Below, in pieces: positions 1-64,000 of a DNA stretch of 64,000 nt (positions are counted from its first letter, which is position 1; each line of letters opens with the position of its first letter). Below the pieces are notes generated by a model. It did no database searches, had not been told where the DNA came from, and was given only the letters and a program-made list of their open reading frames with translations. This DNA comes from Candidatus Dormiibacterota bacterium (GTDB lineage Bacteria > Vulcanimicrobiota > Vulcanimicrobiia > Vulcanimicrobiales > Vulcanimicrobiaceae): positions 1 to 64,000 of the forward strand of contig DATKRS010000011.1 of the NCBI GenBank assembly GCA_035532035.1, read 5' to 3'. Both the position numbers and the translations under genes were made by a program.

Positions 1-149
1 GACGCGCCGTCGAAATCCGAGCCTTGCGCGGCAGACTCTCTCAAATACTGGATAAACCGCGGACGCGCGGGCAACGCGTTGAGCGCATCGTCGGCTTCGA
101 AGTGCCAGAGTCCGGTGAGGCTGCCCTCATGTTCGAAATCCCGATGCAT
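1..149 (-). CDS. Hypothetical protein, N-terminal fragment (runs off the left edge)
   Basis: An open frame on the minus strand starts at an ATG (147-149) and stays open to the edge of the window, giving 49 residues of an unfinished protein. A GGAGG sequence lies about 10 bases upstream of the ATG, which is why this start was chosen. The visible residues are hydrophilic and mixed (beginning MHRDFEHEGSLTG, with an aromatic stretch LWHFEADDAL) and show no signal peptide or membrane segment. I do not recognise the family. The rest of the gene lies outside the window, so its length and function cannot be judged. Codon use matches neighbouring genes. Confidence 0.5.
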   Translation of the reverse strand, partial: MHRDFEHEGSLTGLWHFEADDALNALPARPRFIQYLRESAAQGSDFDGA

Positions 150-387
150 GGTAGTGCGGCCTCCAAGATTCGGAAAGGCCGGGTGCCCGCGACTCCGTAG
201 GCGAGGCGGGGCCAGTCCCTACCATCTTACCCATCCGGAGCGCACCAGCGGGCGACGCGCAGACGAGTACGCAGAACGTGTCGCTCGCGAAGATCGTCAA
301 GAGAGCCTGCCCCGCACCCCATGCCCGAGCGGCCGCTCGTTTTTCGAAGAATAACGCGAGCGATCGCACCCTCGTTCTGCGTTTGCG
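150..387. other. Intergenic region, nothing assigned
   Basis: This stretch carries the Shine-Dalgarno of the leftward partial gene at its left end. Short frames exist on both strands (for example 79-354 plus and 127-369 minus), but they are Arg/Ser/Pro-rich, overlap the better supported leftward gene or lack a ribosome binding site. I see no RNA gene or strong promoter. Confidence 0.3.
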
Positions 388-690
388 TTGAGCGCGGCTC
401 GCCTCACCGGCGCGACTGCGTATCGCGTCTCACTCCTCGAAGTACAAACCGTCGATGGAGCGCCCGCATTTCATCTCCGGCTCGCGGCGCGGCAGGACGC
501 GTCCGTTCATCCTCTGACCGACGTTTTCGTGGACGAACGGAACGATCCGGCGATTCAGGCGAAGTCCAGCGTGATGATGCCGTGGCTGATCGCCTCGGGT
601 AGTGTCGAGGCAACCATTCACGCGTATTTTCGAACGGTTTCCGGGAGCGTGACGTTCGCGTCATCGAACGTCACGCTCCCCTCGAGTTAG
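388..690 (+). CDS. Small hypothetical protein
   Basis: A 100-codon frame opens at a TTG and ends at TAG 688-690. It is convergent with the next gene, and the two stop codons overlap by two bases, a compact arrangement that supports it being real. Codon third positions are mostly G/C, as in neighbouring genes, and the translation is a plausible mixed beta-type sequence. The frame is closed upstream by TAA at 352-354, and no ribosome binding site precedes the TTG, so this may be the 3' remnant of a longer gene. No family is recognised and no signal peptide is seen. Confidence 0.38.
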   Translation: MSAARLTGATAYRVSLLEVQTVDGAPAFHLRLAARQDASVHPLTDVFVDERNDPAIQAKSSVMMPWLIASGSVEATIHAYFRTVSGSVTFASSNVTLPSS

Positions 691-1955
691 GAAACCGGCT
701 TTCCCGGAGCTCTCGTCTTCTGCGGGTGAGGCGCGGGGTGAGGAGCAGACGGAGCGCGCGGCGCTACGTGCCGGGCCGGCGCATGATTGACCGGTGCCGG
801 GTGATAGACCGGCGCCACGTGCCGAACCGGCGCATGATAGACCGGTGCCACGTGCCGAACCGGCGCATGGTAGACCGGTGCCACGTGCCGAACCGGCGCG
901 TGGTAGACCGGTGCCACGTGCCGAACCGGCGCGTGATATGGTGCCGCTGTATGATGCACCGTCGGCGCTGCGTGGTGCACGACCGGCGCTGCGTGGTGCA
1001 TGACCGGCGCTGCGTGATGCATGACCGGCGCTGCGTGGTGCATGACCGGCGCTGCGTGGTGCACGACCGGCGCTGCGCGGTGCATGACCGGCGCTGCGTG
1101 GTGCATGACCGGCGCTGCGTGGTGCAATGTCGCGTTGTGTGTCATGATTCGCTGACGTACGACCGTAGGCGGCAGCAGGTGCGCGCGCGCCGCGGCCCGA
1201 TCCTGAGCCCGAATCGGCGCAAAGTGCGCGGGGAGCCTATGCGTCGTGAACGGGCGAGGCGCCACTACCACAGCAGGCCTTCCATGATTCACGCGATAGA
1301 GCAACCCCCGATCCTGTGCCGCAACGCGCACGTGATTTACCTGTAACGGCGTCATCGGCCGACGACGGAGGTGGAGTACGGCGCTCTGGAAGTGCGTCGG
1401 CCGAGCCGGGTTACCCCCGTAGCCGCCATTGTAGCTCACACGCCGGTTCCAAACCGTGTCGCGAGCGACCACGGCGCGATCGTAGTAAACGTTGCGTGCG
1501 ATGCCGATGTTCACGTTGCTGGCGGCGCGGTTGTAATAGAAGCGGTTGCCCCGCCAGGATCCGCCGGCATACCCGTTGCCGTAGTAGCCGCCTCCGTAGT
1601 TGATGCCGCCATAGAATCCGACTTGCGGAGCCCAGTAGCCGTCCTGCCAGTCGTAGCATCCGCAGTACGGATCCCACGCCCAGTATCCGGGCGTCCAATA
1701 GAGCCCGACCTGAGGCGCGAGCACCCAGGTCCCGGGGACCCAGTAGTATCCGCCCGGGCCCCATGCCCAGTATCCTGGCATCCAAATGAAGTCCGGCCCG
1801 GGGGCGGACGGTTGGTAGTACACCGGCAGCGATGGTGGTGCCAAGTTGACATAGATCCCGACGCCGATGCCGATCGAGACTTGTGCCGACGTCGGCGCCG
1901 GCACTGCCATGAAAGAGAAGATGATTGCGCCTGTGAGGGCCGCGATGGTTCGCAT
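687..1955 (-). CDS. Secreted WXXGXW-repeat protein with His/Ala/Pro-rich tandem repeats
   Basis: This 422-residue protein begins with a Sec-type signal peptide (hydrophobic residues about 5-20, then Ala/Pro/Ser and a likely cleavage after TSA). Residues about 50-130 contain repeated aromatic motifs of the WXXGXW (YXWQ) type, such as WMPGYWAW, WVPGTWV, WTPGYWAW and WQDGYWAP, known from secreted proteins of Burkholderia and relatives but with no established biochemical role. The last third is low complexity: eight 7-residue HHAAPVM-like units, then four 11-residue YHAPVRHVAPV units and a degenerate fifth. The roughly 50 histidines could bind metal or be pH responsive (inference). The start is well supported by GGAGG seven bases upstream of the ATG. 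The gene is divergent from the MacA-like gene, with a 147-bp shared upstream region. Confidence 0.85.
   Translation of the reverse strand: MRTIAALTGAIIFSFMAVPAPTSAQVSIGIGVGIYVNLAPPSLPVYYQPSAPGPDFIWMPGYWAWGPGGYYWVPGTWVLAPQVGLYWTPGYWAWDPYCGCYDWQDGYWAPQVGFYGGINYGGGYYGNGYAGGSWRGNRFYYNRAASNVNIGIARNVYYDRAVVARDTVWNRRVSYNGGYGGNPARPTHFQSAVLHLRRRPMTPLQVNHVRVAAQDRGLLYRVNHGRPAVVVAPRPFTTHRLPAHFAPIRAQDRAAARAHLLPPTVVRQRIMTHNATLHHAAPVMHHAAPVMHRAAPVVHHAAPVMHHAAPVMHHAAPVMHHAAPVVHHAAPTVHHTAAPYHAPVRHVAPVYHAPVRHVAPVYHAPVRHVAPVYHAPVRHVAPVYHPAPVNHAPARHVAPRAPSAPHPAPHPQKTRAPGKPVS
800..937. repeat. 33-bp coding tandem repeat (about 4 copies)
   Basis: Direct repeats with a 33-base period encode the YHAPVRHVAPV unit of the His-rich secreted protein. 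Copies are nearly identical, with the A/G changes between units mostly in one or two positions. The period is a multiple of three, so copy-number change keeps the frame. Confidence 0.85.
962..1125. repeat. 21-bp coding tandem repeat (about 8 copies)
   Basis: Direct repeats with a 21-base period encode the HHAAPVM unit of the same secreted protein. Individual copies differ at one to three bases (cac/cat, gcg/gtg). As with the 33-base array, the period is a multiple of three and copy number could vary between strains without frameshifting. Confidence 0.85.
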
Positions 1956-2102
1956 GATGTTCCTCCGTCTCTTGAACGCGAACTCTGTTAAGGATGTTTC
2001 TCACTTCGTTCGTACCCTAAACGTGACAATCAGCGCTCGCTTGCTATCGGATAGGCAGCTTCTCCAACTCCTGTCAGCTTCCGCCGCTAGGATAAGTCTG
2101 CA

Positions 2103-3536
2103 ATGTCAGCTTCACCGCAATCACTGCCCGCCCCAAACGCGAAAGCGGGCGCGACCCTCGAACGCCTCGCGCACCTCGTGCGTAACCGGTTTGTGCTCGG
2201 CGGCTTGGGCCTGCTGCTTGCGGTTGCCATCTTTGCGGCAGTCATTTCATCACATGCTCGCGCCGTCACATCGTACGTAACGGCGCCGGTCGAGCGGCAA
2301 ACCCTCGTTCAGAGCGTCTCCGCGTCGGGCACGGTCAACCCGCAAAATACGGTGAGCGTCGGCACGCAGGTCTCGGGCACGATCTCCGAGATCGACGTTG
2401 ACTTCAACAGCAAGGTTCGCAAAGGGCAAGTGCTCGCGCGGCTCGACCCGAGCACGCTGCAGGCGCAGCTGAATCAAGCACAGGCTTCGCTCGCACAAGC
2501 GCAAGACCAGGCCTCAGTGCAAGCCGATACAGCTCTTTCTGCGCAAGCCGGCATTTCGTCGGCCGGCGCAACCCTCACGCGCATGCGCAGCGCGCTCGCT
2601 CTCGCGCAGAACGTGCTGCAGCGCGATCAAAACCTTCTCGCACAAGGCTACGTGGCGCGCGCGCAAGTGCAGACCGATCAAGATGCGGTCGCCGCAGCCC
2701 AAGCGGCGCTTGAAACCGCACAATCGCAAGTCTTGCAGGCCGCATCGTCTGCAGCTGGAGGCGGCGCATCGGCCTCGGCCGCACAAGAAGCCATTGCCGC
2801 GCAGGCAGCGGTCGTACAGGAAGATCAGTTGAACCTCCAGCGCTCGGTGATCACGTCGCCGGTAAACGGCACGGTCGTCGCTCGCGAAGTCTCCGTCGGC
2901 CAAACGGTTGCCGCTAGCCTGCAGACCCCGACGCTCTTCACGATCGCGCAGGATCTCACGAAGATGGAGATCGACATCGCGGTCGGCGAGCCGGATATCG
3001 GCTCCGTGCGCCCGGGTGAGAACGTGAGTTTCACGGTGCTCGCGTACCCGAGCGACGTCTTCCACGGTGTCGTCACGCAAGTGCGCGTCAGTCCGACGAC
3101 GGTAAACAACGTCGTAACCTACACGGTCATCACCAAGGTGAGTAACCCTGGCGGCAAGCTCCTCCCGGGAATGACTGCAACGGCGACGATCGCCGTCGCG
3201 AGCGCTCCCAACGCACTCGTCGTGCCGCTGCAAGCCGTGCACGCGCACACCGCCGGCACAGGACAAGCATCGCCGTGGGGCCAGACTGCGCAAGGATCGT
3301 CGGCACAAACGGTTGCCGCCGGCAGCATCGCAACGGTCGTCGTCGAACGCGGTGGCCAGGTTGCGCCGGTACGCGTGCGCGTCGTACTCGTGAGCGGTAC
3401 GCAAGCCGCCGTGACGCCGCTCCAAGGGACGCTGGCGCTAGGCGACGCGGTCGTGATCTCCTCGACGGGCGCGCAACGCAGCACTCGCCCGGCCTCATCG
3501 GGGTCCGCGTTCGGCGCGATGAGAGCGCTTCACTGA
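2103..3536 (+). CDS. MacA/HlyD-type periplasmic adaptor (RND/ABC efflux membrane fusion protein)
   Basis: This 477-residue protein has one N-terminal membrane anchor (about residues 33-52) and then the membrane-fusion-protein layout. A biotinyl-lipoyl-like half precedes a long Ala/Gln-rich coiled-coil hairpin (about 115-230, many heptad-like QAQASLAQAQ segments). The second lipoyl half and beta-barrel domain follow (VITSPVNGTVVAREV, then LTKMEIDIAVGEPDIG). The C-terminal region is extended and Ser/Thr/Ala rich. In the MacAB family this subunit stimulates the ATPase/permease and bridges to an outer-membrane channel. It overlaps the ATPase gene by three bases, and with the permease and two-component genes forms one five-gene transcription unit. 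No outer-membrane TolC-like gene is adjacent. Substrate cannot be inferred. Confidence 0.9.
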   Translation: MSASPQSLPAPNAKAGATLERLAHLVRNRFVLGGLGLLLAVAIFAAVISSHARAVTSYVTAPVERQTLVQSVSASGTVNPQNTVSVGTQVSGTISEIDVDFNSKVRKGQVLARLDPSTLQAQLNQAQASLAQAQDQASVQADTALSAQAGISSAGATLTRMRSALALAQNVLQRDQNLLAQGYVARAQVQTDQDAVAAAQAALETAQSQVLQAASSAAGGGASASAAQEAIAAQAAVVQEDQLNLQRSVITSPVNGTVVAREVSVGQTVAASLQTPTLFTIAQDLTKMEIDIAVGEPDIGSVRPGENVSFTVLAYPSDVFHGVVTQVRVSPTTVNNVVTYTVITKVSNPGGKLLPGMTATATIAVASAPNALVVPLQAVHAHTAGTGQASPWGQTAQGSSAQTVAAGSIATVVVERGGQVAPVRVRVVLVSGTQAAVTPLQGTLALGDAVVISSTGAQRSTRPASSGSAFGAMRALH

Positions 3537-4233
3537 TGCAGCCGGTCGTCGACGTTCGAGGCTTGAAGAAGATCTACGCGCTCGACGGGCAGTCGATCGT
3601 CGCGCTCGACGGCATCGATCTGGAGATCGTGCCTGGCGAGTTCGTCGCGGTGATGGGGCCTTCGGGCTCAGGAAAGTCGACGTTCATGCACGTCGTCGGC
3701 ATGCTCGACGTCCCGACGACCGGCCGGTATCTGCTCGAGGGCCGCGACGTCTCCGAGCTCGATGGTGACGCGCGCGCCGACATCCGCAATCGGCGTCTCG
3801 GCTTCGTCTTTCAATCGTATAACCTGTTGCCGCGCACGAGCGCGCTCGAGAACGTCGAGCTGCCCCTGGTCTACGCGGGTGTGCCGGAAGCCCAACGCAC
3901 GAGCATCGCCCTCGAGAAGATGGAGATGGTCGGCATCGCGCAACTGCGCGATCACTATCCGAACCAGATGTCGGGGGGCCAGCAGCAGCGCGTTGCCATT
4001 GCGCGCGCGCTCGTGAACGATCCGGGACTCATCCTCGCGGACGAGCCGACCGGTGCCCTCGACAGCAAGTCTGCCGACGAGGTGATGCGGCTCTTCACCG
4101 ATCTCAACGAGAAGAACGGCATCACGATCATGCTCGTCACGCATGAGCCCAACGTCGCTGCCTTCGCAAAACGCCTCGTGACTTTTCGTGACGGGCGCGT
4201 CGTCTCCGACACGCAACAGACGAGGACCGCGGC

Positions 4234-4237
<4 letters not shown>
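3536..4237 (+). CDS. MacB/LolD-type ABC transporter ATPase
   Basis: This 233-residue nucleotide-binding subunit shows Walker A GPSGSGKST, Q-loop FQSYNLLPR, signature MSGGQQQR, Walker B LILADEPTGALD and the H-loop in LVTHEP. These features, including SYNLLP and TGALDS, are those of the MacB/LolD/FtsE class that energises mechanotransmission-type export rather than classical transmembrane translocation. The ATG overlaps the adaptor's TGA (TGATG), so the start is well placed, although the frame stays open well upstream. The ATPase and permease are separate chains here, whereas MacB of E. coli is a fused protein. Confidence 0.93.
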
Positions 4238-5447
<1,210 letters not shown>

Positions 5448-5451
<4 letters not shown>

Positions 5452-6119
5452 CACGCGTCCTCGTCATCGACGACGAACGCCGGATACGCGAGTTGCTCGA
5501 GCTCGCGTTGACGCACGACGGCTACACGGTGCGTAGCGCGCTGGACGGTGCCTCGGGCCTCGCGCTCGCCAAGGAGTTCGATCCCGATCTCATCGTGCTC
5601 GACGTGATGATGCCGCAAATCGACGGCATCGCGCTTCTTCCGATGTTGCGGCGTGTAACCGACGCGCCGGTCATCATGCTCAGCGCCAAGGGCGAGCTCG
5701 AGAATCGCGTCGAAGGTTTGGTCCATGGTGCCGACGATTATCTGAGCAAGCCGTTCGAGCTCTCGGAGCTGCTCGCGCATATCGGCGCGAAGCTGCGACG
5801 GCCGCATCTGGAACATACCGATCGCCTGCAGTACGCTGACGTATCGCTCGATCTCGAAAAGCGCAGCGCCGAGCGCGACGGAAGACCCCTCGACCTCTCG
5901 CGCCTGGAGTTCGATCTGCTCGCAACGCTCGTACGCCGGCCGAAGCGGGTCTTCACGCGCGACGAACTCCTCGATCTCGTCTGGGGCGACGAGCGCGACG
6001 TCACCGAGGGCGCGGTCGAGCGATACATCTCGTACTTGCGCGCAAAAGTCGACGGTGGCTTCCCGACCCGCCTCATCCACACCGTGCGCGGCGTCGGCTA
6101 CGCGCTGAAATCAGAATGA
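5448..6119 (+). CDS. OmpR/PhoB-family response regulator
   Basis: This 223-residue protein has a receiver domain (residues 1-115) with acidic residues D8-D9, phospho-acceptor Asp52 in LIVLDVMMPQIDG, and the conserved Lys in SKPFE. The C-terminal winged-helix DNA-binding domain (about 128-222) ends with the family signature RLIHTVRGVGYALK. The ATG overlaps the permease stop by four bases and its own stop overlaps the kinase start, so it is translationally coupled in the export operon. By context the kinase-regulator pair probably controls this exporter, as in many bacterial envelope-stress ABC modules (inference). Confidence 0.94.
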
Positions 6120-7456
6120 ACACGTTCCAGGCTTTCGCTTGGCGGATTACGCGCAGTTACGTCGCCCTCGCTTGCGCGCTGGTCCTCGTGGTCGTGCTCG
6201 TGTCGACGCTGCTGGCGTTCCTGCTCTACGCGGGCACGCTCAACGAAGCCGTGACGCAGACTGCACGGCGAGCGGCGGACATGGCCGCGCAGGCGCGAAC
6301 GCAGCACCTCACCACCGCGCAAACTGCCTCGAAGATCGTTTCGCGGCTCGAGCACGGACGAGTTCAGATCGTCGCATTCGACGACGCGCACCACCTGCTC
6401 GCGGGCCGGTTGCCACCGCCGTCGTTTGGACGCGAGCTGGTGGAGCCGTTCGGGTCGCTTTTCGGCGCCCATCCACAAATCGTGCGCTTTGCCGGCGGCA
6501 TTCTCGTCATCGCGCCCAATCTTTCGCGATTCCTCGTGGTTCTCGGATGGTATTGGTCGATCATGATTCCGGTCGGCCTCGCCGCCGCGCTCGTCGCGTG
6601 GCTTGCTGGGCGCAATCTCACGCGACGCGCTCTCGACCCGCTCGAAAGCGTTACGTCCGCGCTGCGCCGCATCGCCGCCGGCGATTTTCAGCCCGAGCCG
6701 CTAGCAAACGGTGGGCGCGAGCTGAGCGCGTTGACGAGCGCATACAACGACGTCGCGCACCGCCTTACGGCTTCGACCGCGCAGCGCCGAGAAGACGATG
6801 CCAGGATGCGCCAGTTCATCGCCGACGCCGGTCACGAGCTGCGTACGCCGCTCACCGTCATCATGGGATACTTGGACATGCTTCGGCTCGGGGCGATCAC
6901 CGACGGTCCGAACGTTTCGCGCATTCACGAAACGATGAGAGACGAGAGCCATCGCATGCGAGCGGTAATTGAGAAGTTGATCCTGCTCGCGCGGCTCGAC
7001 AGAGCACCGACTCAGCCCGCCAAGACGCTCGATGTTTCGGCGGTCGTCCGCAGCGTCGCTGCGGAGCTCGCTCCCCTCGCGGACGACCGCATCGCCGTCG
7101 ACGCTCCGCGGGCTGCACCGGTGGAAGCCGATGAATCCGAGCTCTACGAAGCCCTCAAGAATATCATCGATAACGCCGTGAAGTACGCGCCGAACTCGCC
7201 CATCGAGATCTCCGTCGATCCGGGAGAGGACGTTGTCATCTCGGTATCCGATCGAGGTCCGGGAATAGAAGCGGCGGATCTGCCGCACGTCTTCGAGCGA
7301 TTCTATCGCGGCAACCGCCGGCACGATGCCGAGGGTTCTGGGTTGGGCCTCGCGATTGCGAAGAGAGCGATCGAACGCGCGGGTGGCTCGATTGCGCTGG
7401 AGAGCTCGCCCGGTGCCGGAACGTGCGTGACGGTTCGGCTTCCGTCATTACTATAA
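6116..7456 (+). CDS. Membrane sensor histidine kinase
   Basis: This 446-residue kinase has two transmembrane helices (about residues 15-40 and 140-165) flanking a roughly 100-residue sensor region that has no recognisable fold. A HAMP linker follows (RRALDPLESVTSALRRIAAG). The H-box is AGHELRTPLTVIMGY with the phospho-accepting His. The N-box is NIIDNAVKYAP, the G1 region DRGPGIEAADLPHVFERFYRG and G2 SGLGLAIAKR. It is co-directional and overlapping with the response regulator (ATGA), so the two are cognate partners. The sensor region sits between the membrane helices and is therefore probably extracytoplasmic. Confidence 0.94.
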   Translation: MNTFQAFAWRITRSYVALACALVLVVVLVSTLLAFLLYAGTLNEAVTQTARRAADMAAQARTQHLTTAQTASKIVSRLEHGRVQIVAFDDAHHLLAGRLPPPSFGRELVEPFGSLFGAHPQIVRFAGGILVIAPNLSRFLVVLGWYWSIMIPVGLAAALVAWLAGRNLTRRALDPLESVTSALRRIAAGDFQPEPLANGGRELSALTSAYNDVAHRLTASTAQRREDDARMRQFIADAGHELRTPLTVIMGYLDMLRLGAITDGPNVSRIHETMRDESHRMRAVIEKLILLARLDRAPTQPAKTLDVSAVVRSVAAELAPLADDRIAVDAPRAAPVEADESELYEALKNIIDNAVKYAPNSPIEISVDPGEDVVISVSDRGPGIEAADLPHVFERFYRGNRRHDAEGSGLGLAIAKRAIERAGGSIALESSPGAGTCVTVRLPSLL

Positions 7457-7497
7457 ATGAAACCCGAGACGATACAGCCTGGGCGAAAGAAGGGTAG

Positions 7498-7680
7498 TCA
7501 GGGAGTGTCGCAGGGCGGGTGGCCGCAGGCGCACGCTCCCTCTTCTTCGCGGTCGCTCGCGCGATAGCAGTACCCGCTACAGAACCGCGCATCGGACTCT
7601 TCGAGCTCTTCTTCGGCAAATTCGGCCTCGACGGTGCAGAGGCAGGGCTCGTGCGCGCACTTGAGCGTCTCAGTGACCAT
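7498..7680 (-). CDS. Prokaryotic metallothionein-like small Cys-rich protein
   Basis: This 60-residue protein has eight cysteines and two histidines. The N-terminal motif CAHEPCLC, the central CSGYC and the C-terminal CACGHPPC line up with the SmtA/BmtA-type prokaryotic metallothionein pattern (C-x4-CxC ... C-x3-C ... CxCGHxxC). The central segment is unusually acidic (a run of Glu and Asp at residues 18-30). The family binds Zn, Cd or Cu in the cytoplasm. The gene is alone, convergent with the histidine kinase and divergent from the large GGDEF-STAND gene. The track-length ATG start gives the motif at residue 8, which is typical. Confidence 0.75.
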   Translation of the reverse strand: MVTETLKCAHEPCLCTVEAEFAEEELEESDARFCSGYCYRASDREEEGACACGHPPCDTP

Positions 7681-7806
7681 GCCTCATGATTCCCACGCGA
7701 TGAGTCCTGCCCTGCACGCTATCCACAAGCTTCTTTGCAGAATCTTAAAGCGGTGCGGCACGCTGCCGTGCACGTTCTGGGGGCAACCGGCCGTAGAATA
7801 TCTAGG

Positions 7807-10800
7807 ATGCCTGAAGCCAGCGCGTTTCCCCCTTCCTTCCCGGCGGCAAAGCGCATCGACGTCGGAGAGCTGATCCGCCAGGTCTCCGAGGTTTTGGCAA
7901 GCGAACAGCCGCTGGCGGAGAGCGTCACCGAGCTGTGCACGTTGCTCGCTCACGCGTTCGGCGCTCGTTCCGTCTCAATCTTGCTCGACGACCCGGGGCG
8001 CCCGTGCGCGGAGTACCGCTACGACATGCCGCTCGGGCTGGTCGGTGAAAGCATCGAGTACGCGGAGAGCGTCCCGCTGCAAATCGGTCAACAGTCCATC
8101 GGCGCGCTGACGATCGCTCCGAGATCGCGCGACAGTCTCGCGAGCCACGACGTCTCGACGCTCGAAACGTGCGCGCGCTACATCGCCGTCGGGTTGCGCA
8201 ACGCGCGCCTCGCTCATACGAACGACGACCTCGAGCGCCTCATCGAGGTGGACCCCCTGACCGAGGTCGGCAATCGGCGTCGCTTCGACCTGCGCATCGA
8301 CGCCGAGTGGCGCCGGTGCTCCCGCAATCAAGAGCCGCTCTCGGTCGTCATGATCGACGTCGATTACTTCAAAGAGTTCAACGACCGATACGGTCACGTT
8401 GCCGGCGACGCGTGCTTGCAGCGGATCGCGAAGGCGCTCTCGGGCTCGACCATGCGCGCTAGCGACGTCGTTACGCGGTACGGCGGCGAGGAGTTTGCGG
8501 TGCTGCTCGCCGAGACCGATCTCGCGGGTGCGGTCGCCGTCGCCGAGAACATTCGTCTCGCCGTCGAACGGCTGCAGATTCCCCATGCCGGAACCTCCAT
8601 CGGTACCGTCAGCATCAGTGCCGGCGTCGCCACGGTGACACCGAGCCCGAACGAAGCTTCCGCCGCGCTCGTCGAAGCGGCGGATCTCGCCCTTTACCGC
8701 GCAAAGTCCGCTGGAAGAAATCGAATCGTCGCGGGGGCATACGTCTCCGAAGGATCCATCGTACAACGCTGCGGCGTTCAAACCGCGACGAACCTCCCGA
8801 TTCCCCTGACGACCTTTCTCGGCCGTCGCAACGAGATCGCGCAGATCGAGCGCCTGCTGCAGAACACGCGATTACTGACGCTCGTCGGGCCCGGCGGGGT
8901 AGGCAAGACGCGCCTCGCACTCGAGGTTTCGGCTTCGCACGCGGGCGCACGTTCCGTGACCTTCGTCGATCTCGCACCGGCCGTCTGTCCGGCAGCCGTC
9001 GGCCCCACGATCCTGAGGGCCTTGGGCCTCCACGACGAGCTCGCGCACAGCACGGAAGAGACGATCTGCCATCATCTCGAGCACAACGGCGGACTGTTGG
9101 CCGTCGATAACTGCGAGCACGTCCTGGTCGAATGCGCGCGGCTCGCGGAACTGCTTTTGCGCACCGCTCCCGGCGTGACGATCATCGCGACGAGCCGCGA
9201 GCCGCTTGGCGTCCGCGGGGAAGCCACGTATCGCATTCCAACGCTCGAGATTCCGCCCGAAGGAGCACCGCTCACGGCGCAAGAGGCACTCGCGTACGAC
9301 GCCGTACACCTCTTCGTCGATCGCGCGAAGCTCGTCGATCCGGCATTCGAGCTCACCAACGAGAACGCGAATGCCGTCGCACGCATCTGCCGCCGAATCG
9401 ACGGCATTCCTCTGGCCATCGAGCTAGCGGCGCCCCGGCTGCGGATGATGACGCTCGAGCAGATCGAGCGTGGACTCGACAACCGCTTCACGCTGCTGAC
9501 GAACGGACAGCGCAATGCTCTTCCGCGCCAGAAGACGCTGTACGCGCTCATCCGCTGGGGGTACGAGCTGCTCTCTCCCGGCGAGCAACGCGCGTTGCAG
9601 CGTCTCTCCGTGCTCATCGGGAACTGGGGCGCCGAGGCGGCCGTTGCGATTGCCGGCGATGCCGATCTCGGCGCCGACGAAGTTCTCGACCTCGTCAGCG
9701 CGCTCGTCGACAAGTCGCTGCTGATCGTCGAGCCGCGCGGAAATGAGATGCGCTACTACGCACTCGAATCCACTCGCGCGTTTGCGGCGGAGTGCTTGCA
9801 GGAATCCGGTGAGGCTGCGCACGCCGCACGCGCGCACGCGCGCTATTTCTACGACCTCATCGTGCGCACGATGACTGCAGACGAGCGCGAAGACGCGGCC
9901 GCCTTCAAGGCGATTCGCGGCGAATACGACAACATCCAGGCGGCGCTGCGCTGGACGCTCGTCGCACGCGGCGACGCCGAGCTGGGAGTAGCTCTCGTGG
10001 ACGCGCTATGGGAGTTCTGGCAGGGCAGCGCCCGTTATCGCGAAGCGCAACGCTGGCTCGACCACACGCTCAAGCTCGACATCGGAGAGGATCGCTCGCG
10101 GTCCGTCGCTGCACGTTTGGCCAAAGCCACGATGAATCTCGGAGAAGCCCAGCAAACGCTCGACCGCGCGCTTCCGCTCATCGATAGGTGCGCGCAGGCG
10201 TCCGACGGCAGCGGGCTGCATTTGGCGCGACGCATGGCCGCCTCCGCGTATTTCGAGCTAAACGACACGCCGCACGCTCGCGAGCAAATTCAGGCGATGT
10301 TGGCAGAGCCGTGCGTGGGCCCGGAGGAGCGGGCGCTCTCGCTCGGCTATCTCGCCTACGTCGAGATGCACGATGGAAGCGTTGAAGAAGCGCTGAGCCT
10401 TCTAGCCGAAGCGGTTACCCTCGACGTGCCGCCGAGCATCCAGTCGTGGATTCACGAATACTATGGAATAGCGCTCTTTCTCAGCGGGCGCACCGCGGAA
10501 GCGGTCGAGCACGCGCAAGCGTGTCTCGCATACGAAGACAGCGTGCACAACGGCACGCGCGGCGCGCTCGCGTCATTGACGCTCGCGTGGTGCTGGCTCG
10601 CAGCAGGCGAGTTCGGTCGCGCACGGATTGCCCTGCGCCGCTGCATACGTGAGTCGACGCTGACGACGCGACCGGATTATCTCTGCGCATGCTTTGACGC
10701 GTTCGCGCTCCTGGCAGCGGAACGCGGCGAGCCCGCTCGCGGCGCGACCATTCTGGGCTTCGCGCGCGCAGAACGCAGTCGCCGTGGAGTACGCGCACCG

Positions 10801-10941
10801 TTCCAACGGATTCTCTCCATGATCAACGAAGCCCAAGCATCAATGCAGCAGAGCGTCGGCACCCCGGCGTTCGAATCGGCGATCACGCGAGGCGGATGGC
10901 TCTCGCTGGAAGCGGCGACGAACGAGGCGCTCGCGATCTAG
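7807..10941 (+). CDS. GAF-GGDEF-STAND ATPase-TPR multidomain regulator
   Basis: This 1044-residue protein joins modules that are normally separate. Residues about 18-145 resemble a GAF sensor. Residues 145-310 form a GGDEF diguanylate cyclase domain: DPLTEVGNRRRF at 149, active-site GGEEF near 226, and an RxxD I-site (RASD) five residues before it, so it should be catalytically intact and feedback inhibited. Residues about 335-600 are a STAND/NB-ARC-type NTPase of the AfsR/LuxR class: FLGRRNEI, Walker A GPGGVGKT at 361, LLAVDNCEHV and TSREPLGVRGE. The remainder is a TPR-like helical region. There is no terminal DNA-binding HTH. The ATG was chosen because the frame opens at a weak TTG 24 codons earlier without homology; TAGAAT seven bases before the ATG could be a -10 for a nearly leaderless transcript. 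Confidence 0.88.
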   Translation: MPEASAFPPSFPAAKRIDVGELIRQVSEVLASEQPLAESVTELCTLLAHAFGARSVSILLDDPGRPCAEYRYDMPLGLVGESIEYAESVPLQIGQQSIGALTIAPRSRDSLASHDVSTLETCARYIAVGLRNARLAHTNDDLERLIEVDPLTEVGNRRRFDLRIDAEWRRCSRNQEPLSVVMIDVDYFKEFNDRYGHVAGDACLQRIAKALSGSTMRASDVVTRYGGEEFAVLLAETDLAGAVAVAENIRLAVERLQIPHAGTSIGTVSISAGVATVTPSPNEASAALVEAADLALYRAKSAGRNRIVAGAYVSEGSIVQRCGVQTATNLPIPLTTFLGRRNEIAQIERLLQNTRLLTLVGPGGVGKTRLALEVSASHAGARSVTFVDLAPAVCPAAVGPTILRALGLHDELAHSTEETICHHLEHNGGLLAVDNCEHVLVECARLAELLLRTAPGVTIIATSREPLGVRGEATYRIPTLEIPPEGAPLTAQEALAYDAVHLFVDRAKLVDPAFELTNENANAVARICRRIDGIPLAIELAAPRLRMMTLEQIERGLDNRFTLLTNGQRNALPRQKTLYALIRWGYELLSPGEQRALQRLSVLIGNWGAEAAVAIAGDADLGADEVLDLVSALVDKSLLIVEPRGNEMRYYALESTRAFAAECLQESGEAAHAARAHARYFYDLIVRTMTADEREDAAAFKAIRGEYDNIQAALRWTLVARGDAELGVALVDALWEFWQGSARYREAQRWLDHTLKLDIGEDRSRSVAARLAKATMNLGEAQQTLDRALPLIDRCAQASDGSGLHLARRMAASAYFELNDTPHAREQIQAMLAEPCVGPEERALSLGYLAYVEMHDGSVEEALSLLAEAVTLDVPPSIQSWIHEYYGIALFLSGRTAEAVEHAQACLAYEDSVHNGTRGALASLTLAWCWLAAGEFGRARIALRRCIRESTLTTRPDYLCACFDAFALLAAERGEPARGATILGFARAERSRRGVRAPFQRILSMINEAQASMQQSVGTPAFESAITRGGWLSLEAATNEALAI

Positions 10942-10964
10942 GCGCGACCAGATCGCCACCTTCC

Positions 10965-13307
10965 CTAGCGCGGGGGCCGTTCGCGCAGAGCGGCAGCGCC
11001 GGCAAGCGTTTCGCGCAAGAACGTCGCCTGGAAAGCCACCATGTCGGTGACCCCCGGAAACTGCGGATGACGTTTGCCGTCGCCGAGTCGCCGCAACCCC
11101 GCAAGCGCGGCGCGCGTCATTGCCCGCGGATTGCGCCGCAGCTCCGGATCGACGAAGAGCTCGGCCGGAAGCTCGCGTAACTGCCGCTCTACGTCTGCGA
11201 TGGCCGCCTCGTCGTCGATCGGGGCGTCGTAGCCGTCGAGGTACGTCGCCAAGAGCTGACTCGCCGTTATGGGGCGGCTCGCGGCAAGCGTATCGCGCAG
11301 GCGATCGCGATCCTCGAGTTTCACGATGTGATAGAGCATCGAGAGACGCCGTCCGACGAATACGTCGTAGCTCACGCCGGCAACATACGTCTGCTCTGCA
11401 ACGGGAGCCAGGCGATCGAGAATCCCGTGCATGGGCAAGAGCGCTCCCGTCGTCGTGTAATGGCCTTCCGGCGTGAGAAAGAACGTACCGCCGGATGCGA
11501 CCACGTTCACGATGCGCGCGAAGTCTTCGTCGAGCGTGCGCCGCATCGCATCCAGCTCCTCGCGGCGGTATGGCTCGCGCAGGCTCGACAGGCGTACGTA
11601 CCGCTGCCCCTTCTCGAAGTTCTCCCGGCTCCAGAAATCCGCCGTCGTCGTCCCCGGCGCGAACTGCGACGCGACCCGCTCGTCGAAAAGCTCGACGAGC
11701 GGCATGCGCCCGTGCCGCAAACCCGCAGACCACCCCAAGCTTGCGATCGTGCGCGATCCGAGCTCGTTCTCGATTGGCAGCAGACCGATTCCGTAGAAGA
11801 TCGCGCCCCCGTTGAACCGGCGCAAAAACGGCATGCGCAGTCGAACGGCGAGAAACCCGGGCTCGTACATGCGCCGCGAGGACGCGCAGAAGATCGGCTC
11901 GCGCCACGCACGGCTCGTCACGGAGAGCGTCGAGGCGAGCGCCGGCGACTCGAGATCGTGCTGATGATTCGCGATGACGAGCGTCGAGCCGCGACGCGCG
12001 GGGAAGCGGCCCCAGCCACGCACGCGGTAGGCGACGTGCACGTACGCAGCGTTTCCGAGAATGACGACGAAGCGCAGCGGCACGCTCCAGACGGACGAGA
12101 GCGGCTTTCGACCGATGCGCAGCACAACGAGCGCCGCCGCGGTGAAGCTGAGACCTGCAATGCCGAAGACGATCTGATACCCGACGCGCGAACCGGCGAA
12201 GGCCGCGAGGACCGCGCCGCCGACGAGCGGCGCGACGACGTTGGGGAGATGCGTCGCGATTCCCCAGATGCCCAGGTCGCGTGCGACGTCACGCAGCTCC
12301 GGCACGCTGTCCATCGCCAATGCCCAGCCCGTCGATATCACGCCTCCGAACCCGACGCCGAAGAGCGCCGCGAATGAGATCATCCAGCTCGGATCGGGCG
12401 CGTATGCGAAACCGAGCGCCGCAATCGCCATCGGTACCCCGGCGAGCGAAACGACGATGCGTCGCGGTACGCGGTCCGAGAGAAAGCCGAGCCAGATCGA
12501 CGAGACGAGCGCACCGACGAGCGCGCTGATGCCCACGAGGCCCGTTCCCGCCGCAGGATTGCTGACGTGCAGGACGTCGTGAAAGAAGGTCAGCACGAAC
12601 GTCATCAGCAGCGTCAGGCCAAAGAACACCGCCGCGCGCGCAGCAAAGATGATGTGGAAGTCGTGCCAGTCGCGGACGCGAACGTGTTCGGGCTCGCTCC
12701 AGGCGCCCTCGTCGATTGCCAAAAGCGAGAACGAGAAGAGCACAAGGATCGCCGCCGTTGCGAGAAACGTCAAGCGCGAGTCGGGGAGCTCGCCTGCGAT
12801 GCTCAGGCCGAGCACGGCACCGATCAGGGTGGCCGCGCCGCGGATTCCCGAGACGATTCCCCACTGCGCGCGAGGCACGATCTCGGGGAGGAGCGCCTGA
12901 TACGCCGAGAGAGCGATGTTCGCTCCGGCGATCGCGACGATCGTAAAGAAGCAGAACCAAGAGAGATCCTGCGCCGTTGCAAGCCCGAGCAACGCGAGCA
13001 CGTCGATGGCGAGCCCAAAGGCGACGAAGACGCGGCGCGAGCCGCCGCCGCGCCGCAACCGGTCCGAAAGCCACCCGGCGAACGGCGGCACGAGCATTGC
13101 GGCGAACGACGACGCCGACGAGAGCGCCGCGAGAACGGTGCGATACGTATGCGGCGTGAGATGGAGCAGGGCCGCGGGAATGGCGATCGCAAGGAGTGCG
13201 GCGTCCTGGAACGCGAGTGGTATCCAGAGCGCGTTCAGCAGCGTCCAGGAGCCGACTTCCTGCGCGCGCCCGTTTTTTTCGTTCAATGCGGAAGAAGAGC
13301 GCGCCAC
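10965..13307 (-). CDS. MFS transporter fused to a PlsC-like acyltransferase
   Basis: This 780-residue protein has two parts. Residues about 25-420 are a twelve-helix major facilitator with the loop motif GWLSDRLRRGG. Residues about 430-780 resemble a glycerolipid acyltransferase (PlsC): VIANHQHDLESP matches motif I, but H-x4-D reads H-x4-E here, and FLTPEGHYTTTGALL matches the PEG motif. The layout recalls the lysophospholipid flippase LplT and acyltransferase Aas, which are separate or fused in other bacteria. A plausible role is import and re-acylation or remodelling of membrane lipids (inference). The start is a GTG just before the first helix, without a clear Shine-Dalgarno. No acyl-ACP synthetase domain is present. 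Confidence 0.82.
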   Translation of the reverse strand: MARSSSALNEKNGRAQEVGSWTLLNALWIPLAFQDAALLAIAIPAALLHLTPHTYRTVLAALSSASSFAAMLVPPFAGWLSDRLRRGGGSRRVFVAFGLAIDVLALLGLATAQDLSWFCFFTIVAIAGANIALSAYQALLPEIVPRAQWGIVSGIRGAATLIGAVLGLSIAGELPDSRLTFLATAAILVLFSFSLLAIDEGAWSEPEHVRVRDWHDFHIIFAARAAVFFGLTLLMTFVLTFFHDVLHVSNPAAGTGLVGISALVGALVSSIWLGFLSDRVPRRIVVSLAGVPMAIAALGFAYAPDPSWMISFAALFGVGFGGVISTGWALAMDSVPELRDVARDLGIWGIATHLPNVVAPLVGGAVLAAFAGSRVGYQIVFGIAGLSFTAAALVVLRIGRKPLSSVWSVPLRFVVILGNAAYVHVAYRVRGWGRFPARRGSTLVIANHQHDLESPALASTLSVTSRAWREPIFCASSRRMYEPGFLAVRLRMPFLRRFNGGAIFYGIGLLPIENELGSRTIASLGWSAGLRHGRMPLVELFDERVASQFAPGTTTADFWSRENFEKGQRYVRLSSLREPYRREELDAMRRTLDEDFARIVNVVASGGTFFLTPEGHYTTTGALLPMHGILDRLAPVAEQTYVAGVSYDVFVGRRLSMLYHIVKLEDRDRLRDTLAASRPITASQLLATYLDGYDAPIDDEAAIADVERQLRELPAELFVDPELRRNPRAMTRAALAGLRRLGDGKRHPQFPGVTDMVAFQATFLRETLAGAAALRERPPR

Positions 13308-13370
13308 TCGGCGAGCAGGCCGAACCGCCGCACGCGCTCGGCGCCGATTGCGAAAGAGACCGCTACGCTA

Positions 13371-14033
13371 CTAGCGCGCATCGACGGGGCTTGCGTCGAT
13401 GAAGATTACGCCTCGGCCGTGCGCGCCATTGAGACGTCCGAGCGCGTCGATCGCCGCACCGATCGGCGTATTCGGGTCGAGCGCCTCGCTGATCGTGAAA
13501 CCAGTCTGGGCGAGCGCCTGCGCATCGAGCGGTGCGCGCAAGAACGCCGGCAAATACCGAAACCGCGTAATCGCGGAGAGCATGAGGCCTGCCTTTCTCT
13601 GCACGAGCGACGGATCGACGGTCACGACGACGACGTCGTGCGCGCCCGAGCGTTCCGTTCGATCGAAAACGCTGAAATCGATGCCGATGCTGCGCGCCTG
13701 CGCACGCGCATCGTCGACGCCGCTTCCCCAAAGGCCGATGCGGTACCCGTCGGGAGGACGCGCGTCAAGCCGTCGCAGCCACGCGAGCAGGTCGTCGAAG
13801 GTCGCCTGCGTCGACGTCACGACTTCGTGCCCCTCGTACGTGCCTGCGCCGTCGCTGATGCCGAGCGCGTTGCGCTCGCTCGAAGAGAGCGACCGGTGCC
13901 AATCGCGCACCGCCAGCACGTTGCTCTGCGGATATAATGGAAACCCGGCCGGGTTGATCGGGGTCTGCCGCGCAGGCGTATGCGCGCACGAAACGAGCAG
14001 CGGCAGGAGTAGGACGACCAAGGTCACGCGCAC
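13371..14033 (-). CDS. Putative lipoprotein with glycoside-hydrolase-25-like or DUF-type domain, function unknown
   Basis: This 220-residue protein starts with VRVTLVVLLLPLLVSCAH, a short hydrophobic segment ending in a lipobox-like LLVSC, so it should be a lipoprotein. The GTG at 14031-14033 was chosen because the open frame upstream would overlap the opposite-strand Mpo1-like gene and is Arg-rich and non-homologous. A second GTG lies two codons later. The mature part has alternating hydrophobic strands (DVVVVTVDPSLV, GRGVIFIDASPVD) typical of an alpha/beta domain. I do not recognise the family; the hydrolase-like hint is weak. It is divergent from the Mpo1-like gene with 48 bp between them. 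Confidence 0.6.
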   Translation of the reverse strand: MRVTLVVLLLPLLVSCAHTPARQTPINPAGFPLYPQSNVLAVRDWHRSLSSSERNALGISDGAGTYEGHEVVTSTQATFDDLLAWLRRLDARPPDGYRIGLWGSGVDDARAQARSIGIDFSVFDRTERSGAHDVVVVTVDPSLVQRKAGLMLSAITRFRYLPAFLRAPLDAQALAQTGFTISEALDPNTPIGAAIDALGRLNGAHGRGVIFIDASPVDAR

Positions 14034-14081
14034 GGAGGGTCGCTTCGAGGAGAAGGCGCTCAGGCCCCGTAAGCCCACCGG

Positions 14082-14393
14082 ATGAAGTTCGACGACTTCT
14101 GGCCACGCTATCTCCTGGCGCATTCCGATCCGCGAACGCGCGCGCTGCACGTCGCCGGCACACTCGCCGGCACAGCGCTTGTCATCACCGCGCTCGCCGC
14201 ACGAAAACCGTGGCTCGCCGCTATCGGCCTCGTCGCGGGATACGGACCGGCGTGGGCGTCGCACGCGCTCATCGAGCGCAACCGCCCGGAAACCTTTCGG
14301 GCGCCGATCGCGTCACTCCGTGCCGACTACATCATGGCGTGGCACGTGTTGCGTGGAACCATCGACGAGCAGTACGCAAAGATTCGCTCGTGA
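14082..14393 (+). CDS. Mpo1-like (DUF962) small membrane protein
   Basis: This 103-residue protein begins FDDFWPRYLLAHSDPRTRALHVAGT, broken by two membrane helices (about 25-40 and 45-60). It then has WASHALIERNRPETF and LRADYIMAW, which together match the DUF962/Mpo1 family. The yeast member is a dioxygenase in phytosphingosine alpha-oxidation; bacterial members are mostly uncharacterised. The conserved His residues (H15, H24 and the SHALIERN His) are present. A strong hairpin terminator follows 16 bases after the stop codon. Confidence 0.85.
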   Translation: MKFDDFWPRYLLAHSDPRTRALHVAGTLAGTALVITALAARKPWLAAIGLVAGYGPAWASHALIERNRPETFRAPIASLRADYIMAWHVLRGTIDEQYAKIRS

Positions 14394-14409
14394 AACCGAC
14401 GGACAAAGC

Positions 14410-14446
14410 TAAGGAACCTCTGAGCGGATTAATCAGAGGTTCCTTA
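14410..14446. terminator. 14-bp perfect stem-loop, bidirectional terminator
   Basis: Positions 14410-14423 and 14433-14446 are exact inverted complements around a 9-base loop (gcggattaa). The hairpin follows the Mpo1-like gene, and its distal arm contains the TAA of a short minus-strand frame, so it can serve both directions. It is flanked by A/T-rich ends (taagg, cctta) rather than a long T run. Confidence 0.75.
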
Positions 14447-14596
14447 ACCCTTGCCGTCACATTCGTCGCCGTACCCGCCTCGTGGAAGCAGGAACTTGAC
14501 GTGCGGTGGATTGTTCGAGCCGACTCGACCCTGCACGTACACCGCACGACGGCCGTTGAGCCCGCCCCCGTGAAACGTGATGACGCCGCCGCTCAG
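14444..14596 (-). CDS. Short C-terminal-like coding remnant or small protein
   Basis: A 50-52 codon minus-strand frame runs from just beyond the inositol-monophosphatase stop codon to a TAA inside the terminator hairpin. Its translation (SGGVITFHGGGLNGRRAVYVQ, continuing to a Gly-rich end with GYGDECDGKG) looks like a protein C-terminus, and codon third positions follow the local G/C bias. It lacks a standard start codon: an in-frame TGA precedes it, and the first candidates are CTG at 14594-14596 or an internal GTG. It may be a decayed gene, a gene truncated by rearrangement, or a coupled small protein. I assign no function. Confidence 0.25.
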   Translation of the reverse strand: MSGGVITFHGGGLNGRRAVYVQGRVGSNNPPHVKFLLPRGGYGDECDGKG

Positions 14597-15369
14597 CGTG
14601 TTTCACCCCTAAGCAGCGCGCCCAGCTCGTCGTGGATCTTCCCATTGGTCGCGAGAATCGAGCCTGCGTCGAGCGCCGCTGCGCCGCCGTCGATGCGCGT
14701 GACCGTGCCTCCCGCTTCGCGAACGAGCAGCGTTCCCGCGGCGACGTCCCACGCGTGGAGATCGAACTCCCAGAAGCCGTCGAACCGGCCGCACGCGGCG
14801 TACGCGAGATCCAGCGCCGCCGCGCCGTCGCGGCGTACCGCCTGCGCGTGATGTGACGCGGCAGCGAACTGCGCCCCGTTGCGTTCGAAATCCGCAGGGT
14901 GAAACCCGGTGCAGACCAGCGCCTCCCCAAGCCACGGAATCTCCGAGACGCGAATCGACTGCCCGTTGAGCGACGCGCCGCCGCCGCGTTGCGCGGCAAA
15001 GCATTCGCGCATAGCCGGCGCGTAGACCACGCCCGCGACCAGCTCGCCATCTCGCTCGTAGGCAATAGAGACGTTCCACAAAGGATAGCCGTGCGCGTAG
15101 TTCGTCGTGCCGTCGAGGGGATCGACGATCCAGCGCTCCTGCCCGGTGCCGGCATGGAGCCCGCTTTCCTCGCTCAGAATCGTCGCTGTGGGAGAGGCGG
15201 CGCGTAAGCGCTCCACGACGAGCCTCTCGCTCGCCGCATCCGCAAGCGTCACGATGTCGGCGCGCCGTGCCTTTTCACGTATCTCCAGCGGGCCGTGCAG
15301 ATGCTCGAGCAGCAGCGCTCCAGCCTCACGCGCGACGTCGAGCGCGAGTTCCAAGGGGTCGCGCTTCAC
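14593..15369 (-). CDS. Inositol monophosphatase family phosphatase
   Basis: This 258-residue protein carries the metal and substrate motifs of the FIG superfamily: EESG near residue 67, DPLDGTTNYAHG around residue 83 and the late WDVAAGTLLVREAGG. It should be a Mg2+-dependent, Li+-sensitive phosphatase of inositol phosphates or a related sugar phosphate (for example histidinol phosphate). The substrate cannot be read from the sequence. Its ATG overlaps the stop of the upstream serine-hydrolase gene by four bases, so the two are co-translated. Length is typical (about 260). Confidence 0.92.
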   Translation of the reverse strand: MKRDPLELALDVAREAGALLLEHLHGPLEIREKARRADIVTLADAASERLVVERLRAASPTATILSEESGLHAGTGQERWIVDPLDGTTNYAHGYPLWNVSIAYERDGELVAGVVYAPAMRECFAAQRGGGASLNGQSIRVSEIPWLGEALVCTGFHPADFERNGAQFAAASHHAQAVRRDGAAALDLAYAACGRFDGFWEFDLHAWDVAAGTLLVREAGGTVTRIDGGAAALDAGSILATNGKIHDELGALLRGETR

Positions 15370-16205
15370 GCTAGCTCGTCGATCCTTGCCGCGATCGTCC
15401 TCAGTCGCGCGTACGCCACGCGCGCGTCCTCAGGCTTGAACTGCGACAGCAACGCAACAACGTACGGGGCGCGCCCGTACGGATCCACGATCGCGACGTC
15501 GTTGCGCACGTCGGGTAAGACTCCGGTCTTGTTCGCGATCGGTACGCGCCGACGGACGCCGGCGGGTATCGTGTCGCGATCTTCCTGACGAAGCATGACG
15601 TCCACGATCGCCCTGCAGCTCTTTGCGCTCGCAACGTGCGTCGGCATCGCGCGCGCTCCGCGCTCGATGCCGAGCAGCACTCTCCCCATATCGCCCGCGC
15701 TCGTCGTGTTATCGATTCCGCGAGCGCGCGCCGCAAAATCCATGAAGTGGCGCTGCAGACGCGTTTGCTCGAGATCAAGCGAGGCGGCAACCGCGTTCAC
15801 GCCGGCGAAGGAGAGGCGATCCGCGAGCACGTTCGCTGCGGTATTGTCGCTCTGGGTGACCATCGCATCGACGAGATGCCTGACGGATGCGCGCGATCCC
15901 GGCCGCACACTCCCAAAGCTCTGCGAAGCGCCCACGATCTCGCGCTCCGAAAGCCGCAGCGTATCGCTCCAGCGAAGCCTGCCGGCGTCGATCTCGCGAA
16001 CCGCGCCGATGAGAATCACGAGCTTGATGACCGACGCCGAGGGCAAGCGACGGTTCGCGTCGTGCTGGGCAAATGGACGCGCGTCGTGCAGCCGTTGAGC
16101 AAAGATCGCGACCGTACCCGGGAAGGGCCATCGCTCGAGGCGCGGACCCGCGGCGAGGGCGGCGATTGCCGCAACGCCGCTGCCGATAAAGAGACGCCGC
16201 TCCAT
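15366..16205 (-). CDS. Class A beta-lactamase-like serine hydrolase
   Basis: This 279-residue protein has a signal-type N-terminus (Arg-Arg followed by hydrophobic Ala-rich residues 7-20) and penicilloyl-serine-transferase motifs: SVIK (SxxK, around residue 58), SDN (around 120) and KTG (around 227). In place of the class A omega-loop Glu166 and Asn170 it has RHFMDFAARARG, the variant found in beta-lactamase2 relatives of unknown substrate. It may therefore be a peptidoglycan-active or non-beta-lactam hydrolase rather than a resistance enzyme. The gene is divergent from the small secreted protein gene at 16262. Confidence 0.85.
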   Translation of the reverse strand: MERRLFIGSGVAAIAALAAGPRLERWPFPGTVAIFAQRLHDARPFAQHDANRRLPSASVIKLVILIGAVREIDAGRLRWSDTLRLSEREIVGASQSFGSVRPGSRASVRHLVDAMVTQSDNTAANVLADRLSFAGVNAVAASLDLEQTRLQRHFMDFAARARGIDNTTSAGDMGRVLLGIERGARAMPTHVASAKSCRAIVDVMLRQEDRDTIPAGVRRRVPIANKTGVLPDVRNDVAIVDPYGRAPYVVALLSQFKPEDARVAYARLRTIAARIDELA

Positions 16206-16261
16206 GGACGACGCGCTTTCCGGTAGGGGGTTCGCACCGCCTGCTGAAATTCAGGGCCACA

Positions 16262-16708
16262 ATGCAGCGCTCTTTTATGTTTGTGGCAATCGTGGCGGCG
16301 CTTCTCCCGAGCGCCGTCCTTCCCGCGCCGGTTATCGCCTCGCCGGCACACGCGTGCGTCAATACGACGGTCACGATCGTCGAACCGCGCATCGTCAGTT
16401 ACGGGCAAACGCACTTCACTCGCGCGGACTTTGCAAGCGGCGTGGAGGTAGCCTTCAACACGACGCTTGGCGTGAACGCCGCCGGGTCGGCCTCGGTCGT
16501 GCATTACGGGGGTGCCGGCGGCAACGCGTTGATGATGTCGGAACGACGCGGAGATCGCGTCCGCGTCTGTCTCGTCCACGTCCCCACGCGAGACCGCTAC
16601 TGCAACCCGGTGACCGATTTACGCGGGCGCGTCTACACCGTCTACGATTATCGCCGGCACGCTTCGTATTCGGGAATGAATAGCGAACACGACTGCGGTG
16701 GTGCCTGA
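16262..16708 (+). CDS. Small secreted protein of unknown function
   Basis: This 148-residue protein has a clear signal peptide (MQRSFMFVAIVAALLPSAVL, with cleavage probably near AHA at about 30). The mature protein has four or five cysteines, including CLVHVP and YCNPVT, which could form disulfides outside the cytoplasm. I do not recognise the family. It is followed immediately by the DUF1003-like gene, whose ATG overlaps its TGA, so the two are probably co-transcribed. Confidence 0.65.
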   Translation: MQRSFMFVAIVAALLPSAVLPAPVIASPAHACVNTTVTIVEPRIVSYGQTHFTRADFASGVEVAFNTTLGVNAAGSASVVHYGGAGGNALMMSERRGDRVRVCLVHVPTRDRYCNPVTDLRGRVYTVYDYRRHASYSGMNSEHDCGGA

Positions 16709-17172
16709 TGCAGAGCGCCGCGCAAAGTCCCGCACAGGTCGACGACCACCCTCTCGTCCCGGACGTCAACGCGCAGCATTGCGATCGGCTCTCCGTGACG
16801 GAACGCGTCTGCCGGCGGATCGCCGATGCGACGGGAGCGCCGACAGCGCTGCTGCTCGCGATCCTTCTTCAGTTTGGATGGATCCTTTGGGGGACGCTGA
16901 CGCACTGGGACCCGTATCCGTTCGCTTTTCTGCTCACGATTTCGAACATTCTTCAACTGATTCTCATCTTCGTCATCTCGGTCGCGCAAAAGCAACAGAC
17001 GATGCATGCCGAGATACGCGCTGAAGCGGACCACGACACGATCTCGCGCCTGCTCTACCACGGCGAGGTCCAGGACCGCATTCTCGTTCGCCTCGCCGAG
17101 CGTGCGGGAGTCGACGTCAGCGATTTGGCGCCGATGATCGCGTCGCTTACAAAGCAGGCGTCGATGCCATGA
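16708..17172 (+). CDS. DUF1003-like membrane protein
   Basis: This 154-residue protein has a hydrophilic N-terminus, then two transmembrane helices (about residues 45-65 and 74-96) joined by WDPYPFAF. A charged tail with EIRAEADHD follows. The arrangement and the phrases LLAILLQFGWILWG and LLTISNILQLILIFVISVAQKQQ fit the DUF1003 family, which has no known biochemical function. Its stop (TGA 17170-17172) overlaps an ATG (17169-17171) that probably belongs to the following thioesterase gene (see that entry). Confidence 0.7.
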   Translation: MQSAAQSPAQVDDHPLVPDVNAQHCDRLSVTERVCRRIADATGAPTALLLAILLQFGWILWGTLTHWDPYPFAFLLTISNILQLILIFVISVAQKQQTMHAEIRAEADHDTISRLLYHGEVQDRILVRLAERAGVDVSDLAPMIASLTKQASMP

Positions 17173-17215
17173 TCCACGCACCTCTTCTCGCCGCGGCCTG
17201 GCTCCGCGAAACGTT

Positions 17216-18004
17216 CTGGTAGTCGCGTTCTACGAGCCGATCGGCGCCCACGCGTTTCGCGCGACGTCGGCGACGAGCAGCCCCTGGGACCAGCGTCTTC
17301 AGCACGGGGGGCCGGTGTCGGCGCTGCTCGCTTCAACGATCGAACGCACGTATCCGCGGCCGGAGATGCGCGTGGCACAGGCCACGATCGACTTTCTCGG
17401 TCCGATGCCCCGCGCCGAGGTCAGCGTGCGCACCCAGATCGTACGGCCAGGCCGTCAGATCGAGCTCGGCGAGGCGACGATGGAGCACGACGGCAGAGTC
17501 TTCGCGCTCGCGCGCCTCTGGCGCATTCGCGTACTCGCACGAGAGGACGCGCAACCACGCGACGAGTCACCCCCGGACTTAAGCGGCGCTCGCGAACTGC
17601 GGGAGTTTCCCGGCTTGGAAGGGTGGGGATACGGTGAGGCGATCGCGTGGCATTTCGTCAGCGGCGGATACGCCTGCCCGGGTCCCGCTGACGTTTGGAC
17701 GCACGTTCGCCTGCCGCTCGTCGCCGGAGAGGCGCTCCTTCCGCTGGAGCGCGCGCTGATCGTCGCGGACTCCGCCAACGGCGTGAGCGCCGAACGCGCT
17801 CTCGAGGAGTGGATCTCCGTTCCGCCGCGGCTCACCGTGACGTTTCTGCGCTATCCCGCCGGCGAGTGGATCCTTTTGCAGGCTCGCAGCACGCTCGCCG
17901 GCGACGGCATCGGAGCGTGCGTCTTCACGCTCGCGGACACCAGCGGCGCATTCGCCTACGGCTCGCAGCCGTTGCTCGTGGACCGTCGCCGGCCAGCGTT
18001 ATAG
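17216..18004 (+). CDS. Acyl-CoA thioesterase-like double hotdog protein, start unresolved
   Basis: The frame encodes about 250 residues of a thioesterase-like (TesB/4HBT_3) protein: FYEPIGAHAF and WDQRLQHGGPVSALLAST near the N-terminus, then a second hotdog half with FVSGGYACPGPADVW and IVADSANG. Homology starts at about 17222, but in this frame there is no ATG, GTG or TTG before the GTG at 17315, which lies past the conserved WDxxxQHGGP motif. An ATG at 17169, overlapping the previous TGA (ATGA), opens a different frame that stops at 17220-17222. The annotated start at CTG 17216 is therefore provisional. Either a non-standard start is used or a single base is missing near 17170-17220. Confidence 0.75.
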   Translation: MVVAFYEPIGAHAFRATSATSSPWDQRLQHGGPVSALLASTIERTYPRPEMRVAQATIDFLGPMPRAEVSVRTQIVRPGRQIELGEATMEHDGRVFALARLWRIRVLAREDAQPRDESPPDLSGARELREFPGLEGWGYGEAIAWHFVSGGYACPGPADVWTHVRLPLVAGEALLPLERALIVADSANGVSAERALEEWISVPPRLTVTFLRYPAGEWILLQARSTLAGDGIGACVFTLADTSGAFAYGSQPLLVDRRRPAL

Positions 18005-18011
18005 CTGCAGA

Positions 18012-18479
18012 TTAGTGGTTCGTCGGCTTCATCGCCGGATCGGGAATGCCGTTCGGACAGATGCGCGCCTGAGCGGCAGGCGATACGTAATAGGCATGCA
18101 GGTCGTAGTGCGGCACCGGAAACCCTTCGTGCCCATGCGGCTCGAACTCGAAATCGATGTGGTCGATGTGGTATCCGGGTAGCGCACGAACGTTCGCCCA
18201 GCTGAAGCCGTGCTGGAGTTGCGTTACCGAAACCATGATCTCGGTGAAGACCGGTTTGCCTTGCCAAACGCCGTAGATGGGTCCGTTCGGCAGATCCCGC
18301 AGCGCAGCCCAGTGTTCGCCCATCGTGCTGATGCACGGCGAGACGAGCACCGCGTTGCGCGGAATCCCGGCGGGATGCACTCTCGGCTGCGGCGGTAGCG
18401 CGGGGCCGGCAGGTGCGGCGACGGCGGCTGCGCCGACCAGCGCGCAGAGAATTACAATAGATGAAAGGCCTCGAAGCAT
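18012..18479 (-). CDS. Secreted DUF5602-like protein
   Basis: This 155-residue protein has a signal peptide (residues 1-22, ending AVAAPAG). The mature part contains MGEHWAALRDLPNGPIYGVWQGK and PHYDLHAYYVSP. These resemble the TTHB210-like/DUF5602 group, in which a GEHWA motif and a HYDxH motif are conserved (a recollection, not searched). The start is firm: a near-consensus AAGGAGG lies eight bases upstream of the ATG. Function is unknown; the conserved His/Glu pair could bind a metal (inference). Confidence 0.7.
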   Translation of the reverse strand: MLRGLSSIVILCALVGAAAVAAPAGPALPPQPRVHPAGIPRNAVLVSPCISTMGEHWAALRDLPNGPIYGVWQGKPVFTEIMVSVTQLQHGFSWANVRALPGYHIDHIDFEFEPHGHEGFPVPHYDLHAYYVSPAAQARICPNGIPDPAMKPTNH

Positions 18480-18639
18480 AGATATCCTCCTTGGACTTTA
18501 AGAGGTTCTCCGTATCGACCCCTGCACCTACGATGGTACAGTCGTTGCCGTATCCGGCACGTCAGGCTCGTCGCGCGCTGGTGCTTACGCTCGTCGCGCA
18601 CCTGCACTTAAAGAAGCCGCTCAGCTTAGACGACGCGCG

Positions 18640-18784
18640 GGCCCCAGCCGAGAAAGAAACTATCTCTACGCGGTAACGGCCGCGGAAGCGTCGGAACTTC
18701 CGACGCACCTTCTTCGGTCCCGCCGTGGGCAAGAACGCGGGATGTTTTGCAAGGCTCCTGTTCGCGAGCCTCTAGGTTGTTTTT
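18640..18784 (+). ncRNA. Candidate small non-coding RNA
   Basis: The three consecutive hairpins from 18688 to 18770 end in a T-rich run (TTGTTTTT to 18784), which is what a small stable RNA with an intrinsic terminator would look like on the plus strand. The 5' end is a guess and no convincing promoter was found. The same region read in reverse gives only an improbable 91-codon frame. This is a hypothesis drawn from base pairing alone. Confidence 0.25.
18753..18784 (+). terminator. Intrinsic terminator-like hairpin with T tract
   Basis: GGCTC (18753-18757) pairs with GAGCC (18766-18770) around an 8-base loop; TCTAGG then leads into TTGTTTTT. The stem is short (5 bp) and the T tract is separated from it by six bases, so efficiency is uncertain. 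Confidence 0.4.
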
Positions 18785-18848
18785 CACAGTTACGACAGCA
18801 TAGCACCCCGTCGCGTAAAACGACGAAGACAAAAGGAGGGCGAGCGCT

Positions 18849-18908
18849 ATGCAGCAGCGCGAACGGCGTGTTCCTTGGCGAGACTCCGTGTGGGGCGTCA
18901 AGAGCTAG
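18849..18908 (+). CDS. Possible 19-residue leader peptide or small protein
   Basis: An ATG preceded by AAGGAGG at nine bases, one of the best ribosome binding sites in the window, opens a 19-codon frame (MQQRERRVPWRDSVWGVKS) ending at TAG 18906-18908. It lies 108 bases upstream of the cupin gene and downstream of a hairpin. It has no run of a single amino acid that would suggest classical attenuation. It could be a small protein or an upstream frame influencing the cupin. No homology is known to me. Confidence 0.3.
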   Translation: MQQRERRVPWRDSVWGVKS

Positions 18909-19016
18909 GGGAGCAATCGAGCCGTCTGCGCGTCGCGTAGTCCGTGGCTGGGTGCCTGCCGGAACGAGCGGCATCGCTTCTTTTCGTCTTCACAAAAGCG
19001 GCGTAACCTGTGCGGG

Positions 19017-19421
19017 ATGAATACGAATGAACCCTACGCGGCCGCCATACAAGAGCTCGCACGCCGCAACTCTGACTTCCGGCGCGTACTGAACACGACC
19101 CAACGCTCCCAACTCGTTCTCATGTGTGTGCCGGCCGGCGGCGAAATCGGAGAGGAAATCCACGTCGGGACCGATCAAATTCTGGTCTTCGTCGAGGGCA
19201 ACGGTGAGGCGATATTTGTGGGTGAGCGACGGCCGGTTGCCGCCGGCGATGTCGTCATCGTGCCCGCCGGCACGCAGCACAATTTCGTAGCGGGCACCAG
19301 CGGAGCTTTCAAGCTGTTTACCGTATACACGCCGCCTCACCATCGTCCGGGAACCGTCCATGCAACCAAAGCCGACGCAGACGCGGACATATCCGATCGG
19401 TATCCCTCGGACTCCCGATAG
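19017..19421 (+). CDS. Cupin-fold protein
   Basis: This 134-residue protein is a single-domain cupin: G(x)5HxGxDQILVFVEG provides motif 1 (GEEIHVGTDQ, with His and Gln positions) and PAGTQHNFVAGT gives motif 2. The two-His/Glu cluster would bind a metal. Small cupins of this type serve as sugar/polyphenol-binding, detoxifying or regulatory proteins, and no specific substrate is visible. The ATG at 19017 follows a T/A-rich TAACCT at nine bases but no Shine-Dalgarno, so a short leader is possible. Downstream is the M-box region of the next transcription unit. Confidence 0.85.
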   Translation: MNTNEPYAAAIQELARRNSDFRRVLNTTQRSQLVLMCVPAGGEIGEEIHVGTDQILVFVEGNGEAIFVGERRPVAAGDVVIVPAGTQHNFVAGTSGAFKLFTVYTPPHHRPGTVHATKADADADISDRYPSDSR

Positions 19422-19552
19422 ATAGCGCGTAGCCGCGCTTTGCGCTCGGAGCGTTAACCGGCCTCGACGCTTGCAGCCTCAAGCAGGGGGGGCTCGTTTT
19501 TCTCTGCCATCCCCGATCGGTGTTGACCGCAAGGACTATACTAAGAATGGAT

Positions 19553-19730
19553 ACCTCGCTAGGTGAGGCGTCCACGCAATACACAGGCCGCTGCCCGGAA
19601 ACGTCGAGAGACGCCAATCGGGTGGACCAGGCTCCGCCGAAACAAGGCGATGCCTAATGCGGCTGAGGAGCACGACTCCCGGGGGGACGTGCATCTGCGA
19701 AGGTATTGCGCTGGAGTGCGAAGAGCGGAA
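19553..19730 (+). promoter_or_regulatory. M-box (ykoK) Mg2+ riboswitch aptamer
   Basis: The sequence matches the M-box consensus as remembered from Bacillus subtilis mgtE in order and wording. TAGGTGAGG starts at 19560, GCTGCCC and the AACGTC-type loop at 19590-19602, AGACGCCAAT at 19609-19618, and TAATGCGGCTG at 19635-19645. The helix is closed by CTCGCT (19555-19560) against AGCG (19724-19727), and by GCAATAC (19576-19582) against GTATTGC (19703-19709). M-boxes sense Mg2+ and generally shut off Mg2+ transporter genes when Mg2+ is high. A TATACT (19537-19542) just upstream is a candidate -10. Downstream come a soluble MgtE-like protein and an Nramp-like transporter. Confidence 0.88.
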
Positions 19731-19870
19731 TCCCCCAAGGTGTGCTACGGCACGCGGGGGCTGACGCGACGAAGCAATCCGGTGCGAGACCCGAGCAAAA
19801 CTCTACGGTGCGTGGTGCCAAAGCTCAGGGAGCGAATGAGGTAGGCCCTTCGGGACGCTTCTTCTTTCGC

Positions 19871-19905
19871 ACCGGCCGCCGGCGAGGCAGCCGGTTTCGT
19901 ATTTT
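19871..19905 (+). terminator. Putative expression-platform terminator of the M-box
   Basis: ACCGGC (19871-19876) pairs with GCCGGT (19890-19895), followed by TTCGTATTTT. This lies between the aptamer and the ribosome binding site of the first gene, where a Mg2+-dependent terminator is expected. The T run is imperfect and the stem is 6 bp, so the assignment is tentative. An alternative pairing partner for the left arm (an antiterminator) was not resolved. Confidence 0.45.
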
Positions 19906-19923
19906 GAAAGGGGGTGAGCAGCG

Positions 19924-21225
19924 GTGGCCTTTACCGAAGGATTCATCTCGGAACTCGTGGGGCGCAAGGCGACGATCGACGATCTGCCGATCGGCAAGGT
20001 AGCCGATTTCATCGTCAACAAACCCGACGACACGTTCCCCCACATCGATGCGCTCGTCGTGAAAACCGCGCAGGGCAGACGCATGGTCCCTATCGAGCAG
20101 GTCGCAGATATCGATCGCAACGGCACGGTCGCCCTGACGATGACGCCGAAGGACCCGGCTCCGCCTGACGGCGAGACGCTCTACCTCGTCTCGGATTTGC
20201 TCGACAAACAAATCGTCGACGTCGACGGCCGAAAAGTCGTACGCATCAACGACATCGAGATCGCGAGTACCGCCGGCCGGCTACGCGTCATCGCCGCCGA
20301 CGTCGGCGTCAGCGGCCTGTTACGCCGCCTGGGCTTGCGCTCCATCGGCAGACGCCTTACGCGGGATATGTATCGCGGCGCACCGCGCTCACTCATTCCG
20401 TGGAGCTCCGTCGCGCCGATCAACGAGAAGAGTCCGGCGCAGGTGCGGCTCGCGGTCAAGCAGAGCAAACTTTCGCGACTCCACCCGTCGGAGCTGGCCG
20501 ACATCATCGGCGACCTCTCGAAGCGCGAGGCACTCGCCATCGTCCAGCAGCTCGACGACGAGACCGCCGCCGATGCCTTCGAGCATCTCGAACGCGACGT
20601 GCAGAAATCGCTCATCGAGGATATCGGCACGGAGCGTGCGGCCGACATCATCGAGGAGATGGACGCGGACGACGCCGCCGATCTGCTGGCGGAGCTCCCG
20701 GAGGAAGACCGCTCCAAACTCCTCGGCGAGATGAACACGTTCACCGCGCACGAGTTGCGCGAGCTGGCGAAGTACCCCGAAGACAGCGCCGGCGGCCTGA
20801 TGACGACGGACTTCGTATGGATCTATCCGCATCGCACGACCGAAGCGACGATTCGCAAGATCCGCGAGATCGCGCCGAACTCAGAGTTCATCTACTATCT
20901 CTACGTCGTCGACAAGCGCGACCGGCTGCTCGGCGTGATCTCGCTGCGCGCGCTGCTGCTCGCACTGCCGACGGCCTTCATCGAGCGCATCATGGAAACC
21001 GACGTCGTCACGGTCTCGCCCGAGACGCCCGCCGTCGAGGTCGCGGCGACCATCGCGAAATATGACTTGCTTGCCGTTCCCGTCGTACACGAAACGGGCG
21101 AGCTGCTCGGCATCGTCACCGTCGACGATGCGATCGACGCGATCATGCCGCATGAGATGGCGCGGCGGCTTCCACGCTTCACGCGCCATCACAAGCCGCA
21201 CGCCGCTACGCCAGAGAACGGCTGA
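19924..21225 (+). CDS. Soluble MgtE N-domain/CBS protein with PRC-barrel-like N-terminus
   Basis: This 433-residue protein has a GTG start preceded by GGGGGTG. Residues 1-165 contain two beta-rich PRC-barrel-like repeats (GRKATIDDLPIGKVADFIVNK and DKQIVDVDGRKVVRINDIE). Residues about 187-290 match the MgtE superhelical N-domain (LHPSELADIIGDL, DAADLLAELPEEDR, GLMTTDF). Two CBS motifs follow (about 300-345 and 355-415, ending GIVTVDDAIDAIM). The transmembrane channel domain of MgtE is absent, so it is a soluble sensor, not a channel. It directly precedes and overlaps the Nramp-like transporter and sits under an M-box, indicating a role in gating or regulating Mg2+ uptake (inference). Confidence 0.88.
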   Translation: MAFTEGFISELVGRKATIDDLPIGKVADFIVNKPDDTFPHIDALVVKTAQGRRMVPIEQVADIDRNGTVALTMTPKDPAPPDGETLYLVSDLLDKQIVDVDGRKVVRINDIEIASTAGRLRVIAADVGVSGLLRRLGLRSIGRRLTRDMYRGAPRSLIPWSSVAPINEKSPAQVRLAVKQSKLSRLHPSELADIIGDLSKREALAIVQQLDDETAADAFEHLERDVQKSLIEDIGTERAADIIEEMDADDAADLLAELPEEDRSKLLGEMNTFTAHELRELAKYPEDSAGGLMTTDFVWIYPHRTTEATIRKIREIAPNSEFIYYLYVVDKRDRLLGVISLRALLLALPTAFIERIMETDVVTVSPETPAVEVAATIAKYDLLAVPVVHETGELLGIVTVDDAIDAIMPHEMARRLPRFTRHHKPHAATPENG

Positions 21226-22511
21226 TGACTCGGCGGCGCACCGGCATCCGGCAGCTGCTGATGTTCCTCTCCATCATCGGCCCCGGCATCATCACAGCCA
21301 ATGCCGACAACGACGTCGGCGGCATCGCCACGTACTCTCTGGCCGGCGTGCAGTTCGGGTACTCGCTCCTATGGCTATTGATCCCCGTCACCGTCATTTT
21401 GTACGTGGCGCAAGAGATGGGCGCGCGGATGGGCGTCGTCACCGGCAAAGGCCTCGCCGATCTGATTCGCGAGAACTTCGGCGTCAAGGTCACGTTTTGG
21501 GTACTCTTGCTCTTCGTTTTGGGCGACCTCGGAAATGTGGCGGCCGAGTTTTCGGGCGTTTCGTCATCGGCTACGATCTTCCACGGGTACGCGCGCTTCA
21601 TCTCGCCGCTCTGGCTCGTTCCGGTGGTCGCCATCTTTGTGTTCACCACCGTCACGAGCAATAGCCGCAAGGTGGTGGAACGCATCTTCTTCGCTTTTTG
21701 CGCGGTCTACCTCGCGTACATCGTGAGCGGGATCATCGTTCATCCGAACTGGCACGACGTGCTGCGCGGCACGTTCCTGCCGACGTTCACGCCGTCGAAG
21801 GCCTACTTCTTGATGATCGTGGGCGTCATCGGCACGACGATCGCGCCATGGCAGCAGTTCTACATCCAGGCGGCCGCGGTGGAAAAGGGCGTCCCGCGCG
21901 ACGACTACAGGTTTACGCAATTGGACGTTGCCATCGGGTCGATCAGTTGCGACATCGTCGCTTTCTTTATCATCGTGGCGAGCGCTGCGACGATTTATGT
22001 CTTCAATCAAGCCCACGTCCACCATCACCTCGTGATCTCACTGCCGAGCGACGTCGCGATAGCGCTCCAGCCCCTCGCAGGAAGGTTCGCGTCGCTGCTC
22101 TTCGCCATAGGCTTGCTCAACGCCGCGATGTTCACGGCCTCGATCCTCCCGCTGTCGACCGCGTACTATGTCTGCGAAGCATTCGGATTCGAGCGGGGCG
22201 TGGAGCTGCACTTCAAGCAGGCCCCAATCTTCTACAGTCTGTACCTCGCGTTCATCCTCATCGGCGCCGGCGTCGTGTTGCTGCCGGGAGCGCCGCTGCT
22301 CGGAATCATCTTCTATTCGCAGGTCATCAACGGCGCGCTCCTGCCGATCGTGTTGTTCCTGATGCTGCTCCTCATCAACAACAAGCGTTTGATGGGAGCG
22401 TGGACGAACAGCCTCGCGTTCAACGTCATCGCATGGGCCACTGTGATCGTCGTCGCGACGCTCACGTTGATCTCGATCGTTACGTCGCTGTTTCCTTCGC
22501 TGGTCTCGTAG
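21225..22511 (+). CDS. Nramp-related divalent cation transporter, probably Mg2+
   Basis: This 428-residue protein has 11 hydrophobic helices. It keeps the first Nramp Asp (D28 in TANADNDVGG), but the DPGN motif reads D-N-D-V. Helix 6 has IAPWQQ, in which the MPHN motif is changed to A207-P-W-Q. In canonical Nramp the helix-6 Met confers transition metal selectivity against Mg2+/Ca2+; the Ala here fits Nramp-related Mg2+ transporters. Its ATG overlaps the upstream TGA (ATGA), so it is coupled to the MgtE-N/CBS protein and lies under the M-box. The last 32 bases overlap the opposing GGDEF gene. Confidence 0.88.
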   Translation: MTRRRTGIRQLLMFLSIIGPGIITANADNDVGGIATYSLAGVQFGYSLLWLLIPVTVILYVAQEMGARMGVVTGKGLADLIRENFGVKVTFWVLLLFVLGDLGNVAAEFSGVSSSATIFHGYARFISPLWLVPVVAIFVFTTVTSNSRKVVERIFFAFCAVYLAYIVSGIIVHPNWHDVLRGTFLPTFTPSKAYFLMIVGVIGTTIAPWQQFYIQAAAVEKGVPRDDYRFTQLDVAIGSISCDIVAFFIIVASAATIYVFNQAHVHHHLVISLPSDVAIALQPLAGRFASLLFAIGLLNAAMFTASILPLSTAYYVCEAFGFERGVELHFKQAPIFYSLYLAFILIGAGVVLLPGAPLLGIIFYSQVINGALLPIVLFLMLLLINNKRLMGAWTNSLAFNVIAWATVIVVATLTLISIVTSLFPSLVS

Positions 22512-23310
22512 CGAGCGCCCACCCTTCGGCCTGCGATCTCGCCCGGTCGAGCGCGCGGTCTGCGGCCATGGCAAGCTCGCCGGCACTTTCGCCGTTCCCC
22601 GGAAAGACCGCGATGCCGACGCTCGCGCGCAGCTCGAGCGAAGCGACGTCGACGACGATCGGCGCGCGCAGCGCGAAGATGATCTTGCGCGCGACGTCGA
22701 CGGCATCATCGGAATCGTCGATCATCGGCTGGAGCACGGCGAAGTCGTCACCGCCGACGCGCGCGATTGTGTCGCTCTCGCGAAGCACGGTCCGCAATCG
22801 TTGCGCGACCGCGCGCAAAGCGTCGTCGGGCGCCTCGTCCACGTCGACGTACATGAGCGCGAACCCGCGGCGGTACCGCCGAGCAGCCACGAGCGTCTGA
22901 GCGATGCGATCGTCGAGCAGCACGCGGTTCGGCAGGCCGGTAACCCCATCGAGAAGCGCGGCGCACTGCGGCAATATCTGTAGGAAGACGCCGTAGATGC
23001 GCCCCTGCAAACGCGCAGCGAACGCTTCACACGCCGCGGGAATCGCGGAGGCGTCGCACGTCGCGAGCTCCACCTCCAACCGCTCGCTACCGCCGCCGGC
23101 AGCACGGCGCATCGCGCGCTCGAGTCGCAGGCCGTCGCGACTGAGATCCCGGCACGTCAAACCCAAGAGCTGGCCCCGTGCGAAGCCCGTCAACCGTTCC
23201 GCCGCGCTATTGGCCGCAATGATGCGCGCATCGCCGTCGCAGAGCAACGTTGCCGTCGGGGACTCTTCGAAGAGCGAGGCGAGCACCTCGCGCGTTGCTG
23301 CAAACTCCAT
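22480..23310 (-). CDS. PAS-GGDEF diguanylate cyclase
   Basis: This 276-residue protein starts at an ATG with GGAGG nine bases upstream; a much longer open frame exists but is Arg-rich and out of family. Residues about 10-65 are PAS-like (ESPTATLLCDGDARIIAANSAAERLTGF). Residues 110-275 are a GGDEF domain with DGVTGLPNRVLLDDR and active-site GGDDF, a functional variant of GGDEF. RESD five residues before it is an I-site. It is soluble with no membrane helix. Its 3' end overlaps that of the Nramp-like gene tail to tail. Confidence 0.88.
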   Translation of the reverse strand: MEFAATREVLASLFEESPTATLLCDGDARIIAANSAAERLTGFARGQLLGLTCRDLSRDGLRLERAMRRAAGGGSERLEVELATCDASAIPAACEAFAARLQGRIYGVFLQILPQCAALLDGVTGLPNRVLLDDRIAQTLVAARRYRRGFALMYVDVDEAPDDALRAVAQRLRTVLRESDTIARVGGDDFAVLQPMIDDSDDAVDVARKIIFALRAPIVVDVASLELRASVGIAVFPGNGESAGELAMAADRALDRARSQAEGWALATRPAKETAT

Positions 23311-23348
23311 GCGATGAGTACCTCCGCCATTCGCCGAACAGAGCCGCG

Positions 23349-24236
23349 GTGACTCCCGAAGAGATCGTCGCCTTCGTCGAGGGGCTCGCTGCAGCCGTTG
23401 CCAAGGGCGATTCCGAGGCGATGCGCTTCGCCGCGACGATGGCCGCCGAGCGAACGCGCAACGGCGTCTCGAGCTCGCGCCACGCGTTCTGGGAGCGCCT
23501 TGCCAGTGGCGCGTATTCCGACGAAGCGACCGTTCGGGAGGCTGCTGCGTCCGCCGGCGTTCACCTCGCGCCGGCCTATGTCGCCGTGTCGCTCGAGCTC
23601 GACGATCCCGCGGTGCCGGCGGATCGCTCGGAGCTGCGGCGGCTCGCACTCGACGTTTTCGCGCGGCCGGACACCGGAACGTTCGAGTCCGGTGCGGCGG
23701 TGGAGCTGCTCGTACCCGTTGCGCGCGAGGTGGAAGCAAGCAACGTCCGTACCGCCGCGACGCTGCTGCCGAAGACCGTCGCCAAACGGCGGCTGCCGCT
23801 TCACCTGAGCGGTGGCGTCGGCGGCAGCGGCCCGGCGACGTCGGCGCGACAGCAGCTGCAGCGCGCGCGCAGCGCGCTTGCCATCGGCAGGCGCATCTTC
23901 GGTGCGGGCCGCGTCTACGTGTACGACGAGCTCGGCGCGTACGCGCTTCTGCACGGCGGCGCTTCCGTCGAAGAGCTGCGCGCATTCGCACGCACCGTGC
24001 TCTCGCCGCTACGCGACTACGACGAAAAACACCAGACGGAGCTCGAACGCACGCTGCGGGCGTACTTCGCCTGCGGGCAGAACGTGAAGACCGCGGCCGC
24101 CGAGCTGAACGTGCACCGACACACCGTCTTCTACCGGCTGCGGCAGATCGCGGACATTTGCCGCAGCGAGCTCTCGACGCCGCACGACCAACTCACTCTT
24201 CGTCTTGCGATGGCTATCGATGCACTCCACTCCTGA
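23349..24236 (+). CDS. PucR/CdaR-type transcriptional regulator
   Basis: This 295-residue protein ends with the PucR C-terminal HTH: LERTLRAYFACGQNVKTAA followed by LNVHRHTVFYRLRQIADI, the defining motif of this family. The central region is a mixed alpha/beta GGDEF-like domain common in CdaR/PucR proteins, with no catalytic motif. The GTG start at 23349 was chosen because it is the first start after the divergent gene's leader; no strong ribosome binding site is seen. It overlaps the following glutamine synthetase gene by 17 bases, and PucR regulators often control purine, amine or amino-acid catabolism, so it probably controls the neighbouring GS (inference). Confidence 0.8.
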   Translation: MTPEEIVAFVEGLAAAVAKGDSEAMRFAATMAAERTRNGVSSSRHAFWERLASGAYSDEATVREAAASAGVHLAPAYVAVSLELDDPAVPADRSELRRLALDVFARPDTGTFESGAAVELLVPVAREVEASNVRTAATLLPKTVAKRRLPLHLSGGVGGSGPATSARQQLQRARSALAIGRRIFGAGRVYVYDELGAYALLHGGASVEELRAFARTVLSPLRDYDEKHQTELERTLRAYFACGQNVKTAAAELNVHRHTVFYRLRQIADICRSELSTPHDQLTLRLAMAIDALHS

Positions 24237-25521
24237 AACCCACGCCACGACCAAACGCGACGTCCTGAAGCTCGCGAAGGAACGCGGCGCGCGCTTCGTG
24301 CGCCTCGTCTTCGCCGACATTCTCGGGGTCAGCAAGAACGTCTCGATTCCCGCGACCGAGCTCGAGAACGCGCTCGACGGACGCGTGACCTTTGACGGCG
24401 GATCCATTGACGGGTTCGTTCGGGGCGAAGAGCTCGACATGGTGTTGCGCCCAGACCCCCAAACGTTCGCGATCTACCCATGGTCGACTGCCGACGGGCT
24501 TGAGGCGCGCCTCATCTGCGACATCGCTATGCCGGACGGTTCGCCGTTCGAAGGCTGCCCGCGCACGACGCTGCGCCGCGCGATCGAGAGCGCGACCCCG
24601 CTCGCGCACGCGAGCGTGGGGTTGGAGATGGAGTTCTACCTCTTCGAACGCGGGAACGACGGCGCGACCGAGACGAGCGACGTCGGCTCCTACTTCGACT
24701 TCTCCGCCAACGACCGGGGCGAGGAGACGCGTAATGCGATCGTCGCTGCGTTGCAGGGCATGGGCATTCGCGTCGCGTCTGCGCATCACGAGCACGGTGC
24801 CGGTCAGCACGAAATCGACGTCGCGCACGACGCTCCCCTGCGCGCCGCGGATCACGCGCTCACGCTGCGCACCGTCGCCAAGCACGTCGCGGCGAGCTTC
24901 GGACTCGACGCGACGTTCATGCCCAAACCCGTCGAGGATCGCGCGGGCAGCGGCTTGCACGTCGACCTGCGTCTTCCAGAGGGGACGGGCGAGGAAACGC
25001 TGCTCTACGCCGTCGGGGGGTTGCTCGCGCACGCCCCCGCGACGACCGCGATCTGCAATCCGACCGTCAACTCGTACAAGCGCCTCGTCGCCGCGTGGGA
25101 CGCGCCGATCTATCCTCTGTGGTCGCGGCGTAGCGCGAACGCGCTCGTCCGCGTCCCGCCGTCGTCAGGCGCGCCGCGCATCGAGGTGCGCAGCCCCGAT
25201 CCCGCGTGCAATCCCTACCTCGCGCTCGCAGTGCTGCTCGGTGCCGCCGCCGACGGCATCGCGCACGAACGATTGCCAGGCGACGCCTGGGAAGGATCCA
25301 CGTACGAGCTCACCGAGCGCGACCGGCGCGAGCGTGGCGTCGGCGCGCTCCCGAAGTCGCTGCGTCAGGCGATCGCAGAACTCGACGAAGATCCGGTCGT
25401 GCGCGCGATCCTCGGCGATCATCTCTACCACGCGCTGCGGGATGCCAAGCTTGCGGAGTACGAGCGCTATCGCCGTGCGGTGCATCCGTGGGAGCGCCGC
25501 GCCTACCTGCGCCTCTACTAA
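24220..25521 (+). CDS. glnA: Type I glutamine synthetase, GSI-alpha-like
   Basis: This 433-residue enzyme shows the GS catalytic elements VTFDGGSIDGFVR (N-terminal beta-grasp), GLEMEFYLFERG, GQHEIDVAH, NPTVNSYKRLV and EVRSPDPACNPYLAL. In place of the adenylylation loop (NLYDLPPEE in GSI-beta) it has STYELTERDRRERGV, so it is likely not adenylylated, like the Bacillus class. It could also be a gamma-glutamyl-polyamine or related ligase. The ATG was preferred over an earlier in-frame TTG. It is coupled to the PucR gene and convergent with the decarboxylase gene. Confidence 0.88.
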   Translation: MHSTPETHATTKRDVLKLAKERGARFVRLVFADILGVSKNVSIPATELENALDGRVTFDGGSIDGFVRGEELDMVLRPDPQTFAIYPWSTADGLEARLICDIAMPDGSPFEGCPRTTLRRAIESATPLAHASVGLEMEFYLFERGNDGATETSDVGSYFDFSANDRGEETRNAIVAALQGMGIRVASAHHEHGAGQHEIDVAHDAPLRAADHALTLRTVAKHVAASFGLDATFMPKPVEDRAGSGLHVDLRLPEGTGEETLLYAVGGLLAHAPATTAICNPTVNSYKRLVAAWDAPIYPLWSRRSANALVRVPPSSGAPRIEVRSPDPACNPYLALAVLLGAAADGIAHERLPGDAWEGSTYELTERDRRERGVGALPKSLRQAIAELDEDPVVRAILGDHLYHALRDAKLAEYERYRRAVHPWERRAYLRLY

Positions 25522-25535
25522 AGACTCCTAGCAGG

Positions 25536-26972
25536 TTAGGCGGCCGCCGCCGCGTCTCTGATCGCGAGCCATGCCGCTTCGACGTCGCTGCGCTGCGTGC
25601 GGAGATTTCCGACCGCGAGGCGCAGCGCGTAGCGGCCGTCGACCTTCGTGTGCGAAATGAAGAGATCTCCGGAAGCGTTCACCGCTTCCATCACGCGGGC
25701 GTTGAACGCCTCCGCTTCTTCTTCGCTCATGCCCTCGCGCCGATAACGAAAGCAGACGACGGAGAAAGGATGCGGCGCGAGGACCTCCCAACCCGGCTCC
25801 GCTTCGACCCAGGACGCAAACTCGTTCGCGAGGGCGACGTGCTCTCGCAGGCGCTCGCGAACGCCGGCGGCGCCGAACGAGCGCAGCACGAACCACAGCT
25901 TGAGGGCGCGAAACCGACGGCCGAGCTGCAAGCCGTAATCCATGTAGTTCACGACGCCGCGCTCGGGTGTCGTTAGGTACTCCGGCACCAGGCTGAATGC
26001 GTGGCGCAAGAGCGACTCGTCGCGCACGTAGAGCACCGAGCAGTCCATCGGGACGAAGAGCCACTTGTGCGGATTCACGACGAAAGAATCCGCCCGCTCC
26101 ACGCCGTCCATGATGTGCCGGAACTCAGGCAGGATTGCGGCCACGCCCGCGTAGGCCGCGTCGACGTGCAGCCAGATGCCGTGGCGCTTTGCAACCTCGG
26201 CGATCGCCGGAACGGGATCGATCGACGTGGTCGACGTCGTGCCGACCGTCGCCGCGATCGCGAGGGGCTTCATGCCACGAGCACGATCTGCATCGATTGC
26301 TTCGTGGAGCGCGTCGGGGCGCATGCGAAACGCATCGTCGCACGCCACGTGCACGACGTTTTGCACGCCGACCCCAAGGGCGATCGCAGCCTTCGCGATG
26401 TGCGAGTGGGTCTGGGACGTCGCGTAGATGCGCAGCACCGGAACGTCACGGCCGCTCGCGCCGTGCTCGCGGATGCCGAGGCCGAGCGCCTCGCGTGCCG
26501 CCGCCAACGCCGAGAAGCCGCCGATCGACGCCGTGTCGTAGATGATGCCGGTCCAGCCCTCCGGCACGCCGATGAGCTTGCCGAGCCAGCGCAACACCAC
26601 GTTCTCGAGCTCCGCGGCCGCCGGCGACGTTCGCCACAGCATGACCTTCACGTCGAGCGTTGCCGCGAGCGCTTCTGCAAGCACGGCAACCGGCGCCGCA
26701 CTCGTCGCGAAGTACGCGAAGAAGCGCGGGTGGTTCCAATGGGTGATGCCCGGGAGAATCACGCGCTCGAAATCGGCAAAGATGCGCTCGAACGGTTCGG
26801 GCTCCTCCGACGCGGCGTCGGGAAGCGCCGCCTCGATCTCCCCCGGTGCGACCCGCGGAAGCACCGGATAGCGCTCGGGGTGCGCGAAGTACTGCTCGAT
26901 CCAGCGTTCGACCCGAGCAAAGTCTTCATCGAAATGCTCGATTTCGCTCACAATGGAGAGAGTTGGCCTCAC
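25536..26972 (-). CDS. PLP-dependent (aromatic) amino acid decarboxylase
   Basis: This 478-residue enzyme belongs to the group II decarboxylases (tyrosine/DOPA/tryptophan/glutamate type). The key elements are YDTASIGGFSALAAAR, HSHIAKAA (PLP stacking His), TVGTTSTTSIDP, WLHVDAAYAG (Asp binding the PLP ring) and the PLP Schiff-base Lys in NPHKWLFVPMDC. The spacing and THWNHPRFFAYF fit an aromatic-L-amino-acid decarboxylase. It is divergent from an aldo-keto reductase with a 20-bp gap. A GTG start was used; a second in-frame GTG seven codons later is possible and neither has a good ribosome binding site. Confidence 0.9.
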   Translation of the reverse strand: MRPTLSIVSEIEHFDEDFARVERWIEQYFAHPERYPVLPRVAPGEIEAALPDAASEEPEPFERIFADFERVILPGITHWNHPRFFAYFATSAAPVAVLAEALAATLDVKVMLWRTSPAAAELENVVLRWLGKLIGVPEGWTGIIYDTASIGGFSALAAAREALGLGIREHGASGRDVPVLRIYATSQTHSHIAKAAIALGVGVQNVVHVACDDAFRMRPDALHEAIDADRARGMKPLAIAATVGTTSTTSIDPVPAIAEVAKRHGIWLHVDAAYAGVAAILPEFRHIMDGVERADSFVVNPHKWLFVPMDCSVLYVRDESLLRHAFSLVPEYLTTPERGVVNYMDYGLQLGRRFRALKLWFVLRSFGAAGVRERLREHVALANEFASWVEAEPGWEVLAPHPFSVVCFRYRREGMSEEEAEAFNARVMEAVNASGDLFISHTKVDGRYALRLAVGNLRTQRSDVEAAWLAIRDAAAAA

Positions 26973-26992
26973 CGACGGAGAAGCCCCGCCCG

Positions 26993-28027
26993 ATGAAATA
27001 TCGCACGTACCCGAACTCCACGATTCGCGTCAGCGAAGTCGGCTTCGGCCTCTGGACCACCTCGACCGGATGGTGGGGCCAGAAGAGCGACGACGAAGCC
27101 GTCGCACTGCTGCGCGAAGCCTACGATCTCGGCGTCACGTTCTTCGATGCCGCCGACACGTATGGCAACGGCCGCAGCGAGGAGCAGCTGGCAAAGGCCT
27201 TCGGCGAACGCCGCGAGCGCGTCGTCTATGCGACGAAGTTCGGCTACGACATCTCCTCGCAGAACGCGAACGAGCGGCGCGGCCAGTTCGAGCTGGCGCA
27301 GGACTTCTCGCCTCCGTTCGTGCGCCGCGCGCTGGAAGCGTCGCTGCGGCGCCTGCAGACCGATTACGTCGACATCTACCAAATGCACAACGCGCGCATG
27401 GCGCAAGTCGAGGACGACGCGCTGTGGGAGCTGCTCGAAGATCTCAAGCGCGAGGGCAAGATCCGCACGTACGGCGTTGCGCTCGGGCCGGCCATCGGCT
27501 GGCTCTTCGAGGGCGTCGACGCGGTCGTGGAGCGCAACTGCCCGTCGCTCCAGATCATCTGGAGTGCGCTCGAACAGTTTCCGGGTAACGCGCAGATCCG
27601 AGCGGCATACGACGCGCACGCCCAGACCGGCTTCATGATTCGCGTGCCGCACTCGAGCGGCATGCTCGAGGGGCATTACACGCAAGAGACCGTCTTTGCC
27701 GAGAACGATCATCGCCGGCATCGCCCGCGCTCGTGGCTGCTCAACGGCATCAAGAAAGTCGAGCAGTTGCGCTTTCTCGAGTTGCCCGATCGAACGCTCG
27801 GCCAAGCCGCAATTCAGTGGTTGCTCAAAGAGCCGCGCGTGATGACCGTCCTTCCGAACATCTACGACTCCGCGCAGCTGCGCGAGTTCGCAAGCGCACC
27901 CGAGGCGCCCCCGCTCAGCGACGAGGACATGACGACCATCGAGCAGCTGTACGCGCGCAACTTCGGCATCGAAGAAGAACCGATGAGCTTCAAGGGAACG
28001 ATGAAGCGCGACGCGGTGAATGCCTGA
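26993..28027 (+). CDS. Aldo/keto reductase
   Basis: This 344-residue NADPH-dependent oxidoreductase shows the TIM-barrel signatures of the family: GFGLWTTSTGWWG, FFDAADTYGNGRSEE (Asp and Tyr of the catalytic tetrad), YATKFGYDI (catalytic Lys), and DIYQMHNARM (the usual LLHxx with a His). The C-terminal coenzyme motif is in PRVMTVLPNIYDSAQ. The start follows the 20-bp divergent gap, and the stop overlaps the RidA start by four bases, so both are co-translated. Substrate is unknown; a role in detoxifying aldehydes from amine catabolism is suggested by context (inference). Confidence 0.9.
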   Translation: MKYRTYPNSTIRVSEVGFGLWTTSTGWWGQKSDDEAVALLREAYDLGVTFFDAADTYGNGRSEEQLAKAFGERRERVVYATKFGYDISSQNANERRGQFELAQDFSPPFVRRALEASLRRLQTDYVDIYQMHNARMAQVEDDALWELLEDLKREGKIRTYGVALGPAIGWLFEGVDAVVERNCPSLQIIWSALEQFPGNAQIRAAYDAHAQTGFMIRVPHSSGMLEGHYTQETVFAENDHRRHRPRSWLLNGIKKVEQLRFLELPDRTLGQAAIQWLLKEPRVMTVLPNIYDSAQLREFASAPEAPPLSDEDMTTIEQLYARNFGIEEEPMSFKGTMKRDAVNA

Positions 28028-28410
28028 TGCCCGGCAAACCCGTCTTCACTGCCGGTGCCCCGGCTCCGATCGGACCGTACAGCCAAGCGATTCGCAGCGG
28101 AAAATGGCTCTTCTGCAGCGGTCAGGGCGCGATGGACCCCAAGACCGGCACGCGCATCGATGGCGACGTCGCGGCCGAGGCGGACCAGACGCTGAAAAAT
28201 CTTGGAAACGTGCTGCGTGCGGCTGGATTCGATTATGGCGACGTCGTGAAGACCACGATTTTTCTCGTCGACATGAACGACTTCGCCACCGTCAACGCCG
28301 TCTACGCGACGTACTTCGACGCCGTGAAACCCGCGCGCTCGACCATCGCCGTCAGAGCGCTACCGCTCGGCTTGCGCGTCGAGATCGAGGCGATCGCCCG
28401 GAAGACCTAG
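28027..28410 (+). CDS. ridA: RidA/YjgF family reactive-intermediate deaminase
   Basis: This 127-residue protein is typical of the Rid family: PIGPYSQAIRSGKWLFCSGQG at the start, the conserved Arg of KPARSTIAVRALPLG, and VEIEAIA at the end. RidA hydrolyses 2-aminoacrylate and other imines released by PLP enzymes, consistent with the neighbouring PLP decarboxylase gene. The ATG overlaps the reductase stop. A short perfect palindrome that includes both stop codons separates it from nuoN. Confidence 0.92.
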   Translation: MPGKPVFTAGAPAPIGPYSQAIRSGKWLFCSGQGAMDPKTGTRIDGDVAAEADQTLKNLGNVLRAAGFDYGDVVKTTIFLVDMNDFATVNAVYATYFDAVKPARSTIAVRALPLGLRVEIEAIARKT

Positions 28411-28421
28411 GGAACCCCTAG
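28407..28421. terminator. Palindrome shared by two convergent stop codons
   Basis: CTAGGG (28407-28412) and CCCTAG (28416-28421) are exact inverted complements around AAC. The left arm holds the TAG of ridA and the right arm the TAG of nuoN. This is a compact bidirectional terminator-like hairpin, without a T tract. Confidence 0.5.
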
Positions 28422-29833
28422 CGCGTAAACGGAAAGAACGTCAGCACGATTACCGCGACCGCGCAGAGCGCGGCGCTCACCGCGGCGAGCGGCACGAAGG
28501 GTTTCGCGTCGTGCACGGGATACGACGCGCGCGCGTACATCGCGCGAACGATGCGGCCGTACGCGTACAGAGAGATCGCCGTTCCGACGACGAGCAGGAT
28601 GCCGAGCCAGATATAGCCGGTCTCCACGGTAGTGCGTAGGATGAAGATCTTTCCGAGGAATCCAGCCGTCGGCGGCAGGCCGGCCATCGCCAGCAGGAAC
28701 ACGGACATAGCGAAGGCGAGCCACGGACGCCGATACGCCAAGCCGGCATAGTTCGTCAGTAGCGCGCCCTCTTCGCGATCGCTCGAAAGCATCGATGCGA
28801 CCGCGAAGGCACCGAGATTCATGAACGCGTACGCCGCGAAGTAATAGAGCGCCGCATCGAACCCTTGCGTGCTTGCGCCGGCAAGCGCGGCGAGAACGTA
28901 GCCGATCTGCGCGATGCCCGAGTACGCGAGCATGCGCTTGAGATCGGTCTGGGCGAGCATTGCCACGTTGCCGCCGATCATCGAGATGCCGGCGACGATC
29001 CAAACCGGCAAGAGCAACGCCGATGCGTGCTGCGGCGGCAGCGACCACAAGAGAACGCGCGCGAGCACCGCGAGCACGCCGGCTTTCGTCGCGACGCTCA
29101 TGAAGGCCGTAACCGGCAGTGGCGCGCCCTCATACACGTCGGGCACCCACGTGTGAAACGGTACGAGGCTGAGCTTAAAGCAAATGGCGACGAAAAACGC
29201 GCCGACGCCGATCCAAAAGATCGGGTTCGACGCAAGGACCGGGTTGGAGAGCGAAGCCAGCGCGATGCTCCCGGTCGCACCGAAGAGCAACGCCATGCCG
29301 TACAGTAAGAAACCCGACGCCGTCGAGCTCAGGATGAGGTACTTGAGCGCGGCTTCTCGCGCGCCGGCGCGCTCGGACATGCCGCAGAGCGTGTAGAGTG
29401 CGAGCGAGAGCAGCTCGAGTCCGAGGAAGACCGTCATCAGGTTGCCGGCTCCCGCCAGCACCATGGCGCCGCTCGCGCTCCACAACATGAGCGCGATCGC
29501 GCCGGCTACGTGCCGCTTGTCGCCGATCGCGGCATAGAGGATCACGGAGCCGAGCGTCGCCAACAGAACGAGCCCTTCGAAGATCACGGATGCGTAGTCG
29601 ACGACGAATCCGCCGCCGAACGCCGCGTACTGCGTGCCGTACTGCTGATAGCACAGCACGCCGGCGACGATCGTTCCAACGACCGCGAGGAGGATCGCCG
29701 CATACCGCGGCACATCATCGCGCGCAACGAGGTCGGCGAGCAGCACGGCTAAACCGGTGATGCCGAGCACCATGACCGGCAGAACCGCCGCCCAGTCGGC
29801 AGCAGTGACGCTCACGCTCACGGGTGCAGCCAT
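28418..29833 (-). CDS. nuoN: NADH-quinone oxidoreductase subunit N
   Basis: This 471-residue protein has 14 hydrophobic helices and the antiporter-like subunit features of NuoN: VPFHTWVPDVYEGAPLPVTAF and GLPPTAGFLGKIFILR, plus the conserved Lys residues on helices 7 and 8. It is the last gene of the operon. The ATG at 29833 begins MAAPVSVSV; the upstream open frame is non-homologous and was excluded. Its start overlaps the nuoM stop region by about 15 bases, consistent with translational coupling. Confidence 0.95.
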   Translation of the reverse strand: MAAPVSVSVTAADWAAVLPVMVLGITGLAVLLADLVARDDVPRYAAILLAVVGTIVAGVLCYQQYGTQYAAFGGGFVVDYASVIFEGLVLLATLGSVILYAAIGDKRHVAGAIALMLWSASGAMVLAGAGNLMTVFLGLELLSLALYTLCGMSERAGAREAALKYLILSSTASGFLLYGMALLFGATGSIALASLSNPVLASNPIFWIGVGAFFVAICFKLSLVPFHTWVPDVYEGAPLPVTAFMSVATKAGVLAVLARVLLWSLPPQHASALLLPVWIVAGISMIGGNVAMLAQTDLKRMLAYSGIAQIGYVLAALAGASTQGFDAALYYFAAYAFMNLGAFAVASMLSSDREEGALLTNYAGLAYRRPWLAFAMSVFLLAMAGLPPTAGFLGKIFILRTTVETGYIWLGILLVVGTAISLYAYGRIVRAMYARASYPVHDAKPFVPLAAVSAALCAVAVIVLTFFPFTR

Positions 29834-31209
29834 CCCGAGGCGAGCAGCGCATGCGGATAAACGCCGAAGTACAGCAGCGCAAAGAGCAGCGGCGCGAGCG
29901 CAACGCCCTCGCTCCACGTCAGGTCTCGGCGCACCGGCAGATCGGGAACTTCCGGGCCCTGCGTCGCGCCCTGCAGCAAGCGCAGCATGTAGGCGGCAGA
30001 GGTGACGATCGCGACGAGCGCGAGCATCGCGGCCCACGCGTATCCGCCCTGATAGACGCCGATGAGAATGATCAGCTCGCCTACGAATCCGGCAAGGCCG
30101 GGAAGGCCCAGCGCCGCAAGCGCGGCGATGCCGAACGCACCCGTCAAGCGAGGATTGGTCCAGCCGAGTCCCCCGAGTCTACCGAGCGAGCGCGTCTCCT
30201 CGCGCTCTTCGATGAAGCCGAGCACGAGGAAGAGCGCCGCGCTGAAGAGGCCGTGCGCAACGATGTAGACGAGTGCTCCGCGCAACGCGAGCGGATCGCG
30301 CGACGCAATCGCGACCACGATCAATCCCAAGTGGGAGAGCGACGAATACGCGACGACGAGCTTCATATCGCTCTGCACGAGCGCGACGAAGGCGCCGTAG
30401 AGCAGCGAGATCGCGCCGAGAATCACGAGCACCGGAACCTCGGCCGTGAGGTACGATGGGAAAAGCGCCAGCGTGATCGCGAGGAAACCGTACAGGCCGG
30501 CCTTCGACTGCACCGCGCTCACGACGGCGACCATCGGCGCGGGCGTGGCGGCATAGGTCGCGGGCATCCACGTGTGAAGCGGCCATACCGGAGTCTTCAC
30601 GAGAAACGCGAACGCGAAGCCGGCAAGAATCCACGGCGCCCATGGGCTGATCGCGCCGTTGAACGTGCTGTTGCCGATGACGTCGGTCGTGCCGAAGACG
30701 GCACCGAAGCCGGCGACGGCGAGCAAGAGCGCCAACCCGCCTGCGAAGTTGTAGATGAAGTACCGCCACGCAACGGACGGGTGCTCGCCCCACGAAAGAA
30801 TCACGAAGAAGACCGGGAGCAGCATCGCGTCCCAAAACAACGCGAAGACGAGGAGATCGCGCGCGAGGAAGAGGCCTGCCATCGTCCCTTCGAGCAGCAG
30901 CAACGCCGCTACCATGCTGCGCGTGCGTGCGACGTTGGTCGCGACGATCGCGCCGAACGTGCACAGCGCGAGCAGCACGAGGAGCCAATGCGAGAGGTAC
31001 GTTGCGCCGAAATGCAGGTTGGCGACGAACGGATGCGTCAACCAGCGCCACGTCCAGGATTCGTTTCGTCCCGCAATTGTGAGGACGACGAGCGCCGCCG
31101 CGACGACTGCACCGGCAGCCTTCGAGATCCTGACGTCGTCGCGCGGTAGGAGGAAGAGCAAAGCCCCGGCGACCAGTGGCAGGACGACGATGACGAGCGG
31201 CGACATCAT
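29818..31209 (-). CDS. nuoM: NADH-quinone oxidoreductase subunit M
   Basis: This 463-residue proton-translocating subunit keeps the diagnostic VWPLHTWMPATYAATPAPMV and YGAFVALVQSDMKLVVAYSSLSHLG segments, with the conserved His/Lys residues and Glu on the early helices. The chosen ATG (31209) overlaps the nuoL TGA as ATGA; a second ATG follows immediately. Eleven to fourteen membrane helices cover the whole length. It sits between nuoL and nuoN in the canonical order. Confidence 0.95.
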   Translation of the reverse strand: MMSPLVIVVLPLVAGALLFLLPRDDVRISKAAGAVVAAALVVLTIAGRNESWTWRWLTHPFVANLHFGATYLSHWLLVLLALCTFGAIVATNVARTRSMVAALLLLEGTMAGLFLARDLLVFALFWDAMLLPVFFVILSWGEHPSVAWRYFIYNFAGGLALLLAVAGFGAVFGTTDVIGNSTFNGAISPWAPWILAGFAFAFLVKTPVWPLHTWMPATYAATPAPMVAVVSAVQSKAGLYGFLAITLALFPSYLTAEVPVLVILGAISLLYGAFVALVQSDMKLVVAYSSLSHLGLIVVAIASRDPLALRGALVYIVAHGLFSAALFLVLGFIEEREETRSLGRLGGLGWTNPRLTGAFGIAALAALGLPGLAGFVGELIILIGVYQGGYAWAAMLALVAIVTSAAYMLRLLQGATQGPEVPDLPVRRDLTWSEGVALAPLLFALLYFGVYPHALLASGWLHP

Positions 31210-33098
31210 CGCGCCCCCACGAAATAGTAATACGCGAGGAAGCACCCGGCGCCCACCACGAGCACGAAAGCGTATGCGCGCACGAGGCCGCTCTGCAGGG
31301 CGCGCATCGCCGTGCCCAGCGCTTGTGCCGAAGCCACGCTCTCGCGAACCGCTCCGTCGACGACGTACGGATCGACGACGCGTGCGAAGAGCGAGCCGAG
31401 AATCTGCGCTCCGCGCACGAAGACGGCGTCGATCAGCGCATCGACGTAGTACGCGTGCACGAGCACCTTAGGCATGCGCAACGTTTCGTCGCGAAGACGC
31501 GCGACGGCGTTCGCCTGCGCTCCGCGCGTTGCATATCGCCACGCCGCAACGCCGATTCCTGCGAGCACCACGGCAAACGTGATGAGGGTCGTAATCCATT
31601 CCGCAACGGGTACCGGCGGGGTACCGGCCGGCGCGAACTGCACCGCGAAGAAGCGCGTCCAGAGCGATGGCGCGGCGTTCGATCCGAAGAGCAGCCAGCC
31701 TGAAAAAACGGTGGGAACGATGAGCACGGCGACGGGAATTCCCATGATCCAGGCCGCAGGCTGGTGGTGCTGCGGCTCGCGCACGACGGTACGCTCGCGC
31801 ACGATGCCGAGCGCCGCAGGATCCACGTTACCGCGATACTCGCCCAAGAACGTAACGAACAAGAGCCGGAACATGTAATACGCGGTGATGCCGGCGGTGA
31901 GGATGCCGACGCCATACATCCATGGGTGGCCGTGCGCGAGCGCGCCGGCGATGACTTGATCCTTGCTGAAGAAGCCGCTGAAGCCGGGGATCCCGCTGAT
32001 CGCGAGCACGCCGGTCAAGATTCCCCAGAACGCGAGCGGCATGCGCTTCCTGAGGCCTCCCATGAGACGCACGTCCTGTTCGTTGTTCAGCGCGTGGATG
32101 ATGATGCCCGACGCCAAGAAGAGCTGCGCCTTGAAGAACGCGTGCGTGAAGAAGTGCGCGATCCCGCCGGCGTACGCGCCCACGCCCACGCCCATGATCA
32201 TGTACCCGATTTGGGACATCGTCGAGTACGCGAGAATGCGCTTGATGTCCCACTGCGACGCACCGAGAATCGCGCCGGCAATTGCCGTCAGCGCGCCGAC
32301 GGTTCCAACGAGCATCTGCGCCGATGCACTTTGATCCCAGAGAGGCGCGCAGCGCGCGACGAGATAGACGCCGGCGGTCACCATGGTAGCGGCATGAATC
32401 AGCGCCGAGACCGGCGTCGGGCCCTCCATCGCGTCGGGAAGCCACGTGTGGAGCGGTACCTGCGCCGACTTCGCCGCCGCGCCGACGAACAAGCCGAAGC
32501 AGATCGCGTACAGCACCGGCGTCCCGAGCGTCGCAACCGCGGAGAACGTGTCCGAAAACCGAATGGAGTGGACGTTCGCGACGATGAGAAAGATCGCGAA
32601 CATCATTCCGACGTCGCCGACGACGTTGATGACGAACGCCTTGCGCGCGGCCGCAACTGCGGACGGCCGCTCGAACCAGAAGCCGATGAGAAAATACGAG
32701 GCCAACCCAACGAGGCCCCACCCGACGAGCAACCCGATCCAGTTGTCGGACAGCACGAGTAGCAGCATCGCGAAGATGAAGAAGTTCATGTAGGCAAAGA
32801 AGCGCGCAAATGCCCGGTCGCCGTGCATGTAGCCGATCGAGTAGAGGTGGATCAGGAAGCCGACGCCGGTGATGATGAGCGCCCAGAGCAGCGAAAGGCG
32901 ATCGAGCGTCAGGCCGAAATCGAAGCCGGGCATCCACGAGAAGAGCGCTTGCGAGCCGCTTCCCGTTGCGAGGATCAGGCCGAACGACGCGGCAACGACG
33001 GCGGTCGCGAGCCAGCCGGCCCACGAACGCAGCCACGGGCCGAGGCCCCAGCAGAGCACCGCGCCGGCGAGCGGAAGGAGCAGTGCGATCAGAATCAT
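31206..33098 (-). CDS. nuoL: NADH-quinone oxidoreductase subunit L
   Basis: This 630-residue subunit shows QVPLHTWLPDAMEGPTPVSALIHAATMVTAG, the best conserved NuoL segment, and HAFFKAQLFLASGIIIHAL. The C-terminal lateral helix expected for NuoL appears as the long amphipathic segment (about 545-600) followed by a last membrane helix. The start ATG overlaps the nuoK stop codon. Length is typical (about 610-650). Confidence 0.95.
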   Translation of the reverse strand: MILIALLLPLAGAVLCWGLGPWLRSWAGWLATAVVAASFGLILATGSGSQALFSWMPGFDFGLTLDRLSLLWALIITGVGFLIHLYSIGYMHGDRAFARFFAYMNFFIFAMLLLVLSDNWIGLLVGWGLVGLASYFLIGFWFERPSAVAAARKAFVINVVGDVGMMFAIFLIVANVHSIRFSDTFSAVATLGTPVLYAICFGLFVGAAAKSAQVPLHTWLPDAMEGPTPVSALIHAATMVTAGVYLVARCAPLWDQSASAQMLVGTVGALTAIAGAILGASQWDIKRILAYSTMSQIGYMIMGVGVGAYAGGIAHFFTHAFFKAQLFLASGIIIHALNNEQDVRLMGGLRKRMPLAFWGILTGVLAISGIPGFSGFFSKDQVIAGALAHGHPWMYGVGILTAGITAYYMFRLLFVTFLGEYRGNVDPAALGIVRERTVVREPQHHQPAAWIMGIPVAVLIVPTVFSGWLLFGSNAAPSLWTRFFAVQFAPAGTPPVPVAEWITTLITFAVVLAGIGVAAWRYATRGAQANAVARLRDETLRMPKVLVHAYYVDALIDAVFVRGAQILGSLFARVVDPYVVDGAVRESVASAQALGTAMRALQSGLVRAYAFVLVVGAGCFLAYYYFVGAR

Positions 33099-33415
33099 CC
33101 GCGCAACGTCCTCACGTCGTCGACGTCGACGCGCTCCGACGTTCGGAACGTCACGACGACGATCGCCAGCGCGATTGCCGCTTCTGCCGCCGCCACGGTA
33201 ATCACGAGGAACGCGAAGACGTGCCCCGCGTTATTCAGCCAGACGCGTGCGTAGGCGACGAACGCCAGGTTCGCGGCGTTGAACATCAACTCGATGCTCA
33301 TCAGCATCACGAGGGGGTTGCGGCGCACGACGACGCCAGCGACGCCGATGAAGAACATCACCGCCGAGAGCGCGACGTAGTCGGAAGCGGGAGCGGGAAG
33401 CAGGCCAACCGTCAT
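33095..33415 (-). CDS. nuoK: NADH-quinone oxidoreductase subunit K
   Basis: This 106-residue protein has three hydrophobic helices. The essential Glu residues for proton transfer are visible in LMSIELMFNAANL and AAAEAAIALAIVV. It matches NuoK length (about 100). Its ATG overlaps the nuoJ stop and its stop overlaps the nuoL start, so it is tightly coupled. Confidence 0.95.
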   Translation of the reverse strand: MTVGLLPAPASDYVALSAVMFFIGVAGVVVRRNPLVMLMSIELMFNAANLAFVAYARVWLNNAGHVFAFLVITVAAAEAAIALAIVVVTFRTSERVDVDDVRTLRG

Positions 33416-34011
33416 CAGTCTCCCTCGCGCGCGATCGCTTCGCGCACCTCTTTGCGCGTTTGCTCCGCTCGCCGGCGCGTCGCTACGTACGGCGTCTCGT
33501 CCCCCGCAAGCACGATGACGCCGACCACGGCAACCATGAGAATCAGCGCCGTGATCTCGAACGGCAAGAGGTACGTCGTGAAGAGCGCCTTCCCGAAATC
33601 CGCGACGCTGCCGAAGACGCCGGGCGCGCCGGCCGGCCCCGCGAGCGCCGCGGCGTGCGCCGGCGGCGCATGTGACGAGAGAACGGCCGCCAGGACCAAG
33701 CCCAAAGCGATCGCGATGAAGAACGACGCCGGGCCGGCAAGGCGCGAGAGCCGGTCCGGACCGAGCGCGATCGGTGCGACGCCGCTGGAAAGCAAGGCGA
33801 TAACGAAGAGAAAGAGCACGAGGATCGCGCCAGAGTACACGATGATCTGAATCATCGCCAAGAACTCAGCCGAGAGCGAGAGAAAGAGCACCGCGAGCGC
33901 GGCAAAGTTCAGCAAGAGCGCGACGACGCTGTACACGGGCTTCGACGCGGCGATCGTCCACAGGGCGCTGCACACGATGACGGCAGCCGGAATCCAAAAG
34001 AGCGCGCTCAT
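33415..34011 (-). CDS. nuoJ: NADH-quinone oxidoreductase subunit J
   Basis: This 198-residue protein has five transmembrane helices and the NuoJ motif LAMIQIIVYSGAILVLFLFVIAL, which contains the conserved Tyr/Gly kink. The ATG at 34009-34011 overlaps the nuoI TGA (ATGA). The frame stays open far upstream but encodes only a shadow of nuoI, so the start at MSALFWIPA was chosen. Confidence 0.94.
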   Translation of the reverse strand: MSALFWIPAAVIVCSALWTIAASKPVYSVVALLLNFAALAVLFLSLSAEFLAMIQIIVYSGAILVLFLFVIALLSSGVAPIALGPDRLSRLAGPASFFIAIALGLVLAAVLSSHAPPAHAAALAGPAGAPGVFGSVADFGKALFTTYLLPFEITALILMVAVVGVIVLAGDETPYVATRRRAEQTRKEVREAIAREGD

Positions 34012-34586
34012 TTCAACAGCGATCCGTTGTACGTTGCGTCGTATCCGGTCTGCGGATCGGTCGTCGATTTGGTCTCGGCAACGCTTCCCAGATCTGCGGG
34101 AATGCCCCCGGGCCGGTCGTCCGGCGGCGCTCCGACGCCACCATCCGGCGGCACCAGCAGGCGGTCCTTTGCGTAGATCAGGGCCCCGCGGCGAAAGTCC
34201 GACATCTCGAAGCGCGGCGTGAGCACGATCGCGTCGGTCGGACACGCCTCCTCGCACATCCCGCAAAAGATGCAGCGCAGCTCGTCGATCTCGTAGCGTG
34301 CAGCATACCGTTCTCCCGGAGAGCGCCGGTCGTCGGGCGCGTTTTCCGCGCCGATGACGGTGATGGCGTTCGCGGGGCACGCGCTCGAGCACAACTCGCA
34401 GCCGATGCAGCGCTCCTTGCCGTCTTCGTAGCGGCGAAGCTCGTGCAGCCCGTGGAAACGGGGCGCGTGCTTCTTGCGAACGGAAGGATACTGAATCGTC
34501 GGCTTCTTCTTGAACATGAAGCCGAACGTGATCGACAGCCCTTTGAGGATCGCGGCGACATTGTAGAGGCGCTTTTGCGTTGCCAT
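34008..34586 (-). CDS. nuoI: NADH-quinone oxidoreductase subunit I (ferredoxin-like)
   Basis: This 192-residue protein carries two [4Fe-4S] motifs: CIGCELCSSACP and CIFCGMCEEACP, with the fourth Cys of each cluster in the partner motif. The N-terminal region (LKGLSITFGFMFKKKPTIQYP) is the amphipathic helix that docks on the membrane arm. The tail after the second cluster is longer than usual by about 40 residues, Gly/Pro/Asp rich. The ATG 34584-34586 was chosen because the longer frame upstream covers nuoH/nuoG in the wrong frame. Confidence 0.95.
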   Translation of the reverse strand: MATQKRLYNVAAILKGLSITFGFMFKKKPTIQYPSVRKKHAPRFHGLHELRRYEDGKERCIGCELCSSACPANAITVIGAENAPDDRRSPGERYAARYEIDELRCIFCGMCEEACPTDAIVLTPRFEMSDFRRGALIYAKDRLLVPPDGGVGAPPDDRPGGIPADLGSVAETKSTTDPQTGYDATYNGSLLK

Positions 34587-34600
34587 GTTCTTCGAAAACC

Positions 34601-35578
34601 CTAACTCCGCAGCGCGACGACGACGGCGGTGACGATCACGTTCAGCGTTGCGACCGGCAGCAGCACTTTCCACCCGAATGCCATCAGGCGGTCGTACCGA
34701 ATGCGCGGCAACGTCGCCCGCAGCCACATATAGAAAAACATGAACGCCCCAACCTTCAGCAGAAACCACACGACGCCCGGCAGCCACGTCCAGCCGAACG
34801 GCGCATTCCATCCGCCGAGGAAGAGCAAGGTAGCGATGCACGAGATCGTCAGCATGTTGACGTATTCGGCGATGAAGAACAAGCCGAAGCGCAGCCCGGA
34901 GTACTCGGTGTGGAACCCGGCGACGAGCTCGGTCTCTGCCTCGACCAAATCGAACGGTGCGCGATTCGTCTCGGCGATCGCCGTTATGACGTACACGACG
35001 AACGCGACCGCCTCCGGAATGAAGAACCAGAGGCCCCGCTGGGCGGAGACGATGCCGTCGAGCGACGTCGTCCCGGCAACGAGCAGAATGCCGACGAACG
35101 AGAGCCCCATCGCCAGCTCGTAGCTGATCATCTGCGCCATCGACCGCACGCTGCCGAGCAGCGGGTACTTCGACCCCGACGCCCATCCTCCGAGCGATAT
35201 TCCGTAGATGCCGATCGACATGATCGCGAGCAGCAGCAGCGCGCCTGCGTTCACGTTGCCGATCGCCCATACGCCGGCCGGCGATGCGCCGAACGGGATG
35301 ATCGCGTAGACCGAAAACGCGGTCAGCAGCGAGATGAACGGCGCGAGCCGGAACAGCAGCGGATCGGCCGTGCGCGGCATCAGATCTTCCTTCAAGATCA
35401 GCTTCGCGGCGTCGGCTGCCGGTTGCAGCAGCCCCCATGGGCCGACGCGATTGGGACCGGGCCGAAGCTGCATCCACCCCAAGATCTTCCGCTCCGCCAG
35501 CATTGCATACGCAAATGCCGTAATCACGACCAAGAGCAGAATCGCGGACTTGACGAACACGATGATCCAGAGCGGCAT
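34601..35578 (-). CDS. nuoH: NADH-quinone oxidoreductase subunit H
   Basis: This 325-residue membrane subunit has eight helices and the family signatures AERKILGWMQLRPGPNRVGPWGLLQP and ETNRAPFDLVEAETELVAGFHTEYSG. These loops form the quinone cavity with NuoB and NuoD. The ATG follows the nuoG stop directly (stop 35579-35581, start 35576-35578), with no gap. Confidence 0.95.
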   Translation of the reverse strand: MPLWIIVFVKSAILLLVVITAFAYAMLAERKILGWMQLRPGPNRVGPWGLLQPAADAAKLILKEDLMPRTADPLLFRLAPFISLLTAFSVYAIIPFGASPAGVWAIGNVNAGALLLLAIMSIGIYGISLGGWASGSKYPLLGSVRSMAQMISYELAMGLSFVGILLVAGTTSLDGIVSAQRGLWFFIPEAVAFVVYVITAIAETNRAPFDLVEAETELVAGFHTEYSGLRFGLFFIAEYVNMLTISCIATLLFLGGWNAPFGWTWLPGVVWFLLKVGAFMFFYMWLRATLPRIRYDRLMAFGWKVLLPVATLNVIVTAVVVALRS

Positions 35579-37510
35579 CTATGCCGGCGCCTCGCAGAGC
35601 GCGGCGATGCGATCGTCGTGCGCGCACGTGCCGCCGCCGGAGAATAGGCGCCGCGGCGGCGGCGAGCCCTCGTGCGCGACGCCGTAACGCGCATCGCCGA
35701 AACCGAAGCTCTCGGCTCGCGCGGCACGCTCGCCCACGGCCTTCTCGACGTCTTCCACCGTCGGCAGCTCGATCCGAAGCGCACGCGCGAGGCCGACGAG
35801 CATCTCGAGATCCGAGAGCGGGCCCTCGGGAGCGACGAGTGAGGATTTGAGCCGCAGCAGGTCGCCCGCGAAGTTCGTCGTCGTGCCGCTCTTCTCGAAC
35901 GCACCCTTCGCCGGCAGCACGAGCGTCGCACGCTGCGCGGTCTGCGTCATGAAAAGCTCGCTCGCGGCGACGAAGGCAGCGCCATCGAGCGCCGCGCACA
36001 CGTCTTGCGCGTTGGGTGCCGTGCGAACCGGATTGACGCCGAAGAGCGAGAGCGCGGCCATCTTGCCCTCGCGAGCGTCGGCGAACATGCCGAACGTGTC
36101 GCGTCCGCCCTCCGCCGGCAGCATGCCCATCGCCTCGGCGCCGCGCGCGTTGGGCTGCTCGCCCACCACGTACGTGCGCAGTCCCGGAAGCGCCGACAGA
36201 CTCTCGTACAACCGCTTTCCCAACGCGAGATCGACGCCGTCCCACACGAGCGCGACGCGCTCGGCATCGCCGGCCTGCGCGCGGGCGTCGTCTGGATCCG
36301 TTACCTGGCGTACGCGTGCGCCGCCGCGTAGCGCCGCTTTGCGTATGCGCAGATCGAACACCGGCGCGAGTTCGGCCGGGCTCTCTCCCGCGACGAGAAT
36401 GACCTGCGCGCGCTCGACCTCGGCGATGCTGCCCGCGCGCGCGCCCGGCGTCGCTTGACGTTGCCACCCGGCGCGCCAATCGAGATTCCGCGTGCCGAGC
36501 CTCTCAAAAAGGTGCCGGAGGACGTACGCTTCTTCGTTCGTCAACCGGCCGCCGCCGATCGCGCCGAACGATTCCGGCGTCTTCGAAGCGGCACGCAACG
36601 CCGAGGCCCAGAGATCGAACGCGGCGTTCCACGCGATCTGCACGAAGCGGCCATCGCTCTTGTACAACGGCTGCGTCAGCCGATCGCGCGACTCGTAGAA
36701 GCCGATGTTGTACCGCCCGCGGTCGCAGAGCCAGCCGTCGGAGATCGCGTCGTCCTCCGCAACCGTCATCGTGCGCATGAGCGTACCGTAGCGCACGTCG
36801 ACGTTCTGCCGGCAGCCGACGGAGCACTGCGTGCAGCTCGTCTCCGTACGATCGAGATCCCACGGGCGGGACTTGAACCGGTACGTCTTCGAAGTGAGCG
36901 CGCCGACCGGGCAGAGCTCGGTGACGTTGCCCGTGAAATGATGCCGGTACGGTGCGCCCGTAGCGGTGGCAATGATGTCGCGGTAGCCGCGATCTTTGAC
37001 GACGAGCTGCGGGTCGCGCACGATGATGTCGTCGAAGCGCACGCAGCGCTGGCAGACGACGCACCGCTCCTCGTCCAGCACGATCGTGGGCCCGAGGTCC
37101 ACGGCCTTCGGCTTGCTGTATTTGGGATCGACGACGTCCGACGATCCGCGCCCGTACGCCATCGCGTAATCCTGGAGGTCGCATTCGCCGCCCTTGTCGC
37201 AGATCGGGCAATCCAGCGGATGATTTACGAGCAACAGCTCGACGACCGTCGCCCTACCCGCGTGGGCCTTCTCGCTGCGCGTGTGTACCACCATTCCGTC
37301 CGCAGCCTGCGTGTTGCACGCAATCTGCAGCTTGGGCATGCCTTCGATCTCGACCAAACAGACGCGGCAGAGCCCCGCCGGTCCGAGCTTCGTGTGATAG
37401 CAGTAGACGGGAATCTCTTGCCTGACCGTGCGGGCGGCTTCGACGAGCAGCGTGCCCTTCGGCACGGCGAGCTCGACGCCGTCGATCGTCAGCGTAATCA
37501 GCTCCGTCAT
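35579..37510 (-). CDS. nuoG: NADH-quinone oxidoreductase subunit G
   Basis: This 643-residue subunit has an N-terminal [2Fe-2S] ferredoxin domain (YCYHTKLGPAGLCRVC, with the later IACNTQ Cys), the 4Fe-4S H-box and CPICDKGGECDLQDYA, and RCVVCQRCVRF. A molybdopterin-type clan motif CTQCSVGC follows. The molybdopterin-like C-terminal domain is shorter than in E. coli (908 aa), as in many species. It catalyses electron transfer from NuoF to NuoB/NuoI and stays coupled to nuoF by a 4-base overlap. Confidence 0.94.
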   Translation of the reverse strand: MTELITLTIDGVELAVPKGTLLVEAARTVRQEIPVYCYHTKLGPAGLCRVCLVEIEGMPKLQIACNTQAADGMVVHTRSEKAHAGRATVVELLLVNHPLDCPICDKGGECDLQDYAMAYGRGSSDVVDPKYSKPKAVDLGPTIVLDEERCVVCQRCVRFDDIIVRDPQLVVKDRGYRDIIATATGAPYRHHFTGNVTELCPVGALTSKTYRFKSRPWDLDRTETSCTQCSVGCRQNVDVRYGTLMRTMTVAEDDAISDGWLCDRGRYNIGFYESRDRLTQPLYKSDGRFVQIAWNAAFDLWASALRAASKTPESFGAIGGGRLTNEEAYVLRHLFERLGTRNLDWRAGWQRQATPGARAGSIAEVERAQVILVAGESPAELAPVFDLRIRKAALRGGARVRQVTDPDDARAQAGDAERVALVWDGVDLALGKRLYESLSALPGLRTYVVGEQPNARGAEAMGMLPAEGGRDTFGMFADAREGKMAALSLFGVNPVRTAPNAQDVCAALDGAAFVAASELFMTQTAQRATLVLPAKGAFEKSGTTTNFAGDLLRLKSSLVAPEGPLSDLEMLVGLARALRIELPTVEDVEKAVGERAARAESFGFGDARYGVAHEGSPPPRRLFSGGGTCAHDDRIAALCEAPA

Positions 37511-38769
37511 CGGCTGTGAACGGCTTCCTTCATGAGACGCGCTTCGAACTCTTCGGGGAACCGGTTCAGCACGGACTTCAAGAACGGCTCGATCGAATCG
37601 CCGAGCGGGCAGAGGTTGATGCCGGTGATGCTCGCGCTGACGCGGTGCAGCATGTCGATATCACCGCGCAATCCGCGGCCCTCGACGAAACGTTCGAGGA
37701 CGAGTTCGAGCCAGTGGCCGCCCTCGCGGCACGGCGTGCACTGTCCGCATGATTCGTGCGCGAAGAAGCGCACGAGGTTGTAGGCGGCTTTCACGAAATC
37801 GGTCGTGTCGTCGAAGACGACCATCGCGCCGGAACCGAGCATCGTGCCTGCCTTCGCGAGCGACTCGTAATCGTACGGCAGGTCGAGCTGCTCTTCGAAG
37901 ATGCACGCAGACGAGCCGCCGCCGGGCTGGATCGCCTTCAGCGTACGGCCGGAGCGCAGGCCGCCCGCGAGCTCCATCAGTTCTCGCACCGGCGTACCGA
38001 GCGGCACTTCGTAGTTGCCCGGACGCTGCACGTGTCCGGAAACGGAGACGATCTTGTAGCCTTTGCTCCGCTCGGTGCCGACGGCGGCGAACCATTCCCA
38101 GCCGCGCGCGAGAATCGGCACGAGATACGCAAGCGTCTCGACGTTGTTCACCACCGTCGGCATTCCGTACAGGCCTTCGACGGCGGGAAACGGCGGCTTC
38201 AGGCGCGGCTCGCCGCGCTTGCCCTCGAGCGAGTTCAACAGGGCGGTCTCCTCACCGCAAATGTACGCACCCGCTCCCCGGTGCACGGTCACCTCGAGGT
38301 CGTATCCGCTATCGCGCACGTTCTTACCGACGAATCCGGCCGCCCGCGCCTCCTCGAGCGCGCGCGTGAAGACGCGATATCCTTCCTTGAACTCGCCACG
38401 AATGTAGATGAATGCGTGATGCGAGCCGATGCCGTACGCGCCGAGCAGCATCCCCTCGAGAACCAAATGCGGCACGTTCTCGATCAGCATGCGATCTTTG
38501 AACGTACCCGGCTCGGCCTCGTCGGAGTTGCAGACGAGATAGCGCGGCTTGTCCACTTTCGGAAGGAAGCTCCACTTGCGCCCCGTGGGAAAGCCGGCGC
38601 CGCCGCGGCCGCGCAAGCCGGACTTGTCGGCGTATTCCATGACCTGCTCCGGCGTGAGCGATGCGAGCGCTCGCGTCCACTGCTCGTAGCCACCGCGTTT
38701 GCGATAGACGTCGATCGAGCGCAGATCCACCTCGCCGATGCCTTCGGTGAGAACCTTAGTGACCGGCAT
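37507..38769 (-). CDS. nuoF: NADH-quinone oxidoreductase subunit F (NADH-binding)
   Basis: This 420-residue flavoprotein contains the NADH-binding RGRGGAGFPTGRKW, the FMN region CNSDEAEPGTFKDR, GAGAYICGEETALLNSLEG, and the [4Fe-4S] motif ESCGQCTPCREG with the later Cys in TGINLCPLGD. The ATG at 38767-38769 (MPVTKVL) lies within a frame open nine codons further upstream; it overlaps the nuoE stop and was preferred for that reason. Confidence 0.94.
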   Translation of the reverse strand: MPVTKVLTEGIGEVDLRSIDVYRKRGGYEQWTRALASLTPEQVMEYADKSGLRGRGGAGFPTGRKWSFLPKVDKPRYLVCNSDEAEPGTFKDRMLIENVPHLVLEGMLLGAYGIGSHHAFIYIRGEFKEGYRVFTRALEEARAAGFVGKNVRDSGYDLEVTVHRGAGAYICGEETALLNSLEGKRGEPRLKPPFPAVEGLYGMPTVVNNVETLAYLVPILARGWEWFAAVGTERSKGYKIVSVSGHVQRPGNYEVPLGTPVRELMELAGGLRSGRTLKAIQPGGGSSACIFEEQLDLPYDYESLAKAGTMLGSGAMVVFDDTTDFVKAAYNLVRFFAHESCGQCTPCREGGHWLELVLERFVEGRGLRGDIDMLHRVSASITGINLCPLGDSIEPFLKSVLNRFPEEFEARLMKEAVHSR

Positions 38770-39532
38770 TCTTTCGTTCTTCTTCAAGGACGGCAACGAC
38801 GTCGCGCGCTTCGCGCACGGCGCGTTCGCGGGTTGCGCCGTGGAACGAAACGTCTCGCTCGGCGATGCGGTCCAGCATGATGATGCCGATTTCGTCTCCC
38901 ACGCCGCCCGCGTTGTCCGGGCTGGGCGTCCCCACCGCTCCCGGCGACTTGCGCCCGCGCGCGACTTCGGCGTTCTGCGCCACGCTCCACGAGCGTTCCG
39001 GAACGTCGGACTGCGCCATCGGGGCAGTCGAGTACGTCCCCGAGCGCATCGCCGCGAGCATCTCGTCGATCGCCCTTTCGTCGAGCTCGTATACGAACTC
39101 CAGATTCACCTGCGCGCAGCTCGCGCGATCGCACGCCGCGAGACACTCGACTTCTTCGTAGGAGACGAGCCCGTCCGGGGTCGTCTCGAGGCTCGCAATG
39201 CCGAGTCTCCGGCGGAAGATGCGCATCACGTCTTCGGCGCCGTTGATGCTGCACGCAAGACCGCGGCAGATTTGGACGATGTATCTCCCAACCGGCTTAC
39301 GATAGAACAGCGTGTAAAACGAGACCGTGGACTCGACCACCGCGGGCGTGAGCTCGAGCATCTCGGCGACCGCGCGCATGGCTTGCAGGCTCACGAACCC
39401 TTCGTGCTCCTGGAAGAGATGCATGATCGGCAGCAGGGCCGAGCGCTTTTGCTCGTACTGGGCGGCGAGCGCCTCGCACTGCGGGCGCAGCCGCGCGAGC
39501 AACGCGGGGAATGCCGCTTCGCGCTCGTTCAC
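38756..39532 (-). CDS. nuoE: NADH-quinone oxidoreductase subunit E with C-terminal extension
   Basis: This 258-residue thioredoxin-like subunit has the [2Fe-2S] ligands of NuoE in VQICRGLACSING and CLAACDRASC. The core ends around residue 165. The remaining 90 residues are an extension, rich in Ser, Pro, Gly and charged residues, ending in a helix-like RERAVREARDVVAVLEEE. Usual NuoE is about 160-180 residues. The extension has no family I recognise. The gene is coupled to nuoD (stop overlaps the NuoD GTG region) and to nuoF. Confidence 0.92.
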   Translation of the reverse strand: MNEREAAFPALLARLRPQCEALAAQYEQKRSALLPIMHLFQEHEGFVSLQAMRAVAEMLELTPAVVESTVSFYTLFYRKPVGRYIVQICRGLACSINGAEDVMRIFRRRLGIASLETTPDGLVSYEEVECLAACDRASCAQVNLEFVYELDERAIDEMLAAMRSGTYSTAPMAQSDVPERSWSVAQNAEVARGRKSPGAVGTPSPDNAGGVGDEIGIIMLDRIAERDVSFHGATRERAVREARDVVAVLEEERKNAGH

Positions 39533-40752
39533 CGGTCGACCTCACCGAAGACGGGGTCGAGCGAACCGATCGTCACGACGAGATCGGCGATCAGATTTCC
39601 GCGAGCGATTGCCTTGATCGCCTGCAGGTTGTAGAGCGACGGCGGGCGCGTGCGCACGCGATACGGGCGGTTTCCGCCGTCGCTGACGAGATAGAAACCG
39701 AGCTCGCCGCGCGGCGACTCGACCGATTGGTAGACGTCACCCGGTGGAACGCGAAAGCCTTCGCTGACGATCTTGAAATGGTGGATCAGCGCCTCCATCG
39801 AGAGCGCTATCGTCTCCTTGGGAGGCGCCGCAACCTTCGGGTCGTCGATCATGACGGGCCCCGGCGCGTCGAGCCGCTTTCGCACTTGCTGCAGGATCCG
39901 ATGCGCCTGTTCCATCTCTTCGAGGCGCACGAGAAAACGCGCGTACGCGTCGCCGTCGGTGCGCGTCGGCACGTCGAACTCGTAGCTCTCGTATCCGCAG
40001 TACGGGAACGCGCGGCGCACGTCGTACGCGACGCCAGTGGCGCGCAGGGACGGCCCGGTGACGTTCCAGGCGACGGCATCGCTCGCGCTGAGATTCGCGA
40101 TGCCGATCGTACGATCTTGAAAAATCGGGTTCGCTTGCAGGAGCCCGCGAAGATCGGCCATGCGTCCCGGAAATTTCTCGATCAACGCGTCGAGCTTCGC
40201 GAGAAATCCCTCCGGCAGATCGCCGTTGCATCCGCCGATCCGCAGGTAGTTCGGGTGCATGCGCGCGCCGCCGGCTTCCTCTTGCAGATCGAGTATGTTC
40301 TCGCGCAGGTCGAAGGCGTAAAAGAACACCGAGAGCGCACCGAGATCGATGCAATGCGTCCCGAGCCAGACGCAATGCGACGCGATGCGCGTCAACTCGG
40401 CAAAGAGCACGCGAATCACCTGTGCGCGCGAAGGAATGCGATCGGTGATTCCGAGCAGCTTTTCGGCGGCAAGAACGTAGCACAGCGAGTTGGACTCGGG
40501 CGCCAGATAATCCATGCGTTCGATGACGGTCTGCGCCTGCGACCAGAAGAGATTTTCGGCGGTCTTTTCGATGCCGGTGTGCAGATAGCCGATCTCGGGA
40601 TCGACGTTGACGACGTTCTCGCCCTCGATCTCGAGAACGAGCTGTAAAACGCCGTGCGTCGATGGGTGCTGCGGCCCCATCGACAGGACCATCGAGTTCC
40701 CCTCGCGCGAAACGATCTCGGGCGTGAGCGGCTGTGTCGAGAGACTGCTCAC
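39529..40752 (-). CDS. nuoD: NADH-quinone oxidoreductase subunit D
   Basis: This 407-residue subunit has the 49-kDa motifs GPQHPSTHGVLQLVLEIEGE, IGYLHTGIEKTAE and the PRGELGFYLVSDGGNRPYR region that shapes the quinone chamber. The GTG start at 40750-40752 overlaps the nuoC TGA as GTGA; the frame remains open to 41055 but only as a shadow of nuoC. The C-terminus GSLDPVFGEVDR is the family's usual end. Confidence 0.94.
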   Translation of the reverse strand: MSSLSTQPLTPEIVSREGNSMVLSMGPQHPSTHGVLQLVLEIEGENVVNVDPEIGYLHTGIEKTAENLFWSQAQTVIERMDYLAPESNSLCYVLAAEKLLGITDRIPSRAQVIRVLFAELTRIASHCVWLGTHCIDLGALSVFFYAFDLRENILDLQEEAGGARMHPNYLRIGGCNGDLPEGFLAKLDALIEKFPGRMADLRGLLQANPIFQDRTIGIANLSASDAVAWNVTGPSLRATGVAYDVRRAFPYCGYESYEFDVPTRTDGDAYARFLVRLEEMEQAHRILQQVRKRLDAPGPVMIDDPKVAAPPKETIALSMEALIHHFKIVSEGFRVPPGDVYQSVESPRGELGFYLVSDGGNRPYRVRTRPPSLYNLQAIKAIARGNLIADLVVTIGSLDPVFGEVDR

Positions 40753-41336
40753 GATTTCTTCCGCTGTTCTTGCAGAGCCGCGAGGGTGTCGCCCGAGGGC
40801 GGGACGCCGGCCTGCACGTTGCTCTTGAGCGCAAACGCGGGGCGCGGCGAGCGTTCCCGAGCCGGACCACGCAGCGGATAGTCCTTGCGCAGCGGATGCC
40901 CTTCCCACGTGTGCGGCATTTGGATGCGACGCAAATCCGGATGGCCATCGAAGACGATCCCAAAGAGGTCGAATACTTCTCGCTCGGCCCAGTTCGCCGA
41001 CGGCCAGAGATCGGTCGTGGTCGGCAAGCGCGCGTCGCCGGCCTCGACGCCGCACAGCAGGCGCAGACGTTCGGGCGTTCCCACCTCGGCGACCGTTCGC
41101 GCCGCCGGCGACAGCTTCAATAGATGATAGACGACGTCGAAGCGCGGCGCGCGCAGCGGGTAGTCGGCGGCGCCGAGGTCGAGCAGCATGGTCCAGCCTT
41201 GCGCGTGCAACTCCTCGAGCCGCGCGCGCAGCCGCGCCGCGTCCACGCGCTCGATCCGCGCGTCCGCGATCGGCGGGCGCAGGCTCGGGGGGTCGATTGC
41301 ACCGCCGGCGATCGGTGGAGTTTGAGTGCTGGGCAA
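40749..41336 (-). CDS. nuoC: NADH-quinone oxidoreductase subunit C, TTG start
   Basis: This 195-residue subunit (30-kDa type) has the signature TDLWPSANWAEREVFDLFGIVFDGHPDLRRI and LRKDYPL. The start is a TTG at 41334-41336, preceded by AAGGAG at five bases (41342-41347), which is the best supported initiation. No ATG or GTG is near. The C-terminus is about 25 residues longer than the core and ends in Lys/Ser. Confidence 0.92.
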   Translation of the reverse strand: MPSTQTPPIAGGAIDPPSLRPPIADARIERVDAARLRARLEELHAQGWTMLLDLGAADYPLRAPRFDVVYHLLKLSPAARTVAEVGTPERLRLLCGVEAGDARLPTTTDLWPSANWAEREVFDLFGIVFDGHPDLRRIQMPHTWEGHPLRKDYPLRGPARERSPRPAFALKSNVQAGVPPSGDTLAALQEQRKKS

Positions 41337-41358
41337 CGAGGCTCCTTAACGAGAAAAG

Positions 41359-41838
41359 CTACGAGCGCGCAAGAATTCCGCCGCGTCCGCCTTCGCGGAT
41401 ATGCTGCTGGATCAACGTGATGCCGTGGAGCAGGCCGTCTGGCGTCGGCGGACAGCCCGGAACGTAGACGTCAACGGGAATCACCGTGTCGACGCCCTGG
41501 ACGATAGCGTAGTTGTCGAAGACGCCGCCCGAGCTCGCACACGCTCCCATCGAGATCACCCATTTTGGCTCCGCCATTTGATCGTAGATGCGTTTGATGA
41601 TCGGCGCCATCTTCTGCGCGACGCGGCCGGAGACGATCATGAGGTCGGCCTGCCGCGGCGAGCTACGAAAGACTTCCGAGCCGAGACGGGCGATGTCGAA
41701 TTGGGGATCGGTAACGCTCATCATCTCGATCGCGCAACACGCAAGGCCCATGGTGAGCGGCCAAACGCTCGAGCTTTGCGCCCAGCGCGCGACCTCGTCG
41801 ACGCGCGCGAGCAAAAACTTCCCCGGGCCTACCTCCAC
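41359..41838 (-). CDS. nuoB: NADH-quinone oxidoreductase subunit B
   Basis: This 159-residue subunit holds the N2 cluster ligands: tandem cysteines in LACCAIEMM, one in [11 protein letters not shown] and one in YVPGCPPTP. The GTG start at 41836-41838 overlaps the nuoA tail region, giving [10 protein letters not shown]; a further GTG seven codons upstream is possible. Start choice is uncertain, but the core is complete. It follows nuoA with an overlap of about ten bases. Confidence 0.93.
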
Positions 41839-42182
41839 TGAAATCCGCCCTTCTTCCACACGTACGCGTATCCGATGGCGAGGATCACGACGAAGACGAC
41901 CATCTCGAGCAGGCCGAAGACGCGCAGCGCGTGCATCTGCACCGCCCAGGGATAGAACGAGGCCGCCTCCACATCGAAGACGACGAAGAGCATCGCGACC
42001 AGGTAGAAGCGCACGGGGAAACGCCCGGCGAGCGGCGAGGTGGGCTCGACGCCGCACTCGTACGGATCGGCTTTCTGTGGATTGGGTTTACTGCGGCCGA
42101 GCAGCCCCGGCAAGAGCGTGAAAAGCAAAGCAGCTGCAAGGGCAACGAGGAGGAAAATACCGACCGGCGCGTACGGAGCCAT
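41829..42182 (-). CDS. nuoA: NADH-quinone oxidoreductase subunit A
   Basis: This 117-residue subunit has three membrane helices and the family loop [35 protein letters not shown]. It is the first gene of the complex I operon, which runs A to N without interruption to 28418. The 99 bases up to the divergent gene at 42282 hold the operon's promoter, but no clear -35/-10 pair was found. The ATG at 42180-42182 begins MAPYAPVG; the upstream open frame is non-homologous. Confidence 0.95.
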
Positions 42183-42281
42183 TCGCTTGTGACATTTTTC
42201 ACAAGCGGGCAGCTTCCCCTTGGAGAGCGCGGCTCGCCGGCTTCGGAGGCGAACCCAGCAGGCAAGGCGTAGGGTATCCAG

Positions 42282-42716
42282 ATGCGCTGGCTCCCCGTCG
42301 TTCTCGGCTGCCTTTTGCTGCTCGGCGCGGACGGCGGCGGTTGCTCGCAGCCGCACGTGGTCGGCGTGCAGGACTACGGTTCGGTGACCGGACGGGTGCT
42401 CGACGCCACGACCAATCAGCCGATCGGCAATGCGCTTGTCTCGGTCGGATCGCTGTACACGGCGTCGACCGACGGCAGAGGAGCCTTCCTGATCGCACGC
42501 GTCCCCGTCGGCCAACAAATCGTCACCGTGCGCGCGCCGGCCTATACGACGGTCGACGTGACGGTGGCCGTTACGAAGGACCAAGGCATCTCCATCGGTT
42601 ACGCGCGCTTGCTCCCCATCGCAATGCCGGCCGGCATGCCGACGCTCCCGCCTCCGCCGGTTCCGTCGGCGCCACCGAGCCAGTCGCCGACGCCGCTGCC
42701 CACGCAAACGCCGTAA
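42282..42716 (+). CDS. Secreted carboxypeptidase-regulatory-like domain protein
   Basis: This 144-residue protein has a signal sequence (MRWLPVVLGCLLLLGADGGGC). A Cys at residue 21 follows Gly-Gly-Gly, so lipoprotein processing is possible but not classic. The core (GSVTGRVLDATTNQPIGNALVSVG, then STDGRGAFLIARVPVGQQIVTVRAPAY) is a CarboxypepD_reg-like beta-sandwich. A Pro/Ser/Thr-rich tail follows (PPPPVPSAPPSQSPTP). It might act as a cell-surface adhesin or binding module. It is divergent from nuoA and followed at 5 bases by the ion channel gene. Confidence 0.75.
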   Translation: MRWLPVVLGCLLLLGADGGGCSQPHVVGVQDYGSVTGRVLDATTNQPIGNALVSVGSLYTASTDGRGAFLIARVPVGQQIVTVRAPAYTTVDVTVAVTKDQGISIGYARLLPIAMPAGMPTLPPPPVPSAPPSQSPTPLPTQTP

Positions 42717-42721
42717 CGCGC

Positions 42722-43816
42722 GTGGGCACCGCAGATCTCGTGGTGCTCCTCGCCGGGATCGCCTCGATTGCTTTCGCGTTCACGGACATCTTTCAAGCGG
42801 TCATCGTTCCCCGGGCGCCGACGCTCTCGTACCGCATCAGCTTCATCGTCTGGCGCAGCCTCTGGAAGGTGTGGCCGGCAATCGGCAAACGTCTTTATCC
42901 GCATGACGCCGCCCGGCGCGAAGAGTTTTTCGCGACGTTTGCGCCCCTCGCGCTCATCGTCATGCTCATCACTTGGGTCGTCGTGCTCGTTCTCGGATAC
43001 GGCGCCGTGATGTGGGGCCTGCGAGGCGAGCTGGCGCCGGTGCCGCGCTCGTATTTCGACGCAGCATACTTCGCTGGAACGTCGTTCTTGACGATCGGTT
43101 TCGGCGACATCGTCGCGCGTCAAGGCTTCGCGCGCTTCGTCTCGCTCTGTGCCGCAGCCTCCGGCCTCGGCGTCGTCTCCATCACGACCGCATACCTCTT
43201 CGCGCTCTTCGGAACGTTCCAGCGCCGCGAATCCTTCATCGTCACCTTCGCAGCGAGGGCCGGATCGCCGCCGAGCGCCGTCGGGCTCTACGAAATCGCT
43301 GCGATGACGCATACGCGCTCGAGCCTGTGCGACCTCATGCGCGAAGCGCAAGGCTGGACCGCTGCCCTGATGGAAAGCCATCTCGCGTACCCGGTGCTCG
43401 CATTCTTCCGCTCGAGCCACGACGACCAATCGTGGGTCGGAACGCTCGGCGCCCTGCTCGACGCGTCGCTGCTTGCCGATACGATGCTCGACCCCGAGGA
43501 GTACGGCGAGGCGCGCATCTGCTTCTCGATCGCTCGCCACGCGGTGCGCGACCTCGCGACGTTCTTTCGCATCGGCGAGATGATAGCCGGCGATCCCGGC
43601 ATCGCGCGCGCCGACTTCGATCGCGCCTGCAAGCGCCTCGTCGCGGCCGGTTACGCGTTGTGCGAACGCGATGAAGCGTGGGAGCGATTCGCGCGGACGA
43701 GAGGCGAGTACGCGGGACCGCTGAACGCCATGGCGCGCTTCTTCAAGATTCCGCAGGTCGCGTGGATCGGCGACGGCACGGCATCGCACGCGCACGACGG
43801 TCCAGGGAACGCATGA
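42722..43816 (+). CDS. Two-TM K+ channel-like protein with long C-terminal domain
   Basis: This 364-residue protein has a membrane helix at 5-25, another at about 75-98, then a pore loop with selectivity-filter-like TIGFGDIV and a further helix (about 140-160). The C-terminal 200 residues are soluble and helical and do not resemble RCK or cyclic nucleotide domains. It fits the ion-channel (Ion_trans_2) family. The GTG start at 42722 follows the preceding stop by five bases; an alternate open frame upstream is non-homologous. The regulator domain is unidentified. Confidence 0.82.
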   Translation: MGTADLVVLLAGIASIAFAFTDIFQAVIVPRAPTLSYRISFIVWRSLWKVWPAIGKRLYPHDAARREEFFATFAPLALIVMLITWVVVLVLGYGAVMWGLRGELAPVPRSYFDAAYFAGTSFLTIGFGDIVARQGFARFVSLCAAASGLGVVSITTAYLFALFGTFQRRESFIVTFAARAGSPPSAVGLYEIAAMTHTRSSLCDLMREAQGWTAALMESHLAYPVLAFFRSSHDDQSWVGTLGALLDASLLADTMLDPEEYGEARICFSIARHAVRDLATFFRIGEMIAGDPGIARADFDRACKRLVAAGYALCERDEAWERFARTRGEYAGPLNAMARFFKIPQVAWIGDGTASHAHDGPGNA

Positions 43817-43824
43817 GGGCCTCG

Positions 43825-44907
43825 TTAGGGCGATACGGCTTTCGCGATTTCTGCGCGTAGCCGATCGAGCCCGAGTCCCGTCTTCGCGCTGACTTCCAAT
43901 ACGCCGGGGACGTGCGGCGCCGTTTGCGCCACGTCGATTTTGTTGAGGACGACGAGTTTCGGCTTGCGATCGAGGTCGAGCTCCTGCAGGATCGCATCGA
44001 CCGCACGGCCCTGGCGCTCGCGATCGTGGCTCGATGCGTCCGTCACGTGGATCAAGAGATCGGCCTCGCCGAGCTCTTCGAGCGTCGCGCGAAATGCCGC
44101 AACGAGGTCCTTCGGCAGGTCCGTGATGAAGCCGACCGTGTCGACCACTCGCACGCTGCTCTCCTCGCGAAGATAGACGCGGCGCACCGTCGGGTCGAGC
44201 GTCGCGAAGGGTTGGTCCGCGACGAACGCGCCTTTCGACGTGCTCGCGGTTCGGGCTAGCGCGTTGAGCAACGACGACTTCCCGACGTTCGTGTAGCCGA
44301 CGAGCGCCACCAGTGGTTCGCGGCGATGTGCCGCGCGGCGCGTGGCGCGCTGCCGCCGGACCTGCTCCAGCTGTTCCTTGAGCGTCGCGACGCGTTGCGC
44401 GATGCGGCGACGGTCGACCTCGAGTTTCGTCTCGCCGGGGCCGCGCGTGCCGATGCCGCCGCCCAAGCGCGACAGGTCCGCTCCGATTCCGATGAGATTC
44501 GACTGCCGGTAGCGCAACTGTGCCAGCTCGACCTGGAGCTTCCCCTCGCGGCTGCGTGCGTGACGTGCGAAGACGTCGAGGATGACCATCGTGCGATCCA
44601 CGATCGGTACCTGAATCGACCGTTCGAGCCCCTTCCTCTGGCGCGGACGCAGATCGTTCAAGATCAGAACGACGTTCGCACCGAGATCGCGCACGGCATC
44701 GGCGATCTCGCCCGCTTTGCCGCTCCCCACGAGCGTCGACGGATCGAGCGCGTCGCGCCGCTGAACGATGCGCCCCGCGACCGACGCTCCGGCGGCCCGC
44801 GCGAGCGCTTCGAACTCTTCGAGCTCCGGCTCGAGCGGTCGACGCGGATCGCCGAGATCGACCGCAACGACGATGCCGCGCTGCGCAGCGGGCAAGGTTT
44901 CCTTCAT
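43825..44907 (-). CDS. hflX: GTPase HflX
   Basis: This 360-residue GTPase has the HflX N-terminal region (DPSTLVGSGKAGEI, VLILNDLRPRQRKGLE), the glycine-rich linker RLGGGIGTRGPGETKLEVDRRRI and a G domain with GYTNVGKSSLLN (G1), DTVGFITDLP (G3) and NKID (G4). It is a ribosome-associated GTPase linked to heat stress and antibiotic tolerance. The start was placed at the ATG 44905-44907; a GTG three codons earlier (44916) is possible. It is divergent from the BtuC-like gene. Confidence 0.93.
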   Translation of the reverse strand: MKETLPAAQRGIVVAVDLGDPRRPLEPELEEFEALARAAGASVAGRIVQRRDALDPSTLVGSGKAGEIADAVRDLGANVVLILNDLRPRQRKGLERSIQVPIVDRTMVILDVFARHARSREGKLQVELAQLRYRQSNLIGIGADLSRLGGGIGTRGPGETKLEVDRRRIAQRVATLKEQLEQVRRQRATRRAAHRREPLVALVGYTNVGKSSLLNALARTASTSKGAFVADQPFATLDPTVRRVYLREESSVRVVDTVGFITDLPKDLVAAFRATLEELGEADLLIHVTDASSHDRERQGRAVDAILQELDLDRKPKLVVLNKIDVAQTAPHVPGVLEVSAKTGLGLDRLRAEIAKAVSP

Positions 44908-44926
44908 GGCGTACACTTAGCGAAGC

Positions 44927-45919
44927 ATGACGCTTCGCCTGGGCCTGCGCGTCGCGGCGCTCGCGCTCCTCGCGCTCGGCGCGATGTGCGCTGCGCTCCT
45001 CGTCGGCGCGACGCCGATCCCCGCCGGAAGCATCGCCGCAGCACTCGCGCATCCCCAGGCGACCGATGCCGTGAGCGTGATCGTGTGGCAACTGCGCCTG
45101 CCGCGCATCTGCGATGTCGCGTTCGTCGGCGCCGCGCTCGCGATTGCGGGAACGCTGCTGCAGGGCCTGCTGCGCAACCCGCTCGTCGATCCCTACCTCA
45201 CCGGCGTGAGCGCAGGTGCCGCCGCAGCCATCGCCGTCTCGCTACTGCTCGGCGTGAGCGCCGTCGCCACGCCGGGAATCGGCTTTGCCGCCGGCCTCGG
45301 CACGGCCGTGCTCGTGGCGGCTCTCGCACGCCGCGGCAGCGGCTTGGACGCGCAGCGCCTCATTCTCGCCGGCGTCTCGCTCTCCGCGTTTTTCTCCGCA
45401 ATCGTCGCGTTGGCGATCGTGAGCTCGCAATCCGGCTCGTACGCAAATGCGATCATCGGATGGCTCGCCGGATCTCCCGCTGGACGAACCTGGCGCGACG
45501 TGTGGCTCTGCCTTCCGTACGCCGCGTTCGCGTGTGCCCTCGTCGTGCCCGCAGTTCCCGCCCTCAACGCACTGCGCATCGGCGACGTACAGGCGCGCAG
45601 CGTCGGCGTCAACGTCGAGCGCGCGCAATGGCTCGTCCTCGCGGCGGCTGCATTGCTGGCAGCGTGCAGCGTCGAGCTGGCGGGACTGATCGGCTTCGTC
45701 GGCCTGATCGTTCCGCACGCCGGACGGAAGATCGTCGGAACCGACGTGCGCTTCTTGCTGCCGGCTTCGGCATTTGCAGGCGCATTGCTCTGCGTGCTCG
45801 CGGACGCCGTCTGCCGGACGATCGTCGCTCCCGCGGAGCTTCCGATCGGCGTGCTTCTCGCGTTCATCGGAGTCCCGGTCTTTCTCTGGCTCTTCCTTCG
45901 CACCGGGAGCGAGCGATGA
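44927..45919 (+). CDS. FecCD/BtuC-type ABC transporter permease
   Basis: This 330-residue protein has ten hydrophobic helices and the family motif LVGATPIPAGS, RLPRICDVAFVGAALAIAGTLLQGLLRNPLVDPYLTGVSAGA and GLIGFVGLIVPHAGRKIVG. These are the signatures of vitamin B12/iron-siderophore/hemin permeases. It overlaps the ATPase gene by four bases (ATGA), but no periplasmic binding protein is next to it. Since metH in this window needs B12, a cobalamin role is possible but not shown. Confidence 0.88.
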   Translation: MTLRLGLRVAALALLALGAMCAALLVGATPIPAGSIAAALAHPQATDAVSVIVWQLRLPRICDVAFVGAALAIAGTLLQGLLRNPLVDPYLTGVSAGAAAAIAVSLLLGVSAVATPGIGFAAGLGTAVLVAALARRGSGLDAQRLILAGVSLSAFFSAIVALAIVSSQSGSYANAIIGWLAGSPAGRTWRDVWLCLPYAAFACALVVPAVPALNALRIGDVQARSVGVNVERAQWLVLAAAALLAACSVELAGLIGFVGLIVPHAGRKIVGTDVRFLLPASAFAGALLCVLADAVCRTIVAPAELPIGVLLAFIGVPVFLWLFLRTGSER

Positions 45920-46704
45920 TCGAGGTGCGCGACGTCGCGCTGGAGATCGCCGGCCGGCGCCTGCTCTCGGATATCTCCCTCTCGGTCGCCTCGGGCGAGC
46001 TCGTCGCGATCGTCGGGCCGAACGGCGTCGGCAAGACGACGCTCCTGCGCGCCATCGCCGGGTTTCATCCGCCGGCTCTCGGAACGATCGCGATCGATGG
46101 CGTCCGCATCGACGCGCTGTCGACGCGCGAACGCGCGCTGCGCATCGCGTTTCTGGCCGCCGAGGAGACACCCGTGGAGGCGTTGCGCGTGCGCGACGTC
46201 GTCGCAGCCGGACGCTACCCGCATCACCGATGGTGGGAATGGCGCGAAAACGCAGCGGACGAGGCCGCCATCGCGACGGCGCTGGCCGAGGTACGCGCGC
46301 AAGGGTTCGCCGATCGCACCTTCTCGACGCTCTCGAGCGGCGAACGCCGAAACGTTTGGGTTGCGGTCGCTCTCGCGCAAGAGACGCCGGTGCTGCTGCT
46401 CGACGAGCCAACGACGCACCTCGACCTGCACGTCGCGCAGCGCATGCTCGCGCTCCTGCGCTCGCTCGCGCGACGCGGGAAGGCGATACTCTGTGCCCTG
46501 CACGACCTCAACGAGGCGGCAGCGTATGCGGATCGCATCGTGCTCTTCGGCGACGGCGCACTCCGTGCCGCTGGGGCACCGGACGACGTGCTCGCGAGCC
46601 CGCTGCTCGACGTCGTCTACGAGAGCACGATCGCGCGCGTGCGGCTGGCGGACGGACACCTGCGGGTCTATCCATCTGGAGCACCTCCTGCGCCGGAACG
46701 TTAA
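45916..46704 (+). CDS. FecE/BtuD-type ABC transporter ATPase
   Basis: This 262-residue nucleotide-binding subunit carries GPNGVGKTTLLR (Walker A), LSSGERRNVWVAVALA (signature, with Glu after SSG), VLLLDEPTTHLD (Walker B) and HDLNEAAAYADRI (H-loop). The Thr/His-rich end of Walker B (TTHLDL) is typical of BtuD/FhuC-type ATPases. Translation is coupled to the permease. No binding protein or outer-membrane receptor gene is adjacent, so the substrate must come from an unlinked binding protein. Confidence 0.9.
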   Translation: MIEVRDVALEIAGRRLLSDISLSVASGELVAIVGPNGVGKTTLLRAIAGFHPPALGTIAIDGVRIDALSTRERALRIAFLAAEETPVEALRVRDVVAAGRYPHHRWWEWRENAADEAAIATALAEVRAQGFADRTFSTLSSGERRNVWVAVALAQETPVLLLDEPTTHLDLHVAQRMLALLRSLARRGKAILCALHDLNEAAAYADRIVLFGDGALRAAGAPDDVLASPLLDVVYESTIARVRLADGHLRVYPSGAPPAPER

Positions 46705-46750
46705 CCGCGTGGACAGCGGCGCGGCCGCCGTCTTGCGGAAACGACCCTCC

Positions 46751-48187
46751 ATGACAAAGAAGACTCCGCAGAACGCACGAGACGCCGTCGCCTTCGTCAA
46801 GGAATGCGGCGCCAAGATGATCGATCTCAAGTTCACCGACGTGCCGGGGACCTGGCAGCACACGACCGTCCCCGCCGATCAGATCGACGAGGACGCCTTC
46901 ACAGCGGGCACCGGCTTCGACGGCTCCTCGATTCGCGGCTTTCAGTCCATTCACGAGTCGGACATGATATTGAAGCCCGATCCATCGACCGCCGTTCGCG
47001 ACCCGTTTCGCACCGTGCCGACGGTGTCGTTCGTGTGCGACGTTTTCGATCCCGTCAAGCAGGATCTCTACGAGCGCGATCCGCGCAATATCGCGCGCAA
47101 GGCCGAAGCGTACTTGCGCTCCAGCGGAATCGCGACGACCGCGTTCTTCGGACCCGAGGCGGAGTTTCATTATTTCGATCGCGTCTCGTACGAGAACACC
47201 ATGAGCCGCGCGTTCTACGAGATCGACACGCGCGAGGGTTCATGGAACTCTGCCGTGGAGCCGAGCGGCTACACGATGCGACCGAAGGAAGCATACTTTC
47301 CGGTGCCGCCGAACGATACGCAGGCCGATCTGCGCGCGGAGACCGCGCTCGCCCTCGCCGACTGGGGAATGCAGGTCGAGATGCAGCACCACGAGGTCGG
47401 CGCGAGCCAAGCCGAGATCAACTTCCGCTGCGACTCACTGCTGCGCACCGCAGACAACCTCATGGCCTTCAAGTACGTCGTCAAGAACGTCGCTGCGCGA
47501 AACGGACGAACCGTCACGTTCATGCCCAAGCCCGTCTTCGGCGACAACGGCTCCGGCATGCACGTGCATCAGTCCCTCTGGAAGGACGACGCGCCGCTCT
47601 TCTACGACGCGTCCGGTTACGGAGAAGCGTCGCAACTGATGCTCTATTACATCGGGGGATTGCTCACGCACATCGATTCGCTGCTCGCGTTCTGCGCGCC
47701 GACGACCAACTCGTACAAACGACTGGTGCCGCATTACGAGGCGCCGGTCAACGTCGCGTTCTCCGCGCGTAACCGTTCGGCAGCCATCCGGATCCCCGTC
47801 TTCTACAAGGGAAAGCCAAGCTCGAAGCGCCTCGAGTTCCGCCCTCCCGATCCGGCGGCGAACCCGTATCTTGCGTTCTCGGCGCTGCTCTGCGCCGGCA
47901 TCGACGGCATCAAGCGCAAGATCGATCCGGTTGCCGCGGGGTTTGGACCGCTCGACGAAAACATCTACGATTTGCCGGCGGAGAAAGCCGCAAAGATTCG
48001 CTCGGTGCCCGGCTCGCTGCGGCAATCCCTCGACGCGCTCTCCGGCGATCACGCATATCTCGTCGATGGCGGCGTCTTCACCGAGAGCTTCATTTCGTCG
48101 TGGATCGCGTTCAAGACCGAGCGCGAGCTGCGTCCGGTCGAAATCAGGCCGCATCCGTACGAGTTCTATCTGTACTACGACTGCTAG
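46751..48187 (+). CDS. glnA: Type I glutamine synthetase, adenylylation-type (GSI-beta)
   Basis: This 478-residue enzyme shows the GS catalytic motifs GFDGSSIRGFQSIHESDM, EFHYFDRV, FMPKPVFGDNGSGMHVHQSL and NSYKRLVPHYEAPVNVAFSARNRSA. It has the adenylylation loop NIYDLPAEKAAKI, whose Tyr corresponds to Tyr397 in E. coli GlnA. It should be regulated by GlnE and PII elsewhere in the genome. The ATG was placed at 46751 because the longer upstream open frame runs through the ABC ATPase gene and shows no GS homology; there is no good Shine-Dalgarno. A stem-loop follows the stop. Confidence 0.94.
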   Translation: MTKKTPQNARDAVAFVKECGAKMIDLKFTDVPGTWQHTTVPADQIDEDAFTAGTGFDGSSIRGFQSIHESDMILKPDPSTAVRDPFRTVPTVSFVCDVFDPVKQDLYERDPRNIARKAEAYLRSSGIATTAFFGPEAEFHYFDRVSYENTMSRAFYEIDTREGSWNSAVEPSGYTMRPKEAYFPVPPNDTQADLRAETALALADWGMQVEMQHHEVGASQAEINFRCDSLLRTADNLMAFKYVVKNVAARNGRTVTFMPKPVFGDNGSGMHVHQSLWKDDAPLFYDASGYGEASQLMLYYIGGLLTHIDSLLAFCAPTTNSYKRLVPHYEAPVNVAFSARNRSAAIRIPVFYKGKPSSKRLEFRPPDPAANPYLAFSALLCAGIDGIKRKIDPVAAGFGPLDENIYDLPAEKAAKIRSVPGSLRQSLDALSGDHAYLVDGGVFTESFISSWIAFKTERELRPVEIRPHPYEFYLYYDC

Positions 48188-48207
48188 GGAGGCTAACAGC
48201 CTGCTAG
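48184..48207. terminator. Stem-loop at convergent gene ends
   Basis: CTAG (48184-48187) and AGGCT (48190-48194) pair with AGCCT (48198-48202) and CTAG (48204-48207) around AAC. The flanking CTAG arms contain the TAG of glnA and the TAG of the opposing gene, as in the ridA/nuoN case. It has no T tract. Confidence 0.5.
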
Positions 48208-48581
48208 AGGCGCGCGTCCGAGCCGAGCACCCACCCGGTCTGCCCGTGCAGCGGGCCCGTGAGAATGCGCACTTCGACCGCATCGTCGAGCGTCATGCCG
48301 TAGCGAGGTTGCACGAACCGCGGCAAGCACCAGATCACGATCGCACGCGTTCCCGCTCGGACGAGAAGCGCTCGCGGTAGCATCCCTTGCGCTTCGTCGA
48401 ACGAAGCCGCGTGATAGGCGCGTAACCGAAAGCGAGAGTCCCAGAGGAACACGCCCGGGTCGGCGCCGAGCCCGAAGAGCACGATGCGTTCCCGCACGCG
48501 GAGCCGGCAGGCGGCCGCCGCTGGGAGGCTACACAGCAGCGCGAGAAGCAGCGCCGCGCCGACGCGCGCGAGCTCACGCAT
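48204..48581 (-). CDS. Small secreted protein of unknown function
   Basis: This 125-residue protein has a signal peptide (residues 3-24, ALLLALLCSLPAAAA). The mature part contains GLGADPGVFLWDSRFRLRAYHA and PLHGQTGWVLGSDARL, which could be a small SH3-like fold. No family is recognised. The ATG at 48579-48581 overlaps the stop of the upstream phosphatase gene, so the two are coupled. Confidence 0.65.
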   Translation of the reverse strand: MRELARVGAALLLALLCSLPAAAACRLRVRERIVLFGLGADPGVFLWDSRFRLRAYHAASFDEAQGMLPRALLVRAGTRAIVIWCLPRFVQPRYGMTLDDAVEVRILTGPLHGQTGWVLGSDARL

Positions 48582-49953
48582 TGCAGGCATCCTCTCCCGC
48601 ATATCGCACGACGAGCAGCGCGAGATCGTCGGTGGGACGATTGCCGCTGCGCTTGCGCACCTGCGCCGCGAGATAATCGGCTAGCGCCTGCGCCTCGGGC
48701 GGCGCGGCGGCGATCAAATCCATCGCCGCACGCTCGCCCAACAACTCTCCAGAGCGCGCGCGCGCCTCGGTGAGCCCGTCGGTAGCCAGCACGAGCGAGT
48801 CGCCGACCGCAAGCTGCACGGATTTCGTTCCGTACGTCGCTTCGATGACGCCGACGAGCGGCCCCGTCACCTGCAATGCCTCCACGCTCGTGGAACGGCG
48901 CACGTATGCGGAATCGTGCCCGGCGCTTGCATAGCTGAACGACCCGCCGCTGCAATCGAGAACGCCGACGAGCATCGTGATGAACAGCGATGGGTTGTCG
49001 ATCGTCCTAGCGAACGTCTCGTTGAACTCCGTCAGGATGTTCCCCGGGTCGACGTGGCGCAGCGCGATCGAGCGCACGGTGAACCGCACGAAGGCAGTCA
49101 GCACGGCGGCATCGACGCCCTTTCCGCTGACGTCCGCGATGAGCAGCAGCGCGCGCTTCTCCGATAGCCGGAAGACGTCGTACACGTCTCCGCCGACGCG
49201 CAGACGATTGCTCGCCGACAGATATCTCGCGCCAATTTCGCAGTTGGGAACGGGAACGTGCGCGCTGCGGAAGGCTTGCTGCAGCACGTCCGAGACCATT
49301 CGTTCCTCTTGGAGCTCTCGCGTCAAGCGCGATCCGTACGCGTTGAACAGAATGGCGAGCAGCCCGAAGATGAGCAGCCAGAAGGCACGCACGTACGACG
49401 AACGATTGATTTGGTCTTGCGTGCTGCGCACGAGCGCCGCGCTCGTGACGACGAGGGCGGCGCGGACGCCGTCGGCCGTCTGCGCCTGGTAGTCGATGAA
49501 GGCTTTGTTCTGCTTGTCCAGCGCGACGAGCCCGCTGCGCGGCCGCGAGAGAAGCGGAAGCGCGATCTCGGTCCGCCAGCGCGTCTGCACGGTATCGTAC
49601 TCGTCGAGCATCTGCAATGCGCCCCCCAAGTGCTCGTCGACGAGCGCGTTATGCACCGCCGTCTCCTTCGCCGCCCACTGCGCCGACGCTAGAGCGTATT
49701 GCTGCACGTAGAACGGATCGCGCGTCAAGACGAAGCCGCGCAACGAGTTCTCTTCGTTGATCTGCAAGCGCAGCATCTCTTGCAGGTCGATTTGCGCGCG
49801 CTGCATCTCGGCTTCGCGACTGAACGTGTCGGCGATGTTCGCTCGCGTTTGAAATGCGCCTTCGACGGCGATCCACAGCACGAACAAGAGGAAGACCGTG
49901 AATATGACGGTGCCCGCCGCCCGCTCCGTCAACGCGGGCAAAGGTTTCAGCAC
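48574..49953 (-). CDS. RsbU-type PP2C phosphatase with CHASE3-like sensor
   Basis: This 459-residue protein has a transmembrane helix at about 15-32, an extracytoplasmic CHASE3-like helical region (about 45-190, with QINEENSLRGFVLTRDPFYVQQY), a second membrane helix at about 190-210, and a SpoIIE/RsbU phosphatase domain (about 235-455). Phosphatase motifs are RVGGDVYDVF, LLIADVSGKGVDAAV and VLATDGLTEAR, with final PTDDLALLVVRY. These are Mn2+-binding Asp residues of PP2C enzymes that activate sigma-factor partner switches. The GTG start has GGAG at five bases. No anti-sigma partner is adjacent. Confidence 0.9.
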   Translation of the reverse strand: MLKPLPALTERAAGTVIFTVFLLFVLWIAVEGAFQTRANIADTFSREAEMQRAQIDLQEMLRLQINEENSLRGFVLTRDPFYVQQYALASAQWAAKETAVHNALVDEHLGGALQMLDEYDTVQTRWRTEIALPLLSRPRSGLVALDKQNKAFIDYQAQTADGVRAALVVTSAALVRSTQDQINRSSYVRAFWLLIFGLLAILFNAYGSRLTRELQEERMVSDVLQQAFRSAHVPVPNCEIGARYLSASNRLRVGGDVYDVFRLSEKRALLLIADVSGKGVDAAVLTAFVRFTVRSIALRHVDPGNILTEFNETFARTIDNPSLFITMLVGVLDCSGGSFSYASAGHDSAYVRRSTSVEALQVTGPLVGVIEATYGTKSVQLAVGDSLVLATDGLTEARARSGELLGERAAMDLIAAAPPEAQALADYLAAQVRKRSGNRPTDDLALLVVRYAGEDACNA

Positions 49954-49974
49954 ACCGTCTCCGAACAGGGCGCC

Positions 49975-51327
49975 ATGCAGTCCCGCCTGGGCGCAAACAT
50001 CTTCAAGTCCTACGACGTTCGTGGGATTTATCCGTCAGAGCTCAACGACGATGTTGCCTACGCGATAGGCCGGTGCTTCGCACCGCAGCTCGGCGCGCGT
50101 ACCATCGCGGTCGGTCGCGACATGCGCCCTTCGGGCACCGCCCTATTCAAAGCGTTCGCTCGCGGTGCGACGGAGGCCGGCGCCAACGTCGTCGACATCG
50201 GCCTCGTCTCGACCGACGCGTTGTACTTTGCCGTCGGAAAGTTTGGCTTCGACGGCGGCGTCATGATCACGGCGTCACACAATCCGGCGGATTATAACGG
50301 CATGAAGTTCACGCGTGCGCAAGCCGAGGCGATCTCGCTCGATACGGGCCTCGCAACGATTCGCGACTGCGTTCTCTCGGGCGCACTCCCGCCGCCGGCG
50401 AAGACGCCGGGCTCGATCTCCAGCCGCGACGTGCTCGACGCATTCGCGGAGCACTGCCTTTCGTTCGTCAATCGTTCCGCGATCAAGCCGTTCAAGGTCG
50501 CGATCGACGCTGGAAACGGCATGGCCGGCAAAACCGTTCCGTACGTGTTCAAGCACTTGCCGTGCGAGGTGACGCCGCTCTTCTTCGAGCTCGACGGCAG
50601 CTTTCCGAACCATCCCGCGAGCCCGATCGAGCCAGAGAACATGGCGGACCTACAGGCCGCGGTGAAACGCCACGGCTGCGACGTCGGGGTCGCGTTCGAC
50701 GGGGATGCCGATCGCATGTTCATCGTCGACGAGAAAGCGCAGCTCGTCGACGGCAGCACCGTGACCGCGCTCGTCGCGCTCAATACGCTCAAACGCCATC
50801 CGGGGGCAAAGATTCTCTACAATCTCATTTGCAGTCGCAGCGTCCCCGAGCTCATCACCCGCGCGGGCGGCATCCCGATTCGCTCGCAAGTCGGTCACTC
50901 GATCATCAAGAAAACCATGCGCGAGCGAGATATCGTCTTCGGAGGCGAGCATAGCGGCCACTTCTATTTCAAAGATAATTGGTACGCGGACTCCGGAATG
51001 ATCGCGCTAATGCAATGCCTCGAGGTCTTCAGCGAGGCCGATGCTCCGGTGAGCACCGTCATCGCTCCCATCGACACGCGTTACCGCTCGGGTGAGATCA
51101 ACACGCACGTCGACGACGTGGCCGCCAAGCTCACGCTCGTCGAATCGCACTATCGCGACGCAACGATCGACCATCTCGACGGCGTCACCGTAGAGTACCC
51201 GCACTGGTGGATGAACGTGCGCCCTTCCAACACGGAGCCGCTGCTGCGGCTCAACGTCGAAGGCGACACGCGCGAGCTCATGGAGCAACGTCGCGACGAG
51301 GCGCTCGCACTGATACGTTCCAGCTAG
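49975..51327 (+). CDS. Phosphomannomutase/phosphoglucomutase family enzyme
   Basis: This 450-residue alpha-D-phosphohexomutase has the family's active-site TASHNP (phospho-Ser), the Mg-binding DGDADR, the sugar-binding GGEHSGHFYF and the phosphate-binding RPSNTEP. It interconverts hexose 1- and 6-phosphates for cell-wall or nucleotide sugar synthesis. The ATG at 49975 starts MQSRLGANIFKSYDVRGIYP; the frame runs on upstream but is a shadow of the divergent phosphatase. Whether PMM, PGM or both activities apply cannot be told from motifs. Confidence 0.92.
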   Translation: MQSRLGANIFKSYDVRGIYPSELNDDVAYAIGRCFAPQLGARTIAVGRDMRPSGTALFKAFARGATEAGANVVDIGLVSTDALYFAVGKFGFDGGVMITASHNPADYNGMKFTRAQAEAISLDTGLATIRDCVLSGALPPPAKTPGSISSRDVLDAFAEHCLSFVNRSAIKPFKVAIDAGNGMAGKTVPYVFKHLPCEVTPLFFELDGSFPNHPASPIEPENMADLQAAVKRHGCDVGVAFDGDADRMFIVDEKAQLVDGSTVTALVALNTLKRHPGAKILYNLICSRSVPELITRAGGIPIRSQVGHSIIKKTMRERDIVFGGEHSGHFYFKDNWYADSGMIALMQCLEVFSEADAPVSTVIAPIDTRYRSGEINTHVDDVAAKLTLVESHYRDATIDHLDGVTVEYPHWWMNVRPSNTEPLLRLNVEGDTRELMEQRRDEALALIRSS

Positions 51328-51457
51328 GGGTAGCCGCAGAAGAAACGCAAAGCCCCTTCGTCTCGGAGCCGCTCTTGCGCTTCGCCTCCTCGCTCCTGCT
51401 GCTTAGCCTCCTCGCCCCCGCCGTCCTAGCTCCCGCTTGCCGCGCTTGCTTTGTAAA

Positions 51458-52651
51458 ATGTCTGGCGAGGGCAAGGGCCGTTTAACGCGGTCGCGAAGAG
51501 CGCCGCTCGTGGGACTCACCCTGGGGCCCGCGTTCATCGCGACCGGTGACGGGACATCGATCTTCGGACGCTTGGGAATGGCGGATGGCCGCATCGATGC
51601 ATTGTTACCCGCGGAGGGTGCAACCGACGTTCCGCTCCCCGACGGCAGCATCATCGCGCCGGGCATGATCGACGTTCACACCAACGGCGCGGGCGAGCAT
51701 CTGTTCAACCGCGATCAAGGCTACGCCGTACCCGTTGCATCGCGCGAGTACGCCCGCGTCGGCGTCACCGGGTTCGTTGCGGGCATCATGACGGCGCCGT
51801 GGGAATCCATGCTCCACGCCGCCTCCGAGGTCGTCGAGGCAGCACACGCGCTCGAAGAAGACGAACCGCACGGTGCGCGTTGCCTCGGCGTGCACTTCGA
51901 AGGCCCGTTCTTGAACGCGAAGTTTCGCCGCGTGCATCGCAGCGACTGGATCGTTCCCGCCTCCGAGCGCGGCGCGCGTGAGATGGTGGAAGCCTGCCAC
52001 GGCGGATGCCTGATGGTCACGCTCGCACCAGAGATCGAGGGCGCCGCAGACGCAGCGCGCGTCTTCTTGGAGCACGGCGTCGTCTGCTCCGCGGGCCACA
52101 CCGGCGCGCGCTACCGCGATGGAATTCTCGCGATAGGGCTAGGATTCCGCTCTCTGACGCATGCTTTCAACGCCATGCCGCCGCTCGATCATCGGGATCC
52201 GTCGCTGCTCGCGGCGTACATCCAGGACGCGCGAACGCTCGTACAGGTGATCTGCGACGGATACCACGTGTCGCCGGTGATGATCGACATCCTGCACCGG
52301 ACGCTCGGCGAGCGCATCGTGCTCGCAACCGACTTCATGCCGGCAGCCGACGCGAGCTATCACATCGAAGGCGGCGTCATGCGCTCGTCTGACGGGACGA
52401 TTGCCGGCAGCGCGCTCAGGATGGATCAGGCCGTGCGCAACTACATGTCGTACGCAGAACTGCCGTTCGAGCGCGCGATCGTCGCGGCAACGTACGCGCC
52501 CGCAAAGCTCATCCGCCACGACCATCTCATCGGACGCATCGCACCGGGAATGCGCGCGGATCTCTCTCTTTGGGATGCCGCCCACGACGTCATCGGCACG
52601 ATCGTAGGCGGGACGTTTGTCTTCGGAGCGACGACGCCCGCTACGGCGTAG
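51458..52651 (+). CDS. nagA: N-acetylglucosamine-6-phosphate deacetylase-like amidohydrolase
   Basis: This 397-residue protein shows the NagA metal and substrate motifs GMIDVHTNG, GVHFEGPFLN (with the metal Glu), SAGHTGARY, LTHAFNAMPPLDHRDP and ATDFMPAADASY, the Asp of which is the catalytic base. It removes acetyl from GlcNAc-6-phosphate. The ATG at 51458 was preferred, but a GTG at 51509 (MGLTLGPAFIATGDG) is a plausible alternative; neither has a good ribosome binding site. It follows the phosphohexomutase by 130 bases. Confidence 0.88.
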   Translation: MSGEGKGRLTRSRRAPLVGLTLGPAFIATGDGTSIFGRLGMADGRIDALLPAEGATDVPLPDGSIIAPGMIDVHTNGAGEHLFNRDQGYAVPVASREYARVGVTGFVAGIMTAPWESMLHAASEVVEAAHALEEDEPHGARCLGVHFEGPFLNAKFRRVHRSDWIVPASERGAREMVEACHGGCLMVTLAPEIEGAADAARVFLEHGVVCSAGHTGARYRDGILAIGLGFRSLTHAFNAMPPLDHRDPSLLAAYIQDARTLVQVICDGYHVSPVMIDILHRTLGERIVLATDFMPAADASYHIEGGVMRSSDGTIAGSALRMDQAVRNYMSYAELPFERAIVAATYAPAKLIRHDHLIGRIAPGMRADLSLWDAAHDVIGTIVGGTFVFGATTPATA

Positions 52652-52660
52652 AACGCATCG

Positions 52661-53563
52661 TCACGCGCCCGCCCCTTTGACCCGAACCGCGTCGGCGCGA
52701 CCGCGCACCATTGCCGAGCGAAGCATCGCGATCGCCGCATAAACGACCACGACCACGACGAGCCATCGCACCGCGGTGATCGGCAGCCACTGGAAGAACC
52801 GCCAGGCGAGATACACGCCGGGTAATCCTGCGACGGTCAGACCCAGTGCCGCTCTGGCTGAATACGCATCAAAGCGGATGAAGCGGATGCTCGCGGAGGG
52901 CATGAGGAACGCGCACGAGCCCATCATGATGGGAAACGCGACGGCCGGCTCCATCCCGAGCAGCGCCACGAGCATCATGGCCGGAGCGTAAAGACCGATC
53001 CCAATCGTCATGAGCGCGCCGAGGCAGAAGTTCGCCACGACGCCGATCCATAGTTTCAGGCCGAAGAGTGCGTGCGCGTGACCTCCGCCCGGAAGCCAGT
53101 TCAGATTCTTCATAACGAAGAGCGCCGCCGCGATCAGCAGCACCGTACCCATCCCGATCTGAATGTAGTGGCGGGGCCAACGCGCCACGAAGCCAGCACC
53201 GAGCCAGGCCCCGAGCACCGCCGCGGCAATGAGCGACACGAGTGTGATCGGCTCCACGGCCGCGCGGCTCGTGAAGCCGATGAAGAGCACCGCTTCGAGA
53301 ACCGTCGGCAGCGTGTGACCGATGTTCAGCGTCCCCGGAATACGCTCGTCGGGAACGAGACGAAAGAGCTTGAAAAGCGAGGTCGTCGGAGCGAACGATC
53401 CGATGCCGAGCGTATCGAAGAAGTCGGTCACGAAGCCGATCGCGAGCTCGATTAGGCGCGGCCGCGCGAGGCCGCGGCGCTTGACGATCAGGGCGTCGAT
53501 CCAGGCCCACACGAAAAGCGCGGTAACGAAGCCCAGGACGATAAGGAGAACTGTCTCAACCAT
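52661..53563 (-). CDS. TauE/SafE-like (DUF81) membrane permease
   Basis: This 300-residue protein has about eight hydrophobic helices. It contains the family's paired repeat structure, with GFVTDFFDTLGIGSFAPTTSL near the N-terminus and GGLYAPAMM-like VANFCLGALMTIGIGLYAPAMMLVALLGM in the second half. TauE/SafE proteins export sulfite, sulfoacetate or similar anions; the substrate here is unknown. It is convergent with the NagA-like gene. Confidence 0.82.
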   Translation of the reverse strand: MVETVLLIVLGFVTALFVWAWIDALIVKRRGLARPRLIELAIGFVTDFFDTLGIGSFAPTTSLFKLFRLVPDERIPGTLNIGHTLPTVLEAVLFIGFTSRAAVEPITLVSLIAAAVLGAWLGAGFVARWPRHYIQIGMGTVLLIAAALFVMKNLNWLPGGGHAHALFGLKLWIGVVANFCLGALMTIGIGLYAPAMMLVALLGMEPAVAFPIMMGSCAFLMPSASIRFIRFDAYSARAALGLTVAGLPGVYLAWRFFQWLPITAVRWLVVVVVVYAAIAMLRSAMVRGRADAVRVKGAGA

Positions 53564-53611
53564 CGCTGCGTGGCATTCGAGTATCGCGCGCTCCTGCCAT
53601 TTTCGTTCGTC

Positions 53612-53995
53612 CTACTCGGGCTTCCGGCAGCAGATTTCCAGCGCGTTCCCCTCGGCATCTTCGAAGAACGCCGCATAATAGGACGGCCCGTACTCCGCAA
53701 CGAGCTGCGGCGGCTCGAACTCGCGTGCACCGTGCTCGCGTACGGTCGCCGCGAGACGGTCGACCTCCGCGCGCGATTGTGCGGCGAATGCCACGCGCGT
53801 ACCGTTCGGCACGTGCCCGTCCTGTTGGACGATCCAAAAGAATGCGTCCGTCCCCGCTTCGTTCGGCCGGTGGTAGCCGACGGACTCGGCGTCGTCGTGC
53901 TGATCCGTGTATCCCATTTCGACTAGCAGTGCGTCGTAGAGCGGCCGCACCAGCGCGACGTTGGCGACGCGAAAATCGATGTGATCGTAGAGCAT
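53612..53995 (-). CDS. VOC (glyoxalase/bleomycin resistance) superfamily protein
   Basis: This 127-residue single-domain protein begins MLYDHIDFRVANVALVRPLYDALL, the typical first beta-alpha unit of a glyoxalase-fold, and has YYAAFFEDAEGNALEICCRKP at the end. Metal ligand positions His and Glu are present (H in DHID, E in LEIC), so it may be metal dependent. The ATG (53995) is preceded by AGAGGA at seven bases; an adjacent GTG is alternative. It is followed by the PIN toxin gene on the same strand, 8 bases apart. Confidence 0.83.
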   Translation of the reverse strand: MLYDHIDFRVANVALVRPLYDALLVEMGYTDQHDDAESVGYHRPNEAGTDAFFWIVQQDGHVPNGTRVAFAAQSRAEVDRLAATVREHGAREFEPPQLVAEYGPSYYAAFFEDAEGNALEICCRKPE

Positions 53996-54003
53996 CACGT
54001 CCT

Positions 54004-54423
54004 CTATCGACCTCGCCTCTTCGTTCGCTGCCTTTCAACGCGAACGGTGCGAACCTTGTACTGGAGAACTCTTCGATCGAGCGTCAGAAGCACGAGGTCT
54101 TCTTCGAGCGCCTGCGCGATCAAGAGACGATCGAACGGATCGCGATGGAACATAGGAAGCGTCGCGACACGCACGGCGTGCTGCTCCGTTATCGGAAGCG
54201 ACTGCACGAGCAACTGTGAAGAACGAGACCGCACGTACGCAGCGGGAGGCTCCGGGAGGGGCAGCTTGCCGGTCGAGTACTTTATGGAAATTTCCCAGGC
54301 AGAGGCGACGGAAAGGAGCCGGTGCGGCGACGCGTCGAGCGCCTGCCGCATCGCGGCAGGTACGCGCTCCGGCTCCAGCGCCAAGCTGAGAAATACGTGC
54401 GTATCGAGCAGGACGCCGTTCAC
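54004..54423 (-). CDS. vapC: PIN-domain toxin (VapC family)
   Basis: This 139-residue protein matches the PIN fold with the four acidic residues that bind Mg2+: D7 in MNGVLLDTHVFL, E44 in ASAWEISIK, D98 in HRDPFDRLLIAQAL and D116 in LLTLDRR. VapC toxins cleave tRNA or rRNA. The ATG overlaps the antitoxin stop by four bases, as in other VapBC operons. No other toxin-antitoxin pair is visible in the window. Confidence 0.92.
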   Translation of the reverse strand: MNGVLLDTHVFLSLALEPERVPAAMRQALDASPHRLLSVASAWEISIKYSTGKLPLPEPPAAYVRSRSSQLLVQSLPITEQHAVRVATLPMFHRDPFDRLLIAQALEEDLVLLTLDRRVLQYKVRTVRVERQRTKRRGR

Positions 54424-54644
54424 AGATACTCCTTGAAATCATCCGGAGTCTCATCGAAATCAGGTGGAATTTCGAATTTCCCACGATCCATTCCGAAGGC
54501 ATCGCTCGGCTTTCGTTCTTGAACGGGCACCAGCTTCACCAAAGGCTTCCCGTTGCGCGCAATCACGACTTCCTCGCCCTTGAGCGCTTCGCCGACGAGG
54601 AGCGATAAGTGCGTCTTCGCCTCATACATATTGACGCGTTTCAT
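54420..54644 (-). CDS. vapB: Phd/YefM-family antitoxin
   Basis: This 74-residue protein starts KRVNMYEAKTHLSLLVGEALKGEEVVIARNGKPLVKLVP, the Phd/YefM DNA-binding core. The C-terminal acidic segment (PSDAFGMDRGKFEIPPDFDETPDDF) is the usual intrinsically disordered toxin-neutralising tail. A perfect inverted repeat starts two bases upstream of the ATG. The antitoxin should bind VapC and autoregulate the operon. Confidence 0.92.
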   Translation of the reverse strand: MKRVNMYEAKTHLSLLVGEALKGEEVVIARNGKPLVKLVPVQERKPSDAFGMDRGKFEIPPDFDETPDDFKEYL

Positions 54645-54645
54645 C

Positions 54646-54670
54646 TGGTCTAGTCTAACATACTAGACCA
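54646..54670. promoter_or_regulatory. Operator: 9-bp perfect inverted repeat for the toxin-antitoxin operon
   Basis: TGGTCTAGT (54646-54654) and ACTAGACCA (54662-54670) are exact complements around a 7-base spacer. The site lies immediately upstream of the antitoxin ATG and overlaps the putative -10, so binding by the antitoxin would block transcription (inference). Confidence 0.8.
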
Positions 54671-54681
54671 ACTACGCGCAA
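54652..54681 (-). promoter_or_regulatory. Putative promoter of the toxin-antitoxin operon
   Basis: On the minus strand, TTGCGC (54681-54676), an 18-base gap and TAGACT (54657-54652) form a -35/-10 pair with a TSS near 54645-54643. That coincides with the antitoxin ATG at 54644, so the message may be leaderless. The -35 is a weak match, and the spacing was inferred. Confidence 0.45.
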
Positions 54682-54703
54682 GACTCGCGCCTGGGATGCT
54701 CGG

Positions 54704-57700
54704 CTACGTCGCGGGTGCGGAGCGTTCTCGCGTGGCGGCAGCATTAAAGTAGCTCGCCTTCGGATGGTGGAGCACGATCGCGGCAGTCGATTGCTCTGGA
54801 ACGATTTGGAAACCGGCTGTGAGCGTTACGCCGATGCGCTGCGTTGCGTCGAGCAATCTGAAGACGGTGTCGTGTTGCGCGAGATCGGGGCACGCGCCGT
54901 AGCCCCACGAATAGCGCTTCCCGCGACCCGGTTCGATGCCGAGCTCGGCACGAACGTGCCGGTGCACGAGCTCCGCAAGCGCTTCGGCGGATTGAACCGA
55001 GAACCCGTGCAGAAAGTAGGCCTCGCTGTAGTCGCCGGCCGACTGCAACGCTTCGACTAGCCGACCGGCCTCCTCGCCCACGGTGACGATCTGCAGCGCG
55101 ACGACGTCGGCGGCACCGCCGTTCTCGCGCTCGCGCACGTAATCGGCCAGCGACAGATGCTCGCCGCCCGGCTGGCGCGGGAAGGCAAAGCGCCCGATCT
55201 CCTTCGTTGCGTCCGCCGAGTCGAAGAGCACCACGTCGTCGCCCTCCGCCACCGCACGAAAGTAGCCGTAGACCGCGCGCGGCGCAATAATCTCGCCGCG
55301 CTCCGCCCGCTCTTGGTAGCGGCGCAGGCGCGGCTCGAACTCTTCGGCGACGAGCCGCTCGAACGCGGCGCCCTTCGTGTTGGCGGCGCCCCACGACAGC
55401 CGGTAGAGGCTGCGCAGATCGAAGCACGGCCACAGCGCGTGCAGATCGATTGCGTCCAGCGTGCGCGCGCCGTACGCCGGCACCGTCGGAATTGGAGCCG
55501 GCTGAGCGCGCACCGTGGAAACCACTGCGGTGCGGGCGACGTTCGTCGGCGCCGCGCTGCGCGCGATTTGCGCCAAGGCCTCGGAGCGCGCGCGCTCGAC
55601 GAATACCTCTCGCCGCGCCGGCTCGCCGGTGAGCGTCTCCATGATCTCGAGGCCTTCGAAGGCATCCTTCGCGTAGAAGAGTCCAGGCTCGAAGAAACGC
55701 GTGCCGTCGAGAACGGCGATGCGCCGTCCGAACTCCCGATTGATCGCCGCTCCGCCGACGATGATGGGGAAGTGAAGGCCGCGCACGTCTTGCTCCTGCA
55801 CGCAGACCGGCATCTGCTTGCTCGTCGAGACGAGCAGCGCGGAGAGCCCGATCGCGTCTGCGCCGACTTCGACCGCTTTCTCGAGGATCGCGTTCATCGG
55901 AACCTGCTTGCCGAGATCGAAGACGGTGTAGCCGTTGTTCGAAAGGATGGTATTGACAAGATTCTTCCCGATGTCGTGCACGTCTCCAAAGACCGTCGCG
56001 AGCACGATCTTGCCTTTCGTGACGCCGTCTTTCTTTTCGAGGAATTGCTCCAAGTGCGCGACGGCTTTCTTCATGACCTCCGCCGATTGCAGCACGAACG
56101 GCAGGATCAGCTCGCCCGCGCCGAAGCGGTCGCCGACCTCTTTCATCGCCGGCAGCAGGATCTCGTTCAACACCTCGACCGGCGTGCGCGAGCGTAGCGC
56201 CTCGTCGATCTTCTTCTCGATGCCGTCTTTGCGGCGGTGCAGAATCGCGTGACGGATACGCACCTCGATCGGAGCCCCATCGTCCGCGGTCTCTATTTCA
56301 TCGGGCGTTTTCACGCCGGCCGACTCGACGTGCTCGATGAGGCGCGCGAGTGCGTCGGCACGGCGGTTGAACACCAAATCGTCGCAGCGCTCCCGCGCCT
56401 GTGCGTCGATCTCCGCGTACGGTGCGATCTCTTTGGCGTGGACGAGCGCGCAGTCGAGGCCCGCCGCCACGCAATGGTGGAGAAACACCGAGTTCAGCGC
56501 GGCGCGCGCCGCCGCTGAGAGGCCGAACGACACGTTCGAAACGCCGAGCGAGGTGAGAACGCCGGGAAGCGCGGCCTTGATGGAGCGGATGCCTTCGATC
56601 GTGGCGACCGCGGACTCCGCGAACTCGGCGTCGCCGGTCGCGAGCGTGAACGTCAGCGCGTCGAAGATCAGCGCGCCCGGCGGCAAGCCGTACTCCCCGA
56701 CTGCAATGTCGTAGATACGGCGCGCGACCTCGACCTTGCGCTCGACGGTCTTTGCCATACCCTGCTCGTCGATCGTCAGCGCTACGACCGCCGCCCCGTG
56801 CTCGATTGCAAGCGGCAGCACGCGGTCGATCTTCGCGCGACCCGCCTCCAGGTGCACGGAGTTGAGAATCGCCCGCCCCGGGTAGTTCTGCAATGCCACT
56901 TCGAGAACGCGCGGCTCGGTGGAATCGATCATGAGCGGTGCCTCGACCGACTGCGCGAGACGCCTGACGATCTCACGCATCTGCAACTCCTCGTCGCCGC
57001 GCTCCGTGAGCGCGCAGCACACGTCCAGGACGTGCGCCCCACCTTCGACCTGCTCGCGCCCCAACAGCACGATGTCGTCGTAGCGGTCCTCGAGCAGCAT
57101 GCGCTTCATGCGCCGCGAACCTTGACTGTTGATACGCTCGCCGACGAGCAGCGGTCGCGGTTCCTGTTCGAGGCTCACGGCGGTCATCGCGGACGCGACG
57201 CATTCAGGACGTCCCTTCCGCGCCGTCCTCGCGTGCGTCTCCCCTACGGCCTCCAATGTCTTTCGCAAGGCCGCGATATGCGCAGGTGTGGTGCCGCAGC
57301 AGCCGCCGATCGCGCCGACGCCGTATTCGCGCACGAACTCCCCGAGCTCGCGCGCGAGCTCTTCCGGCGTTTCCGGGTAGATCGTCTCGCCGCGCGGTCC
57401 CATGAGCGGCAGCCCCGCATTGGGAATCACCGCGACCGGGCAGCGTGAGGTCTCGCAGAGATACCGGATCGAGTCGCGCATTTGCGCGGGACCGGTCGAA
57501 CAATTGAGCCCGACGACATCGATCGGCAGCGCGTCGAGCACGGCGCAGATCGCGCGGATGTCCGTTCCGAGCAGCATCCGCCCCTCGGTGATGAGCGTCG
57601 GCTGCGCTTGAATCGGAACGCGTCGCATTCCCCGCCCAAACTCGCGTACGATTCCGGCGATTGCGGCCTTCAGCTCGAGCAAGTCTTGCATCGTCTCCAG

Positions 57701-58204
57701 CAAGAGCAGGTCGACGCCGCCGTCGATGAGCGCGCGCGCTTGTTCGGCGTAGATTTCCGCGAGCTCCTCGTAGGTGATCTTCGAAAGCGTCGGATCCGAC
57801 GAGGAGACGAGCATACCTGTCGGGCCCATCGAGCCGGCAACGAAACGGGGCCACTGCGCGGTCGCAACGGCATCGCAGGCCTCGCGCGCGATGCGCGCGG
57901 CGTCGCGGTTGATCTCGCCGGTCCTATCGCCCAGGGCGTACTCGTCGAGCTTGAGCCGCGATGCGGTGAACGAATCGGTTTCGACGACGTCTGCGCCCGC
58001 TGCGAGATACGCTTCGTGCACGCGACGCACGAGATCGGGCCGCGAGAGCACGAGCGCTTCGTTGCATCCTGCGTACCGTTCGCCTCCGAAGTCGGCCGGC
58101 GTGAGGCCAAGGGCCATCAACTCCGTGCCCATGGCGCCGTCGAAGAGCAGAACCTTCTTCTCGAGCTCGGCGAGGTAGCTAGGAGCTTGTCGGACTTGAG
58201 CCAT
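54704..58204 (-). CDS. metH: Cobalamin-dependent methionine synthase
   Basis: This 1166-residue protein has the full MetH domain order. The homocysteine-binding barrel (residues 1-320) shows GLNCSTGPAQM and GGCCGTTPAHI for the Zn cysteines. A methyltetrahydrofolate-binding pterin barrel follows (LLVGERINSQGSRRMKR, GGAHVLDVC). The cap and B12-binding domains come next, with the DVHDIGKN His motif that ligates cobalt. The C-terminal AdoMet activation domain ends with GYGACPDLAQH and IVLHHPKASYF. The ATG is the first of the frame, with no preceding ribosome binding site seen. The 140-bp upstream region has several inverted repeats. Confidence 0.95.
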   Translation of the reverse strand: MAQVRQAPSYLAELEKKVLLFDGAMGTELMALGLTPADFGGERYAGCNEALVLSRPDLVRRVHEAYLAAGADVVETDSFTASRLKLDEYALGDRTGEINRDAARIAREACDAVATAQWPRFVAGSMGPTGMLVSSSDPTLSKITYEELAEIYAEQARALIDGGVDLLLLETMQDLLELKAAIAGIVREFGRGMRRVPIQAQPTLITEGRMLLGTDIRAICAVLDALPIDVVGLNCSTGPAQMRDSIRYLCETSRCPVAVIPNAGLPLMGPRGETIYPETPEELARELGEFVREYGVGAIGGCCGTTPAHIAALRKTLEAVGETHARTARKGRPECVASAMTAVSLEQEPRPLLVGERINSQGSRRMKRMLLEDRYDDIVLLGREQVEGGAHVLDVCCALTERGDEELQMREIVRRLAQSVEAPLMIDSTEPRVLEVALQNYPGRAILNSVHLEAGRAKIDRVLPLAIEHGAAVVALTIDEQGMAKTVERKVEVARRIYDIAVGEYGLPPGALIFDALTFTLATGDAEFAESAVATIEGIRSIKAALPGVLTSLGVSNVSFGLSAAARAALNSVFLHHCVAAGLDCALVHAKEIAPYAEIDAQARERCDDLVFNRRADALARLIEHVESAGVKTPDEIETADDGAPIEVRIRHAILHRRKDGIEKKIDEALRSRTPVEVLNEILLPAMKEVGDRFGAGELILPFVLQSAEVMKKAVAHLEQFLEKKDGVTKGKIVLATVFGDVHDIGKNLVNTILSNNGYTVFDLGKQVPMNAILEKAVEVGADAIGLSALLVSTSKQMPVCVQEQDVRGLHFPIIVGGAAINREFGRRIAVLDGTRFFEPGLFYAKDAFEGLEIMETLTGEPARREVFVERARSEALAQIARSAAPTNVARTAVVSTVRAQPAPIPTVPAYGARTLDAIDLHALWPCFDLRSLYRLSWGAANTKGAAFERLVAEEFEPRLRRYQERAERGEIIAPRAVYGYFRAVAEGDDVVLFDSADATKEIGRFAFPRQPGGEHLSLADYVRERENGGAADVVALQIVTVGEEAGRLVEALQSAGDYSEAYFLHGFSVQSAEALAELVHRHVRAELGIEPGRGKRYSWGYGACPDLAQHDTVFRLLDATQRIGVTLTAGFQIVPEQSTAAIVLHHPKASYFNAAATRERSAPAT

Positions 58205-58344
58205 TTCCGGATTCCGGTGTCGAATTTTGTTCGAAGACGAGGCGTGAAGAGGGAACGAAGCCGTAGCTTCGTGACCGATGAGCGACGAAGTATTCGGGCA
58301 AAAGGCGACCCGGAGACGGGAACGTGCCTACGTCCGACAAGCTC
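58205..58344. other. Intergenic region upstream of metH with inverted repeats
   Basis: The stretch holds a TCGAA(TTTTG)TTCGA hairpin and a GAAGC(CGTA)GCTTC hairpin, possibly part of the asparaginase terminator or of a metH leader. I compared it by eye to cobalamin, SAM and SAH riboswitch signatures and found none convincing. Confidence 0.3.
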
Positions 58345-59325
58345 CTACACAACATCAATGGCACCGACCGCGCGTCCCGCCCGATTGTACACGATGGGGC
58401 GCGAGAATCGCTCGAGGCTCCCCATCTGCGCCTCATCCAGCGCGCCGAGGCGCGCGAGGATGGCAATGCTCGAGGGCGCGCGCGCGCGCCCCGTGCCGTC
58501 GCTCACTTTCGACGCGAGACCGATTCCCAGCGCGAGCGCAGCAACGGCCTGCACGCCTTCCGCACCGCCTTTGGAGAGAATCGTACCGCCGCCCGCCCGC
58601 ATCAGCTCGCTGTCGAACTCGCCGGTGCCGGCGACGTATTCGGGGCGCGCGAGCATTGCCGCGCGCACGATCGCGAGCGCCGCCGCGTCGTTCTCCTCTA
58701 CGGCCTCGAGCGATGCAAGACGCCCGAACGAGAGCGCGGCCCGCCGCAGCGGCGTCGCGTACACTGGAATGCCGCACCCGTCGACGGCGATCGGCCAGAG
58801 CCCGGAATCGTCGTCGGACAATCGCGCACACAAGGCCAGGATCGTGCGCTGCGCAGGATGCTGCGGGTCGAGGTAGGTCGCGGTGTCGGCTCCGAGCATG
58901 CGGCATAACGCCAAGATTCCCGCATGCTTACCGGAGCAGTTGTTGTGTATCGCAGTCGGCTCTTCACCACGGCGCAGCATCGCGTGCGCCGCCTGCTCGT
59001 TGTACGGCAGGTGCGCTCCGCAAAAGAGCGCTGACTCCGGCAGTTCGATCTTCTGCAAAATGGAGCGCACGGCGTTGAGATGGAAGAGTTGCCCGGAATG
59101 CGACGCCGCCATGACGGCGATCTCTCGCTCGTCGAAACCAAATCGCTCGCGCGCGCCGGCGGCGATTACCGCCGCTGCGATGAACGGCTTCGATGCGGAG
59201 CGAAGGTACACCGGAGCGTCGATGTCGCCGGAAGCAAAGACGACATTGCCGCGCGCATCGCACGCGCACGCGCGCACGTCGTGCACGGACTCGACGAGCG
59301 ATCCCCGCGTTACCTGAACGACCAC
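58345..59325 (-). CDS. L-asparaginase II (Rhizobium etli type)
   Basis: This 326-residue protein shows the conserved motifs of the class II-like AnsA family with Ser-Lys tandem: YLRSASKPFIAA (SxxK), MAASHSGQ, NNCSGKHAGILA and DGCGIPVYA. These are the ReAV/type III asparaginase residues, distinct from the bacterial AnsB fold. It hydrolyses Asn to Asp and ammonia. The GTG start at 59323-59325 has no strong ribosome binding site. It precedes metH on the same strand; cysK is upstream with a 33-bp gap. Confidence 0.9.
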   Translation of the reverse strand: MVVQVTRGSLVESVHDVRACACDARGNVVFASGDIDAPVYLRSASKPFIAAAVIAAGARERFGFDEREIAVMAASHSGQLFHLNAVRSILQKIELPESALFCGAHLPYNEQAAHAMLRRGEEPTAIHNNCSGKHAGILALCRMLGADTATYLDPQHPAQRTILALCARLSDDDSGLWPIAVDGCGIPVYATPLRRAALSFGRLASLEAVEENDAAALAIVRAAMLARPEYVAGTGEFDSELMRAGGGTILSKGGAEGVQAVAALALGIGLASKVSDGTGRARAPSSIAILARLGALDEAQMGSLERFSRPIVYNRAGRAVGAIDVV

Positions 59326-59358
59326 GTCAGAGCGGGTTCGACGGTCGCCCGCGAGTTC

Positions 59359-60321
59359 TTATGCGAGAGCCGGTTCGACGACGACGGCCTCTTGCTCGGA
59401 AAAGACGGGATTGCTCAAGTACCGTTCCCCGGTGTCGCAGGCGAAGGTGACGATCGTCTTGCCGTGCATCTCGGGACGCTGCGCGACCTGGAGCGCCGCC
59501 CAGATGTTGGCGCCGGACGAGATTCCGACGAGCATGCCTTCTTCGCGCGACGCGCGCCGCGCCGTCTCGATTGCGTCGGCATCGCTGACGCGAATCACCT
59601 CGCCGTAGATCGTCGTGTCGAGGACGTTCGGCACGAATCCGGCACCGGTACCCTGAATCTTGTGCGGCCCGGGAGCGCCGCCGGAGAGCACCGCAGACCC
59701 GTCGGGCTCGACGGCGATCGTCACGACCGCACTCTTATGCGACTTCAACGCTTGCCCGACGCCGGTGATCGTACCGCCGGTTCCGACAGCGGAGATCACG
59801 ACGTCGACGGCCCCGTCCGTGTCGCGCCAGATCTCCTCTGCCGTCGTCCTCCGGTGAATCTCCGGGTTTGCGGGGTTGTCGAACTGCTGCGGCGTGAAAT
59901 ACCGTCTCGGGTTGGCGGCGTGGATTGCGCCGGCTCGCGCAATGGCGCCCTTCATGCCCTCGCTCCCCGGCGTGAGCACGACTTGCGCTCCGTACGCCTT
60001 CAGAAGATTGCGCCGCTCGATCGTCATCGTCTCGGGCATCACGAGAATGCACGGATAGCCCTTCGCCGCGGCGACGAAGGCGAGCGCTATACCGGTGTTG
60101 CCGCTCGTCGGCTCCAAGATCGTCATGCCGGGAAGGAGGCGCCCGTCACGCTCGGCCGCCTCGATCATCGCCACGCCGATGCGATCCTTGACCGAGCCGG
60201 CGGGATTGAAGGACTCCATCTTCACGAGAACGGTCGCGCCCAGACCCTTCGTCAGGCGCGGGATTCGAACGAGCGGCGTATTGCCGAACGTGTCCGCAAG
60301 ATTCTCGTAAATTCGTGCCAT
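59359..60321 (-). CDS. cysK: Cysteine synthase (O-acetylserine sulfhydrylase)
   Basis: This 320-residue PLP enzyme shows [15 protein letters not shown] with the Schiff-base Lys, [12 protein letters not shown] (substrate loop), [12 protein letters not shown] (PLP phosphate loop) and [11 protein letters not shown]. These identify an O-acetylserine (thiol) lyase of the CysK/CysM group. The ATG at 60319-60321 was chosen; the upstream frame is open by a further 52 codons without homology. The next gene starts at 60380, divergent. Confidence 0.92.
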
Positions 60322-60379
60322 GATAGAGCGTGTAACCACGCAAGGCGGGAAGGCGTTGCAGGCCGAACGCCCGTTCGCA

Positions 60380-62110
60380 ATGCGCGCTATTCTCGCCTCA
60401 CTGCTCGTCATTACGCTCGCCGCCGCGGCGCCGCCGGCCCGGCCTGGGCCGAGCCTCGACGATGCGATCGCCGCCATTCGCGCCTATGCGCCCGAAGCGA
60501 TGGCCGAGCAAGGAACGCCCGGCCTCTCGGTTGCGATCACCGATCGGACGCATACGCTTGCAATCGTCACGCTCGGATACGCGAATCTCGCCGCGAAGAC
60601 GCCGGTAACGCCGGCGACGCGTTTTGCAATCGGATCGATCACGAAGTCGATGACGACGCTGGCGTTGCTCCAACTGCGCGACGAGCACCGCGTCGACCTG
60701 AATGCGCGCGTGAGGCGCTATCTTCCGTGGTTCTCGATCGACTCCGCAGGCAAGCCGATACTCGTGCACGAGCTTCTTTCGCACACGGCGGGCCTTCCCG
60801 ACGATTACTCCGTGGCGCCGAGCTATCTGTACGACGTCGCGGCGCTACGCGAAGCGCACACGCTCTTCACGCCCGGAACGGCGTGGTCGTACTCCAACGA
60901 CGGCTACGCGACCATCGGCGCCGTTATCGCTGCGCTCGACCATCGTCCGTGGGCCGATTCGCTGCGAGCGCGCGTGCTCGACCCGATCGGCATGAGCGAC
61001 ACGGCACCCGTATTCACGCCCGACACGCTCGAGAGGGCTGCGACCGGCTATGAGTTCCGCGACGCCGACCGCCCCGCGCCGCTCCATCCGGCGCTCGTCC
61101 CGTCGCGCGTCATGGATTTCGTCGATCCCGCCGGGTCCGTGCTCTCGACGCCTGAGGACATGGCGCTCTATCTGCGCGTCTACCTGAACGGCGGCGTCAC
61201 GGCCTCGGGACGGCGCCTCGTCTCACGCGCGAGCTTCGATGCGATGACGCGGCCGGACACCTATCGCAACGGCCGGCCGGCAGGGTCGCCGGTACCGATG
61301 CTCGCGGAGGCTCCGCAGTTCTACCGCCAGTACGGCTACGGCCTGGCCGTTTTCGGCAACGACGCGAGCGCCGGCGGTGATCACGTCGTCGGACATACGG
61401 GTGGCATCTCAGGATACACGGCCTGCATGCAAGCAAACCTCACGCGCGGTTTCGGTGCGATCGCAATGGCCAATCTCGTGGAAGAGCCGTTGCACCCCTG
61501 CGCCATCGTACTCTACGCCATGCGCGTCCTGCGCGCGCAGAGCTTGGGCCTGGCTCTTCCCGCACCTCCGCTCGCACCGGATCCCGCGCTCGTCCCCAAC
61601 GGCTCCGATTACAGCGGCACGTACACTGCAGCGAATGGAACCACGTTCGCGATCGCCGGCGTTCCGGGACGGGTCGTCATGATCGACCACGGTCAATCGT
61701 ACGCGTGCTATCCGCGCGGCCCAGATCTCTTGTGGAGCTCCGATCCGCATTACGCGCTCTTTCTGCTCCATTTCGGGCGCAATGCGAGCAAGCACGTGGT
61801 TGAGGCGACGTACGGCTCGCAGTGGTTCGGAAACCGCCAGTACTTCGGACCGAGGGGCTGGAGCCATCCGCGCCGGTGGGATGCGTACCTAGGCCGATAT
61901 GAAAACACGTTTTGGGGATCGCCGGACGTCGTGCGCGTGATCGTCGTCAAGGGCGTCCTCACGCTCGATGGCCTGCAGCCGCTCTCGCCACAACGCAACG
62001 GCACGTTTACTGCGGGAAGTGACGTCGTTCGATTCGACGTCGTCGCGGGCGGGAAAACGCAGCGCATGCGCGTGGACGACATCGATCTGTATCGCGTCGA
62101 GCTTCCGTAG
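60380..62110 (+). CDS. Secreted serine hydrolase (beta-lactamase/class C family)
   Basis: This 576-residue protein has a signal peptide ([17 protein letters not shown]). The serine-hydrolase core carries [13 protein letters not shown] (SxxK), [12 protein letters not shown] (YxN) and [13 protein letters not shown] (HTG motif, in place of KTG). A C-terminal region of about 200 residues (from about 380) is beta-rich and unassigned. Members include esterases and D-aminopeptidases as well as penicillin-binding proteins. An earlier ATG at 60320 lies in the cysK start region and gives a longer leader that does not resemble a signal peptide. Confidence 0.88.
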
Positions 62111-62115
62111 CCGTC

Positions 62116-63057
62116 ATGAAAGCCGTCGTCGTCGAGCACCGCGGTTCGCCGGGAGCGCTCAAGGAGATGCCGGATCCTCAGCCGGGAGTGCACGAGGTCC
62201 TCGTCCACGTCTGCGCGGCCGGCGTGAACCCGGTGGACTGGAAAGTGCGCGATGCCGGCACGCGCCCGATGCCGTACGTTCTCGGACAGGATTTCTCCGG
62301 CACGGTCGCCGCAGTCGGGAGCGCGGTGCGGCGATACCGCTACGGAGAACGCATCTTCGGGGTCGCGCACGATCGCGGCGCGTTCGCCGAGTACACGCTC
62401 GTTCCGGAGGAGAGCACCTCGCAGCCCGCAGCAAAGATTCCCGACGACGTCGGCTACGCCGATGCGGCGGCGCTTCCAACCGCCGGAATCACGGCGCTGG
62501 GATCGCTCGATGCTCTCCAGGCCGCCAAGGGAACGACGCTCGTCGTCGTCGGCGCGACGGGCGGCGTCGGCACCTTTGCGGTGCAGATCGCGCGGGATCG
62601 CGGCGCGCACGTGATTGCCAGCGGACGCGCGTCCAACGAGCGGCTCGCGCGCGAGCTCGGGGCCGACGAGTACGTGGCGTACGACCGCGAAGACGTCTTC
62701 GCGGCGATTGCGCGCGCACATCCCGGCGGCGTCGACGCGGTACTCGACCTCGTCGACGACGCCGACGCCATCGGGCGCACCGCCGGCATCATACGCGAGG
62801 GCGGCAGAATCGTTTCGACGATCCATGCCGCGGACGCGGCGTGGTTCTCAGCGCGCAAGATTCTCGCGGAGAATCTTCGCATGACCCATACGGCGGCATC
62901 GTCGCACGAAGGGCTGCGTACGCTGGTCAAAATGCTCGAAGAAGGCCGCCTCCGCACGGTCATCGCCGCCGAGCGACCGCTGTCGGAGGCGGTTGACGCG
63001 CTCGAGGAGAGCAAGCGCGGCGCAGTGGCCGGCAAGCTCGTCCTCATGGTCGAGTAA
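62116..63057 (+). CDS. Quinone oxidoreductase-like MDR protein
   Basis: This 313-residue oxidoreductase of the zinc-free quinone-reductase subfamily has VHVCAAGVNPVDWKVRDAG, VLGQDFSGTVAAVG, VVGATGGVGTFAVQIAR (the NADPH-binding GxGxxG variant) and GGRIVSTIHA. No structural Zn cysteines are seen. It reduces quinones or enones with NADPH. The start is an ATG six bases after the upstream stop codon. Confidence 0.9.
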   Translation: MKAVVVEHRGSPGALKEMPDPQPGVHEVLVHVCAAGVNPVDWKVRDAGTRPMPYVLGQDFSGTVAAVGSAVRRYRYGERIFGVAHDRGAFAEYTLVPEESTSQPAAKIPDDVGYADAAALPTAGITALGSLDALQAAKGTTLVVVGATGGVGTFAVQIARDRGAHVIASGRASNERLARELGADEYVAYDREDVFAAIARAHPGGVDAVLDLVDDADAIGRTAGIIREGGRIVSTIHAADAAWFSARKILAENLRMTHTAASSHEGLRTLVKMLEEGRLRTVIAAERPLSEAVDALEESKRGAVAGKLVLMVE

Positions 63058-63122
63058 CCTTCCCCGGCACGTTGAGAAGCGAGAAGCGGAGCGCGGTGCA
63101 CCCACGACGAACCGACGCCCTC

Positions 63123-63533
63123 ATGCCCAAACGGTTGCTCTTCGCTCTGGGGGTCCTTGTGTTGGTCCTCGTGGCCTGCAAGTCCGCCGCAACGATCACG
63201 CCCAAACCGACGCCGAGCCCTACTCCAACGGCGAATCCGACGGCGAACACCGCGACGGTCAATGCCCAGTACAACGGAAGCGCGTACCTCGGAACGATCT
63301 ACGCGAACGCCGCAGCGTCGGGATGCCCGGGATCGACGGTCGTCAGCGGCTCGACGGTGTCGGCAACGCCGACCCTCACAACCGTGAACGGTCAATCGGT
63401 GGGCCAAGCGACGCTCTCGCCGCTCACGCCGAATACCTATTACACGTTCTTCTACGTCGTCGGCGGCGGACCGACGGTCTCCTCGTGCACCCTGAACTGG
63501 ACGTACGGCCCCGTCACGCTGAAGTATCCTTAA
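63123..63533 (+). CDS. Putative lipoprotein
   Basis: This 136-residue protein begins MPKRLLFALGVLVLVLVACKSAATI, with a lipobox LVAC at residues 16-19. A Pro/Thr-rich linker (PKPTPSPTPTANPTANT) leads to a small beta-rich domain with two cysteines (SGCPGSTV and SSCTLNW) that could form a disulfide. No family is recognised. It follows the oxidoreductase on the same strand and is convergent with the dehydrogenase gene. Confidence 0.75.
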   Translation: MPKRLLFALGVLVLVLVACKSAATITPKPTPSPTPTANPTANTATVNAQYNGSAYLGTIYANAAASGCPGSTVVSGSTVSATPTLTTVNGQSVGQATLSPLTPNTYYTFFYVVGGGPTVSSCTLNWTYGPVTLKYP

Positions 63534-63547
63534 GGGAGCCTCTTAGC

Positions 63548-64000
63548 TTACAGCTCCGCGTTCGGTAGCCACGATGCGTCGTTCGCGGGCATCGCAGGAG
63601 CGCTCTCCTCGTCGACGTCGAGAACCCAGAGCGCACGGTGCGGAAGAAACGCCGCTCCGTCACGCGCCGCGACGCGCCGGAGAATGCGCGAGATGCGGTG
63701 GCCGCCGATCTCGCGCCCCCACGCGATCGGACCGCGCGGGTAGTTCGTCCCCAGACGCATCGCAGCGTCGACGTCGTCGGCCACGGCGACGCCCTCCTCG
63801 ACGGCAATCACCGCTTCGTTGACGATCGCACCGATGGTGCGCCCGAGAAAGAGCCCGGGGACGTTCTCCACGAGAACGACACCGTGGCCAATCGCTTCGA
63901 AGCTCTCTTGCGCGAGCTCGAGCATCTCGTCCGAGGTCGCGTCCGCATCGACGATCTCGACGCCGTCCTGCTCCGCGAGCGAGCCGAGGATGCCGTATCC
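63548..64000 (-). CDS. 3-hydroxyacyl-CoA dehydrogenase, C-terminal part (runs off the right edge)
   Basis: The frame is open to the edge of the window and continues in from outside; 150 residues are visible. The sequence GYGILGSLAEQDGVEIVD is followed by NVPGLFLGRTIGAIVNEAVIAVEEGVAVADDVDAAMRLGTNYPRGPIAW, the C-terminal domain of a FadB/HBD-type 3-hydroxyacyl-CoA dehydrogenase (the helical domain that binds the CoA substrate). The N-terminal NAD domain is outside the window. Its stop follows the convergent lipoprotein stop by 14 bases. Confidence 0.88.
   Translation of the reverse strand, partial: GYGILGSLAEQDGVEIVDADATSDEMLELAQESFEAIGHGVVLVENVPGLFLGRTIGAIVNEAVIAVEEGVAVADDVDAAMRLGTNYPRGPIAWGREIGGHRISRILRRVAARDGAAFLPHRALWVLDVDEESAPAMPANDASWLPNAEL

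Follow-up and report, generated by a model that had tools for sequence, protein, structure and literature searches.

An NrmT-type operon with an M-box leader, a soluble MgtE-like sensor and a predicted magnesium transporter in the phylum Eremiobacterota

M-box riboswitches ahead of Nramp-related transporter genes, named NrmT, were described by Shin et al. in 2014 (PMC4072509). Mg2+ uptake was shown for two C. acetobutylicum members, which work without a partner protein, but most NrmT genes adjoin a homologue of the cytosolic domain of the magnesium channel MgtE, for which feedback gating from the cytoplasm was proposed. The A. capsulatum NrmT fully rescued a Mn2+-import mutant and restored Mg2+ import only at millimolar Mg2+; co-expression of the adjacent MgtE-like gene brought no gain in Mg2+ rescue, and the role of this partner was left open (PMC4072509). 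A solved member of the transporter family, EleNRMT from Eggerthella lenta (7qia; eLife 2022, PMC8806188), transports Mn2+ too. The changes specific to NRMTs are helix-1 Asn to Gly, helix-6 Ala to Thr and Met to Ala, and His to Trp; swapping these residues into a classical Nramp does not confer Mg2+ transport (PMC8806188). In the part of the literature that we searched, we found no published work on the sensor partner beyond these two papers. The arrangement of M-box, sensor and NRMT considered below has therefore been known since 2014 and is not a new discovery.

The window, i.e., the whole 64,000-nt stretch analysed (positions 1 to 64,000 of contig DATKRS010000011.1), belongs to a soil-dwelling member of the Eremiobacterota with a 2.25-Mb genome assembly, 96% complete. 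All features of the locus lie on the forward strand, in the order M-box leader, soluble sensor gene, Nramp gene. The sensor-like protein of 433 amino acids is encoded at 19924-21225 from a GTG start at 19924, behind a ribosome-binding site read from the sequence at 19910-19917 (GGGGGTGA); the Nramp-related magnesium transporter (NRMT) of 428 amino acids follows at 21225-22511. A cupin gene precedes this pair and a PAS-GGDEF gene on the opposite strand follows it, which makes an operon of just these two genes most likely. An earlier note on this DNA had reported an M-box-type aptamer, then a protein with the MgtE N domain and two CBS motifs but no channel helices, whose gene overlaps that of an Nramp-like transporter. 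All three readings hold: a covariance-model search of the window with RF00380 (M-box) returned 76.2 bits (gathering threshold 44; E 9.6e-15), Pfam assigns MgtE_N (96.8 bits), two CBS domains and a PRC barrel to the sensor, and its stop codon shares one base with the Nramp start (TGATG). In the closest sister locus, L007, from a MAG named Candidatus Eremiobacterota, the transporter is 95% identical. Like the NrmT operons described earlier (Ca_c0685, Ca_c3329 and A. capsulatum; PMC4072509), the locus combines most likely co-transcribed genes for a homologue of the MgtE cytosolic domain and for an Nramp-related transporter with an M-box. It may differ from them in the PRC barrel of the sensor, and does differ in a 131-nt peripheral insert in the aptamer and in its host, an Eremiobacterota lineage in which neither CorA nor the MgtE channel was found.

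The transporter matches Pfam PF01566 (Nramp) with 285.7 bits, and its nearest solved relative is EleNRMT (308 bits, versus 89 for MntH). D30, G33, T204, A207, W209 and Q366, which form its metal site, correspond to D55, G58, T224, A227, W229 and Q379 of EleNRMT, so that all of the published NRMT changes are found in the window protein (G33, T204, A207, W209), with the helix-1 Asp kept as D30. Alignment confirmed A207 at the position of the helix-6 Met, as the earlier note had it; in 28 of 49 readable relatives this residue is Ser. The DPGN counterpart, read there as D-N-D-V, had to be corrected: those are residues 28-31, two out of register, and it is D30-V31-G32-G33 that aligns with D55-A-G-G58 of EleNRMT. 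Unlike the window protein, EleNRMT has Gly in place of D28 ahead of N-D, and Asn at the second His position, where the window protein has Ile. The same genome encodes two further Nramps, both candidate Mn2+/Fe2+ importers, at L003:1411-2679 on the reverse strand (motifs DDDPSG/TTITPY) and at L004:1363-2634 on the forward strand (DTEAGS/GAVIMPW).

In the sensor protein, the PRC barrel (residues 85-160) precedes MgtE_N (186-287) and the two CBS domains. Profile searches found the MgtE channel domain (PF01769) neither in this protein nor anywhere in the genome, and the sole hydrophobic peak of the sensor falls inside a CBS domain. Its AlphaFold model (23-sequence alignment; pLDDT 79) was matched by Foldseek to the MgtE cytosolic domain 2yvy, with a TM score of 0.83 by target length. 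In MgtE, the acidic ligands are D91/D247 for Mg4, D226/D250 for Mg5, D95 for Mg6 and E59 for Mg7 (PMC5882242). Five of these six are identical in the sensor (D91, D95, D226, D247 and D250) and E59 is replaced by Asp. The alignment to MgtE stops at about residue 253, beyond which only a short tail of low model confidence follows; the plug helix with E258/D259 is absent, as judged from the sequence alignment to MgtE and the model. The sensor thus shares the N domain, both CBS domains and the Mg4-Mg6 acidic ligands with the MgtE cytosolic domain (2yvy, 2zy9) but is a separate soluble protein with an extra PRC barrel and with neither plug helix nor channel; that is, the Mg2+-sensing part has been kept and the original output part lost. 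In MgtE it is the plug helix, with Mg2/Mg3, that shuts the pore, so that any gating by the sensor would have to work in another way. L006, from the same genome, has another MgtE_N match, which was considered as a second sensor and set aside, its frame reading FliF-like by eye.

The M-box is the only one in the genome. The automatic Rfam match covers 19548-19722 and closes P1/P2 with 19683-19722, which leaves many non-standard pairs. In sister locus L007, RF00380 spans 242 nt including a 73-nt local insertion, and scores 116.1 bits with no non-standard P1/P2 pair. The aligned relatives have in common a 3′ arm, TCTACG..GCGTGGTGCCAAAGCT..GAGGTA, whose window copy lies at 19801-19847 and with which 22 of 22 P1/P2 pairs are standard. 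The P1/P2 covariation score over 18 relatives was unmatched by 500 shuffles, a control that ignores the relatedness of the 18 sequences, and was lost when the arms were slid against each other. Moreover, the distance from M-box to sensor, 201 bp with the Rfam end, becomes about 76 bp with the corrected one, back in the normal range (the 35 remaining sensor-NRMT units have -2 to 115 bp). Rfam's 3′ arm is therefore misplaced in the window, and the true aptamer extends from 19548 to 19847.

A 131-nt insertion that folds as stacked hairpins (19670-19800) expands the loop of a small hairpin at the periphery of the aptamer, the site of the 73-nt insertion in L007. The window insertion is single copy in the genome and its core hairpin occurs only once in the window, which rules out a dispersed repeat; a second known RNA was likewise discarded, as no other Rfam family matched it at E up to 10, save a chance antisense DnaX match. 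The size of the insertion, and a score far under the 104-140 bits of most relatives, could mean that the M-box was broken by it and persists as a non-switching relic. We regard this as very improbable: the low score follows from the misplaced 3′ arm, pairing is fully standard with the right arm, the core sequence of the M-box is conserved, and the loop that holds the insertion varies freely in length among relatives. This loop seems to tolerate insertions. In L012 (3489-3509), the same variable hairpin holds a short palindromic repeat (CTTCGACAGGCTCAGGATGAC), which also occurs once in L028. Automatically assigned M-box boundaries may be wrong wherever the hairpin loop is expanded.

A possible -10 box, TATACT, can be read at 19537-19542, with a predicted transcription start at about the first aptamer base; a consensus scan found no sigma-70-like promoter. 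Between the aptamer and the ribosome-binding site, a terminator-like hairpin with a T-rich tail (19871-19905) is the probable expression platform. An equivalent hairpin is present in eight of nine leaders of the sensor-NRMT type, and this conservation makes termination of transcription at high Mg2+ the likely mode of control. An antiterminator formed by a 9-bp complement between the insert (19779-19787) and 19866-19874 was dropped, since the pairing, seen by eye in the window and in L007, could not be spotted in the same manner in other relatives.

The earlier note had proposed surveying whether sensor and transporter co-occur. We screened 118 genomes of the phylum, 93 of them from class Eremiobacteria, sorting sensors from match coordinates and leaving full-length MgtE channels and CBS-only matches out of the sensor counts. 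Of the 118 genomes, 97 have the soluble sensor together with an NRMT and the remaining 21 have neither; none is discordant, and this holds where the two genes are unlinked. Such obligate co-occurrence over the phylum makes a shared function very likely. Three of the 97 genomes (G014, G033, G037) carry a more distant NRMT-like clade: the helix-1 motif is N-D-A-G-G in G014 and G033, helix 6 of G014 reads T-P-Y, and the sensor relatives of both have MgtE_N plus CBS according to Pfam. In class Eremiobacteria, 52 sensors stand directly ahead of NRMT (gaps of 2-132 bp) and 32 sensor genes lie away from NRMT and have no M-box. The class has 104 M-boxes, 36 ahead of a sensor-NRMT pair, 31 directly ahead of NRMT, seven ahead of NRMT across a gap of 0.9-2.3 kb, and seven ahead of a sensor with no adjoining NRMT; two of these last seven, in G054 and G089, are probably due to the contig ending there. 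In G047 and G115, one strong M-box belongs to the sensor and another to NRMT, while the M-box of the sensor is weak (33-45 bits) in G016, G080 and G086. NRMT genes of several relatives (G045, G057, G069, G088, G092, G093, G103 and G117) show one in-frame stop in the search output, despite a preceding M-box.

Profile searches of the 96% complete window assembly found neither CorA nor an MgtE channel. A P-type ATPase importer may nonetheless be present: the best match to the MgtA model reached 326 bits, under its cut-off of 611. No MgtE channel scored above cut-off in any of the 93 class genomes and CorA occurs in 14 of them; 75 of the 88 class genomes with NRMT, the window genome included, have neither. 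Phylum-wide, CorA or MgtE is present in 19 of 97 NRMT genomes versus 16 of 21 others (Fisher 1.3e-6, taking genomes as independent and complete, with shared ancestry and assembly gaps uncorrected). The sensor-NRMT pair probably replaces the usual magnesium channels. With neither CorA nor MgtE channel found in its genome, the window organism probably takes up Mg2+ mainly through NRMT. The 118-genome concordance and the 75 of 88 genomes with neither channel make Mg2+ import the likely activity of the transporter, as predicted from sequence. A rival reading, along the lines put forward for A. capsulatum, is that it imports mainly Mn2+ and that the sensor responds to this ion. The predominant Mn2+ transport of the A. 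capsulatum NrmT (PMC4072509) and the Mn2+ transport by EleNRMT (PMC8806188) would fit; yet the A. capsulatum gene lacks the M-box that the window operon has, the window genome already encodes two further Nramps but no detected CorA or MgtE channel, and genomes of the phylum tend to have either NRMT or the channels, all of which leaves a Mn2+ role improbable.

We thus favour, with some reservation, the reading that the window operon serves magnesium uptake, is of the NrmT type and is subject to feedback by Mg2+ at two levels. At high cytoplasmic Mg2+, the M-box would fold, the downstream intrinsic terminator would form and transcription would stop; at low Mg2+, the operon would be read, and importer and soluble partner made. 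The importer would be an Nramp-type Mg2+ carrier, probably proton-independent. For its partner, the MgtE cytosolic sensor joined to a PRC barrel, we consider it most likely that Mg2+ is held between the N domain and the CBS domains; the compact, Mg2+-bound form would throttle the importer. Much the same had been put forward in the earlier note, namely an MgtE sensor paired with an unrelated Mg2+ transporter under control at RNA and protein levels: the M-box, the NRMT metal site, the Mg4-Mg7 acidic residues and the 118-genome concordance argue for it, although the pairing itself was already described in 2014 (PMC4072509).

The putative gating is likely, but in a Mg2+ operon the sensor might instead leave the transporter alone and act elsewhere, e.g., as a protein of Mg2+/nucleotide signalling or as a chaperone. 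Adenine nucleotides are frequent ligands of CBS pairs. MgtE has been solved with ATP (5x9g), nothing in MgtE corresponds to the PRC barrel, and 32 sensor genes of the class are remote from NRMT and M-box alike; furthermore, the C. acetobutylicum transporters work without a partner and co-expression had no effect for A. capsulatum (PMC4072509). Against this, the concordance with NRMT in 118 of 118 genomes and the 52 closely adjoining pairs point to one shared task, and we consider a non-gating sensor rather unlikely, if less so than a Mn2+ system.

Some M-boxes that adjoin neither NRMT nor sensor stand ahead of Nramps from another clade (about 510-570 amino acids, motif VMVGDNDAGAF), distinct from the NRMT clade of the window. 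The genes of this second clade, each with its own M-box, are at L091:962-2611, L093:575-2224 and L099:943-2598 and, on the reverse strand, at L096:372-2087 and L105:416-1945. In addition, a family of about 616-654 amino acids with a signal-peptide-like start and no Pfam match directly follows M-boxes, alone or ahead of NRMT. Members sit between M-box and NRMT at L021:206-2053, L030:3052-4950, L031:2766-4664, L032:3103-4950 and L036:2652-4502, and behind an M-box with no adjoining NRMT or sensor at L090:630-2510, L104:346-2271 and L095:638-2599, these three having about 630-650 amino acids; another is at L062:1984-3168. The signal-peptide-like N-termini suggest outer-membrane barrels, and the family may possibly represent porins of the outer membrane whose expression a Mg2+ riboswitch controls; an AlphaFold model of one such protein had a pLDDT of 29. 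OprB-family porins (PF04966) are encoded between M-box and NRMT at L034:3534-4907 and after a second-clade Nramp in an M-box operon at L093:2199-3050. A broader and decidedly tentative view is that the detached MgtE sensor would work in trans as a subunit that, depending on Mg2+, inhibits a transporter of the unrelated LeuT fold, and that in Eremiobacterota one M-box family, found also on the second Nramp clade and the porin-like proteins, would set Mg2+ entry at both membranes.

We found no prior report, in the part of the literature covered, of the corrected aptamer, the exceptionless co-occurrence of sensor and NRMT, the separate M-box units or the complementarity with CorA and MgtE. The concordance between sensor and NRMT offers clear candidates for addressing the role of the MgtE-like partner. 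Our results suggest that Eremiobacteria would import Mg2+ mainly via Nramp-type carriers, and not via CorA or MgtE channels.
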